DNA of 64,000 bases. Source: Spirogloea muscicola. Lineage: Eukaryota > Streptophyta > Zygnematophyceae > Spirogloeales > Spirogloeaceae. Position numbers and translations under genes: made by a program. The notes beneath the pieces are model-generated. The model saw only the letters and a program-made list of their open reading frames with translations, searched no databases and was not told where the DNA came from. Shown here one piece after another: positions 1 to 64,000 of the stretch (its first letter is position 1; each line of letters starts with the position of its first letter). The stretch lies in assembly GCA_009602725.1 (NCBI GenBank), contig WELB01000006.1, forward strand, positions 944,832 through 1,008,831. Direction: 5' to 3'.

Positions 1-3000
1 CCTTGGTGCAAACAGGTGTCTGCCTGAGAAGGAAATAAGCTTTTCCAAAGCGGGCGAGGACTGTGAAAAGCCAGCCCAGAAAGAATGGACAAGGACCAGC
101 GAAATAGATCTTTTGATGTAGGCAATGGCTGTGAGAGGCAAGTACCACGAAGGATGGTCACTTGGAACCTGTAGCTAGCAGCCGCAAGTGAGATAGACTA
201 GCCACCGGAAAGCAGTCCCCTCGACGAAAGCCAGAGGCTACAGCTAGAGCTTTGGCCAGCACGCAGATGCAAGGTGTGGGCCAAGGACCGCTGTAGGGTT
301 ATGGGCAGGCGCATGCGAAACACCTGCACTTGCGAACCAGCGGCGTTGAAGACGGCCTGCTCGCCCTGCCTACGAGATCACAGCGCGGCGCGCAATAACC
401 TTTAGTCAGCAAGTGCAGATCAGAATTTGGAAGAGCTTAGTCTTTCTCTCACAGCTCCCTGCGGAAGAGCTTACTTCTCAGAAAGAGCTGTTAATCATTC
501 ACAGCCATCGCCCCCTTCTCTCGCTTGTGTCTCCTTCTACCTTGTCATCCCTCTTGGACTTACTAAGCTCCCATCCGCTGTAGTCTCTTGCATAGCTGTG
601 TGGTGTTAGGCGCCTTTCGGCCTTTTGGACCTTGTCCATTCTTTCTGGGCTGGCAAACCACAGCCCCTGCCTTTATATTGGAAGAGCTGTTATTGGCTTT
701 TCCGTTCATTCCCTTTCTTCCTGGACTGGCTAGTCACAGCCCTCTACTAACAGAGACTTTCTTCTGACCTTATCGAGATTTTCCCAGCTGGCTCTTTACA
801 GCCCTCGCCCCCCTTAGCGGTCCGTGGCCCTCGCCTTGCATCTGCGTGCTGCCGTGCTCTCGTTGCGGCCTCAGGCTTTCGGCAGGGGGATAGGTTTTCC
901 GGCAGCTAGTTTGTCGGATTTGAGGCTCCTCACTCGTAACTACCGAGTGGTCCATCCTCCCCCGTTCAGACATAGCATCTTCAGGCCCCTTCGTAGCTGC
1001 TTAGCGCTTTTTAGGCCCCTCCGTCATTTGGCCCTTCGAACCTTTGTCAGTTCTTTTCGGGCTGGCTTTTTACATCCCTTGCCCCCATTAGGAAGTGCCA
1101 CTTCCCTTTCGATGAGCTTCTACTTCCTTTCACAGCCCTCGCCCTAGAGCGAGAGAAGGGCTCGCCCATTGAGGATAGGGGCTGGAAGAAGCCAGCCCAG
1201 AAAAGAATGAACAAAGGACGAGAAGGGGCCAGGGGAAGTACGAAGAACAACAAGCACTAAAAAGAAACGAAGCAGCTACGAAGCACTCAGTAACCCCTGC
1301 TAAGCAGCCTCAGGTCAGAGAGACTGGGTTCCTGGAAGCGGGTCCCCTGGCCAGAGCCAGAGGCAGCAGCGAGGAGAGCAAGCGCGGCCAGATTAACTGG
1401 TGGCTGGGGAAGGCCAGCCCAAAAAAGAATAGACAAGGTCTGAAGGAGCCGGAGTGCTAAGGACTGAGACAGCAGTATGCGAACTCTCAGTAACCTCTCG
1501 TCAGTAGATGCAAATCTGAATAGCTAGCAGGCGGAAAGACGTCGCCCTGACGGAAGCCGGAGGCCGCCGCCAGAGCGCGGCCTGCGCGCAAGTGGACCGC
1601 AAAAAGTTAGGGACCGCTGCAAAGAGACGGCAGGCGCATCCGGAAGACTTGGGCGAGGGACCCGGCGACATGGAAGCCGGGCTGCTCGCCTTGCTGCCCG
1701 TCGCGGCGGGCCGCTGCTCGCCGCGCAAGGCGGTGAAGGAGGTCCAGCCATTTGGCGCCAAAGGCGCCGTGTACGTCGACGGCGAGTGGGATAAACTCGT
1801 CGCCTACCGGGTGATCTGAGTACTTGCGCTCCTTTGCGGCGCCCCCTTTAGCCAGTTAAATTAGGCCGTGCTTGCTTCGCCCCTTGGGAAGAAAGTGCTC
1901 GCCCATAGAGAAGAAAGTGCTCGCCCATAGAGAAGAGGTTCTGGCAAAGCGAGAAAAGCGCGCCCCGCAAAGCCAGGCTAAAAAGAATGGACAATTTCCA
2001 AAGCCGAAGGACTTTACTTTCTCTCATGGTCACCGCCTTCTTTCATCTTTTCTTATTTTTCCCCCGCCGCCGGTGAGACGACGTGAATTCACCCCCCCCT
2101 ACCCACGCCACCACCACGTGTCCGCTCGGCAGGCCCAAGCCACGCACGCCACGCTGAGCAAGGCTGCCGTCAGCCGCCGCCACGCGGCCTGCTGCGAAGC
2201 TGCGCGCGTCAGCGTCAGGTCCGCCCGCCCCCTCTTTGTGGGGGCCCGTCCTGCCTCTCACTGCGACCCAAGTTGAGGCCCGATAACCCGACCTTTGTCA
2301 CGCCAGTCGTCAAACTGATGGCACTGTCTCGTGGCCCCCTTCCCCGTCTCTTGCCACAACGAGCCGTTGCTCGAGTGTGGCGTCGCAAGCGCGAGAGCGA
2401 AGGCGCGCGGCGTCTATGATTTGAAAGGGACGCCAAGCCGAGGCCAGTTACCCTGTTCCTGCAGGAGGGCCAGAAACGAGGAGATGGCTAGCCCAAGTGG
2501 GATTCACGAGTTCCGAATTGTAAGACTACTCTTCCGGATGGTATCGAAAGGCTAGCCGAGAAGCTTGACTAGGTCTGATGGGACGGGTAAGCACCGAAAG
2601 AGAAAAGGCGTGCTGCGCACAGGAAAAGCCAAGCTAACACACTGTTCAGGTAAAGCTAGTGCAGTGGTTGGAGCTATTCGAAGCGAAGCCCTCTGCTTAG
2701 GGGGCCTGATTTACTATACGGAGACCAGCTGAAGGGTGAGTGAAGTGCCCAGTTGTGAGCACATAGAGATTTGACAGGCTAACTTGGGGAGCGGGAGTAT
2801 CGCCTCGAAAGCCAGTGGCCTGGCTTAGTGCGCGCCCAGCATGCTGATGAATAGCAAATGTCGGGAGCGCAACAAGGTAAGCAAAAGTCGCACTCTATAG
2901 TAAACAGAGAGAAAGTGCACGGTGCACATGAAATTGAAAGGGAGGCCAATTCTAGCCAATTCTATGCAACAAATGACTGCGGATAGCTTGTGTACCCCAA

Positions 3001-3698
3001 GCTTGCTCCCCACTTCACGACGACGCGCGTCAACGAGCTCGACCAGTTGCTGGAGGAGGGAGGACCGCCTCTTACCATGGGCGCCATGATAATGGACAGG
3101 GCACGGACAGAAGTGCTTTCCGGAATCTGGTCCTTGTAGGCCTCTCATTTCTGGATGCAGCCTCCAGTTTCTGTGCTCTGCGTGGGCTTTTGCCCAGCCA
3201 GGCGAGGAAGAAGAAGTAGAAGAATCAGCTATCTTCAAAGGGGACAAGGGCTGTGGAAAGCCAGCCCACAAAGAAGAGCAGAACGACCACAGATCTTCAA
3301 CAAGGCCTAGAGGAGCGAGACAAGGCAGGTGCACGGTGCGCATGTACTAAAAAGGGAGGCAAGCAAGCCAGTACCCTGTGTGAGAAGAACATAGAAAGAT
3401 CTAACAGGGACCAAGTAACAAATAAGCATAAAAAACTGAATGGGGACTAGTACCTACAAGTGGGCATATACCTGTCTGCCAGATTTATCTGAGGCGCCGG
3501 AGCACCACCGTGTAAGGAAAAAGAGAGAAGGGCTCGCCCATTGAGGATAGGGGCTGGAAAGAGCCAGCCCAGGAAAGAATGTACAAAGGACGAGAAGTGG
3601 CCAGGGGAAGTACGAGGAACAACAAGCACAGAAAAGAAGCGAAGCAGCTACGAAGCACTCAGTAACCCCTGCTAAGCAGCCTCAGGTCAGAGAGACTG
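1..3698. repeat. Block of retrotransposon 3'-end fragments
   Basis: No host gene is seen here. The block is a mosaic of short, mostly minus-strand pieces of one dispersed family: a stem-loop module of the form GGGCTGGC-loop-CAGCCC followed by a purine-rich tract, and the last codons of a retrotransposon ORF. Clear pieces lie near 1-150 and 180-330 (-), 600-780 and 815-1150 (+), 1145-1400 (-), 1385-1800 (-), 1885-2010 (-), 3230-3290 (-) and 3505-3698 (-, cut by the N gap). Parts of 2.0-3.2 kb show nothing recognisable. The short ORFs here are repeat-derived. Confidence 0.75.
1497..1800 (-). pseudogene. Fragment of non-LTR retrotransposon ORF, C-terminal domain
   Basis: Read on the minus strand, this piece encodes a degraded C-terminus that ends in the tract DLHLLTRGY before a stop. 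It is closely related to the pieces at 25010-25130 (-) and 36430-36700 (+), which share a core of the form F/LGAKWLDLLxxLAR. Single-base shifts move the frame between ORFs, so it is non-functional. It is followed (to the left) by the family's 3' UTR. Identification as a retrotransposon C-terminus rests on the longer copy at 28.2-29.1 kb. Confidence 0.6.
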
Positions 3699-4069
3699 NN
3701 NNNNNNNNNNNNNNNNNNNNNNNNNNNNNNNNNNNNNNNNNNNNNNNNNNNNNNNNNNNNNNNNNNNNNNNNNNNNNNNNNNNNNNNNNNNNNNNNNNNN
3801 NNNNNNNNNNNNNNNNNNNNNNNNNNNNNNNNNNNNNNNNNNNNNNNNNNNNNNNNNNNNNNNNNNNNNNNNNNNNNNNNNNNNNNNNNNNNNNNNNNNN
3901 NNNNNNNNNNNNNNNNNNNNNNNNNNNNNNNNNNNNNNNNNNNNNNNNNNNNNNNNNNNNNNNNNNNNNNNNNNNNNNNNNNNNNNNNNNNNNNNNNNNN
4001 NNNNNNNNNNNNNNNNNNNNNNNNNNNNNNNNNNNNNNNNNNNNNNNNNNNNNNNNNNNNNNNNNNNNN
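3699..4069. other. Assembly gap (371 Ns)
   Basis: A run of Ns joins a truncated minus-strand repeat copy on the left to a GC-rich coding exon on the right. The 5' part of the gene at 4070-4719 is probably inside or beyond it. Confidence 1.
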
Positions 4070-4719
4070 CGGCTCCGCAGCGAGCGCCAGGCGGCCGGTC
4101 CAGGCGGAGGCGAGCGCCGCGCTTGCGCTGCGGCGCGGACGCGCCTGGTCCGGCGCGCGTGGAGGAGGTGGACTTCGACGCCCAGCGCATCGCCGCCGAC
4201 CTGCAAGCCGCCACCGGCACCGTCGACGCGGCGCGCACCGTGGAGGCGACTGCGGAGGCGGCGTCGCCGCGCGTGGCGCCGCTCGTCCTCGAGGCCGCCG
4301 CCGAGGAGCTCGCGGCGGCGGATGGCCCTGCCGTCCGGGAGCGCGCCCTGGAGATGGCGCAGGCCCTGGTGCAGGACCTCGGCGAGGCTGCCGTCTCTGG
4401 CGGCGGCAGCGGGGGCGCCGAGGAGCTCGCGGCAGAGCTGGAGGCCAAGGCGGGCATCGTAGCTGAGCAGAGACGGGGCGACGCCTCTGCCGGCGGCTCA
4501 GGCGCCGGGAGGACAGGCAGTGGGCTGGAGGAGATTAGGGAGAGCGTGCAGGACTGGGGTGCGAGCCTCGGGGAGGGCCTCCAGGAGGGCCTGCGGCAGG
4601 TCACCAGCAGTGGCAGCAATGGAGGCGGTAGCAGCGGCGCTGGTGCCGGCAGCGGCGATGATGTGGCAGCTGCGGTGAAGGAGGACTACGAGGATGAGGA
4701 CGGTAATGACATGGTATGA
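4070..4719 (+). CDS. 3' end of unidentified Ala/Glu/Gly-rich acidic protein (5' part in gap)
   Basis: An open frame runs out of the gap to a TGA at 4717-4719. From about 4159 it encodes an Ala- and Glu-rich, probably helical stretch, then Gly/Ser-rich linkers, and it ends with an acidic tail (KEDYEDEDGNDMV). No domain is recognised. An ATG at 4123 exists, but the frame is open further upstream into the gap, so I treat the 5' end as missing. Codon use is strongly GC-biased like the neighbouring genes, and the frame stays open for over 200 codons, which supports it being coding. The function is unknown. Confidence 0.5.
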
Positions 4720-6880
4720 ATTCTGACCTCCAGCATCTTATGCCGTCACTTTATTGTGGGCGGGCTTGGGCTATGACTGAGTTGCTGCTGTAAGAGGCAA
4801 CATTGGTGCCGGTTGCTCTTGCGGCTATTCGACATTGACATCGCTTGGGCGGCTTCGCCAGGTGGCGGCTGCGGACCCGGCCGTGCACCCAGCAGTGGCT
4901 CGCCAGCGCTCTTGGTCGGACGATGTTCCCGCTGACGACCGCGGCAGCCTGTCAGGCGAGATGGGGGAGCCCGACGAGCAGTAGCAGCGGCTGGCTGGCA
5001 GATGTACGTCCTGGGTCGCATGAATGGATCTTATGCTGTCAATAAGGCTGATGGATTGTAAACACAGCAAGGATATTGCTGGTGCAAGTGGCGCATTGAG
5101 GCCTGGGGCTTGGTTTGCTGCAAGCTGCTGCATAAGGTCCTTATATGCCAGCAGCTTCGACTCATACTGGGCTACGAGCATCTCCTCGAAGTTGTCACCA
5201 AGGGCCTGGTTGCAGTCACTGCAATTGTAGCCAGAACCTCATCTGCATCTCATCTTTCACAGAGAGAGGGACCACAATCCACTTGCCATGGTAGTAGTTG
5301 GATAGTTGTGGCGTGTGTCGGTACATGGTTGCGTGCGCACAGCTATTCTTGTGAACGAAGCTCATGAAGAGCAAAGAACATCAGGGACACCTGCGAGCAG
5401 CACCTCAACTTTTGCTTGGGCCTTTGGAAGCCGTCTGTTGAGGGTGCGGATACAAAGGGCTTGCCAGGTACCCAAGTCAATTGCTACAGTCTCCGCTACA
5501 GACTTGGCTTGTCACAAATTTATTGCTCCTTGGCATCTCGAGCATCACATCATGCGTGGTACTAGCACCTGCTTGTGGCCGCAAGCAGCTGGATGTAGGA
5601 CACTGACTTGCTAGAGCTGCATCCTCATTTGTGGTACTGCTGGTGACGTTGGCTCACCTTGCACATGAACTACCATAATGCGTGCCAATGAGGAGCCGAC
5701 GGCCTGTACTCATTGTTTTTGAAGCGAGCACACAGATTGAGCAAGGATACTGGGGGCACGGCAAGCGGTGCAATTTGCAGTGCAATGCCCATGCGGTGCT
5801 TTGGTGGGGCACCACCAGGTAACGTGAATCAGGGACTCTCTATGGACATATTACCACTTCTGATTTCAATTGCATCCTCCGCCTCCATGCTTGTGAGACG
5901 ATGGTGGTCCAGTGCCTTGCTTCCGGAGTTTCCAGTTGCCTTGTGAAGTTTACAGACTACTTCCTTGTAAGGCAGTGACTGTGTGAGTGCCCGCGCGTTG
6001 CCTGCTGTGGCGTCCTGTACCCCGACGATACGCACCTGATAGCAGGCTGACGTTGAGGAGCTGCCTGGTGCAATGAAACACCAGCAAGGCTATCATGGCT
6101 GAGGTCAGAGCGGAAGTTTCAATGTACACCCGCCTCTACAGTCCGGGCCGGGCCATAAGTAGTAGGGCACACGTTGCTACTTGAGTGTGTGAAAACAGCT
6201 ACAACAAGTCTTTGAGATGGGAATGTAGAGATAATTAACAAGAAAACCAGCTGTTTTCAAAATTAGCTCAAATTTAGCGAACATGTAAGCTGGTCCACGC
6301 AACATCTTCATTGTGGAATCACGATTCAGCACAGACTGATGGTTGCTAGTACTTGGCTTGCATGTCAACGACCTGATAGCATCAATGGAGTCCAATCACG
6401 TCATCAATTATGGTCAGAAAAGGCTGGGGACCACACAGAGCCCGAGAGACAAGGCCCTGTCTGCCAGAATGTAGGGTCCTTTGGTAGAGGAGTTGGCCAC
6501 ACGGCGAGTCCCGATTGAGCGGCCTCTGCCCCTCGGTATGTTGTGGGGCCCCGCCCCACGACCTCGACGCTGCCCCGCTCGTGCCTGCTGTCGATCTGGG
6601 GGTGAGGACGTCAGACGGCCGAGGGCTGGGCAGCCGCGGCCTGGCTGGCTTGCCCAGCCTCCTGCCTTGGGAGCAGGCAGAAAGTCGCCCTCGGCGCACA
6701 GTGGCGCCACATCGGCCGCGGAGGTTGGGGGCTGATCGCAGCGGGCGCTGTGGCGCACGGTGGCGGCGAGCAGTTGGCCGGGCGGCACCGCCGGCCCAGT
6801 CCCTTCCCCGCGCAGCCGCCCAGTCTGTTCCTTCCACTGGCCCTCCTAGACCACGATCTCCACCTGGGCTGGCCTCTCCC
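4720..6880 (-). other. Unresolved stretch, possible minus-strand exons
   Basis: No confident gene. On the minus strand several short stretches look coding: near 5240-5080 (CSDCNQALGDNFEE followed by a helical Lys/Gln-rich run), near 5325-5220 (an ATG-initiated frame with YYHGKWIVVPLSVKDEMQ), near 6035-5860, and a GC-rich frame 6837-6382 starting MEGTDWAAARG. Possible GT donors follow some of them (for example near 5656). I could not join them into one phase-consistent model and recognise no family. From about 6180 to 6400 nothing is seen. Confidence 0.25.
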
Positions 6881-8720
6881 AGCCACCATTTAGTCTGGCC
6901 GCGCTTGCTCCGATCTCCCCTGCTTCACCACTTTGCCCTGTGCGTGAACAGTGCATCTGCTCGGCTTGGCCTTCCTAAATCTATCATGCGTACCGCACGC
7001 AACTCTCTCCTTGCCCAGCTTCTCTGCCCCCGCCCCCTCCCCTCCGCTTTCTCCTCTGCAGGGCGAGAAGGGCATACCCGGCCCCTTCGGACCTTGTCCA
7101 TCTCCTTCGGGCTGAACGGTCACAGCCCTTTGCCCCTCTGGAAGAGCTTACTTCCTTCAGCCTCTCACGGCCAGTGATTCGATTTCTTCTCCTCTCCCAC
7201 ACCGACCTCCCCTCCTGCCACCTTGCCTGTCCCGTCGTGCCTGTTTTGCCGCCACTCTTCTGTGCCATCTTTCACGGCCATTGCCCCATTCAGCAGTCGC
7301 TAGTCCGTTTTGTTGGGCTGGCTTTCAGCGATCGCCCCTATGGAAGAGCGTCTTCCCTATGTGGAAGTGCTTCTTCTAGTCCTCGGAAGAGCCACTTATT
7401 TTCTTATTATCTTTAAAGAAGCAAGCGCGGCCAGATTAACTGGTGGCTGGGAGAGGCCAGCCCAAAGGCTGGCCTCTCCCAGCCACCAGTTAATCTGGCC
7501 GCGCTTGCTCTCAAAAAAGGAATGGACAAGGTCTGAAGGAGCCGGAGTTCTTTTATTCTTTCTTCTGACCTCTCAAACACTGTACCCAACCTCACAACGT
7601 AGCGCGCACCCCTCTCCTCCCCGCCCTCCGGAATGGAGCGCCCCGAGAGAAGAGGGGCTAGCAAAGCCAGCCCAGAAAAGAATGGACAATGTCCGCAGGC
7701 CTCAAAGGCCACAAAACGGTGCCCGGAATGACAACACTGCACACCAATAATGATGCAGATGGATGCTCAGTGACCACGATTGAGCAACAGTAACTCAGAA
7801 TTACTCGAAGCAGGAAACTCGGCACTCCGCCGAGACCCTGAGGCAGCAGCCATAGCGTGGCCTCCGGGCGACTGCCACTAATCATTTCCACCACATTACA
7901 GCCATCGCCGCGCATCGGCCCACCCCCCTCCCCACCGCCCTCCTAGCAATGCCACTCATCTCCAGTCATCGAAACCACCACTTACACAGCCATCGCCCCT
8001 TCTGTAGAGTTGCTCAGCGGGGTCTACTCAGCAGCCATGCTTGGTGATTCCTCTCTCCTCTGCTTGTGTAGAAGAAGTGGCTCTCCCAATGGGGGCAAGG
8101 GCTGTGAGAAGCCAGCCCGAAAAGAATTGACAAGGTCCGAAGGGGCCAAACTACGAGCTAAGCAGCGACTGCGGGGCCTGAAGAGGCTACGGCAGAACGG
8201 GGGAGGATGGACCACTTAGTAGTTACGAGTGAGGAGCCTCACATCCGACAGACTAGTTGCCGGTAAACTATCCCCCTGACGAAAGCCGGAGGCCGCAGCG
8301 AGAGCACGGCCAGCACGCAGATGCAAGGCGTGGGCCATGGACCGCTGAAGGGAGACTGACAACCGCATGCAGTATACCTGGGTCCGGAAAGCAGGGACCC
8401 AGTCTCTCTGACCTGAGGCTGCTTAGCAGGGGTTACTGAGTGCTTCGTAGCTGCTTCATTTCTTTTTGTGCTTGTTGTTCTTAATGCTTCCCCTGTCCCC
8501 TTCTCGTCCATTGGTCATTCTTTTTTGGGCTGGCTTTTTTCAGCCCCTATCCTCAATGGGCGAGCCCTTCTCTGAAAGCAGTCCCCTTGGGCGAAAGCCA
8601 GAAGCTGCAGCTAGAGCACGGCCAGCAACGCAGAGTGCAAGGCGTGGGCCGTGAGTCGCTTGAGGGGCTATGGAAGGTGAGAAGCCAGCCCGGAAAAGAT
8701 GTTCAGGGTCAACGCAAGGC
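6881..8720. repeat. Second block of retrotransposon 3'-end fragments
   Basis: Pieces of the same dispersed family occur in both orientations: 6880-6920 (+), 7080-7180 (+), 7270-7400 (+), 7420-7509 (inverted pair), 7640-7720 (-), 8070-8170 (-), 8235-8345 (-), 8385-8575 (+, last codons plus full 3' UTR) and 8575-8700 (-). The plus copy at 8385-8575 and the minus copy at 1145-1400 are near-identical over coding end and 3' UTR, so they belong to the same young subfamily. No host gene is seen. Confidence 0.75.
7420..7509. repeat. Perfect 43-bp inverted repeat (fold-back)
   Basis: Arms 7420-7462 and 7467-7509 are exact reverse complements separated by 4 nt. Each arm is the module that begins AGCAAGCGCGGCCAGATTAA, which occurs singly near 1381, 6870 (+), 23517-23573 (+), 24054, 24570 and 24780. 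The transcript or single strand would form a 43-bp hairpin. Confidence 0.9.
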
Positions 8721-9266
8721 TGGAGTAGAAGCAGCTTCCGGCGGAGGAGGGGCGGTGGCCGGCCAAGGGCCAGCCCAGGAGCGGACACAGGCCCTGGCGG
8801 CGGGCGGGCCGCGCGGGAGAGCCGCCAGCCAGAAATCCCCCGCCGCACGGCCGGCAGCCTGGAGGGGCGCCCGGCGGGCCGAGTCCGGCCAGGCCCCCGG
8901 CCGCCGCGAATCCCTCCGCGCCGCCCGGAGCTCCGTGCGCGAGCCCTGGCCGTCCGTCGTTTAGCGGCCAGCCAGGGGGTTCCCTGCCAGCAGCGGGCCC
9001 CACCAAGCCGGCCGGGAGCGGCCCGCGCCATCCGGGGGATGCCCGGCCGACGGGCCCAATGTCGGCCAATCCGAGCGGGATCTGGCCGCCCGCGGGCACC
9101 TGGCCACGTGCCCATGTGCTTCCAGCAGAGCGCCTGGCCGCGCTCCCATACCCCCCAACCTCCCCCAACCCCCCCCGCACATGGCCGCCATGGCTGCCGC
9201 GCCGCACCTTCGCCGCCGCTGAGCGCGCCCAGCCCGTCGCCGCAGCAGCGGCAGCAGCGCCAAGCC

Positions 9267-11423
9267 ATGCCTGCCGTCGCCGCGCGCATGGCGCTGCTGG
9301 CCGCCCACCAGCTCGCCGGGAGCGTGGACGCCGCCGCCGGCGCGCTGCTCCTCCTCGCCGTCACCTCCACCGTCACCGGCGGCGCCGTGCTCCTCACGCT
9401 CGCCACCGCCCTGCTGCTCATCTACCACCGCCAGTCCACGACGCCCTCCTCGACGCCGCCGCAGGTGCGGGGCCGCGCTCGACGCCGTCCTGCCGGACCC
9501 GCGCGTCCGCTGCTCGCTGCCTCGCGGCCTCGGCGGCTCCGCCGCTGGCGACTGGCACGTCCTGACTCGGCAGCCGGGATCGTCTCTGCTGGCAGATTCT
9601 CAAGGCGGCCGTGGCGGGTAGACCTCTCGCCGCCACCCTCCTGCCGGCGGCTCCCCCCGCGGCCGCGCCGCCGGTGGCCGTACCTCCGCTCGAGGAGGCG
9701 GGCAGCGATGACACCGAGGCGGCCATCGCCGTCACCTCGTCAAGTCCCGCTGTGGCTCCAAGTCCCCAGCCAGAGCAGCCGGAGGCGGAGGCCGCTGCTT
9801 TCGCTGCCGCGGACCCGCTCCTGGAGCTCAAGGCGAGGGGACTGCTGCGGCTGCGGCGCTACGGCGACGTCCTCGCGCTCCTGGCCGCCTACCGACTCGC
9901 TGGCCCTGGCTATGCAGTCGCAGTAGCGACGGCGGAGCCCGCGCCGGATGCCGCTGGCGCCGTCGCCGGCCCCGCACCAGCGTGGCCGCACGTCGTGCTG
10001 GGGCAGGCCTTCTTCCACCTCGGCCGCCTGCCCGAGGCGCTGCGGCACCTCCGGCACGGAAAGCGCGTCTTCAGCAGCCTCGCCAAGTACGCCTCCCCCT
10101 TGCTACCTCTCTCTCGCCTCCCTCCTTTGAGCACATGCGTCGGACCCACCTGAGGGCTGAGGAGTGGTGGGTCTGACAGTCGCCGCGGCCCTGGCCCGCC
10201 TGTCAATCTGCTGCAGGGGTCTGAGCGAAAGCTCCGGTGATGACGGCTTTGAGACCTTCGCATCTGCGGAAGCCGCCGATATCCACGGCGCCTGGACGGA
10301 TCGGGACTTGGGCTGCCAGCTGCTGGCGACGACCAAGGTGCTGGTCCGCCGCATCGCCGCCGGCGACGTGGCGAGGGCCGCTGGGTTCCCTGCCGAGGCG
10401 GCGCGGCACTACTCCAAAGTCCTGGATGGGCGCAAGGGCGCATCACAGGCCGTAGTCGTGGACCTCTACATGCGCCGCGCGGCCTGCTACCGTGCGCTTG
10501 GCCGACCGGCGGCCGCCATTGCCGACTGCAGCCGTGCTGCGGCGCTCGACGCTGCGCACGGGGGCGCGCTGTGCGCGCGTGCGGCGCTGTGGGAGTCGCT
10601 GGGCGCCTATGGTGAGGCGTCGCGGAGCCTCGAGGCGGTTGCAGCACTCTGCCGGCAGCGGTGCGGCGGCGTGGAGGGCGGCATGGCACGCAGCCGCTCA
10701 TCGCCAGTGGCTGCGAGCATGTGCAAGTACAATGTGGCGCTCCCAGACGGCGCTATCTCGGATGATGACGATGCTTCTGTCGCGAGGTCGTCTCTACTGC
10801 ATCACCAGAGCCTGCCACCACAGCTGCACAAAGAAGAAAGCCAGTGGGCGGTGACGGCGGCTGTGGCAGCGGCCATGGCCGCCGAGGATGTGGCAGCGTG
10901 GGAGCCGGAGGTGCCGGCGGCCGGCGAGGTCTCGCGCAACGTCTGGGCAGCGGCGCTGAGCCGCGTGGTGGCCAAGCTGGCGTGGCTTGACCGCCGGCGG
11001 CTGCACTCGGCGACGCCCGCCGTCGACCCGCGCGCCCTTCTGGGCCTGGCCCCCGGCTGCTCAGCAGCCGATGCCGAGCACGCCTTCCGCATCACCGCTC
11101 TGCACGTGCACCCCGAGCGTGCCGCCATCATGCCGCTTTCCCACGGCGCCGCCGCCGCCTTTGAGGAGCGCGAGCTGCGGGCACGGGGACGTGCTGAGGC
11201 GGTGCGCCTGTTCCGCATCCTCACGACAGCCGCCAAGGGCCTGCTCAACGCGCTTGAGGAGCAGGAGGAGGCGGAGCTTGACGCTGCTGAGGCAGCTGCC
11301 GCTGCCACTGCCGCTGCCGGGGCTGCACTCGGCTGCGCCAGTGTCAAGATCTCCCACAAAGCGATGGCGCCAGCAGCAACACTTCGCAGGCACGACAGCC
11401 ATTGCCGGCGGGAACGCCACTGA
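9267..11423 (+). CDS. TPR protein with N-terminal membrane segment and C-terminal J-like domain
   Basis: Three exons fit exactly in phase: 9267-9464, 9596-10086, 10217-11423 (631 aa; introns of 131 and 130 bp). A hydrophobic segment near residues 22-52 (GALLLLAVTSTVTGG...) is probably a membrane anchor. It is followed by an Ala/Pro-rich linker, then tetratricopeptide repeats in exons 2 and 3 (HVVLGQAFFHLGRLPEALRH; DLYMRRAACYRALGRPAAAI). The C-terminus has a DnaJ-like domain (DPRALLGLAPGCSAADAE) in which the HPD tripeptide reads HPE. TPR-J proteins of plants bind Hsp70/Hsp90, so a co-chaperone role is inferred. The altered HPD could weaken Hsp70 stimulation. The start is the first ATG before the membrane segment; GC-rich frame continues upstream without a better Met. 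Confidence 0.8.
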
Positions 11424-13152
11424 CTGACGTGCCATCGCATGACAGCCGGCAGTGAAGACCGTCACCAGCCGAGGTGATGCAGCCGCCTGCAGTGCAGCCG
11501 CTCTCCAGGCGGCCCAAGCCCGAGCACTTTTGCGCACAGCCAGGTCGCGGCTGCGCAAGCCATCTGGTCCCGCTGGTCCGCCTGGAACTGGCTGCACCTG
11601 CATGCAACGATGCCCCATCGCCGACCACTTCTGATGTCAAACACATGGCCACCGCTGGTACACAGGATTCTTTGGCTGCTTGGCATGGATGCACTCAGCA
11701 TATTCGCTTGACAGATTTGCACGCTGCTCGTTGCAGGATATATTGTCGTTAGCTTACCAGGCAAGGCCTACTGTAATTCCTCAACCTCTACAGTGCTGAG
11801 CCCCACAAAGGGGTGCAGGCCCTGTTTTTTCTGCCCTAACCCTTATTTGCCTGTCGGCCTAGCCATAGTGCTGGGACGCTGCAGTGCTTAGACAGAAAGT
11901 CTACGGCCGCCGCCGCCTCCAGTCAGCCGCCAGCCACATAGGGACTGGCGGCTGCTGCCGGCGGCGGTGCAGCCAATGATTTTACCCCTTACGGCCTCCA
12001 GATGGCCACAGCGCAGTCACTGCGCAGGTTATAAATTGTGACTGCTGGGGCTTTGCCCGATGAAGCAGAATAGCCCCGCTTCCAAGACCAGGATATCCAC
12101 ATGTAGTGCGCTTGGAAGTTGCTGTCGAAGAGATACGAATAAAGTGTTCGGTGAGAAGGACAGACCCATAGAGAGCTCCTTCTAAAGGTGCTTGAAGAAA
12201 GACAAGGAAGCACTCAATTTGTTTGTCAGAGCAACTTGGTCTGCAACTTGGTCTTGAATTGGGCCTGAGACGAGCCATGTGCATCACTGACCGGCCCTCC
12301 TCCCTTACCGCGTACGTTTTCCAGCTCAGTTAGATTCAATTTTGGCTGGTGCAATCCATCCATCATTCCCTTTGGACTGAGTTCTCTCCGTTCTAGGTGC
12401 CGGCATCCTCCATAGAGAGCCGTGCAGCCTGCCATGAGCTAGGAGGAAAGTCTGCTAGAACAAACCAGGCGTAATGCAGGTCAGCAGGAATATAATTGCA
12501 AGTCCTTGGAAACCATTTCAATATGTCCTATTCAAAGTCGAGAAACTAAGGTCCAGCACACTTTGTTGTATAAGCATACCCCCATCTGAGTAGTCAAACG
12601 TTACATGTAAGGCACGCCCAGGTATTGCATGCACCTCTACTGAGCAGTCATGAACAGCCTTGGCGGAGTGTCAGCAGCAATTTACCGCAGAAGAGCTGCT
12701 GAGAACCTGCAGCTTTGCACGTCGGCAGTGCTCATTGAGAATGCAAGATGGATGCAGCAGGCGAGCAAACCCGAGATATCGGCAGCTGCTCAAAGTGCTT
12801 CAGTGAAACCAGTTGCACATGCTGTGAAGGCTTCAAGATACCTCAATCAAGCTTCTTAAGAACGAGTACTGGCGCAGGTGGATGGCTAATGCGTTGCCCA
12901 GGTGTGGAATTTCAAGCAGATAAGCAAGAGGGAGCTTCCAGGGCGAAAGCAGTGACTGCTTGGTGCAGGGCATACTGCGACGATGATAATATCTACATTA
13001 CATGGCAATGCCATGCTCCCCAACTACTTGACCAATAGGAGCCCCATCATGCAGCATTACTTGGCAGCCGAGCACAGGAGCAGTCCTTGTGTATAAGTTT
13101 ATCCTATGGTATAAGATGGCCGTGGGATGGTGGCCAGTGTGGCTCAAAGTGG
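11424..13152. other. Intergenic, with weak exon-like stretches
   Basis: This holds the 3' UTR of the TPR/J gene (TGTAA near 11774, a usual green-algal polyadenylation signal). On the minus strand a frame from 12435 (MAGCTALYGGCRHLERRE...) reaches a good GT donor near 12311, and a Trp-rich frame 12213-11989 ends FQAHYMWISWSWKRGY...; they could be two exons of a small unknown gene, but this is unproven. On the plus strand 12650-12859 is a 69-codon ORF of no known family. The rest shows nothing. Confidence 0.25.
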
Positions 13153-14976
13153 TCAGGGGCTCAGCACAATGAGCTGGCAGGAAGCAGTGCGGAAAGGCCA
13201 GTCAGCAGCGGCAGCCAGCTTCAATGGCGAGCAGTGCAATTCTTCATGAACGGCTCTCCCAGACATGGGAGTGGCTCTGGACCCCTGGCCGCCTAGCTGC
13301 AGTGGTCGGAACGAAGACCACTCTGTACCATTGTCGCCAGAGTCCGATGCAAACCACGGCGTGAGTGGACGCCGCGTAGTACTCTGGAGAGAGTGCGAGA
13401 CTCGCATCATGGGGGCAGCGATGGGATGGGAGCACGGCAACAAGGGCGACAGTGGCGGTGAGTCGAGGTCCACTCTCTTGGGCCGGCCATGCGCAGATGC
13501 TGGCTGCTGCCGCAGCCGGGCCACTCTAAGCGCGTCAAGGCACTGCAGAAGCGGAGGTGAGCACGGAGTTGCAGCAGCAGCTGACGTCCTGCCGGCCGGC
13601 ACAGGGGGCGGCGACAATGGAGGGGGCGGAGGGGGGTTCCAGGTGCATGCCCCTGCCGAGGGTGGCTGTAGCAAGCGGAGAGACAACGACAATGGCGACG
13701 CCTGCGAGCTCGCCTCCACAGGAGCGGCAGGATGGCACCACGGCTGCGCGCCACAAGCCGCCACCAGCAATGTGCCATCGGTTCCTGGCGCTGCGAGCGG
13801 CGCAGCCTGTGTCCGGCGCCGTCGTTGCCGAACGCCAGCGCCCAGAGGCTTTCGGGCTCCGCTTGGGACCTGTGCCGGCGGCGTCTGCGCCCCAGCACTG
13901 CCGCCCATCGTGTCACGCTCTCCTTGCGTCTCTGGCTCTAGCTCCGTGGCCACCCTTGTCGGCCGCGGCGCTCGCACCCGGGGCCTCAGAAGCTGAGCCG
14001 GAGGATTGGCCATGCCAACCACCGTGCATGACTCCCCCACCTGGGTCTGCACTCCACCGTCGCTCACGTGGTCCTTCCTGCCGCTGCTGTTGCTGTCACC
14101 ATCATCCTCCTCGCTGTCGCCGCCGTCGTCGTCATCATCCTCCACATTGCTCGCGGTACCGCAGCCGCTGTAGCACGGGAGGTCGTCGACGGGCGCCACG
14201 CAAACCGCCACATGCGGCGGCGGCGGCTTGCCTGCGGCACCTGCGTACTTGGTCGACAGGAACTGGACCTGCAGCGGCATGCTGCAGTCGCCGGCAGACG
14301 CGCGGCAATCAGTCTCCGGCAGCGCAGCCAGGCACTGCGACTGCGGTGGCAGGCCCAGCGCGGCTGGGCTGCGCTGGCGGCGGCGGGGCGAGACCTGCGC
14401 CACTTGGGCAGCACGAGCATGGCGAAGGCGAGCGCGAGCTTGCCGCGCGCGCCGCGGCGGAGCAGCGCCGCGCCCAGCGCCGCCGCGGCTCCCCGCACCG
14501 CCAGGGACCGCGTTGGGTGCTGCCACGCCCACTCGAACTGCGCAGCCGCACCGGCCATTGCCGCAGGGTCAGGCATCGCCATCGCCGGCGACAGGCCGTG
14601 GCGGCGGCGGCGGCGGCGGCAGGAGGGGGAACGCACCTGCAGCGCGTCGACCTTGGAGGGGAAGCCGTGGACGACGGCGGCCATGTCCCAGGGGCGGCCG
14701 CGCCGCGTGCCCCACGCGCCGGCNNNNNNNNNNNNNNNNNNNNNNNNNNNNNNNNNNNNNNNNNNNNNNNNNNNNNNNNNNNNNNNNNNNNNNNNNNNNN
14801 NNNNNNNNNNNNNNNNNNNNNNNNNNNNNNNNNNNNNNNNNNNNNNNNNNNNNNNNNNNNNNNNNNNNNNNNNNNNNNNNNNNNNNNNNNNNNNNNNNNN
14901 NNNNNNNNNNNNNNNNNGCCGCGCCGCCGCAGCCGCCGCCGGGAGGCGCGGCGGCTGGCGCGGGGCCAGCAGCCAT
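13153..14976 (-). CDS. SLX1: Structure-specific endonuclease subunit SLX1 (GIY-YIG), partly in gap
   Basis: SLX1 with SLX4 cuts branched DNA (Holliday junctions, flaps) in the nucleus. Exons (-): 14976 to 14637 (interrupted by the gap 14724-14917), 14537-14395, 14281-13153. Family signatures in order are GAWGTRRGRPWDM, VHGFPSKVDALQ, FEWAWQHP (with the conserved catalytic Glu), KLALAFAMLVLPKW, VQFLSTKY and VAPVDDLPCYSG. All splice phases after the gap agree. The GIY and YIG motifs themselves must lie in the gap. The last exon continues for about 330 codons of acidic, Pro/Ala/Ser-rich sequence, and I cannot find the family's C-terminal zinc-binding RING/PHD-like cysteines, so either another exon exists or this module is lost. 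The start ATG at 14976 is followed by an Ala/Gly/Pro-rich leader. Confidence 0.9.
14724..14917. other. Assembly gap (194 Ns) inside SLX1
   Basis: The gap removes the N-terminal GIY-YIG coding sequence. The flanking coding lengths do not stay in frame over 194 nt, so the gap size is wrong or it contains an intron. Confidence 1.
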
Positions 14977-15234
14977 GGCCGGCGCCGGGGAGGGGTCCTC
15001 TGTGGCGGGCGGGGAACAAAGTGGCCCCCCAACGGGCCGGGAGCTGGCGCGGGGCGCCACGTGGCTTCCCCCATCGGGCCAGCGTCAGCTCTCCCGGGTC
15101 AGCGTCATCTGCCCCCGGGCCAGCGTCACCAGTAGGTTGTGAAACGTTACAGTAGGATGCGGTGACGGCTCTGCCGCCGACCCGTCAGAGCAGCGCCAAC
15201 TGCTCGCTCGGGTGCTCCGCTTGCGCCTCTCGGC

Positions 15235-15370
15235 CTCGCTCCCAGGCTTCTGCAGTGCACTTTGAGGGCAGGCCGCGCTTTTGGCTGCTGCTTCTGGGTC
15301 CAGCCGTGGTGGCACTTTTCCGGTTGCTCGCTGCTCTGACCTGCGGCTGCTGACTAGTAGGGATCATTGA
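15235..15370 (+). pseudogene. Old copy of the retrotransposon C-terminus
   Basis: The sequence aligns by eye to the tail of the retrotransposon ORF copy at 36590-36703, from the ALHLRAGRALAAASG-like part to the last codons, where a divergent CTGACTAGTAGGGATCATTGA replaces the usual ending. Several indels break the frame. It is more diverged than copies in the repeat blocks, so it is probably older. Confidence 0.5.
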
Positions 15371-16117
15371 GAGCCCGCTTTCACGTAGCTGCGCGGCTAA
15401 GGACTCTCCTGCGGACCTCGTCCCTTCTTCTGTGGGGACAGCTTTCATTGCTACTGCATGCGTCAGTAAGCCAAAATAAGGGCCATAGCTGAAGACACCC
15501 AGCGGTGTGCTTCGGAGCTCGACTGCATAGGTGGACAAGACGCATGGGAGCTCGATAGAGCAAGAAGCGACTGCTGATTATCAAAGAAAAATGGGGTCCT
15601 GTGCCATATAACGACGGTCAACTTCTGGCCATGGATTTTTGCCAGACACATAAAGAGCAATTATAACAATAGCGGGCCAGATGCAACCAGGCGTACGAGA
15701 ACCGGGTAAGGGATCAGATGAATATCATAAGCAAGGGGATAGGGCACGTGGACAGCCGTGGCACTTGGGCATGCTCAGGGGCACCAGTCCCATCAGCTCG
15801 ACTTCCATGGGAGCTTCATGGAGGGAGGGCTCCAGCAGAGCACACGAGCCAAGGGTTGCAGCTGCCGTGCATGGACGTCATCGCACACCATCACTCAGGA
15901 GCTGCACGACTTCACTGTCGCTGCTCGCTGGTGCCTCCTTGGGCTCTCCCCCACTCTCATCATTGAGCACGTGGTCCTGCGACGTGGCCCCCATTGACGG
16001 GTGCAAGAGAGGCGACAAGCAACGAGCACACAATCAGTAGCTTCGTGGTTAGAATCGCTCCAGCTGGTGTGGCCAATTGCGACAGGCTAGAGTCACCCGC
16101 AGCCATGCAATGAAAGC
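15371..16117. other. Intergenic, 3' flank of the transporter gene
   Basis: A minus-strand frame of 118 codons (15538-15185) contains a Gly/Tyr-rich patch (TPLGVFSYGPYFGLLTHAV), but it overlaps the retrotransposon relic and has no recognisable partner exon. Otherwise I see only the 3' UTR of the transporter. Confidence 0.3.
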
Positions 16118-19100
16118 TCATACGGATCCTGGTCGTGCCAGTTTGCAAGGAGGCCGCACCAGCCTCTCCGGGGGGAAGAAGTACGAGGCTCCAGCAGCCG
16201 CTGCAGGAACGATCGAGAAGACAATGACGGCTAGAGCCTGGTGGCAGCAAGCAAGCGCACAGTCACATCAGTACCAGGGCAGGCGAGAGCCCCCGCCAGA
16301 CAGTGCTTGCCTGGCTCTGATCATTAGCCAGGGTGAAGGAAAGTAGACAGGTGCTCAGGGTTCACGTTTTGCTAGGGATCATGGTCTGCTTCAAGATAAA
16401 ACCTTCAGGGTGGTGGAGCAATAAGTGGAGGCAAATGACAAATGGATGGGAAAACTTCAAGCTCTGAAGGCAATCTCAGAGCTGCAGGTTGGGCCTGACG
16501 AGGCGGCAGTCGTTAACGAGGCCGACAGCAACAAACGGGCAGAGGAACCCGCCAATGCGGCCACCGGAGCTTGCGAGCCCGACACCCGTTGCCCGCACGG
16601 GTGTCGGGAACAGCTCTGGTGAGTACACCCAGATGACAGAAGAGGAGCCCATGATGAAGGCCCGCGCAACGAAGAGCACCATCACTGCCAGCCCCTCAGG
16701 TAGACCGGGAATCGCCAGCGGCAGGATGACAACGGCAAATGCGCCCAGCAGAGCCACTGCCAAAGGCGAGCAAGCTTGTCCTTGAACATGCTTGAGCAGC
16801 TCCAGGAGAAGTTACTTGGTAATTTTACAAATCCTCCAGGTAAAAACCCATTAGCCATGCCATCTTCTGAAGTAATTACTTTGGATGTCATTTGACGTAC
16901 AACTACCTCAACATGCTCATTCAATATGTTTACAATCACGGCATTCCACTCTAGAAGCTCAACTGATGCAAGCAATGTTTCAAGGAAGCAGAGAGATTAC
17001 TCAGTGTCGCCTTGCGGCCAAATCGGTCCACTGTGGAGAGAGCCAAGACCAGGCCGGGCACCTCAGCACAGGACGCTATGAGCACGTCCCGGTAGCTCTT
17101 CCACCCAATCCTCGGGCGCTTGTCGGCCGTGCACTCCGCGTCTGCACCCTCCCCCTGGCCTCCTCCCTCCAAGCTCCGCTCTGCAGAGCGCCTCGTCGTG
17201 TTTGGCTCTGCATCCACTAACGATCGCCTCCTTCCCCCGGCACGTCGGCAGGGGCCCATGGCAGGATTGCCCACATGGTCTTGCCACTGCACCAGGCCCG
17301 ACATGTCCGCACCGCCGAGGTGGAGACCGTCAAGAAGCCCTCTCCCTTGAAGAGCGGTGGCGCACTGTGTGGGCGAGCCGGCACCCTTGGTGGAGACAAT
17401 TTGCGTGGTCAAGAGGACGAGGCCGTAGTATGTGAAGCCATTGGCGAAGAAGACAAAGAAAAGGAGAACCGTAGGCCGCAGGAGGGGGGGTGTGAAAAGC
17501 CGACGCAGCGTACGCCCGACTGACTGATTGGTGGGGGAGGAGGAAGACATCGTCGCCTGCTTTGGGCTGCAGGGTTTCCAGACTGGCTTCGCAGCGGCTG
17601 CCTTTGTGAGGGTGTCGGCAATGCCGTCGCCTGCATCCCTGGCCAGTTCAGAGGACACCCGCTGCCTCCTCTTTGTCTCCTCCTGCAGGTAGCAGCCCTC
17701 CAACTCCGGCGCAGGGCTCCTGGCGCATGATGCTGCAGATGCAGCGCAGCCAGCGCTTGTCATCAGTCAGCCATAGCCAGTGCAATCTTGCAGGAGTCAT
17801 GCTCTTTCTCATTTCTTGCTCCTTCATGAAGCTCATCGGCGTGGATGTCACCTTGCAATCAGGTCTTCACACCCAGGCAGACTGCATGCATCCACAAGTC
17901 CTACTCAAGCCGCAAAGAGAACGGCAGGAAGTCACTGAACATTACAAGCTGTGGAGACCAACGTCCCCGCTGGTAGAGGCCTCCCGTTCACCTGAGCCAT
18001 CCAGCGGAGCACCTGCATGGCCTTTTCCTTGTCGTTGCGAACCTGCACCATCAAAATGGAGCAGGCATTTGTCAGTCACTTTCTGGTCCAGCTTGAAGGA
18101 GCATGTGACTGCAGGCAGGGCGGGAAAGGTGGAGAGGTGGAGCACACAAGGGTGGGGCATAGCCTGGGAAAGGTGGACACGAACCAGCAGGTAACGGGGG
18201 GACTCTGGAAGCCATGGGTAGAGGGCCAGCAAAATGAGGAAGGGCAGTGAGGACACCAGGACGAGCACTCTGCCAATAAGTCAAGCACAAAGTGGTATGT
18301 AGCAGGTGAGATAGCTGCTCGCACTAATTTGGACAAAGCCCTTATGAAAGATGGTACAGTAGCAGCAGGGTTTCCTTTCGTGATGCTACTCTCAGAGGCC
18401 TGCGCAAGACTTTGCACACCTACATGCCACTAGTCAAGAAACTTGCAATTTGCTGCTACCAAAGGAATGGCTCAGTAGCATGTTGACCTCCAGTGTAGAT
18501 GTGGCATGATGATCCACGCTAACAGAGCCTCAATGACCGAGCCAACCTACGCCAGGAACTTGCAGGATGTTTGAGCACTATTGCTTCATGTTGACCTTGG
18601 GTCAGTCTGACATAGATCACAATATACTGGCAGCATCCTAATCATCGCATATAACCAGGACAAACCCGAAGGGGGACTAGGAACCTCTGAAACTGCCCGT
18701 AGCACAAGGCCATACCGTCCAGAAGAACTCAATGAATACAAGCCAGAAACCTCGGCTAGCAGGAGGGAGGAACTCTGAGCACAGATTGAACACACACTGC
18801 ATGGCCAAGCAATGACAGCCATGACACATAAGAGCTGAAGGAGGCTATGTAAAGCCCCAAGCAGGCTCATAGTTGATGACAGAATGTGAACAACGTGACT
18901 ACAAGCATCACAAAGATTCGACAAGAGCAGGAGTTACTGAAGGCAGAGTTGCCATCTACGACAGACGTTGTACTAAGAATGACGATCAAGTAGGACGATG
19001 AGGAAAGAAGAGCCAGCAGGCCTGCTCACAGGGGCGCCACCTAGGCCGAAGCCGACGCACATGCGGCAGAGGAGGAGGATCCAGAACGATGGAGACCACG

Positions 19101-20495
19101 CACTGACATTGCATGCCAAGCGCGAATACTTGATGTACTTTGTCGGTTCTGGGATTAGTTGACTATGAAGTGAAGTTGCCATTAGCTGCTGCCAGCTAAT
19201 CTGCCCGGTTACAATTAGACTTGCTGGTCTGCCACTGGCCTCTCCAAGGCAAGATACATCTGAATGGTTATTGAGCCACGACTTAGTGCAGAACAAGTGG
19301 TTGAGGAGCATGGTATTGAGCATTCCATATACGGCACCTGACGAGGCCAAAGGCAAAGGTGAAGGCAGCGGTGGCAAAGAAGCCAACTCGCCGGCCCTTG
19401 AGGTCTGCAAGAAGGCCCCAGCAGTAGCTTCCCCTGGCAGTTTCACAACATGGTTGCTGTTCATGAGGGCTTGCTTGATTAAGGATAGGCTTCAGGATTA
19501 CAAGCATACTCCTGCGCATGCCCACACATGCTCCCCAGGTGCAAGTAGAGTGTCCTTAATGGACCTCCCACTGCCATTGGTTCTGAGGAGGCCCAAGGGC
19601 ACTGTGGAGCATACAGGAAAATGCCGAGGAAAACGAGGCTGGTAAGAAGAACCTCCTGGCTTGAAGACAGTCCCCACTCGCATCTCGCCTGCACGCGCAT
19701 TGTTCCCTCTGGTGGTCAGTGAGAAGTCTAGGCCAGCTCTGAGCTCGACTGACATCAAGTGCCCCACACCAAGGAGCATGGCCGATTGTGGTCATAAAGT
19801 TGAGGGCTGCCAAGGGAGCCCTGTCAGAAGGGGCAGCCTGTTGGAGCGTACCGCAGGGCCGATGAAGGACAGGAGGATGACCTCGAGGGCGTCTGCGAGC
19901 CAAGCAACGCCGGTGTAGCCCACCAGGCAGGCCTGGAATAGGCCAAAGCCTGTAACAAGCAACAATTGGGGCAATCCTAGCTTACGGTGATCTATCTACC
20001 GGCTCAATTAAGAATAGGGCCAGGAGAGGTAGGCTGTCAGGCCCTCCGGTACTGCCATTTGCAGGGCCAGCTTGTAGCCCGGCAGAACTACTGCTCAGGC
20101 TGAGAGTCTGGCTCTCGGTCTCTACGATTTCCTAAGCTCAGGACTGGAGCTCCAAATGCGGCATCGCTCCTTCCTCAAGGTGCTGGATGGCCGGGTGCCG
20201 GCCGTGACCCACCTTGGCCAGCAATGGCCTCGTCGACCGTGAACGTCGGCAGCGGCGCGTCCAGACCAGCGCGGCCGCCTTCGCTCTCGCCAGCGGCGCC
20301 CTGAGCCCACGCCACAGGCGCTGCAGCAGCTTGAGGGACGCCCGACGGTCCTTGCTGTGTCTGTCCGCCGATCAGTAATGGCGTCCTATCTCGCGGTGAA
20401 GCTCGGAGCGGGCTGGCGCCGGCAGGTCGCACCGGTGAGGCCGGCGCCGACGGCTGCGGTACGCCCTCGCCCGCTCGCCCCATCTCGATGCTCAT
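16118..20495 (-). CDS. MFS transporter of the SVOP/NiaP (organic cation, nicotinate) type
   Basis: A membrane carrier with 12 expected helices, most similar to plant NiaP/SVOP-like proteins. Substrate (nicotinate-like or organic ion) is inferred from family only. Twelve exons close in phase: 20495-20213, 19949-19852, 19688-19615, 19433-19338, 19102-19030, 18796-18716, 18546-18488, 18269-18185, 18042-17992, 17682-17001, 16756-16500, 16237-16118 (652 aa). Signatures: [32 protein letters not shown] (MFS motif), [67 protein letters not shown]. Oddities: a long Pro/Ser-rich N-terminus (about 90 aa) and an insertion of about 100 residues between [10 protein letters not shown] and SYRDVLIAS. The exon-10 acceptor (17682) is chosen because it alone keeps phase. 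Confidence 0.9.
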
Positions 20496-22048
20496 GAGCG
20501 CAGCATCGGTGGAGACGACAGGAGCAGCCGCCAGCGACTACTGCAGTCGATGCAGCCGAGCCATGGCCACCGGCCGGAGATCTCAGCCGGCTGAGCCTGC
20601 GACGCTGGACATCGCCGTCCTGACGACCGCGCCTGAGGAGGCGCTTGCTGTGAATGATCTGGGCCTGGCCTGTTGGTGCACGTTACATGCTCGTGCATAT
20701 AACGGGCTAGGTGCTTGATGGGGAGGCCTTTACGGACTATTTAGCAGGATGAGATGGGGACATTATGGGGATCCATTGATGGGGACATTATCTTCTAAGT
20801 GAAGCTGACTAGTCGGGCAATAACAGTTGTCTGCACGTACTTTGGGGAGCGAGGCAAGCGATGGACTGGCCCGGCATCACGGTGGTCGTGTCTCACATGC
20901 AAAGCTACAATGGTTACTTGCAGATGGCTTTAGCTATTGCCAAGGAAAATTGAAAATGACATGTTATTGTTAAATTGTTATCAACAAGTTATGACAAGGC
21001 CCAAATCTTGACAAGTCTGTGCCCTGATGATTTCGAACATCACAAGGTGTCAGTGTGTGCAGGTGTGGATGTGTTTGATGGAAGGCCAGCAAAGGTCAAG
21101 GAAAGGGATGATAAGGATGAACACAATCATCACCTTACACCAACTTCTTACCACAACTTCGACATAACCATGACCATCTTAAGTTGATATAAAGCCACAA
21201 GCACCTAGGGGTGTCGCGGCTACCCTCGCCATGTACTGTTGGTCTCCTTTTGTGAATGGAGGTGCGGGCCCTTGCACAGAAATTACTTCTGGCACCTGTG
21301 TTAGCTAATCATGCAACATTAGGCTAGCCTGATACAAGCGTGACTCTATTATCATGGTACTAGGGCCTTGCCTAGGATCTATGGGGCTGGCCCAACGCAC
21401 TCTGTTTGCCTTGGAATGCACTCCTTTGCCTGGGTGAGCAGGTCACCTGACAAGCATAGTATGTCATATTGAAGAAGTACAATGATAAACAAATGCTAAG
21501 AAAAATCAAATACCATGATAGCTCATGTCGTGCAGCGGAGTACTACCGTTCACCCTCAGCTAGCGGAATGATATGGTACACTTCAAAGACACCAGACATC
21601 AAAGACCACTGCATAAGCTAGTCCACTAGATACAAAGCTCGTGACATCTATGCAGTAAAAAGGCAACAAGTGAATAAGGAGAGTAGGTTAATATGGAAAA
21701 AGCAGGTACATAGTCTGACATGGTTATTCCATGGTTTGAAAGGGCAGAAAGGTCTGCCTGACAGAGGGGCAATCTATGTTGCAAAAGAATATACACAGAA
21801 TATATTGCAGACAATGTTGTATAGAGTCCTACAAGGAAGACATCAATAGCAAACTTCTGATCTGCCAGTGGCAGCCGAGCTTGCAAACGCCAACGCAGAC
21901 GCGGACTGAGAAAGTGCCTGGACAACAATACTATTGCAGATCTCATTGCAATAGTGAAAGTGCTGCTGGACGCTCCACAAAGGGTCTGGCCATTGTATGG
22001 CCTCACTCACGCCAGCATGTGCCTTTTGAATCTAGGAGTGCTTGCTCC
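20496..22048. other. Intergenic, nothing recognised
   Basis: Promoter side of the transporter and 3' side of the membrane-protein gene. A 126-codon minus-strand ORF (22006-21626) with hydrophobic stretches lies directly after the stop of the neighbouring gene and has no family resemblance. No repeat copies of the dispersed family are seen. Confidence 0.5.
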
Positions 22049-22923
22049 TCATTTTTCACCGAGCTCGGCCAAATAGACCTGGCGACGGGGTCGTCGAGTC
22101 CTCCTTTGCAATGGCCGCATGCCCCGCAGCTTCACAGATGCCTCCTTGCCCCAGAGAAAAGGGTTCACAGTGAGACTATCGTCAGCCAGGCTGCCCAGCT
22201 CATCAACCTCCACATCATCCATCCTGCCGGTGGAATCAATATCCCCTCTCTCCGCCAATTTCAGCGACTCATTGTCCCGCTCCTGCCGTTCCTGTCGTTG
22301 CAGGAAACTCCGTGCGGACTCTTTGGGCAGGAGCTCAAATTTGCTTGCATAGTCATGATCAAAGCTGTCCATGTCGGAGATGCGACCGAATCTTGCAAGC
22401 AGCCCCCGTCGAGGGCCTCCCCGCTTCACGCCCCCGTCCTCCACGGCCTCCTGGCCCTCCTCTTCCGAGGCCTCTGCCTCCTTGGCCAAGCCGGCAGCTA
22501 CTTGCGCGCCTTGGAATCTCAAGGCCGCTAACGTGCTCAGAGCCACGCCCCCCGCATCATGATTCACGATACTGATAAGCTCCGTCGCACCGGCCCCAAC
22601 AATTGGCCACGTGAACGCAAGAAACTGACAACCAGCAAATGACGACAACGCATCGTCAGGGCGACGAGAAGTAGCACGACTTGAACAAAGAGATGGTGGG
22701 ATTTTGGGGCCTGAGGAGCGCTAACAAGACAGAGGAGTGGCGCTTCATACATGGCAGGGGTAGTCACTAACGCTATTGCAATGTGCAAAGCCAGCCACCC
22801 TGGCTGCATGTGCAGCATAACTGGCAGAACCAAGAGATCCGCTCCTAGCAAGACCAAGAAGCGGTGCTTCACCTGCAGCGCCAGCAGCAGGGTGGCCGGT
22901 ACAAAGCCGCCCATGCGCCTCAT
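22049..22923 (-). CDS. Unidentified membrane protein with charged C-terminal tail
   Basis: The downstream exon runs from 22624 to the stop at 22049 and encodes FLAFTWPIVGAGATELISIV followed by an Ala/Glu-rich, then Asp/Ser/Arg-rich cytosolic-type tail ending RQVYLAELGEK. The upstream exon contains MRRMGGFVPATLLLALQ (ATG at 22923; the frame is open back to about 23030, so the start may be upstream). Two phase-equal splice choices exist: donor after LLLALQ, giving one long membrane segment, or donor near 22727 after a stretch of two more hydrophobic helices. I favour the first because it joins two halves of one helix. No family recognised. Confidence 0.5.
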
Positions 22924-24895
22924 CGCGGCAAGCTGAGCGAAAGAACTCCAAATCTGCGCCGGTAGTGCAGAGGCAGCGAACCCCGCGGGCAGGAGCCGCC
23001 AGAGCCAAGGCCGGCAGTGGCGGCACGCCTAGAGCATCGCCGCCGGCTCTGGCCCTGGCTCCGACGTCGGAGATGGCGCGCCGGCTCAGCAAGGGCTCTC
23101 TGAAGGAAGGGGCGGCGCCCGTCGGACGCGGCGGCGGCGGCGGCGGCGGCGGCGACGGCGGCGGCGACAGTCGGGCAAAGCTCAGCAAGGCCCTCGAGTA
23201 ACCGGTGGGTGGACCGTCTCTCTCCCTCCCTCCTCCTCCCCTCCCCCCGCGATGCTGGGCGCCTGCCCGCGCGCCTCCCTTTTGCGCGGCTGCCAGCCTG
23301 TCCCCAGGCCGCCATGGCCGCGGGCAGCGGGGCCCCGCCATAGCCAGGCGGGCGGCGGCGAGCGCCCCCCCGACGCCTGCCAGCCTCCGGCCGACGGCTG
23401 CCCGTCGGCTTCCCGACGGCCCTGACGCGGCCGGACGTCGGGCGGGCGTGGCAGGCGGGGGTCGTGCAGGAAGGGGCCGGGCGCGGAGGATGATCATTGC
23501 TCTTCCCAAACCTTGTCCATTCCTTCGGGCTGGCCTCTCCCAGCCACCAGTTAATCTGGCCGCGCTTGCTCTTCCCAAAGCTGAAGTTAGAGAAGCAGCT
23601 CTCCCAAACGGGGCAAGGATTGCGGCAAGGGCTGTGAAAAGTCAGCTACAAGAGAGTGAACAAGGTGTGAGATAGGCGATGGCTGTGTGAGAGCAAACCT
23701 GAGACAGAGAAGCAGTTCTTCCATCGGTGGCGAGGGCTGTGTAAAGAGAAGAAGTGGCTCTCTCAAGGCCAGCCCACACAGTGGCTCTCCCAATGGGGGC
23801 AAGGGCTGTGAAAAGCCAGTACGAAAAGAATTGACAAAGGTTCGAAGGGGCCAAATGACAGAGGGGCCTAATATGCTAAGCAGCTACGAAGGGGCCTGAA
23901 GAAGAAAAGGCTCTCTCAAGGCCAGCCCACAAACGAGAGAGAGGGTCCAAGGTCCAAATGAGGCCGGAAAGTGTGAGAAGTGTGAATAGTGAAGCGGCTG
24001 CGGAAGTCCAGCCCAATGTAGAGTGGACAAGGTCCAGAGGGGCCGCCGGAAAGAAGCAAGCGCGGCCAGATTAACTGGTGGCTAAGAGAGGCCACAGCCC
24101 AAGGGAATGGCCAAGCGCCGGAACGTGCTACGAACGGGGAGGAGAGGAAACAACTGCAAAGTAGATTGGAGTGGCTAATCTTGCTGGGAAACCCAACCCT
24201 ACTAGCCACGCGCCCGTCTGCTGTCCGCACAGCGTCGTACAGTGCAAACACGTCCTCGTGGCGGCTTTCTCAGCGCCCCGACGTGCGGCACGCGCGGGGT
24301 CCCCACTAATAAGTATCTCCGCTCGGATGAGGATAGAGGAATCGTCTGCCTGGCGGGGCCCACTGGATATTTTTTACAGAAGAGGGACGCTTCCTGGAGA
24401 GGGCGGTGGCTGTGAGAGGAGAAGGGCTCGCCCAGAGAGGATAGGGGCTGGAAAAGGCCAGCCCCAAAAAGAATGAACGAAGTGCGAGAAGGGGCAAGAG
24501 CTGTGAGAGGCCAGCCCGAAAAAAGAGATAATTTTGAGCCTCAATACGACGGGGGACTCCTACGCGTCCCACAAGCGCGGCCAGATTAACTGGTGGCTGG
24601 GAGACGTCAGCCCAAAGGAATGGACAAGGTCTGAAGGAGCCGGAGTGCTAAGGACTAAGACAGCAGCAAGCGAATTCTCAGTAACCTCTAGTCAGTAGAT
24701 GCAAATCTAAATAGCTAGCATGCGGAAAGACGTCGCCCTGACGGAAGCCGGAGGCTCCCGCCAGAGCGCGGCCTCAAGAAGCAAGCGCAGCCAAATTTAC
24801 TGGTGGCTGGGAGAGGCCAGCCCAAAAGAATGGACAAGACGCCTGCGCGCAAGTGGACCGCGGAAGCTGCAAAGAGACGGCCAGGCGCATCCGGA

Positions 24896-24990
24896 AGACT
24901 TCCCCTGGCCCCTTCTCGTCCTTTGTTCATTCTTTTTTGGGCTGGCTTTTTCCAGCCCCTATCCTCAATGGGCGAGCCCATTCTTCTCGA
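24896..24990 (+). repeat. Nested 3' UTR copy inside an older minus-strand copy
   Basis: A plus-strand 3' UTR segment (CCCTGGCCCCTTCTCGTCC to ATGGGCGAGCCC, with the stem-loop) sits exactly between the minus-strand pieces 24660-24895 and 25000-25130, which are contiguous in the related minus-strand copy at 1500-1800. This is a nested insertion. Confidence 0.7.
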
Positions 24991-25009
24991 AGACTTGAGC
25001 GAGGGACCC

Positions 25010-25130
25010 GGCGACGTGGAAGCCAGGCTGCTCGCCCTGCTGCCCGTGGGGGCGGGCCGCTGCTCGCCGCGCAAGGCGGTGAAGCAGGTCGAGCCATTTG
25101 GCGCCAAGGCGCCGTGTACGTTGACGTCCC
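25010..25130 (-). pseudogene. Retrotransposon ORF fragment, minus strand
   Basis: Reads LGAKWLDLLHRLARRAAARP and AGSLAQVFE on the minus strand, homologous to LGARWLELLNQLARHAIVRR and AGSLAQVYP at 36445-36560 (+). It is the left part of the copy interrupted at 24896-24990. Confidence 0.7.
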
Positions 25131-25600
25131 AGGTGGTGGGGAAAGCCCAGGAACCCGGTATTTTCTCCAGGTGAAAGCAGAAGCAGGGATATTCTCTCTT
25201 CTCTCGCTATCTCGCTATAGAAGAAAGAAGAAAGAAATTGCTCGCCCATGGAAAAAGAGGGGCTAGCAATGCCACCACCAGAAAAGAATGGACAATAACA
25301 GAAGGCCACAAAAACTGTGATAAGGATGTGTAACAACGAGAAATGAAGCTCTTCCAAAGTGGCGAGGGCCGTAAAAGTAAGATCATCCAAAATCACACAG
25401 GTATGCAAGGGACTCCTATGCTCATCAGAAGGGGCGAGGGCTTGTGAAAGGCCACCCCGAACAGAATGGACAATGTCCTAGCAAAGAAAAGTAAACAGCT
25501 CTTCCAAATTGACAACAATGGCTGTGAGAGGCCAGCCCAAAGAAATTGACGAGGTACGAAAAGCGAAGTGGCCACTTAGTACTCCAGGCGTTTCTAGGTG

Positions 25601-27620
25601 CTGCCTGGCGCTGCAAGCCTTCAGCGCTTTGTTTGAAGCACATGACGCCACACCTGTGCACCGGCAGGCAGGACGCACCTGGCCCTCCAACTCTGGGTAT
25701 TGCCTCGACGTGTTGATTACAAAGTCCACAAGCTTCTTCTCTTTCTGCTGCTACTTTCACAGCTATTGCCAAGTTGGAATAGCTTGTCCTTCTTCTGAGT
25801 GCTGCTTACTTCAACCAGCGGCTGTTGATCAGAAGTAACAAATAATGACAATCAGTCGTGAATGCCATTTGCTTAGTTGCGCTGTTTGCGCTTCTGCTCA
25901 TTCTGAGCCTTGCGCACTCTATTTGGGCTGCCCTTCAATTGCAAACGCCCCCGCTCAGATGAAGTTATCCTCTTTTCCGTCTTATCCTCATTACTATCGT
26001 ACAAGAGGGGACGATGACTGTAAAAGGGCAGCCAAAAAGACTGGACGGGTTAAGAAGCGGAAAGCATGCAGCTTAGCAATTGGGTACTAGGAAGCTTGTC
26101 AGTAATCACTAGTCAACAGTCACAAGTCGGGATATCTAGCAGCAGTGAAATAAGTGCAAAGACAGAAGGTTTTTGGAGTCGCCGCGCCAAGATCTAGAAC
26201 GGGCAGCCTGGGCGCGACCTGCCCGGTGATGCGCATGGCGACCCCTATCCTCAATGAGCGAGCCCTTCTTCTCCTGAAGGGCTCTACGAGGGAGAGCACT
26301 GCCCTCCAAGGGAGAACACCTTCTCGTTCTCTGCAGAGAACGCGAGCTGCTTCTACAACAGATGCGATGGTTTCTGAAGTGCACGACCAGTGTGGTGAAA
26401 ACAGGAATCATCTCTTTAGGAAATATGCCAGCTCCTCCGTAGGGCCAGTCTGTATCAGTGACATAGTCCGACAGAGTCAGCAAAAACTGGTTGATGCAGC
26501 ATGGTTTATCATCGTCGTGCTAATGTGCTAATGTGATAAGGCAAGCTTACTTAGACAGCAAATCGACGACCGACAGACATGGTGCAGAAATAAGACACTG
26601 TGATCATTGTGACAAGCTGTTTGAGCAGCTTTTGCTCGACCCAGCCTTGCAAGGCGAAGGCCAGTGAGGCCCTGCCAGGGAATGGACAAGATGTGATGAG
26701 CTAGCTGGTATGTGCACAAGACGCCGTGAGCTAGCTGGTACGTCTGCTTTGACTTGACTACCTTCTGGCAGGAGCACGGCAAGCAAGGATATGGACACCT
26801 CCTCTCCACGTCTTCTCCAGCGCCTTTGGGCCTTGTTCACTCATTTGTGGGCTCGCTTTACTCAGCCCTCAACCCCTCAACCCCCTTGGAAGAGCTTCTT
26901 CTTCTTCTTAAGCCTCCTCAGCTTGCTGAAATGCCAGGAATTCGACGTTCAGATGGACAAATCTGTGGCGTGCTTGTCTGCGTACATGGACGCCTTGAAA
27001 GGCACGCGCAAGTATGAACACGGTCTGCCAAGAGCATTTGGCAGAGCAATTTCGTACCAGAGTGCATGGTACAACGGTCACCAAATGTAACAGACTGCGG
27101 AAGTGAAAGCGACCACGTTAGAAGGCGCATCAAGAATGGATGACATGTCAGTAGAGTGCACAAATTGTTGGAAGTACTCGCTAGCAGAGTGGGCCCTGAT
27201 ACTACACAGGCAGCAGCAGCTCTCAGACGACATGAACTCTGTCCATTCTTTTCTGGGCTGGCTTTGCTAGCCCCTTTTTTTCTATGGGCGAGCAATTTCT
27301 TCTGTAGCTCACACAGCACTTGGAGGTTTGCGCAGAACGGTTCAGGGAAGCAAATATCCCGGCAGAAGCAGATTTGCAGCAGCTTATGCAAGTTCGACTT
27401 AAAGGAAAGCTTCGCAGACCAAATTATGTCAGATAGTCTGGAAAAGCCAGACAGTACTTGGCAACCTCTGTCAGAGTATTTTGAAGTGCTCCCCAAAGTC
27501 GAGAAGTGCTGCTTGCAGCTCAAGTTAAGTCCTTGAAGGTGCTGAATGAAGAACCAGCTAGTGCCAAGGGCGTCAGTAAGACAAGGGACAGCGTGCACGC
27601 TGGAGTTACCCAGCCGATTC
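25601..27620. other. Low-gene stretch with repeat scraps and orphan exon-like segments
   Basis: Repeat modules lie at 26230-26290 (+), 26810-26900 (+) and 27235-27300 (+). Between them are two plus-strand exon-like segments. 26938-27086 follows a clear acceptor, encodes EFDVQMDKSVACLSAYMDAL and continues to a GT donor; 27317-27418 follows an acceptor and encodes HLEVCAERFREANIPAEADL and onward to a stop. Their phases do not join directly. I do not recognise the protein; they may be remnants of a host gene broken by insertions. The rest shows nothing. Confidence 0.3.
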
Positions 27621-28191
27621 GGTAAGGCCAAATTTTGTCGGCAGGCCGACCCCTCCCGCCACCTCTGCGGGCATGCTACCTGCAGCGGACAGTCGCCCCA
27701 ATAGGCATGGTGGGCGAGCTCTACAAGGAATTCGACAAGTCCCTTCTGCAGGCCCTGGCATCCCTTCTATATTCTTCATCTTTCCTCTCCGCTTCATCCC
27801 TCCAAGAAGAAGTGGCTCTCCCAATGGGGACAAGGGCTGTGAAAAGCCAGCCCGACATGAATTGACAACGGTTCGAAGGGGCCAAAATGAATCCCTCCAG
27901 GCTTCCCTCCCCACTCGCATGGGCGACCTTGTCTGCCGGTCGTTGGAGCAGACGGTGCAAGCAGCCGTCCTGGGCTGCTGGCACCAGAGCGCCTCTCTGC
28001 TTCACATGCGCTTCCCTTGCCTCCACGACCCCGTACGCAATGTGGAGGAAGGCTCCTTCCCCTTTCCAAGGGGATCTGAGGAGCATCCGTGACTCGGCAA
28101 TCGCCTCTTTTCCTTCCCTACAACTACTTACGCCATTCTCCGCCCTCGCACAAGCTTCAGATAGAGGGGCTGGTCCAGACTGGTTACGGCA

Positions 28192-29190
28192 GTGGAAGTT
28201 GAGCGCGGCAGAAGGTTGAGAAGGCTGCCAGAGATTCACAACAATCCAAGGAGACTGGCAAGACTTACTTCTCTCGCTACACCTGGTGCCACCGACTGGA
28301 TCCCTTCACACGCCGTCGCCAACGCCTTCAGCATCAGCTCCGAGGCCTTTCGGACGTTGCTTCGACTCTCCCTCGGACTCCCACCTAAATGCCTGATTGG
28401 GGTGCGCCAGTGTGAGCGTGGCTTCCGTGCAGAGGGTGCTGAGCCACTCACACGCTGCGATGCCCCACTGGACCAGAAGTGGTGGGCATCCACAACCTCC
28501 TCCGCAATGCCCTACGGTTTGATGCGCTACGCCGGGTACTGTGCGATCGTGGAAGTCAACAACATCATGCCTATCACCACGAATGCCCAGGGACGTCATC
28601 ATCGCTGCACATTTGACATTGTGGGCGTGCAATCTGGTGGAGGACCACGGGCCTTTGTCGATGTTGTTATTACGGAGGCCTATAAAGGTCCAGCATCCAC
28701 GCACATTGCTGGCCACGCAGTGGGCAGTGCAGAACAAAGAAAGCTGCAGTACTACTCCGATTACCCCAAATGCGATCAGCTCCTGCCAGCGGCAGTCGAC
28801 ATCTTTGGCTGTGTGGGTCCTCGTTTCCACACTCTCCTTCAGAATATTCCCAATCCAGGCGACACACGACATGCAGATGTGTTCCTGGCTGAGTTGGGCT
28901 TGCCAGCTGCATATCTGTCATTCTTGCAACGAAGAGTTTCGGCCTGTTTGCAGCGTGCTCAGGCTAATGCTTTGCACCAGAAAGCTGGGCGAGTTCTAGT
29001 TGGTGGCAGAAGGGCTTCGTATCTGCCATCTAGTATTCAGGCATCCATTAGCGACCCTTATGTTTTGACCCGTGGTTACTGAGCGGGTCATTCTGCTGTA
29101 GGTTATGTAGGTCTTCAGATGTGCGTGCCTTTGTACTTGGCCGTTTGGCCATTTGGCCCACGTTTGTTTCAATTACACGAAAATTTTATA
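28192..29190 (+). mobile_element. 3' end of non-LTR retrotransposon (ORF C-terminal domain plus 3' UTR), subfamily B
   Basis: An open frame to TGA at 29080-29082 encodes the C-terminal region typical of many plant/algal LINE-type ORFs. It has FRTLLRLSLGLPPKCLIGV, then a Cys/His-poor variant of the usual knuckle, then the D-[IV]V...AFVDVVITEAYK...RKLQYY pattern that resembles a restriction-like nuclease core (inference), then LLPAAVDIFGCVG, and the ending DPYVLTRGY. No reverse transcriptase is upstream, so the copy is 5'-truncated. The 3' UTR (29083-29190) is shared with the minus copy at 37235-37390. The uninterrupted frame of almost 290 codons means this is a young copy or is under constraint. 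Confidence 0.7.
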
Positions 29191-29197
29191 AGCAGCC

Positions 29198-31834
29198 ATG
29201 GCCGCGCTGCACCCTGGCGCCGCCGCGGCGGCGGCGGCGGCGGCAAGGCCGCGTCGTTGGCGCTCCACTGCCGGNTCCTCCGGCAGGACGGCGCCGCTGG
29301 AGTCGTCGGCGGCGGCGGCGGCGGCGGCGGTAGCGAGGCCCGGGCGCTGCCGCCGCCGCTGGTGCTGGTGCACGGCAGCTACCACGCGGCGTGGTGCTGG
29401 GCGCCCCACTGGATGCCCCACCTGGCCGCCGCCGGCCACGACGTGCACGCCGTCAGCCTCCTCGGCCAAGTAGGTGCGCCGCCGACTGGCTGCGATCCCC
29501 TGCTGGGCGCCCGCAGACGCCCTGCCGTGGTCCTCACCCAAGATAGTGGCCGCGCGCTCTCGCCCAGCTGGCCTGTCCACTGCGAGGTGGTACTGTTGAG
29601 CCGCCGTCGTGGGCTCGTCAATGCCGAGCTCAACACTGACTGCTGCTGCTTGCATTGCCAGGGCGGGAGTGACGTCCCAGCCGGGCGCGTTGCTGGGACC
29701 CTCCAAGTACTCTTCCAAAAAGCCCTGCCCTCACCTCGCCCCTCCGAGCAATGACCTTCCGATTAACTGAATGCATTCGCGAATAATAGGAGCAAATTAA
29801 GCCCCAAGCGCCACCCTCCCCTGGGACTCTGACACACACAGCCAGACACGCAGCTGCTCCTCGTGCGTGGGCTGCTCGCCGAGCATCAGTTGTGCAGGCC
29901 AACAGGATTACTGAAGTTGGGGCATTGACTCTGGATTGCTTAGATCTTATGCTTTCACACAGAGTGCTCGTTTGGAGATGAGAGCCCTGGGGCCTCTGCT
30001 GCCGCATGCCTTACGTTTTACGCACAGGTGGTGCTGCTACATAAGAGGGCTGCCATCAGTGGGGGATTGGGGCCGGCGGTTGCTTGACCGGAGCTCCCCT
30101 GGTGCCATGCTCTCTTCCAGAACAGGAGCACGCGGACTGCGTGGCAGACTTCATTGGCACCTTGCAGCGGCCGCCCGTTCTGATCGGCCACTCCTTTGGG
30201 GGTCTCATTGTGCAAGCCTACCTCGCAGAGAAGGAGCAGAGTGCCGGGGACAGGACTGGTCAGCACGCCGTCCTTGCCATCCTCTGCTGCAGCAATGTCA
30301 ACGTCAACATGCTATTGACATCAGGCTCCTCCTTTGCTTATACTGGGAACTGGGTCTTGCATATACTTTGCTCACCGTCCTGATGGCAAGTGTGCGCAAC
30401 ATATCAGGAACATCATTTCCCGTGCTGGCTGGGGCTGTCCTTGCGTGCTCCGTTCCTCCCACCGGCAATTCGTAAGCTCCGTTGCTTTCGTCAAGTGACC
30501 ATGGGTGGAAGAAAGGCAATCTTGAATGCTGTGCCTATATTCAGATGATATTGCACCTGTCAACATGGACTTAGTGCATTGTCTCTATGTCACTCATTAC
30601 AGCTGCGGTGCAGCCTAATGCAATCAAGGATTGCAAAACTTCTCGATCACAAGTCCTCACTTTCTGCAGCAGGGTTACAGCCTCTAGGAGTAGGCTTGGT
30701 TGTGCTTGATGGTCTGAGGGGTAATATGTTGAGGCCCAACTACTTAGGATGCCTAAAGCATCACGTTAGCTCTCCCTGGCAGATCTGAGTTGATGCCAAA
30801 CAACCTGATCAAAATTCAGCAGCCTAGAGTATCCCCTCCTTCAAGTGTTAATGCTTTCCCCCATGCTTTCCCCCTCTTTCTCTCTACTTCCCCCGTTGCT
30901 CCGCAGGCAAGTCTTAAGCCTACCTTTTCTGGTCGCAGAAAGATGATCGCAAGGTATTTCAGGGAGCGGCCACGTGAAAGTCTTCAGGTCAGTTTGACCG
31001 TATGCCTTGCAAGGGGCTTCCCACACTTGACTGGCAAAGTTGCATCAGATTTTTCTTTGCCCTCTACATGCAATACAATAAGATGTATGGTTGCAAAGTT
31101 GAGACAGCAGCGCTTGTAGACTTGACAGTGTGGGCTTCTCCAGTCATGCATTGTTGCTGCTAACAACACATTTGTTGGGCCTGGATGAGATAGATTTTCT
31201 GGAGTTTGGCAGCCAAGCGCTTCATGAGCAATGTCCCGCTGTGCCGCAAGACCTTTTTCTCGCGCTCCATGCTGGACACTGAGGTTGCCAAGTAAGGTCG
31301 CTTGCAAGCCTGAGGCTGGGGATGGGTAGTACTTTTCGACTGCCTTGTCACACATGCCTTCTGAAAGTCCTTAACCGCAAAGTCTGGCAGCCCCACCTTG
31401 TGAATCCGTTCAGGTACCAGGACCTAATGCGAAGCAGCTCCAAGGTGCCGCTCCTTGACCTCAGGCAGCTGAGCAACTCCCTCCCAGTGCGCAGTCCAGG
31501 CTGCAACCGACCACCAATCCTGGTCCTCGGCGCCGAGAATGACTTTATTGTGGTCAGGCCCAGGACTAATCTTCCCGATCTGCTATTTGAAGGATTTTGT
31601 TACTGGCCAGCGATGCGATTATTGTGATGCTAGGTTGCAGGTTTTAAGCCATCCAACTTTGAGCTGAATGACTCTGCTCATTATGGCTGGCAGGACCGTG
31701 TAGGACTTGAAGAGACAGCAGACTTTTTCAGTACGGAAGCAGTAGTGGTGCCGGATGTTGCTCACGATTTAATGCTAGACACAGGATGGAAATGCGCTGC
31801 AAATGCTGTCCAGCAATGGCTGATGGGCGTCTAG
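29198..31834 (+). CDS. Alpha/beta-hydrolase fold enzyme, possibly plastid-targeted
   Basis: A serine hydrolase of unknown substrate. Exons: about 29198-29469, 29662-29706, 30126-30240, 30408-30471, 30939-30991, 31213-31291, 31414-31552, 31694-31834; all phases from exon 1 onward close. Motifs: LVLVHGSYHAAWCW (oxyanion region), GHSFGG (nucleophile Ser), LVLGAENDFIVDRVG (acidic residue), PDVAHDLMLDTGW (catalytic His). The protein ends QQWLMGV. The start ATG at 29198 heads an Ala/Arg-rich, transit-peptide-like leader, but it is in a different frame from LVLVHG. The single N at 29275 lies between them and must hide missing or extra bases. The exon 5 donor (after 30991) was chosen by phase and is the least certain. 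Confidence 0.85.
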
Positions 31835-32134
31835 AAGAGGGAGGAGTTCTTGCGCAGAGTTCCTCATCTAAGGAAGATAGGATTGATAATTTTCTTTCAG
31901 CGCTCACTAGAGCTACTGGAAGATGTTAAAGAATGGCTGGTATGTCAGTCCAACCTGTGTTTGCTGGACAGCCTTAGCTGTACCAGTTTGTGCCACTGTG
32001 TTCGCAGCAACGCCGCAGCCAAGACATTGTGGCATTGCAAAGCGGGCAGAAGACATGCAGCCCAGATTACAGTGGGCCAATTGCGTTCTGAAAAAGGGTC
32101 AGGGCTCCGCAGTCGAGAAGCAGTAGTGCTGGAC

Positions 32135-35100
32135 TTACTTTGGATGCGACACAAGGATGGTCGTGTGCGTGCGTGTTTCTTTGGCTCGCTCAGCAGTGTC
32201 ATAATCGCGAGCCCACCACTCAATAATCTCCTCATTTGTGTGCACCTGCAATTTGACGATCTGTAAGCAGGCCTGGACTGGTGGGGAGCAGGCCCGAGTA
32301 AAAGTCACAGAGAGTGCGCTACATGTGTCTTTTTGCGGCCTACATAGTGGTAGAGAGGACAGTGTCACCATGTCAGAGTCCATCAAATTGCTTGTCAGTG
32401 AAGCAGATGCTAAGCAGGGGTTTACAGACATGACATGAGACCTAACTACGTCTGGGCTAGAGCGGGCTGATGAAAGAGTGGGGGACGTCAGCACCTCAGA
32501 GCAGAAAGTGCGAGCACTTTTCAGAAGGTGAAGGCCTGCATAGTGGTCATGCCTCAGCGCAGTTGTCCTGACGTGCAGCCCTCCCTCAGCAGGATCCACC
32601 ACCTCATTGGATTTTGCTGCCCGCACCTGATGCATGAGAGGATGCTGGCTTGGCTAAGGTAAACAGCAGTCTGCAGATTGCTCACTCGGGCCAAACAACG
32701 ATTGCCATGCTAATGAAACAAGCAGGGAGCAGAGCCCAACAGCTCCATCTAAGCACACCCGCTGGTTGTGCGAGAGGAGAAGGTGCAGGGCGTGCTGAAG
32801 AAGATGCAGGATCGAGCCATGTGCCCAGTAGTGTGTGCACAGATGAGCCTGGCAAATATTCTGTAACCTCAGAAGCTAGACCCTTCTATGTCACGATGAC
32901 CTTGCACCTTGACAAGTACTACTATAGTAAAGATGGTCAAGTGGCCTGCCAGTCACCTTCCGAGGGTTGATGAAGAGCTTGCGGTCCCCTCGCTTGCTAG
33001 GGCACAGCTCAGGATCCACCTTGTCACTGCCCTCCTCAACGCAGAAGTAGTGGGGCCATGTAAACACCATGCGCTCGACTGGCCAGCTGTCCTTGGCCTT
33101 AGGCGGCGTGCACTTGTTGGTGCTCCACCACCGCGCACCGTGCGACAGCCATGGCTCACTCTCGTGGGCCTTGAGGATGTTTGGCAGCGGGCTGTGGGGG
33201 TCCACCCAGAGATAGTCATCCCACTCCCCCCACAGCACCCACTGGGAGTCGAATGCCGAGCGGTAGATGCAGTCGTTTAGCGCCAGCACCTGCACAGTGC
33301 CCCGAGATTGTGCAATTCTGTCAATATCAGCCCATAGCGTCCTGTGAAATGCGCGAGCCAGTGTGGCAGCAGCCGTTTGCCCCACCCTGGTAGCTCTGCC
33401 AAAGCACAGAGCCCTGTACACAGTGAAGCGCGGGGACTCGTCCAAAGGGCTTCGTTTCAGTTTTCACATGATGAGATCCGTGCTGAGGAAGGGCCCTGCA
33501 AGCATGGCTACCTGGCCAGACCTATACAGGCCAAACTTCTCGATGCCCCGTAAGGAGGTAATATGTAGCAGGCCTGTCTTCAGGAAGGGCTTCAGCTTGG
33601 CCAGCTGGGTGTTGTCCAGAGCTCCAGCATCGTAGGCTATGGACTTGTCAACGCCCAGCCCTCTGTGGAACTCCATCCATTCTGCCAGCCTCTGGCCATC
33701 CACTGGCCCTCCAGTCGCGTCGGAGATGGGCACCGAGCAGAATGTCAGCTTATGCCTGTACGGAGCTTCTGGCTCGAGCTGGTGAGCTGTCTTGACTCCG
33801 CCGTCCTCCCTGTATAGTAACACCTCTTCGTGATCAAGCGTCGCCACCAATTCTCCTCCCTTCTGGCCAGTTGCACTTTCAAGTGTGCACTGCAAATTGA
33901 TGACCCTTTCAGTTGGAAATCTCTTAAGCGATCAAGGCAATGAATAGCTAAAGCTGCAAAAAGCTTGCCAACCAAGCATGCATGCACAAGTTGACACACG
34001 AGCCTTCCTTGAGAGCTCAAGAGCTGACCAATTATGGAATGAAGAGGATGCTGCTGCATCGATGGACGAGGCCAAATGATTGGCTTGTTTGGAAATGGAG
34101 ATGACCTGAATGATGATGACCTCGTATGGCATGCGTTCCTCCTCGCCAGGGTATAGTAGCTCCACCTTGCCAAGGATCTCCTTTCCTGAGGCTCCTCGCC
34201 AAGTGCAGTCCGATACCCTTCTGTGCTGCTTGAGAACTGAAAAAGGGCAGCATGCATGCATCAGATGTGCAGGTCCTCGCACTGATCTGGACGTTGATGG
34301 ATCCAAGAAGAGGCTAATAGCATCACATTCCCACTGTTTTGAAGCAGCAAAGACGTTTGCATTTGGAAGCAGTGATACGATCCAGTGCCAAGGCATGGAA
34401 CGACCTGACTGGAACGACCTGACATTGCTGACCAAACGGTTCGCAGTCAATATCTAACAGAGGACAATGAGGCCATTGTCGTCTATAGTGTAAGTTAGCA
34501 GCTGATGAACGCCCCTTGTGTGTTTCTGGCAGCCTACCAGCTGCGCCAAAGCCGATGGTTGCAAATCTCTGCTTATCAATCCTGTATGCGCTGAATTGTA
34601 CAAAACCGTAAGGTCCACGACCCACGAACTGGTGCTGCTTCCACTCCGCTTGCATGGGAGCCGTGCTGCAGGGCAACAGGCATCAAAGTGAGGGACTTTG
34701 GATAGCTTTTGCAACGCCACGAGGTTGGCAACCTCAAGCGCCAGACCGTTGGTCCAGGCAGAAGTCAAAGTTGTGTGAGCAAGCGGCGGCCTGGAGACAA
34801 AGGGCGCACCAAAAGGAGCGTGACGGACAGTATTTCTTGCAAATCTTCAGTACATGGACAGTGAAGCACAGCACCCAATGCAGGCAACGCTTCAATGTGC
34901 GCATTGATGTCCGGAAAGGAAGGCGGGGTCAGGGGGGTTTTCTTGGCAGACATGAGATAGAGAGAGCTGCGGTGGCATAGCTTGCATCCCGGCCGGAAGT
35001 GGCAGACCGCAACGGAGGGCCAGAGAAGCAATCTGCTGGTCATGAGGCACAAACCTCACAACATCGGCGAGCCTGGACTCGCATTCTCGGCGCATGGTGT

Positions 35101-35248
35101 GCTTCATCTCGTGGATGTTGAAGTGAATGGAGAGGAGCAGGTATTTGATGGCGAACAGCAAGCAGATGATGAGCGAGACCGTGCCAAACTTCTTGGTCAG
35201 CCGCACCCAGAGTGGGTCCCCAACCACCTTCTTCATGGTTGCGACCAT
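32135..35248 (-). CDS. GT92-family (DUF23) glycosyltransferase, type II membrane protein
   Basis: A Golgi-type glycosyltransferase; the family transfers galactose-like sugars to glycans, the exact substrate being unknown. Exons (-): 35248-35055, 34665-34538, 34236-34106, 33889-33512, 33289-32957, 32626-32495, 32260-32135 (473 aa, phases close). A signal anchor lies near residues 18-35 (SLIICLLFAIKYLLL). Family features: EWMEFHRGLGVDKSIAYD, VLALNDCIYRSAFDSQW, WDDYLWVDP (acidic metal-binding motif), SHGARWWS, RMVFTWPHYFC, KLFINPRKV, and LRHDHYAG near the end, followed by an unusual C-terminal helix (TNEEIIEWWARDYDTAERAK). The last acceptor could also be at 32245. The frame is open upstream of the chosen ATG, with a single N at 35448, so a longer N-terminus is possible. 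Convergent with the hydrolase gene, 300 bp apart. Confidence 0.85.
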
Positions 35249-35659
35249 GACAGGAGGCGCCGACGGGCCCGCCGGGCCGGGGACGGCCGGGTCCTCCTCT
35301 CGCACCAGAGCGAGTCCTGCGAGGGCCTCTGAGCAGCCGTGCTCAGAAGGCTGGGCAGCTCGGGGAGGCCATGCTGCAGCCGGGGCCCGCGACGCCGGCG
35401 CCGCTCGCGAGCGCGGTGGCAGCCGCCGGCGGCGTCGGCGGCGGAGCNGGATTGGGGGGGGGGGTGGATCGGGGGCTCTCCTTGATGGCTTTCTTCTGTT
35501 GTTGGCGCAGGCGTCTTGTCCTGACCTCTGCTGCTCAACAGCTGTTGAGCACCCAGCGGCCACTCTTAGTCGCTATGTGCCTCACGCTTTTCCGGCCCCC
35601 TTGGCTCACTTCAACTCCGGCCTGGCCAACCGCCGTCGCACCATAGTGAAAGTATCCTG

Positions 35660-36835
35660 TGGCTTTTTGTCCGGTGGCGCCCGGCTTCAAAGTGCGGGCT
35701 GTGCCTTTCGCCAGGGCCCTGCGGTGGGCCCCTGCGGGACGCCTTGGGCTGAGAAGGCGCCAGCATGGGCGCCGCACAGCGGGGCCCCACGGCGCCGGCC
35801 TTTCCGACCCAGCGCTGTGGCCCAGCGCTTCTTTGTCCACGGCCGGCGTGCGCTGCAGCTCCCGGAGGCCGACCTGCGCGGGCGCGCGAGACTCCACTCG
35901 GCCTCTTCCCCGCGGGCCGCGGCGTGGCTCCAGGCCCTCCCCCTCAACGACGCCCTCACTGTCCCGGACGAGGTATTTCGCAGTGCCGTCCACCGGCTCC
36001 TGGGCCTGCCGCCGCCATGCCTCCAGGGTGTGCGTCAGTGCGAACGTGGCGAGCGAGGGGCCGAGCCTGGGGAGCTGGCCGCTAATGTTCTGCGCTGTTC
36101 CCACGGCGAAGAGCGGACAGCGGCCCACGACCGCCTCCGGGATGCGATGCATGGCATCGTGGTGGAGGCTGGCTTCTCGGTGGCAGCGGAGAACTCCGCC
36201 GTCATGCCGCTCCAGCAAAGGTCCACGCACATCGCGTAGACCTTGTGGCCACCCCACAAGCCGGCGGGCCACGTCTTATCCTGGACGTGGTGACTACAGA
36301 CGCATACGACCGCTCACACCCAGCCCAATGTGCCATCAAGGCTGAGTATGCGGTCGCCTGCGCCGCTCGAGCTAAGGAGCTCAAATTCTGATCATCCGCG
36401 GGAAGACGAGTTCTTCCCTCTGGCTATCGACACGCATGGGGCGTTGGGCGCTCGGTGGCTCGAGCTGCTCAACCAGCTCGCCCGCCACGCCATCGTCCGC
36501 CGCTTCCATGGAGAGCCAGTGGACTTTCCTGCAGCCGGGTCGCTAGCGCAGGTGTACCCGATGCGCTTGGCCGTCTCGCTATGGCCCGCGCGCTGCACCT
36601 GCGTGCCGGCAGAGCCCTCGCTGCTGCCTCTGGCTCTGGCCAGGGGACCCACTTCCAGGAGCCTAGCTTCTTTGACCTGAGGCTGCTTAGCAGGGGTTAC
36701 TGAGTAATACGTAGCTGCTTTGTTTCTTGTTGTGCTTGTTTTGCTTAGCGCTTCCCCTGGCCCCCTTCTCGTACTTTGTTCCTTATTTTTTGGGCTAGCT
36801 TTTCCAGCCCCTATCCTCAATGGGCGAGCCTTTTC
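35660..36835 (+). mobile_element. Frameshifted 3' end of non-LTR retrotransposon, subfamily A
   Basis: The same C-terminal domain as the copy at 28.2-29.1 kb: FRSAVHRLLGLPPPCLQGV, HDRLRDAMHGIVVEAGFSV (a typical tract after the Cys/His knuckle), VVTTDAYD, PLAIDTHGALGARWLELL, ALHLRAGRALAAASG, and the end DLRLLSRGY before TGA at 36701. The frame shifts near 36235 and 36390, so it is a pseudogene. It carries the 3' UTR (36704-36835) with the stem-loop and ends at ATGGGCGAGCC. This copy links the anonymous repeat modules elsewhere to a retrotransposon ORF. Confidence 0.75.
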
Positions 36836-36839
36836 TTCT

Positions 36840-38470
36840 CTTTCTGACGGCAATTGCCTCTCACAGCCACCGCCCCTCTCCTGGAAGCGTCTCTTCTTTC
36901 GGACCCTAGACAGCAGGAGCGGCTCTTCCGAAGGAGAAAGTAACGGCTTCTTCAAGCAAGGCGATGGCCAGGTCAGAGGCCAGCCCAGAGAGAACAGGAA
37001 GCGCTTCCAAAGCGGGCGAAGGCTGTGATAAGGCGAGCCCAATAGAAGGAACAACTCGTAAGGCTATAGATGTGGGAGAACGGGCCGGAAGGGCAAATAG
37101 GGGCGCTGGCTGTGACTGGCTGCACTTTCAAGGGGGCCAGGGCTGTGAAAACAGTGGAAGAAGGCTGTAAAGGCTGTGAAAAGCCCAGCTCAGCCCACAT
37201 AGAGTGGACGAAGGCCCGAATGGGTGCCACGACACCTGGGGTGCCCTTAAGAGATTTTCGTGTATTTGAAATAAACGAAGGCCAAATGGCCAAGTACAAA
37301 GGCAAGCACATCTAGAGACCTACATAACCCAGCAGATTGACGCGCTCAATAACCACTGGTCAAAATCTTCGAGAGAAGGCGCGCGGATTCGCATGAAATG
37401 AAACAGAGCGCAGTATGCAGGTGGCGGCGGAAGCGCACTGGCAGGTGCCATCTGAAGGGGGCGGCGCTTGGCGCAAGAAAGCGCTCGCCCATAGAGAAGA
37501 GGGGCTGGCAAAGACAGCCAAAAAAGAAATGGACAATGTCCAAAGCCAGAGAAAGAGGAGCCGGAAAGAGGACTGCACTACAAAACACTGCAAAACACAC
37601 AAACGATGCAGAGGGAAGCTCATCACCCACGAGTGAGCAACATCAGGTCTGAGTAGCTCGCTGCAGGGAAAGAGGCACTCCGCCGAGTCCCAGAGGCGCC
37701 GGCCATAGCACGGCCTGCTCGCGCACCTGAACGGCAGGGGGGGCGGTGTTGCTCCTCTGCCCCCCCCCAACCCTTACCTTACCGTTGGAAGAGCTTCAAC
37801 ACCCGCCTTCTGCTCCTTGACAGGCTTTGCAATATCCACGTACTGCCTCCGGTTTTCCCGGCAATATGCCACCATCTCCTTCTCTGTGGGGTGCGCTCTG
37901 GTTCACGCTCTGGGGCCACAGAGGCTTGAAGGCCTGCTGCAACCACCTGACGCGCGGTGCGCATGTAATGGAAGAGTTGTTTCTACGGAAGCAGCTGCTT
38001 TTCTTTTCCGCCGGAAATGAAAGAAACAGCTCTTCTCAAGTAAGGCGGCAATGGCTGTGAAAGGCCAGCCCGAAAGAAGAAGTGCGCGCCCATAGAGAAG
38101 AGGGGCTGGCAAAGCCAGCCCAAAAAAGAATGGACAATGTCCAAAGCCAAAGAAAGAGGAGCCGGAGAAAGGAAGCTAGTTGCTCCAATTTGCGTCTATT
38201 GGTTAAGGGTTTCGAGCAGCCCAGCCATCAGAAAAGCCGCTTTACCAACTTCTCGGCTGCTGACTAGGGGTTACGGAGTGGCCATATTGCAAGGTCACTT
38301 GCTGTCCTGAGTTGTATGCGCTTTCTAACTGCTTCGTTCATTCTTTTGTGGGCTGGCTTTCACAGCCCACCCCCCCCCTTGGAAGAGATTGGATTCCCCT
38401 TTTGAGTCGTGTTCATTCTCTTGTTGGCTGGCTCTTCACAGCCCTCGCCCAATACAAAAGAGCTGCTTAT
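36840..38470. repeat. Fourth block of retrotransposon 3'-end fragments
   Basis: Modules at 36850-37030 (mixed), 37110-37220 (-), 37235-37390 (-, subfamily B), 37470-37550 (-), 38075-38165 (-) and 38325-38460 (+). The copies at 37470 and 38075 share a variant with GACAATGTCC, also seen at 7640 and 25225, defining a third 3' UTR variant. No host gene is seen. Confidence 0.7.
37235..37390 (-). repeat. Subfamily B 3' UTR copy
   Basis: The reverse complement matches 29070-29190 closely, from the last codons through ATGTAGGTCT to TACACGAAAAT. Only the 3' end of the element is present. Confidence 0.75.
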
Positions 38471-38526
38471 TCTCATTTACTACTTGGTCTTGATCGCTGT
38501 GTGATTGGTGCTCTCTGGCACCTTCA

Positions 38527-38651
38527 GACGTTGTCGGCAAGGCTGAAGGCGCCAAGGAGCGCAAGTACGCCGAAATGGTCCTGCTGGAAGACGGATTTGT
38601 CGCGCTGACAATTGACGCCATTTGCCTGCACCACGTGCCCGCGCACATGTA
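38527..38651 (+). other. Orphan coding-like fragment
   Basis: A short plus-strand frame reads DVVGKAEGAKERKYAEMVL, then DGFVALTIDAICLHHVPAHM, before a TAG at 38649. The charged helix and codon use look coding, and it abuts a repeat module on the left. No family is recognised; it could be the last exon of a broken host gene or part of a mobile element. Confidence 0.25.
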
Positions 38652-39664
38652 GTGCCTGTGCGGCTACATTATGAGCCCACGTCGTTGCTGTATGGGCTGG
38701 CTATGCTGAAGTCAGCAGCCGTATCACCTTCCTTCTCTGCTGAGGAGGCTCCCTGGTGGGGCATTGTCAGCTACTGAGAATGGGACTGCTGTCCAGCCCG
38801 AGACAGAAGAGACACTTGTAACGGAAGTCTGCTGTTCATTGCAATTCGCAGAAATTCGCAGTGCTAGATGACGAAAAAGCCAGCAAGAGGATGAAGGCCC
38901 TCTCGGCGACGCCTCACTTCTCTGCTCACGGCTGCTTGAGAGTGCTCTATTGGCCTCCTTATCCATTGCCGTCAAATATCAACGCTTTTGGTACACTCTT
39001 CTTAATCTGGCCGCATTCACGCAGAGGCCCGATTCTAGGAGCCAACAACCAGCTTCTGGCAAGCACCTACGTTTGGGTTTACTGCAGCCTGTAGGGTGAG
39101 GGTGTAGACTTTCTACGGTAGCTGTTATCCTCGTTCAGTAGCTGTCTATAAATGAGAGGAGGCTGCGGGCGGCGCGGGCAGGTCGTGCAGGTGCCAAGTA
39201 AGTGACAGATATCTAGATGCCCTTACAATTGAAAGCAAACAAATCCACCAGCAAGCAGCAAAAAGAGCCGAGAAAATGAGTGAACCGTGACCAAGGGAAA
39301 CATCCCTGTGAGACTTCAGAGTGAGATATACAAAAATGATGCAACTGCTGCTGTGACAGATGAAAAGACGGGCAAAGATGGGGGCTGGATTGCTGATTCA
39401 GATAAGCTACAAGCGAATGCCCTGCTAAGAAAGTCTTAGAGCCAACCCACTTGTAAGAGTTCCTTATGTTGCCACAACTACAGAGCTCATGGATCTATGT
39501 GACAGCTCTATGCATGTAGATTGAGTGCCGAGCGCTGGGTGCAGTGCAGACAACTCAAATGTGCTATTAACATGCGCCAACTTTATACGCAAGCACCTCA
39601 AAGGGTTGGTCAAAGCATATAAGTGACAGAGTGGCTGGGGCTTAGACTTGGCATGCTCTACATG
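38652..39664. other. Intergenic, nothing recognised
   Basis: Lower-GC sequence on the 3' side of the S28 peptidase. No repeat modules, no RNA gene and no convincing exon are seen. Confidence 0.5.
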
Positions 39665-42600
39665 TCATAAGCTGCTCATGCTGCTCAGGGTTGGCCAGAG
39701 CCATGCGTCCATGCAACCTTCTATTAGCGAGCGTGCTCGGTAGATTGCGTCTGGTCTCGAACATAAGGAGGCATCTCCTGCACATGCAGGCATGCTAACC
39801 GTCAACAGTGCCAAGCGCCTGGTAAACCAATTACGCAATCATCATGCTCCTCAGCCTTCTTACTTACTACTCGACAGAAGCTATCACAAAGTACACACAG
39901 AACCTTTGCCAGTGTCAGGTAAGTATGTTGCAGCAATGTTGTTCATATCATGGGCATACCAAAGGCTTGATACGGGCCTTGAGGACATCCTCGAAGGTCA
40001 GAGCCATGTCCACAATTGCTACAAGTGATGACAAGAGCAGGCTCTGAACAAGCAAGGCGAAACGAATATTGACAAGCAGTGATGAGCATGATCTCCAAAA
40101 TCAAAATATGACTGGGAGGTGCATAATGTCAAAGAAGATACGCCAGTCCTGAGCCCCAGTACATTTTGCAGATAAAGCTTCTGGTCAAGACAAGAAAATG
40201 TCAAGCTATCTTGTACCTGACCACCTCCGCATGCTTCGCTGGGATGTGGATAGGCAAGATACCTGAGACGGAAGAGTTCTGCTTTGATGCATGGCGCCAG
40301 GGGTCTTGCGATCCATTTGTGAAAAACATGTGAGAACCTGGCAAGTAGCCCATGCCAATGAACCATTGTTGCTTAGATCTTCTTCGAGGAATCTATCTAT
40401 AAATGTTTAGCATCTCTTCGTCAAGTGTAGAAAGTGCTGGCTTTGTAAGCAGCTTACCGGCAATCTTCTTCCCACCGTAGTATATGTTTGTAGCTTTGGC
40501 ATCTGGCAACAATTTCTTCTGAAATAGCTCCTCACACATTCTAGCGTGATATCTGTGAAACTGAGGCACATCTTGAAATGTTGCTCCATGTGTGGAGCAT
40601 GTGCTCATAGGCTCTCCTTACGGACATATGTGGACCTTCAGCTGGTCCTTTGCCATGCTCTTTGAGTATGCAGCATGAGTAGACTGGATTGAGCAGCAAA
40701 TAAAACAGGACAATCTGGTGATGGAAAAGTCAGCATGAGAGGAAGCAGACTGACGTGAAGTTGATGGAGGCCGAACGAATTGCTGCCTTCTCTGGAGCAG
40801 TCTGAAAGAAGCCAAACTCTGTGCATGTTTGATACCACCATTGTCTTCCAGCTGCAAGCTCAAGATGTGCCGCAAAGGCTTCACTACATGTCCTTACATT
40901 CCCATTCCAGTGACTGACACTGGCTTCATCAATGCACTGCGTTTGTCTCTTGTGCCTTTTCACATTGAGGGTCCGAAGACAGTGTTGACAAATAAGGCCA
41001 GGACATCATTTCACTTAATAGCGCGTTGGCGGTCATTCAGACACATGCATGAACTGTGACCTGTGTGAGGCACCCAAGTCCGACGAAGTCAAAGCTGAAG
41101 AGCATGCAAGTATATCCTCTATTGACTGCGTACTTTCACTCACAGCTGGCAGGTGATGGTGTGACATCGCTGAGGAACTCTCGGGAGTAGGTGAAAGGGT
41201 CAACACCAAATTGGCTATAGAAGAAGTTATTCACATATGCAGCGAACTCCTCCTGCAAGACAATGCAACCTCGTTTGCTGTGAAATGCAAATGTATGGTT
41301 GCCAACATGACAGGACAGTCTTGCTACCAGCATTGTGTAAGCTTGTTGAAATACAGTGCAAACCCTGCAGACATTGAGAAGGTCTTAAGAGCACCTGTAA
41401 TGCAATTACTCGGATAAAATCAAGCACATCTTGTTACTTGACTTGTTCGATGACTAGGCTTACCATGAGATCAAAACCAGCTCGGCTTGCAGCAACAAGT
41501 GGGCCACAGAGAACACTTGGGTGACCATATTGCATCTGCAATCCTTAGCATTCATAAGATCCAACTCAATAGGACAGTCCTTGCCAGGCAGATGTGAAGG
41601 GTACTCAAGCCCGCACTCACACAAGGTCAGCCACAGAGCTATTAGGAAGTTTCACATCAACCTCGCCGACACTGTTGCACATGGTGACCCACCGCAAGAG
41701 CTGCAGCGTCAGCAAGCAAGTACAGGAAGTCCTCGTCGACTGCCACCTGCAATTTATGCAGATGTGCATCAGAAATGCAGAGGTAGACAATTTTGCTGAG
41801 GTAGGTAACAGCACGACTGCTTGCTACTGGCAAACAGCGACAGCTATAGTAAGTGAAACTGCACTCTCATTGTCAGTTGCATATAACCACGTGCCTGCTG
41901 GGCCCCAAATAATCTCTTGACTGCTGTCTCATCCTTTTCTAGGCCATGCTCCACCAAGTCTGTGACCCTCCTCAAAGCAGCTGCACATTCAGATCCAGCA
42001 GACCGAGCAACCTGCAGGAACGACAGTGTGTGAGGGTTGTGCCTGCACAGACTAACACAGAACAGGTTAATATTCTCTGAAAGCATGTGATTCAAAGAGA
42101 GCGTGGTGAGCTGGCCGGACAAGTATCAGCTCCACAAGCCTCAAGTTGCAGCCAAACATCCAAGCTGACAATGAGGTGGTCTTGCAGCTGTGCCAAGGTA
42201 AGCCTGCACAGGATCAAGGCAGAAAGAAGGAGCTCTGTCCTATGCGTGCTAATAGATACCTGCACGTCAAATGCTGTGTAATTGACAATGGCATGTACGA
42301 CAGCCGAGCTGGCCAGGCTTCCAAGTGTGAGATGAGGAAACTTGAGCCTAAACCAGGCACTCAAAGCCCCTGGATAGGAGACGCCTATTACAAACCACGG
42401 ATTATCTCCTGAATATCTAGTGCGATTATAACGCCTGTCGATGGAAGCCTGCACCATCATTCCTTGAAAGGTCAGGCACTACTTGACCAGTATCATGGGC
42501 ATGCGTCCAGCTTTCACTCTTATTGCTGCAGTCTCCATGTACAGAGCCGTATCTCGCCTGGTAAAAGTGGCGGAAGGTGGCCAAGTCGAAGATGGCCTGC

Positions 42601-43435
42601 TTGGATGAAAGATATCGCAGGTTCTCAGTTGAAAGAGTGGAGAATGGCCAACTCTCGCCATAATACCGATGCTCCAGTGCAACTAGTGCAGCTCCATACT
42701 TTGCTGCCAACACCTGCTTATATAGCAAACCATCCGCAGTAAATCGTGGCTGCTATTCTACTCAACTGGTGGGTGATCTGGTCAGCCGGACAAGCCCTTT
42801 CCAACTCCGCATGCACATGTGCACTGGGCTTGGTTGTGCTGGGATGTATTGTACAATTGCCGTGGCAAAGGCATGGCAATTTCTGAAGAAAATTACCGCT
42901 GTGTAGTCTTCCTGGATGCCTGGGCACACGTACTCCCCACAGACAATAAGAAAGATTGGTCCATCTGGCTCCCTGAAGTGTGTGAGAGACTCAAAGTACC
43001 GTTGTTTGAAGACTGCAGAGACCTGGATTACGTAAAGACCACGGCATCTCTGAGCAGAGTCAAATCACACGATGCCTCGACCGCCACATTGCAGATGGAA
43101 TCCTGCAATCGTCAGTAAGCGTGCCCTGCGAATGCCATCTCAGCCACTACAGTTACTTATCAGCTGTGTGCTAGCGCAAAACAGTGTTCAGGATATGTCA
43201 GACGCTCGTGCCCGACCAGCGGAGGCCAAGCGACTGGCATTTGGCGGCAGGAGAGGCCCACCGCAGGCGCAAAGTGGTCGACGGTCTGGTGGAACACGGC
43301 CTCCTGTTGACCAGGCACGGCCACCGTCGAGTCTGGCATTATCAGCGTGCGGAGGCCGGCCGCCGGGCCGGCAGCAATGAGGCAGGCGAGCAGCAGAAAG
43401 ACCGGCGGCGGCCGTGCGAAGCCTGCGACCGCCAT
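39665..43435 (-). CDS. EDA2: Serine carboxypeptidase, family S28 (EDA2/PRSS16-like)
   Basis: A secreted or vacuolar/lysosomal serine peptidase of the prolyl carboxypeptidase family. Thirteen exons close in phase: 43435-43262, 43022-42897, 42713-42558, 42448-42260, 42011-41895, 41746-41693, 41535-41464, 41252-41144, 40851-40755, 40552-40458, 40337-40217, 40018-39960, 39777-39665 (493 aa). An N-terminal signal peptide (VFLLLACLIAAGPAAG) is followed by FHQTVDHFAP, GPIFLIVCGEY, LEHRYYGESWPF, the nucleophile GVSYPGALSAWFRLKFPHL, WWYQTCTEFGFF, NIYYGGKKIAG, FFTNGSQDPW (catalytic Asp) and CGHGSDLRGCPQ (catalytic His). It has two GC-AG introns (after 42558 and 41895). The start is the only Met before the signal peptide; the HAD gene diverges 104 bp away. 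Confidence 0.93.
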
Positions 43436-43539
43436 GGCGGAGCGCGCGCTGGCCAGCGAGGCCGCGAGAGCGACTCGGATGCGGGGAGAAGCTTTGAGAG
43501 AAAGACGACTTCTGGGACGCTCTTAGACTTCTCAGAGTC
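43436..43539. promoter_or_regulatory. Probable shared divergent promoter
   Basis: Only 104 bp separate the start codons of the S28 peptidase (-) and the HAD phosphatase (+). The two transcripts must share this region or have overlapping 5' ends. No TATA box is evident. Confidence 0.5.
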
Positions 43540-46180
43540 ATGGCCGCCTGCCCGGCCGCCACAGCCGCCGCCGCCACCGCCGCGGCGCCGGCTGACGTGC
43601 AAGACGGGCCCGCAGCTCAGGCTGGTCGTCAGGCTGCAGCGGCTGCGGCACAGCGGTCCATCAAGTCGCGACTCCCTCTCCCGCGTCCTTCCCAGAAGGT
43701 GTGTCGCCTCTGGCTGCCTGGTTGCGCTCGGCTGCCGCTCCCTATTGCATGCGGCAGCTTGGATCCCGCTCGTCGGTCGGCGACCGCGGGCCGTCGGAGC
43801 CGCGAGATTGCGAATTTTGTGCATCCGTCACCTGCCGAGAACGGCAGTAATAGCAGCGCTGCATGCATGCTTAGGCTCAGTGACCTGCGAGCAACGAGCG
43901 TGACTTGGTAGCTACCACGAGAAACGGCGTCGCTCAATTCCAATCGCTTGTGCTGGGGATGATCAGGTCCGGCCACGGAGAGGCAGTGCGTCCATTTCTT
44001 CTGGCAAGGCATCAACGAGCGGGCCACCTGCAATAGTCCGGCGGCTGATCCAGGACAATCGAGCATGCCCCTCGGAGCAGATCAGGCTGATAGCCACTGA
44101 CGTTGACGGGACTCTTTTGAACTCAAAGCAGGAGCTCAGTGAACGAACCGTGCGAGCTCTCCGACTTGCTATGGATCAAGAGGTGCAGGTGATGTGGATG
44201 AAATTTGTTCTTCACAAGTAGCCAGTTACTGTTGCCTGAAATCACTTCTCTGTTGATTTTGCCTCGTGCTTGCTGGCATGATAGCGAAGCTGGTTTGGCA
44301 CAGCTGCTCTTTTGAATTTACCTGTGCCCCTGTCATCTGTGGCAGGTTGTCATTGCAACTGGCAAAACCAGGGGGCCTTGGGTAACCTCAGTTTTGCCGA
44401 GATTAGGAATCTCAACTCCTGGCGTTTACCTCCAGGTGATAGTGACGTCTTCGAATACTAGTGACATCAATCATGATGCTCCAACATCAATGCCTGACTT
44501 GATCAGAAGTTGCAGCATCTACTCTGGTCAGACGATATAGCAACCACACAATGATGTGTCTGGCGCCCTTGTGTGGTATGCGGACGACCAGTGATGCTGC
44601 TAAATCATCGGCATCGATGCAAATTGCCCTTGACTTGTCACATCAGCACGTCTGATGTGTTGTCCCTTCTATTTACACTGTTTCCTTACCAGGGACTCCT
44701 CATATACAATGCAGATGGCTCAATTGCATATGAGCGAACGATGGATGAAGCTCTTGCGACCGCTGTGATTAAGCTTGCTCAACAGGAAAACCTTACCCTT
44801 ATTGCTTGTTGTGGTGAGCGAATGTGAGTGTTGACAAATTTTGCATGCACGTCCTGCGAAACCCGTATGATGATCCAGTCTTGTCACAGTCTTATATGGC
44901 TCTTTGTATCGCTAAAATAGGTCTATCTTTCAGCTACTGTAGGCGCGCTGCCCTTGAAGCAAATTTTGCGAAGTCCTGACTGACTTTCTGCTCTCTTTTG
45001 ACTGCAGTCTATGTGAAGCAACAAATTTCCATACTGATCGCTTGATAGGGTACGGTGAACCGATTCCCGAGGCTGTGGGCCCTTTACTCAACATCGTTGG
45101 TAGCTTGGTAATACACAAGGTAGGTGGTCCTGCAATTAGGGCTCCGGATAATTACGAAAATAACATGATGACACGATGAGCAGGTCATGACTGCTCTCAG
45201 CATTTGAAATCGACAGCATGTGAAGCCCTGTGATGACCTTGTGGTGCTTTGTACAAGCCTACAGCATTGTAAAGTCTTCGTCTGTGATGACATTGCTATA
45301 TCAAGTTCATTGAGTGTCTCTGTCAAGTCCGCTTGCTTGAGAGACATGTCTGACAAGCAACATGCAGTTAGTTTGTACTTGTTGATACATTCAGTAAATA
45401 AAGTAGGTCAGATTGCGGGCAAGGCAATGATGACTGATTGCATAAGGTGCTCTGACAATCTAGGATGTCAACAGATCTTCCACCTTCTGAGGCCTTGCCT
45501 GCTACTCTTGATAGTTGCAGTCGAATAGTGACATAGTGCAAAGTCTCGCTTTCAAACCCAGTCTGTGCATTGTGCTAATAGGACCGATACCAACTCAATC
45601 ATAACTGGAATCCGGTGGTTATGCTGCAGCTGCTATTCATGTCCAGCGACAACATTCTGGCTCGATTGAGACCAGAAATAGAGCTTGTGCTGGGAGACAA
45701 AGCGACAATTGTAACAGCTCTGCATGGAATGCTTGAGGTCCTACCAGCTGGTGCTTCTAAAGGCCGTGGCCTGGCACAGGTTCTTGCTGACCTTGGCATT
45801 GACCAAGGCAAAGTCATGGCTATAGGAGATGGTAGGTGTACCTGCCTTCCACAGGTTCTCCACAGTGGGTTCCTGGAGATGCATGTGTCACAGGATGTCC
45901 TGAACGGCTGGCAATATTGAATTTCGAGTCATACGTAAGCAGAATAGTCTTCAATAAATCGGGCTGCGCCAACAATTGCTTCCGGCCTCCTCGTAATTGA
46001 AAGCTTTTGTTGTGCACAGGGGAAAACGACATTGAAATGCTGAAGATGGCTGGCTTTGCTGTGGCCATGGGCAACGCAGTAGAAGCACTCAAAAAAGTTG
46101 CACATCATGTCACTTTGACGAATGACAACGATGGACTAGCTGTGGCTGTGGAGCAGTTTGTTTTGAGTGCAGGTCACTAA
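43540..46180 (+). CDS. Cof-type HAD-superfamily phosphatase, probably plastid-targeted
   Basis: A haloacid-dehalogenase phosphatase of the Cof (class IIB) type, likely acting on sugar phosphates or similar. Exons: N-terminal exon(s) from ATG 43540 (Ala-rich leader, transit-like; its join to the next exon is not resolved), then an exon ending 44188, 44346-44435, 44693-44823, 45008-45119, 45582-45831, 46020-46180, all phase-consistent. Motif I is IATDVDGTLLNSKQELSERT; motif II is VVIATGKTRG; the cap domain includes GLLIYNADGSIAY and RLIGYGEPIPEA; motif III Lys is in PAGASKGRGL; motif IV is GDGENDIEMLKMAG, then AMGNAVEALKKVA. It ends FVLSAGH. Frame is open for about 50 codons upstream of motif I (VRRLIQDNRACPSEQ). 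Convergent with the LRR-UNG gene. Confidence 0.88.
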
Positions 46181-46493
46181 TGCTTAGAAGAGAATCTTGG
46201 AGACGTTTTGGGCTCTCAAAGCCCTCCTATGCTCAGGTCAAGGTAATTTGCATGAAAGGGTGTGTATGTGAGTGTCTTTCTTTGCAGTGTAAGGGCCAAG
46301 CCCAAAGCTCATAGAAGTGCAGGTTCCTGTTTCTCTCAAGACAATGATACATTATTCAACTTCAGTGCTTGACCATGACAAGCTGCCAGCGGCAAGATGA
46401 CTCTAAGCATGATGTCAGGCCACCCATTTCCTGGTTATTGTATAGTCAATAAGCAGCATCTATTATCGTTGTCGTTGAGCCTAAGCACTCGTT

Positions 46494-49400
46494 TTAGCAG
46501 GGAAGGGTCCAATCGATAGGATCGAGATTGTTCTGTATAAGGTGCTCGTTGATTACTGCAAAAGACCTGTTCTCTTCATCTGCAAGAAAATTGCAGGCAC
46601 TCTCATCAATAGATGCCAGCTTTATTTTTACTTAATCCTCAATGCTTCGCAAAAGGATGTCAAGAATGCTAGCCCAGGACCACAGAAGGCATACAAGGCT
46701 GCAGTGTCCCTGTGATCACCTGCAAAATTGTTCCTCGGATTGGCGGGCACTGGCTCCACAATGCACTTGTGCTTCTTGCCAGAGAGGTCCTTGACTTCAT
46801 GGTCAAACTCCTGCCAACAAGTACGGTAACAGCCAGGTATGGTCAGGGCCAGCAGGCCAAATTCATGACTGGGGTGTAAACTGTGTGTCAGTAAGGCCAC
46901 GTCAACACCAACAGAACCATTCACTTGATGCCAATTGTGCTTAATATCCTGCGAGAGTCATGCAGGCACACTTCATATTTATGCTGGGTAACACAACACT
47001 TGTACATTGTTGTCATATAGCGTAGGAGTGGCCACGGAGTCCATCCACCAATTCGCACGATTTCTTGTGCAGATCGCAGAGGAGGCACAGGACTGCATGT
47101 TGGGTCAAGACGAAGCCATTGGCATGAGACCTTGAATGTGTCTCGCACTATCCTGCTCTTGTGTGAGCCCCAAAAAGCAAAGGGGATACAGTCGTGGTTG
47201 TGTGCAACGGTCTCCAGGATAGCCCTGCAGAAGGGAAGCCATAGTTCCCTGTCGGTGCTGCCGTCTGTGTCTATCCTTAGCCAAGATGTCATTGCCATGT
47301 TGAGTAGGAGCACCCCCTGATGCATGGCACAAATTTTGTTGTGAGCCTTCCATGTGCATGTAAATTTCAAGAGAACATGGTCAAAGACCCCCTGTCTGCT
47401 TCCAACCACAATGTCAAGCCACCTATAAGCCACATGGATGTGATGGCACGCACGGACCAGACTAGGTGTCAGATGGTGGCTGCACTCGAACAACTTGCCT
47501 GTGAGGCCCACGGGGAAAGATCTCCAGAGGCAGGAACCCTCCACTCCCTTCCAAGCTCCAGCGTATGCAGTCTCAGTGCCTCAAGTATATAGTCCATGTC
47601 TTGGTCATACAAGGGGTCCAATCTGTACTGCGGATGCAATGATTGTGCCGAGCCAGACCCGCAGGGGAGTATATCAGTTTATGCCACATGTTTGAAGACC
47701 AAAGGTGTCCTGGTTGATGTCCTGGCTGACAAACTCGTGGACCCTTCTGTTGTTACAGTTCTGCTGGCCTTCTTGATGCAACTGGCTGAGGAGTGACAAC
47801 GTCCAAGCACTCGCTTTGACATGAAAACAGTGACTGGCAAAGGCCGTATGGTATAAATCAAAGAGAATGGCACACATAAATTAGACTCAGCAATGTGAGG
47901 TTAAGCAGACACTACCTCAGGATTGGAGAAGGCAAGGCCATCTGCATGATCCTCCTTTATCTGGGTCGTTGTCCTGTCAAGAGGAACTTGAGGTGTCAGT
48001 GAATGACCTGTAAGGCTAGACAAGCACACAAAGGTAGCTCTAGACGACATCGGAACAGTATGCACTGACTATATCCAGTTTCTCTTTGCTGCTTGTATGA
48101 CATACTGAGGGGGCCTCCTTTTCAAGGGTTGCTCAGAAGCGTCTGGGATACCCAATTATTACGGCGCGCACTTGTGACAAGGGGCATAATTCCAGAGCCC
48201 GGAAAATCTTCTCTTTCCTGCCAGATTAGAATCAGCCTATGGTCATTTTTCGTCCAACCCCGGGCTCAAGTCAGGATGCTTAATGATCTTGGTCGTCAAA
48301 ATGAGAGAGTGCTGTACAGCACGCTGCGAAGTGGTACAGCTATGGTCTTGGCAGGCAGCGCAATGGACCGCACTTCTTGCCTTGGAGTCACCTGCCCGCC
48401 ACGGGCCCATATCTCTTCAAGTTCTTGACTGATCTTGGCCAGTGCTGTTGTGTAGCCAGCTCGATGCTGCATTGCATGTCTCCAGTCCTTGGGAATCAAC
48501 TCCTCCAGTTGTGCTGGGTCGCAAGACGAGAGAAAGAGTTGTCCCCCACGATGACGACTGTTAGCATCTTGTTCATGTGAGGCTCTGTCCTCATCATGAT
48601 GGTTTGTCATCAGCATTGAGGAACTGCCTTCATTGTAGACGTTGTCAAGCGCAGACGACTCAGCCAGCTCACTAGAACATTGTCTAGGACAACCTTCCTG
48701 CTCCCCTCCTGATACCTCCATTGACAATTGCCAGGCCTTCCCTTCTAAGTGCAGTGGCAGTGCACTTGTTCCAGCTGCAGATGCCGTGGCTAGTCCACTA
48801 TCAGCATCTCCAATCTCGTTCGATGCTGTCCCCAGCTGCGAGGTCGCTGCCTCTGGGCCCACCGGTGACAATGCCTCTAACAGCGTGTCCTTCGTCGGCG
48901 CAGCTGCAGGGACGGCAGCAGGCTTGGCACCATCTATCAGCTCGTCACTAGAAGCGGGAAGGCGAGCTGGTTCTGTCCAGCCCGGGTTGCCCGAGAGAAA
49001 GACGCCGCCAGCGGCAGCATCTCCTCCTTGCGACGAGCCAAAGTGGCCCAGTCGCCAGGAGTCACCGGCGACAAACGACTGGAGGCGGGGTGGCATGGCT
49101 TCCAGCGACGACAGCTCCTCGATGCCCAGCAGGCCGATGCGGTTGCTGCACAGGTGCAGCCACAGGAGCTGCAGCAGCCCTTGCCTCTGTCTGACCGCAG
49201 AGGCCAGAACTTTAGCTCCAGCCTCCCCAATCTCATTCAGACTAAGCTCCAGGACCTGGAGCCTGTGATGTCCACAGAGAAGCAACAAATGTAAGCAGGA
49301 AGGGTGCATCCACATGGCTATTTGGCTCTCTGGCATGAAGATGTGCTCAGTAATTTATACAAACATTGTACTGAGATACTCAAGAATCAAGCAGACAATG

Positions 49401-50805
49401 ATGAGGCTCTCTTGCCCAGGGAGGAAGCTTACGGCAGGCCAGCTCCGATGGCCTCTGCGACAGAACTGGCTGCACTGTCCCCTAGCGCGTTGCCGTACAG
49501 ATACAGCGCCTGCTCACCGAAGTTGAACCCGTAAGCAGGGCAATCCAGAGTTCCAAAAGATTTCCATTGCAACAATCTACTTCAGAACTTGCACACTGCT
49601 GCTGCCTGTGCTGATTTTATCCAGGCATTATCAAGTCAAAACCAGAGACTTTAGAATCTGCCTTGTGACAAGCATCTAGTCAATGCAAGCTCCTACTGGG
49701 TGAAGCTCAAACCTCCGACTTGCCACTGCAAGACCTGCAAGGCCGGACGAGAGTCCAGCAAATCGAGAGCAGCAACCTGCTACCTTAGGCAGCCTCGACC
49801 TAGGAGCTCAGTGGCTGCTCCATGTGAGCCGGTGGACTTACCTTCAAGGACATGCTGGGAAGCAGACTCTCCATCAGCATAGCAACGTCGGCGTCCGACA
49901 AGCCATTGCAGGACATATTAAGGACCTGACAGATCGGAAGAGGAAAGACAACAGAGCGTTGCCAGGGTCAGCACAAGTACCATGAAATGCTGTGCCTTTG
50001 CTCTAGTCGACATGCACAGTGAGGAAGATAAGCCCATACAACTCACTCAAGAGATTAAGTGAAATGCTAATCCCATTCCCATGGCCCAGACTTTGAGACG
50101 GCTAAGTGCAGCACGTGGGCCCTCATCAGTCTCGCTTTCCAACCTGGGTACTCAAGGCTTCATGCGCATCTGCCGAAGTGCATGAAAATCTTTGCTGCAA
50201 TGCAGCTTTGCTTGTGGAAAGTCTCGAGCTGCGCCACAGACCTGCAGGGAGCGGTTGCGAGACAGTGCGTCGGCCAGCGGCTCGAGGAAGCCCGCCTTGG
50301 TGCCCGAGTACGTGCCAAAGTCATTACCCTGAACTCCGGGATACACACAGGCCAGAGCACCCAAAATGAGGCAAGGGCCGCGCAGTCGCCAGCGATCCGA
50401 AATCCTTTATGGGGTGCGGAGGACGACTTAGTTGCTCTAACATCTCGGACAGACATGTTACCGGCAGTCTCCATCGAGCCCGTCCGCTTCATGATCGTCA
50501 GCGACGGTCTCAACAACACCAGACACTGTCCACTCGACCGTATCAAGCGTTGCACGTCAAGCTTGGGCCAGCAGCTGAGCATGCTACGGAGTTGGTCGGT
50601 CACCAGGGCCAGAGTGCCGGACCTGGAGGTGCAGCGCTGTGAGGGTCTCGCTCTCAGCGATCGCCTCGCAGAGGTCGCGCCAGCGACAGACTGCCTCCTG
50701 CCAAAACCCGTCGTGGTCGCCGGTGCTCGTCTCGCGAGGCTCCAGACCCCCTTCGAGCGTTAGGCTGTCGCCAGCCCAGGCTGAGCTGCTCCGCCACAGC
50801 ACCAT
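46494..50805 (-). CDS. LRR protein fused to a uracil-DNA-glycosylase fold lacking catalytic residues
   Basis: Exons (-): 50805(?)-50623, 50328-50242, 49925-49842, 49509-49433, 49262-48374, 48207-48152, 47973-47916, 47627-47499, 47316-47131, 46810-46720, 46579-46494; phases close from 50623 onward. The first exons each encode one ribonuclease-inhibitor-type LRR (ALSRNRSLQ/VLNMSCNGLSDADV/ALYLYGNALGDSAA/LQVLELSLNEIGEAGAKVLA). The 889-bp exon carries the last LRRs, an Ala/Ser/acidic linker and the UNG N-terminus (LIPKDWRHAMQHRAGY...). Then follow IFRALELCPLSQVRAVIIG, GTTTQIKEDHADGLAFS, GDLSPWASQGVLLLN, FAFWGSHKSRI, KCIVEPVPANPRNNFAG and NNLDPIDW. The motifs replace GQDPYHG and HPSPLS. One intron (after 47499) is GC-AG. 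The N-terminus is uncertain and may extend toward 50950; ATG 50805 is provisional. Confidence 0.8.
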
Positions 50806-51069
50806 GAGCGGGAAGAGCTTGTAGCGGAGGTCGACCGCCGTCTGCGAGCTCCACGTTGCGGCAGAGCATCAGCCCCATGGCCGTCTCCGAGCAAGACTCG
50901 TACGCACGGACGTTGGCGTCAGCTCATCAGAGCACGTCAGACAGTCCAAGAGGTGCGCGCGACGCACCGCATAGCCGGATCGGAGCGTCTGCAGGGCCTC
51001 GGCCAGCGCAGCTTGGGCCTTGGCCGGCGGCAGCGCGTCGGCGGCGGCGTCGGCGGCGGCGGCGGCGGC

Positions 51070-51553
51070 GAGGACGAGAAGAAGCCCGCTGGCGATCAGA
51101 GCCAAAGCCACATCAATCTCAAGGTCAAGTCCCAGGTAAAACACTGCTGCCCCGTCCTTGGGAGAGCGTTCCGCTGCAACTGCAGTGGCAGTGTTGGTGG
51201 CTCCTCGCTGGCTCACTGGATGCCAGTCAAACCCTACAACAACCTGGGTGTGCGCTAGTTGCATCTGGCAGCCACCCGTGCCGCATATCTGGTAGGCTAG
51301 TAGCGACTCTTGACATACTCGCTTGGTATTTCCGGTCTTCAGATTGCTGCTCTTGGATGTGCTACCCTGTTGGACTGACTACATAGCTTCAATTGAAGTG
51401 CAGGATGGATCGGAGGTCTTTTTCCGCATCAAGTCTACTGCCACCTTCAAGAAACTCATGACAACCTACTGCGATAGGCAGAGTGTAGCGATGGATTCGA
51501 TTGCTTTCCTGTTTGACGGAAGGCGCCTTCGAGCAGAACAAACTCCCTCTGAG
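51070..51553 (+). CDS. SUMO: SUMO (small ubiquitin-like modifier), both ends missing
   Basis: A ubiquitin-fold modifier conjugated to lysines of nuclear proteins. Two phase-matched exons: up to 51135 ([22 protein letters not shown] in two parts, preceded by a Gly run) and 51404-51553 ([48 protein letters not shown]). These match SUMO residues from the flexible N-terminus to about 20 residues before the Gly-Gly end. No in-frame ATG is seen upstream, where the frame runs through a GGC repeat, so an indel or an upstream exon is likely. The last exon (acidic loop and di-Gly) is absent before the N at 51757 and was probably lost there. The 5' region overlaps the 5' region of the LRR-UNG gene head to head. 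Confidence 0.85.
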
Positions 51554-51756
51554 GTGTGTTTTCTGAATTGTTTTAGTCTGTCATTGAGCACTGTGTCCAG
51601 GTGTCTCTAGTCCTGCACCAAAAACTGCTTGCTTAGACAGTTGCAGTCTACTTCCCATATTCCCGTGTTTTGATATGTAGACCTGAGCATCTGTCGATGA
51701 AGCCCAAATTGTCCTGTTGGCTGAGCTAACTTCCATTTGTATGGTTGAATTGTTAC

Positions 51757-51757
51757 N
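51757..51757. other. Single N, probable collapsed gap
   Basis: To its left SUMO lacks its last exon; to its right SEC13 begins abruptly at about residue 100. Both losses at one point indicate a gap of unknown length written as one N. Confidence 0.7.
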
Positions 51758-52944
51758 GGGCCGGTGTGGCAGGTGGCCTGGGCGCACCCGCGCTTCGGCG
51801 CGCTCCTGGCGTCCGCCTCGTACGACCGCCGCGTCGTGCTGTGGAAGGAGGCCGCGCCCGGCCAGTGGACGCAGGCCCAGGTCCGCCGCCGCCGCCGCTG
51901 CCGCGCTGGCGGCTTTCGTCACGCCGCCCGCCGCCGGCTTGGTTCTCGACGAGGACCCACATCCACGATTCGATCCACACTGGTTAGAATGTGCGACTCA
52001 GCCTGAGATACTGAATGCCAAGCTTGGTCCGCCATGGCCCTCCTGCAGGTGTTCCAGGAGCACGATGCGAGCGTGAACGGCATCGACTGGGCGCCGCCGG
52101 AGCTGGGCCTCTGCCTCGCCGCCGCCTCGTCCGACGGCTCCATCTCCGTGCTCACCGCCCGGCCGGACGGCGGCTGGGACCGCGCCAAGATCTCCCAGGC
52201 GCACCCCGTCGGCGTCACCTCCGTGTCCTGGGCGCCCGCCGCCGCGCCCGGGTCCCTCATCGGCGCCCCCGCCTCCACGCCCGTCCAGAAGTTCGCCTCC
52301 GGCGGCTGCGACAACACCGTCCGGTGAGCGAGCGGGCCAACACCTGATCCTCTCCGCCACTCCCTCGTGGCTCGTGCGACGGCTTGCGGCGAACATGGGA
52401 CCCTCCAATGAGAGCCGGTCGTGGAGGCTGGCGACGTTGCTCCATGTTCTTTGGTGCAGCGTACTCATGCTCTGCCCCAATGCAGGGTGTGGAAGCTCTC
52501 GGATGGGAGCTGGAAGATGGACTGCTTCCCGCCGCTGACCAAGCATACGGACTGGGTGCGCGATGTCGCGTGGGCGCCCAACCTTGGCCTGCCTAAGAAC
52601 ACCATCGCCAGCGCTTCGCAGGACGGCACCGTTGTCATTTGGACCCAGGTAAGGCTACAGCTGTGCGATTCAAGTATCTGTGCAATGCTCGGATGTGAGT
52701 CAGCAGCGGGCTCTGTCGCTCTGTCCTCACCACAGTTCTCTATGCCACCGTCTACTATGCTTGTCAGGGCAAGGAGGGCGATCAGTGGGTCCCGATCCTG
52801 CTGCACGACTTCAAGACACCGGTGTGGCGCATCAGCTGGTCACTCACGGGCAACATCCTCGCGGTCGCGGACGCGAGCAATGCTGTCACGCTTTGGAAGG
52901 AGGCTCTTGACGGCGAGTGGGGCCAGGTCACAACGGTCACCTGA
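51758..52944 (+). CDS. SEC13: SEC13 (COPII coat / nuclear pore WD40 protein), 5' end missing
   Basis: A seven-bladed (six plus donated) WD40 propeller that forms the COPII outer coat with SEC31 and is also part of the Nup84/Nup107 complex. Exons: 51758-51880, 52049-52323, 52486-52648, 52768-52944 (phases close). Signatures: [109 protein letters not shown]. The first one to two WD repeats are missing at the single-N gap. Introns start GTCCGC, GTGAGC and GTAAGG. Convergent with the PPR-SMR gene, about 350 bp apart. Confidence 0.93.
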
Positions 52945-53291
52945 GTCTGCTGTAGTAGCAGGTCTTCCATGAGAGTCAAACTCATTCTGCAGCCGGAGCT
53001 TGAACAAGCCCACATGTCATAGGATGCGCCAGATCCAGCCTGGCCTGTGAGGGCCCTGCTAGTGTGTCCGCACTTGTCTTTACACTGGGAGGAGCCAATG
53101 GCGCAGCTATGACCAATGTTGATATAGGCACTGGTGACTAGCGCGTGGTACTCGCTTGCCACTGTTGATGAGCAAGCACCCTAGTTGGCCTGTGCAGCCT
53201 GCAAAGCTCTGTCAAGCAGGTGTAACCTGAGACGGCTTCCTGTGGTAACCTGAGACGTACACACTTTTCACAATGGCCCATGTTGGGGGCG

Positions 53292-56200
53292 CTAGGGGGC
53301 ATTTGTTACGACTCTACTGCGCTGCCTAAGATCCGCAAGCATTGGGAGCTTGGCGCCGCAACCACCATCTTTCTCTGCGCATTTGCGCCGGCTGCTGTCC
53401 CACACCTTCCCACACCCGCACTGCTTCCTGTACTTGCCGTCATCGCCAAGTACAAGCGCACCGAGCGCCGGCCCTGTATGAGCTGCTCCACCTTCGCTGA
53501 CTCCCGCAGCTGCATGCATGCTTGCTGAAATGGGGCCTTGCTCATCGGCCTCCGAAAGTGAGACCAACGCTTCTTCTTCGAGCTCTTCCATGGCGTCCGG
53601 GTGCTCAGTGGCCTCAGCGGCCTCAGAGGCCTCCATCTTGCTCGAATCCCCCACATTGCTGTCTATAGTGGGCAGCGCAGTGCTGCCCTCGCCATCCTGC
53701 GCCTGCTCGATCCTGTGAAGCCATGAGTAGTCGTTCCTGAGGACAAGCTTATCCGCGGTCTCTTCCTCTTGCAACCACTTGCTGACGGCTGATGCCGGAG
53801 CCGTGAATGTGCCCGGCGAGTCAGCTTCCGTGAATGGGGCTCCGAGATTGCACAGTTCTGCAGCTGCAATGGTCGGTGGGTGGCATGTACAGTTCAGCAA
53901 GGGTATGAGAGATGCAACAACTTGTTTCACAAGTCCTAAGAGATGCCTTAAGATGATCATATGCTTATCCGTGAAGATCAATGGTCGTCCAACCAGTACC
54001 ATGATTAGCACAAAGCCACAGAAGACCCACAGAAGACATAAAGAAGACACAGAGACTGAAGCACGGAGCACGTAGGCACGGGCAACAAAAACAGCCAAGC
54101 TGCATGGCTGCCGTGCGTGACAACAGCAAGTGCGAGCAGGTCATCGCGTTGCTAGTCAGACCAAGTAGCACAAACGAGCCACAGAGGTGCGAGTGTACCA
54201 ACTGCAGCTCGAAGGGGACCCACAGCACCACCTTGCACAGGCTTGCCCTTGCCTGTGCTGATCTCTAGCAACTCTGGCAGGTCACTTTGCCCACGCAAGG
54301 AGCGGAGCCAATTGTAGATAGCCACACGGCCTGCCCCAGTCGATAAGGAAGCCAGCCTCAAGTAGTGCACACCTGCGACCATGGACTTTGAGTGCTATGT
54401 CAAGTCGCTTTATCTTGCAGATTAATTGTTAAGAAGCAGAAAGCAACACATATCAGACAACCATCCATGTAACGAAGACCATGACATGTAGACGCACCAG
54501 CATCAAGATAAGCAAGCAGGTGTTGCGATCTGTGCATTGAAAATCAATTGGTCCTGTTGCATCGTGCTAATTATTGTGCTGACGCAGTAATTTCGAAATC
54601 TTTCAGCAGATACCTTGATCATCAAGCTGGGCAAAGATGCCGGACTCCAGTCCTTGACTGAGCAGGTGCTCTGCTCGTTTCCGCAGGCCAAGGTGCCAGA
54701 GGGCATCCAAGGTGGAGTTCAGCAGAGGCAGAACACTACCGCCATCGACAAGATCCACAATCTGTGCCAGCAGCTGAGTGCTGCTGGTGCCCTCCTCTGA
54801 GGAGGATGTCAGGTATTCATGAAGGTCGGCCGATAGTCGCTTGATGCAAGAGAGGACATGGAGACAGTCCTTGCCCGTCCTACAGAGTGACAGCGACCAC
54901 AGCAGGCACTGCAGAATGAAATAGTCGTTGACGCCAACATCCTGCACCAGAAGACATCAGCATAGCAAGTCAAATTGCAGCAATAAGAGTGCTATCAAAA
55001 GTGCAGTTCTCTATGCCTTTCCTTTCGTAAAGTCCTTATAAGTCCAGGATCTGTCGCAGTTGACTTCACGGATGTCCAAACATAACGAGCACAGGCTGTA
55101 AGAGCCCAACACCTGTGAAAGGCTCGAAACAAGTTCCTTGATGGAGTCGAATCTGTAAGCCCTGGCATAGCCACGCACAATGACTGCGTACAGGGCTCCA
55201 TCAGGTGCAGCTCCAAGTGCCGCGAGGCTTCGCAGCGCTCGACCTACATCTGCATCAGGTGCCAAGGATATGTGCTGAACGTGGACATTAATATGAGCAA
55301 TCCCAGTTAACCGATACTTCCCTTGTCCAAAATAGCATGTAATTGTATACCCCTAAAACCAAAGGCCTGTAACCCCTGATCCCTATTCTGGATCTTTAGT
55401 TGGAGAACCACACTGCTGACCTGGCCTTACGCAAAGCTGGTGAGAGGTACATAAATCACAGAGGCACAAACTTGCACAACTGAGACACAGCAGGTATGTC
55501 ATGAGCGTGCTGCTCTCACTGTGCACTCCTGTTACATAGCCATTGCGAGTCATTGCTACAAATACCACCAACAGGCGCAAGGACTGCTTTGCAATGCATG
55601 AAGCTTTTCTAGCCAGAAGCTAGTACCTGCAGGCCGACCGGCCTCTGCATACAGGCCCGCAAGGGCCCTGTAGGTGCCATCGTTGGGCTTGACCTCCTTA
55701 TCCAGCATCTGCTCGTAGAGCGCAAATGCCTTCTCCAGGTCTCCCTTCTTGACCAACAACCGCAGCGCAGAATTGTAGATGACCACATCACCCCTGACTT
55801 TGAGTTTACTCATGTGCTCCAGGAGGGAGACGGCTTCCTCCGACCTGCCTTGCTTCTCAAAGGCGTGGAAGAGGATGTTAAAGGTCACATGGTTGGGCTT
55901 GACGCCAGCAGCCTTCAAAACCAGCACAGTGCTCTTGTCAGTCTGGGCGTCCATAAATGGCTTTTTCTGCTGATTGGACTGCCTCCATAGGCACCTGGGC
56001 ACTTGAAGCGCCTGCTATACAGATGTATTTACTGAAGCACAAAAGAAGAACGTGCTAGCAGCTTAGCTGGTTGGGCAGGCTTGCTCATCTGATAATCGCT
56101 AACCAGAGACACTGAACAGGAGACTTGACGTACCAGCATCTCGTTGAAGACACGGCTGGCCTGGTGTGTCATGCCCTGCTTGCCAAAGATGTTGATCATG

Positions 56201-57793
56201 GTGTTGAAAGCGATGGTGTTGGGCAGGATCCCTGCCGCCTGCATTTCCCTGAAGGTGGACGTGGCCGCCTTTGGTCGGCCTGCTTTGCCGTACATGTGCA
56301 CCGCCGAACTGCCACCAAGGTGCACAGGTCAGATTGATCTGAGGTCAGGCATTGCACCACCGAAGTATGATCTTTAGCTTGGAGAGCAAGCGAGCCCAAC
56401 ATTCCCCACTCCTTCGTTTGGAAGGTTGTTTCACCTGTATAGGATCACGTCAGGCTTCCAACCAACACGCTTCATCTCTTCAAACAGCCGGAGAGCCTCC
56501 TTGTGCATGCCGGCCATGCCATATGCCGTTGCAGCCGCGGTGTATGTGACCTGGTCTGGCACTAGCCCTGTACACTGCAAAGCTGACGATAGCAACGAAG
56601 GTAAGGGGATGAAGGTGCCCAATCAATCTCATATGGCAACTGGCAGGCATGGTAACAGCAGCGTTTGTCTGCTCGGATCCAGGTGTGTCAAGTACTTCTC
56701 ATGGTGCCGCAGGCAGATCAAACCATGTAGAGTCAAGAGGTTCACTGCAAAGGGCAGCTCATAGGAAGCAATGGTTGGTGCAAAGGAGATGAAGGCAAGC
56801 CACGATGGCACAACAAGACTGACTCAATACCTGCATATGCTGGAACCAATCAATCGCGGACCTGGGCTGGCCAGCCCGGCTGGCTGCTGTCATCAGCGTG
56901 GCATACGTCACATTGTCTGGTTCGCAGTTATCCTCGACCATCTCCTTCAAAAGCTGAGGAAAGAGGAAGCATACCCACACTAATATCTACACTCAGGGCA
57001 GCTTCGCTTCCACGACCTACCGGAAGTTCGATGCAGCTAGCATATTGGACATTTTCAAAGCCTCCTGCAGGTTCTTAGAGCATCATGTCACTGTAATGGC
57101 TTGCTTGACCTCGCTCGAGGACCAGTCATTGTCGATCGCTGGAGTGCGAGCTACCAGCCTTATCTTCAAAGGTGCTTGAATGCTCAACGAACTGGATGCG
57201 ACATGTAGAAGAGAGCGGCTGCAACTGCGATGCTGCACGCGAGGTGGCCGATAGAGGCAAGGTGGAGCACCTCTTCCGCAGCAACGAGCTGCCGGGCTCG
57301 GCACAGGCTGCGCATGACGAAGTTGTAGAGGTACGTGGAGGGCTCGTAGCTCGGCTGCTGCTTCATCCAGGCCAGGAGCTGCAGCGCCTGCACGTGGTCG
57401 TCCTGCTCCTTGATCACCAGCGCCATGTCCTGGCTGCTGATGGCGTCCCGGAAGGGCGCCAGCGACCTGGGGCACACCGGGGGAATGTGGCTGTCTGGCG
57501 GAGGCTCGCCAGGAGCAGTGGCGCTCGCCGCCGCCATTGGCGCTCCGCCGCGAGGCAGCGGAGGTCCAACGAGAGGCAAAAGGCGGCAGCAGCGGTGGCG
57601 GCGGCGGCGGCGGCGAGCACCTCAGGAGGTCGTCCAGGGATGTGCTGCTCCTGGAGGCCTTGAGGATCGCCTGCAGGCGCTTGTTCGGCCTGCCGCTGGT
57701 GCTGCTCACGGTGGGGAGGGCAAGCAGTCGGTGCGTGCAAACCAAAACCAAGTGGTCATAGGAGAGGTCCGCCACCGTAGACGAGCTCGACAT
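53292..57793 (-). CDS. PPR-SMR protein, probably organellar
   Basis: A pentatricopeptide-repeat protein with a C-terminal Smr domain; plant relatives act in chloroplast RNA metabolism or signalling. Exons (-): 57793-57621, 57523-57271, 56953-56831, 56574-56435, 56308-56134, 55966-55627, 55249-55113, 54941-54614, 54372-54199, 53857-53292 (802 aa, phases close). The N-terminus is Ser/Arg-rich, transit-like. PPRs follow from TYLYNFVMRSLCRARQLVAA through VTYATLMTAASRAG, VTYTAAATAYGMAG, AFNTMINIFGKQG, TFNILFHAFEKQG and IYNSALRLLVKKG. The Smr domain starts VHYLRLASLSTGAGRVAIY and has LEISTGKGKP and LGAPFTEADSPGTF...VSKWL. After it comes an acidic linker and a Cys-rich end (CGCGKVWDSSRRKC...GGCGAK) that could bind zinc, which is unusual for this family. 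Confidence 0.88.
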
Positions 57794-57816
57794 AGCTGAG
57801 AGCGCCTCTAGAGACG

Positions 57817-58450
57817 ATGGGAGAGAGGTGCTTGAGTCGCAGCCAGAGGGCCTTCACCTGTGCGGCTGCGGCTGCTGGCGCCACCGGACCGGCGGTGTGT
57901 CCACATTGGGGCCGCCGTCAGCGGCGGCTCTGGTACTCGGCGCGGCCCCCGCAGGGCCCGCCGAGGCAGCCCGCAGAACGGCAGCTGGGGCGGCGGCGGA
58001 GTCGGCGGCGTTGGCGGCGGCGGCGGCGGCGGCGTTGGCGCTGGGGAGGCAACTGCTGCTTAGGANGGCGGCGGCGCCGGCGACGGCGGCGGGGGCGGCG
58101 GCGGCGGGCGCTGGTCGAGAGGGCTGCATCGGGAGAAGGGGTTTGGGGCTTCTCCAGCCTGCCCGTCATTCTCGGGCACTCCCGCCAGCACGGCCGGGCC
58201 ACCGAGCTGGCGCAAGTGCGAGCGGCCAGCCTGGCGCTCGTGGGGGCCCGCGGTGCCCGCGTGGCTGCTGACATGGACAGCCGGAGGGGGTGTGCCCAGC
58301 CGCCGTCGCCGCCAGTAGCCGCCGCCGCTCGCCGCCGCCGCCGCCACATATCGCGCTTCCAGCCGACGGGCCCCCGCAGTGAATACAGGAGCGGGGTGAA
58401 TGTGCCTTCCCCTGTCGGGCCCTCGAGCGCTGCGCCCAGCCCTTGAGGGC
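57817..58450 (+). other. GC-rich stretch with single N, possible broken gene
   Basis: Between the PPR-SMR start and a repeat module lies very GC-rich sequence with a CGG/GGC-rich run and an N at 58066. A plus-strand frame after the N reads EGVWGFSSLPVILGHSRQ then ATELAQVRAASLALVGARGA, which has a normal amino-acid mix, but the opposite strand is open too. No family is recognised and no intron can be set. The N again suggests a collapsed gap. Confidence 0.25.
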
Positions 58451-58489
58451 TCCCGGTCCTTCATCGAGCAACGCTGCGGCACGAGACAC

Positions 58490-58575
58490 ACCTCAAGGAG
58501 AGGAAGCTCCTTCGAATGGGGACGGAGAGGCCCAGCTCAATGTGAACAAGATCCAGACAGGCCAAAAGCGCTAAC
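58490..58575 (-). repeat. Diverged 3' UTR module of the retrotransposon family
   Basis: On the minus strand it reads like the family module: a CTTGTTCACATT-like lead-in, a GGGC...GCCC stem region, then CCCCATTCGAAGGAGC. Only one diverged copy is seen in the right third of the window. Confidence 0.4.
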
Positions 58576-60581
58576 AATGTTGCTATGGGGATGCCTTGTC
58601 GCGCCGAGCGCGAGGCCCGTGGCTGACGTCCAGGCAGCATCGCCTCCCCTTGCTGCGAGTGCTAGATTGGCGGCCCGCCCTCGTCTCTTCTGATGCTTCA
58701 CTTCCACTGAGGCGTGCGACCTCCTTCCTTGCCCCAACAACCACATGGCGGACTCGAGAAGGACGGCCGAGGCGCCATCTGCGGGAGATGCAGAGGCTGG
58801 TGCTTAGGTCTGGCCAGATGTATGCATGGCCTGATAGTTGCACTACGTAGGTAGCCATGGGATGGTAAGTACGAAGAAAGGGAAATGGAAATGCAAAGTG
58901 GGAAGGTCTTACCTTCCACCGCTGTAGTGCAACCATGGGGTACTCTTTGCGCCTATGACATTTGTTGAGGCCTTTGCTCTTGATGCTTTGTAAGGGTCAC
59001 CAGTTGTGACATGCAAGAATGCCAGAGGTGACTAGGCTACCGCTGACTGGCCTCTTGCCATTAGTCACTGTCGTTGACATCGAGCATAGCAAAGACCGTC
59101 CAAAGGGCAACATTGACCATCAAGACCCCTGCGTTCTGCCAAAATGCAGAACCTTGGCATATGATGTAAGAGTGACGACTGTCACGCTTGCATGATGGTG
59201 CGCGTCACATCAAGACGAGCGGGGAGACCTCTTGGCAGCCTCCACTAAGAAAGCGTGGACGATTTGCCACATCAGCCGCTACCAGCATCAGACGACAATC
59301 AGTGCGATTGCTTCCATACAGCTCGGATGCCAGAGCTATTGTTCTCAACGTAGCACAGTGCACGTGGCTAGTAACAAGGTAAATGGGAAGAAGGGGCTTG
59401 AGCTGCACGAAGCTTCTTCTACACCCCAAGGTTGCAGGTGCCAGACAGCTACTATACAGTACGAGAAAATGAGAAAGACGTTCCCAGTGGCTGCAGAAGT
59501 TGTGTCAAGCTAATTGAAAGATTGTGGACAAGAGAAACGTTCCCATTGGCAAGCAGAGGCAAAATTCGAGGCTGTAGTCAACCTGACAAAGTTCTTCTAC
59601 AAGCTGTTGAAGACAGGCATTATGCAGCAGTCTTGCAGCCTTTCTAAGTGGATGGTACTGCAATGTCGTCAGTCGAAGACCTGTCTCTGTCAACAACCTT
59701 GTTACAATTGTCGATCAGGGGACTGGACAATACCAGTACCCGAGATTTCAAGTAGTCCGAGGGATGCTAGTGAAGCTCAAGAGCTTGACAAGCATAAGCA
59801 CGGCATGTCAACCACTGCCGAGCAGCTCCGAGGAAGTCTTCCGACGCTGTACATGTGCTCAACGGCAAGGACTTTATTCGTCACAATGTGTCCACACTGT
59901 GGGTGTCCTAACACTCAAGTATTGAGCAGAAGTTCATGGGGTCCTGCCGCCAGCTCTACAGGCTAGTATTGTCATGCACGGGAGTAGCACAACTTCTAAT
60001 ACCACAAATGACAGCAAACCGTGTAGCCAGCTTGTGGGAACGTCTCAAATACGCAAGAGCCCCACTTAATGAAAACTGCTTGTAAACCTTGACACCGCAA
60101 GTTGGAGTGATCATATGATAGATACATTTCCTCAGGAGGTATCGCTCAGAAGCACAAGACTTGGTCAGAACATGTCCACGTCCAGGCTAGCTTTCATGGC
60201 GAGAGGTGCTTCTTCCAAGCCAGTTACTTCCATCCTAGTTATCTAATATCCTATACTAGATTAGCGCCGAGATGCCTCACAAGGCACACTGGTAAGGTGA
60301 GCTAATGTTCCCGGTGAATAAGTGCGAAAAGCAAGCTACACATTCCTGGGCACTCCAACGAGGGGAATGGAACACCTGGTAGACACTATGGATGTCAAAT
60401 AAATAATTACTTGACCTCATTGTACACGATTTTCTCTGCAGAACACATGGACTGCACTGTCAGCGTGCAGCGCATGCCTTGTTGCCTTGACTCCAAAGAA
60501 TTCTGCTGGACTGGTTTGACAGTACAGATAAATCTGATGCTGGCACACTATTGGGCTACGGAATGTACGACCGTTAATCTC
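58576..60581. other. Intergenic, nothing recognised
   Basis: A minus-strand mini-exon at 58933-58910 (MVALQRWK before GTAAGACC) and an open frame 58780-58600 could form a small gene, but neither resembles a family. From 58.9 to 60.6 kb I see no exon, repeat or RNA gene. Confidence 0.4.
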
Positions 60582-63500
60582 TTACCTTGCTGAAGGATCA
60601 ACCTCGACCCTTCTCATCGTCTTTATTGGCCAGATCAGCTGCGATACAACAGATCCTAAATCAGACTGGAATCCGCGTGCATGAAAGATTCTCTTGATAT
60701 TCTCAATGAGATCAAGCCGATCATTGCGCAACGTGGACAGTGCAGCTTGGATTGCTGGCCTGGACAGTGTTGTACCTTGGTTCTTTGGCTCACGGCAACT
60801 TGGATTGGTCTCAAGGGAGACCTGAAGCTTTTCTGCTTCGCTGGCGTTTTCACACCCTCGAGCTGCCAAAACAGGAGGTCTTTATTAGAAGCACTGAAGA
60901 GCGGATCAAAATCTCACGAGGCAATGGACGTCAGAGTCAAAGTGCATCAGCATCCTGGTCATAGAGTATCAGCAGTCTAATTGAGGACCTGCTCTTTTCT
61001 GTCTGCCAACACCCAAGTTGGTAGAGGAAACTCCACCCTCTGCAAGGAGAGATACTAGGAAGCATACCTGCATGCCAATCTCGCATATTCGCTGGACCAG
61101 AGTGGCCACCTCAGCCTCATGCCGTGCTTTTTCTGCTGCAGCCTCCTGTCGGTACTTTGTAATGCAGGCCTCCATCTCCTTCCTGGCTTGCTCCTTCAAA
61201 GCTAGCATCTCTTCCTTCAATTTCTGAAACTCTTTACATACAAGATCCTCCCGCTCGCCTGCCTCTTGCATGGACCGTTTTAAGTCCTTGGTCATTACCT
61301 CAGAATCCTTCAACTGAGACCTCAGAGCTGCCACCAAGTCTAAGGCTCTTTCAAGCTCACCCTGCAACTCCATGACCTGCTCATGGAAATGGTTAGGCTG
61401 AATCAACATCAAATACATCAAGCATGTCAAGAGTTTCAAGCTTTAAGAGTGATGAGTAGTAAGTCCTGGCTGACGAAGGAAGTGTAGCACATGTTACAGG
61501 ATGCTACCAGGCCATGCACAAACATTCGATAGGAGCCGTTCTTATACCTGATTGCTTAACTCCTGTAGATCCTTCACCAGAGATGCAATCTCGGCCTCCT
61601 GCTTCTCCTTGTCCACGTCCGCCTCCTGCCTCAGCTGTTCGCTTTCCTTGGTCATTCCCACCTTAAGAGCCTGCATCGAGACCTCCATCTCCTGCCTGAC
61701 GCTTCGTTCCTTTTCAGAAGCTTCTTTAGCGTTACTCTGGAATAGTTCGGCAAGCCGTTCAGCCTGCTCCAGCTGCACCAACAGGCTGGCCTCTGCTTTC
61801 ACAGACTCTGCAGCTTGCTCCAGCTTCACACGCAAATCCTGTGCCTGCACAGCACGTCAAACCAATTCTTCTTATAGTGAATTGAGGACTTTCCTTTGCA
61901 CTGCTCCCCATGCGAAGTACATAGATAGCCACAAAGCCAATGCTGGCCGAATGTGGAGCGGCGGAGGTAAGAAGATGACCACGTACAGTTTCCAAAGCCT
62001 TCGTATGCTCCTCAAAACTTATCATCAGCATCGTCTCCCGTTGCTGCTTCAGATGTACAATAGCGGGTGCGTACATCTCCAACCATTTCAGCTCAGCTGC
62101 GTCGCATGCACCTCTTCTGTCTGCTATGTCAGACAGGTCTTTGGCACTTCGGGCGATCATCCTCTGCTTCGACAGCAAAGTCAGGTGCCTCTCCTGAACA
62201 GCATAGATCGCAGAGTCACTTCTCACAACCTGATTAACCTCAGGCAGCAATTTTCAGGCATGCCAAACAATGTGGCGCTGCAGCAGATGGCCATGCCAGG
62301 CGGGAGAAGCACTCCCACCTGCAGCTCAACATACTGTTCAAGAAGCCTTGAATGACCGAGGATAGCAGTAGCTACTGCATCTTTGGCTTCCTCAGCTGAC
62401 CTCCTCTCTGATTCAGCAGTGCTCTGAGATATATCCAGCTGTTCCTTGAGTGCAACTAGCTCAGCAGCTTGATGCTCCACTGTGTTTGCCCAGTCGTCTT
62501 CTCGAGAAGACCATACCTGAGCCCACCAAGCACATGATCCATCTCATGGCTGGAATCTCATTCTAGAGTGCATATGATGCAGTAACAACTATGCATGCCT
62601 TCGTATGCCAGCATGACATTGCCGTGCATCGAGCTCTAGATAACACAGACTTAAGAGATATGGCCAGAGTAGTATGTACTTTTTCATACCTTGTCCATCT
62701 CCTCCCAATGTTGAAGTTCCTCTTCCCACTTCGCCTGCTTCTCCTCCCATGCCTTCTTCTCCTGCTGCAGCGCTTCTACCAAATTGTTCTTTGCATCCAG
62801 ATCTCTAGTTGCGGTTTCCTGACTATTGTCATCCTCTCTTACTGACACCAGACCTCTAGCAGGGGACTGATGGCCATTGAGCTTCTCAAAGTACTGTTGT
62901 GGTGGTGAGCGCTCCTCCTGCAGGAGTCCTTGTGGCTGCCTCATGCGACCAAGTGACCTCCTCGCCAGCACCTGCACGCAGAATGGCCTAAGATGAGCAG
63001 CTCGATGAACGCCTTTAAGAAGCTGTGAAGGTGGACAACCTCAGAACTTCAGAATCTGTGAATCTGGCAGCCTTATACCTGCTCAGGAGTAGCCAACAAT
63101 GTCCGCCTTGCCGCACTCGCGGGCGTACATGGTACTTTCTGGGAGTCAAGTACTGCAAGAAGGTGATGGCGTAGCTCCTGAACCTCCCTTACAAGAGTCT
63201 CTCTATCGCCACCCTGTTGTGCACAAATGACAGTTCATGTTTTATGTGGAGATCGCAGTATATGCGTCCCGTCTTCTGACTTTCAGCATGTGAAGTGCTA
63301 ATAGTGCCAGTCAGCAGACCTCGTGGAAGGCCTTCAGCTCTTCGTGTTCCTGATGCAGACGCTGGAGCTCAAGTTTTAGCCTTGCAATGTCGGGATGATT
63401 GTCCAGCTTTTCTTCCAGGACCTGCCACACGCAGTAGAAAGATCTGTAGGCGCTAACGCTCAAGATTTAGGTAGCTTAACAAGCGCCACAGCTAGAAGCT

Positions 63501-64000
63501 CGCCAAGGAAGGCCATGGGACCCTGACAAGCACTGTCACACTCAGGGCGGAGCTTGTTACCTTGCGTTCGAAGAGCATCGCGGACCATTCCTGGGCTAGG
63601 AAAGTAGATGTAGGTATAAGGTTATCTGCGACAGCTTCTAGGCGCGCAATCTTCTCCTCCCTGGCCTGCTGCAGGACGGCAGTGCTGTCCCGGTCTTGCT
63701 TGTATCGCTGCACCTGCAGCCGTGTCGTCCGAGAAGAAGCCGACAGAGCAAACTCTTCAGTGCGTCAGAACAACACTGATGGTGCACAGTGTGTCGCGTC
63801 GAGCGTAGTGTGTCGCGGAAGCGGCCCGCAGTGCGCCGTTGAACGGAAGCAGTGGCGATGATGGCAGCAGGCTGAAGCGCACCACGAGGCTCAGCTGCTC
63901 GATCTCGGCGGCGGCGCGGCGGAGCTCCTCCTCCACGGCGCGCTCCCGGCGCAGCGCCGCCTGCAGCGGGCCCGCGGCTGCGCCAGCGCCGCCCGGCGCG
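60582..64000 (-). CDS. Kinesin-12-like (KIF15/POK type) stalk and tail, 5' part outside window
   Basis: Long coiled coil on the minus strand. Exons: edge-63883, 63713-63561, 63421-63320, 63213-63079, 62971-62690, 62516-62319, 62229-61987, 61844-61548, 61376-61068, then C-terminal exon(s) ending TAA at 60582 (near 60850-60582; join not phase-solved). Nearly all exons are phase 0. Heptad-rich segments include EELRRAAAEIEQLSLV, KLEQAAESVKAEASLLVQLE and KEEMLALKEQARKEMEACI. The tract DNHPDIARLKLELQRLHQE, then ELKAFHE, then GGDRETLVREVQELRHHLL, matches the pattern of the kinesin-12 neck/stalk region (HPE/ND... then F.E.GERE.L..E...LR.QLL). No motor domain is in the window. If correct, it is a phragmoplast/spindle kinesin. 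Otherwise it is a generic coiled-coil protein. Confidence 0.6.

Follow-up and report, generated by a model that had tools for sequence, protein, structure and literature searches.

Leucine-rich repeats in one open frame with a uracil-DNA glycosylase fold that lacks catalytic residues

Gene structure at the locus

The window, i.e., the whole 64,000-nucleotide stretch of DNA that was analyzed, carries on its minus strand, at 50805-46494, a gene of eleven exons with 1941 coding bases and an open frame of 646 amino acids. The encoded protein presents RNI-type leucine-rich repeats (LRRs), a linker of approximately 180 residues, and a family-I uracil-DNA glycosylase (UNG) domain, in this order, and is hereafter referred to as LRR-UNG. 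Its exons are presented in Table 1. Copies of the gene are labeled A, B and C, while names such as C8, C9 and C272 denote contigs of the same genome. In this genome (153 Mb), the light-harvesting protein family is matched 68 times, hence the organism is photosynthetic, and it is probably an alga.

Table 1. Exons of the LRR-UNG gene and the candidate intron at its 5' end, in window positions.
Feature	Positions	Strand	Content
Candidate intron	50842..50967	-	Upstream exon's last base would be 50968 (GTGCGT donor); L1 extension 50841-50806 (TCGCAG acceptor)
L1	50623..50805	-	N-terminal cap followed by the first LRR, read from a conserved ATG
L2	50242..50328	-	LRR
L3	49842..49925	-	LRR
L4	49433..49509	-	LRR
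X1	48369..49262	-	894 bases; end of the LRRs, linker (about residues 207-382), N-terminal helices of UNG
X2	48152..48217	-	UNG stretch KEKIFRALELCPLSQVRAVIIG
X3	47916..47973	-	TTTQIKEDHADGLAFSNPE replaces the water-activating loop QDPYH; GLAFS retained
X5'	47499..47627	-	UNG helix and GDLSPWASQ; followed by a GC-AG intron in all three copies
X6	47131..47316	-	GVLLLN uracil-specificity strand and WGS (Gly-Ser) loop
X7	46720..46810	-	HPSPLS replaced by VPANPR
X8	46494..46579	-	C-terminal helix, DPIDW, stop

The sequence-only reading of this DNA had proposed that LRRs are fused in frame to a UNG fold, and that six exons beyond a long exon complete this fold. The fusion is confirmed, with one open frame in each of three copies, and all six exons are present. 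As had been claimed, the long exon, X1, runs from the last LRRs through the linker into the UNG domain, yet it ends at 48369 rather than at 48374, since an end at 48374 would break the phase with X2 and the five further bases restore it. The claim of a constant phase among LRR exons did not hold: the introns after L1, L2 and L3 are in phase 0, and the intron into X1 is in phase 2. Nine introns are GT-AG, and the one after X5' is GC-AG (donor at 47498); considering ten introns in three copies, canonical splice dinucleotides are found in 60 of 60 cases. The stop-free run of X1 comprises 352 codons, ranking fourth among the N-free runs in the window.

An extra exon at 47833-47757 was rejected, as in the other two copies it either contains stops or gives rise to them, and its donor there is GC instead of GT. 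Leaving this exon out and placing the acceptor at 47627 opens the frame of all three copies and makes the best UNG profile match, previously split in two, continuous.

The ATG at 50805 may not be the true start, and the protein comprises at least 646 amino acids. An upstream exon ending at 50968 is tentatively proposed. The frame of this candidate exon and the L1 extension is open, and the splice sites are kept in three copies; substitutions in the candidate exon region are not enriched at codon position 3, a pattern that does not point to coding. The first-exon region in the C8 and C272 copies contains N.

A HAD-type hydrolase gene lies downstream of the LRR-UNG gene, on the plus strand. Window positions 51028-51756 carry SUMO exons, are 99.7% identical to C9, and end at a single N (51757). 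In the C272 block, a WD40 gene adjoins the LRR-UNG gene with an N run between them, and no SUMO match is found in this block, though the N run could hide some. Given the C9 identity, the single-N end and the gene order in C272, the SUMO stretch is probably an assembly patch and no true neighbor of the LRR-UNG gene. More SUMO-like matches, at 84-86%, are located on C196 and C67. A 374-base piece at about 43539-43912 of the window shares 99% identity with C31:601173-601542 and recurs in part, inverted, at C272:54767-55065; it is perhaps a recent mobile element.

Identity of the domains and their copies

When compared with the PDB, the LRR part presents ribonuclease inhibitor as its best match (E 8.8e-22), and it matches Pfam LRR_6 above the cut-off, in agreement with an RNI repeat type. 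The Pfam search found no NB-ARC or NACHT domain, and the modeled N-terminal half gives four LRR families only. Searching the genome with the LRR part and the start of the linker returned, at E<=1, only exons of the three LRR-UNG genes among 16 scored candidates, these counts being lower bounds. Judging from its composition, the linker is probably disordered.

The UNG domain is matched in all three copies by five NCBIfam uracil-DNA glycosylase models (best E 1.5e-24), and the match of copy A spans profile positions 4-223 of 225. Its score of 87 bits is far below the curated equivalog cut-off of 162. Against UNG structures in the PDB, the best E was 4.5e-12, a value obtained with an earlier gene model containing one extra exon. 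The Pfam UDG model gave no match to the UNG part of the protein; the same Pfam search of this genome yielded 0 matches, while the control matched in 13 of 14 genomes and an NCBIfam model did find exons. Given the Pfam UDG model misses the domain, the protein is easily overlooked, as Pfam-based annotation shows LRRs only. No close relatives of the UNG domain were confirmed by tblastn in two scans of viral_contigs and one of genome_contigs, in which peptide patterns matched 2, 195 and 166 stretches with 0 confirmed.

Two further LRR-UNG paralogues are located on C8 and C272, with the same order, all ten introns, and open frames from ATG to stop. They sit in duplicated blocks that include the 40-45 kb region of the window, at 82-87% identity. 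More broadly, much of window 40000-53500, of C8 from 1058934 onwards, and of C272:45000-58937 exists in triplicate (82-94% DNA identity, introns included), which may reflect polyploidy, a hybrid origin, or large segmental duplications.

Purifying selection acts on the LRR part, the linker and the UNG part alike. According to the Nei-Gojobori method, dN/dS among the copies is 0.27-0.30 for the UNG part, 0.36-0.37 for the LRR part, and 0.46-0.48 for the linker, with bootstrap upper bounds of at most 0.51, 0.66 and 0.81, respectively; intron divergence among the copies is 0.17-0.19. Considering A-B and A-C together, gaps divisible by three account for seven of seven in exons and 14 of 46 in introns. 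Between B and C, these are one of three in exons (gaps of 11, 8 and 3) and nine of 29 in introns; the gaps of 11 and 8 cancel to an in-frame net, so that the coding lengths are equal and both frames are open. The three copies belong to one genome, hence they are not equivalent to independent species.

As the copies are open, under selection and share their introns, a chimeric assembly, a chance open reading frame, or a misreading of two genes is unlikely, and the single-gene architecture proposed from the sequence is supported by three paralogous copies under purifying selection. In particular, it is very improbable that an LRR gene and a neighboring UNG-like gene were merged by the gene model alone. 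Although LRR plus UNG is an unusual pairing, X1 by itself crosses the junction with no stop in any of the three copies, and the linker presents the constrained dN/dS given above and no net frameshift. TGTAA, an algal poly(A) signal, was not found within X1 on the minus strand.

Loss of the active site and origin of the UNG domain

The active site of UNG comprises, in human numbering, D145, Y147, F158, N204, H268 and L272, according to the available part of PMC1936997, and the motifs are also given in the available part of PMC5538708. The genome's own canonical UNG was used as reference for the active-site alignment. The position of GQDPYH, between IIG and GLAFS, is occupied in exact register by GTTTQI in copy A and GTKTQS in copies B and C. 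HPSGFS of the own UNG (HPSPLS in human) aligns with VPANPR in A and C and with VPANLR in B, which places Val at the catalytic His position in all three copies. The L272 position holds Pro in A and C, Leu in B, and Phe in the canonical UNG of the genome. Thus, the equivalents of D145, Y147 and H268, three of the six active-site residues, are missing in every copy, while those of F158 (GLAFS), the Phe that stacks on uracil, and N204 (GVLLLN) and the Gly-Ser loop (WGS) are retained in every copy. The Pro-rich loop is lost, and a YRLDPLYDQD region occupies its place. Considering possible alternative splicing, each copy's UNG region was searched in its three forward frames and no DPYH-type motif was found, a search which is not exhaustive for motifs split across a junction.

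The variability of eight stretches, picked after viewing the alignment, was compared among the copies, with p values uncorrected. The former catalytic loop is more variable (6 of 10 columns, versus 43 of 254 elsewhere; Fisher, uncorrected p 0.004), and residues 132-154 around GVLLLN are less so, as none of 23 columns vary (uncorrected p 0.010). Four of the eight stretches present an uncorrected p <0.05: these two, the former Pro-rich region, and the first ten residues, the latter two being more variable.

According to these alignments, it is almost certain that the UNG part is no glycosylase. The sequence-only reading had been silent on the loss of catalysis, now seen in all three copies, and that the protein is built on a working uracil-recognition fold is not supported, given that no copy retains Asp, Tyr or His, Pro replaces Leu in two of the three, and there is no Pro-rich loop. 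That the domain is still an active glycosylase, with an atypical active site and directed by the LRRs, is highly improbable: the fold, LLLN and GS are kept, and glycosylases with altered motifs exist, e.g., UdgX, but the equivalents of the catalytic Asp and His are missing throughout and the loop is variable. Equally remote is a pseudogene family in which the UNG part has been decaying since catalysis was lost. The active-site motifs are indeed lost and the dN/dS of the UNG part exceeds that of the canonical copies, yet the three frames are open, the splice dinucleotides are intact, and dN/dS is well below 1.

Ordinary UNG, with QDPYH and HPSG, is present in two copies, on C169 and C183, whose dN/dS of 0.12 (first four modeled exons) is below the 0.27-0.30 of the LRR-UNG domain. 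In the C169 copy (C169:284000-290000), one exon start lacks a single base that the C183 copy has, through either an assembly slip or decay. The LRR-UNG domain and the C183 UNG share one intron at the same position and phase (between Q and GVLLLN, phase 0), and a second pair of introns, at the IIG loop, lies 4 bases apart; the remaining introns, four of six and three of five, do not coincide. The UNG domain presents 28% identity to the own canonical UNG and scores about equally against E. coli UNG, hence sequence distance leaves its origin undecided. Derivation from the host UNG is likely, mainly on the basis of the exactly shared intron and the 4-base offset.

Further divergent UNG-like exons or ORFs occur at C102:483240-483593 (L025), C31:1-339 (L026) and C6:405228-405533 (L027). 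By eye, L026 and L027 resemble endogenous giant-virus DNA: L026 has a long helicase/primase-like ORF near its UNG-like ORF, and L027 reads VGQSPYPG. In L025, 208-1443 and 1236-2841, both on the minus strand, look by eye like retropepsin-like ORFs next to one that resembles a DNA cytosine-methyltransferase; the UNG-like ORF adjoins them on the opposite strand, and they are possibly a retroelement with a methyltransferase.

Proposed role and comparison with known systems

The explanation we favor, and consider reasonably probable, is that LRR-UNG is a non-catalytic adaptor or sensor with a pseudo-UNG domain, encoded by one gene in three diverged copies. Given the catalytic residues are gone, the protein is probably a binding protein derived from a retired repair enzyme. 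The UNG fold would have been kept as a folded binding surface, with catalysis abandoned. LRRs commonly serve for binding other proteins; here, the LRR arc would bind one protein partner, the pseudo-UNG domain a second protein, a UNG partner, DNA or a base ligand, and the flexible linker would tether the two, the whole acting as an adaptor or sensor.

Two narrower roles were also considered. That the protein is a reader, which binds uracil or uracil-DNA and does not cut it, is unlikely. GLAFS, with its F158-like residue, and LLLN, with its N204-like residue, are invariant in the three copies, and the invariant stretch 132-154 is in line with such a role; however, the Pro-rich loop is lost, the intercalation loop is altered, and LLLN may be retained for folding alone. 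Somewhat less likely still is a decoy or sensor, in which the LRR protein would detect a molecule directed at UNG, such as an inhibitor or a viral partner of UNG. An enzyme-derived fold stripped of its catalytic residues and joined to LRRs would suit this role, as would a fast-changing former catalytic loop and the UNG-like exons which lie, by eye, in giant-virus-looking stretches of the same genome, and the integrated decoys of plant NLRs offer a parallel. Against this role, the model has no detected NB-ARC or NACHT domain. A Ugi-type mode common to the copies is also disfavored, since two of them carry Pro, and one Leu, at the intercalation position, whose Leu inserts into the Ugi cavity in UNG (PMC1936997, available part). 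A bolder version carries a small probability: the retired repair enzyme would be the sensing end of an LRR protein, reading uracil-DNA or serving as bait for a viral factor directed at UNG, and the genome would, by eye, apparently carry endogenous giant-virus DNA in which further UNG-like genes occur.

The sequence-only reading knew of no described protein of this type; likewise, no LRR-UNG protein was found in the open-access PMC full-text literature, judged by titles and the starts of abstracts. If transcribed as modeled, LRR-UNG is a domain combination not found in that open-access literature, and one in which a family-I UNG fold was selectively kept though both catalytic residues were lost. 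This raises the question of what a UNG fold that no longer cuts would bind. Dead UNG has been made in the laboratory, and LRR-UNG would be its natural counterpart.

In comparison with RNI-type LRR proteins (ribonuclease inhibitor, the LRRs of NLRP proteins, and RanGAP), LRR-UNG has the same repeat type, but few repeats, no nucleotide-binding domain found, and a C-terminal UNG fold. Family-I UNG (TIGR00628/NF003592, including the C183 enzyme) is alike over the whole domain, with LLLN, GS, GLxFS and the C-terminal PIDW, whereas in LRR-UNG the GQDPYH, Pro-rich and HPSPLS motifs are lost or altered, and LRRs and a linker are added. Mimivirus UNG also has a long extra N-terminal domain; in contrast with LRR-UNG, it is an active enzyme, and the available part of PMC5538708 describes the extra domain as short helices, not LRRs.

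A functional parallel is poxvirus D4, the vaccinia UDG, an altered-motif UNG fold with a protein-binding role independent of catalysis, as described in the available part of PMC1936997. D4 is a processivity factor that binds A20. According to PMC1936997, five of the six residues (Asp, Tyr, Phe, Asn and His) are present in D4, which is still uracil-specific, and no LRR is described there, whereas LRR-UNG lacks the Asp and His and does have LRRs. D4 is therefore a precedent for a UNG fold being able to act as a protein-binding subunit independently of catalysis.
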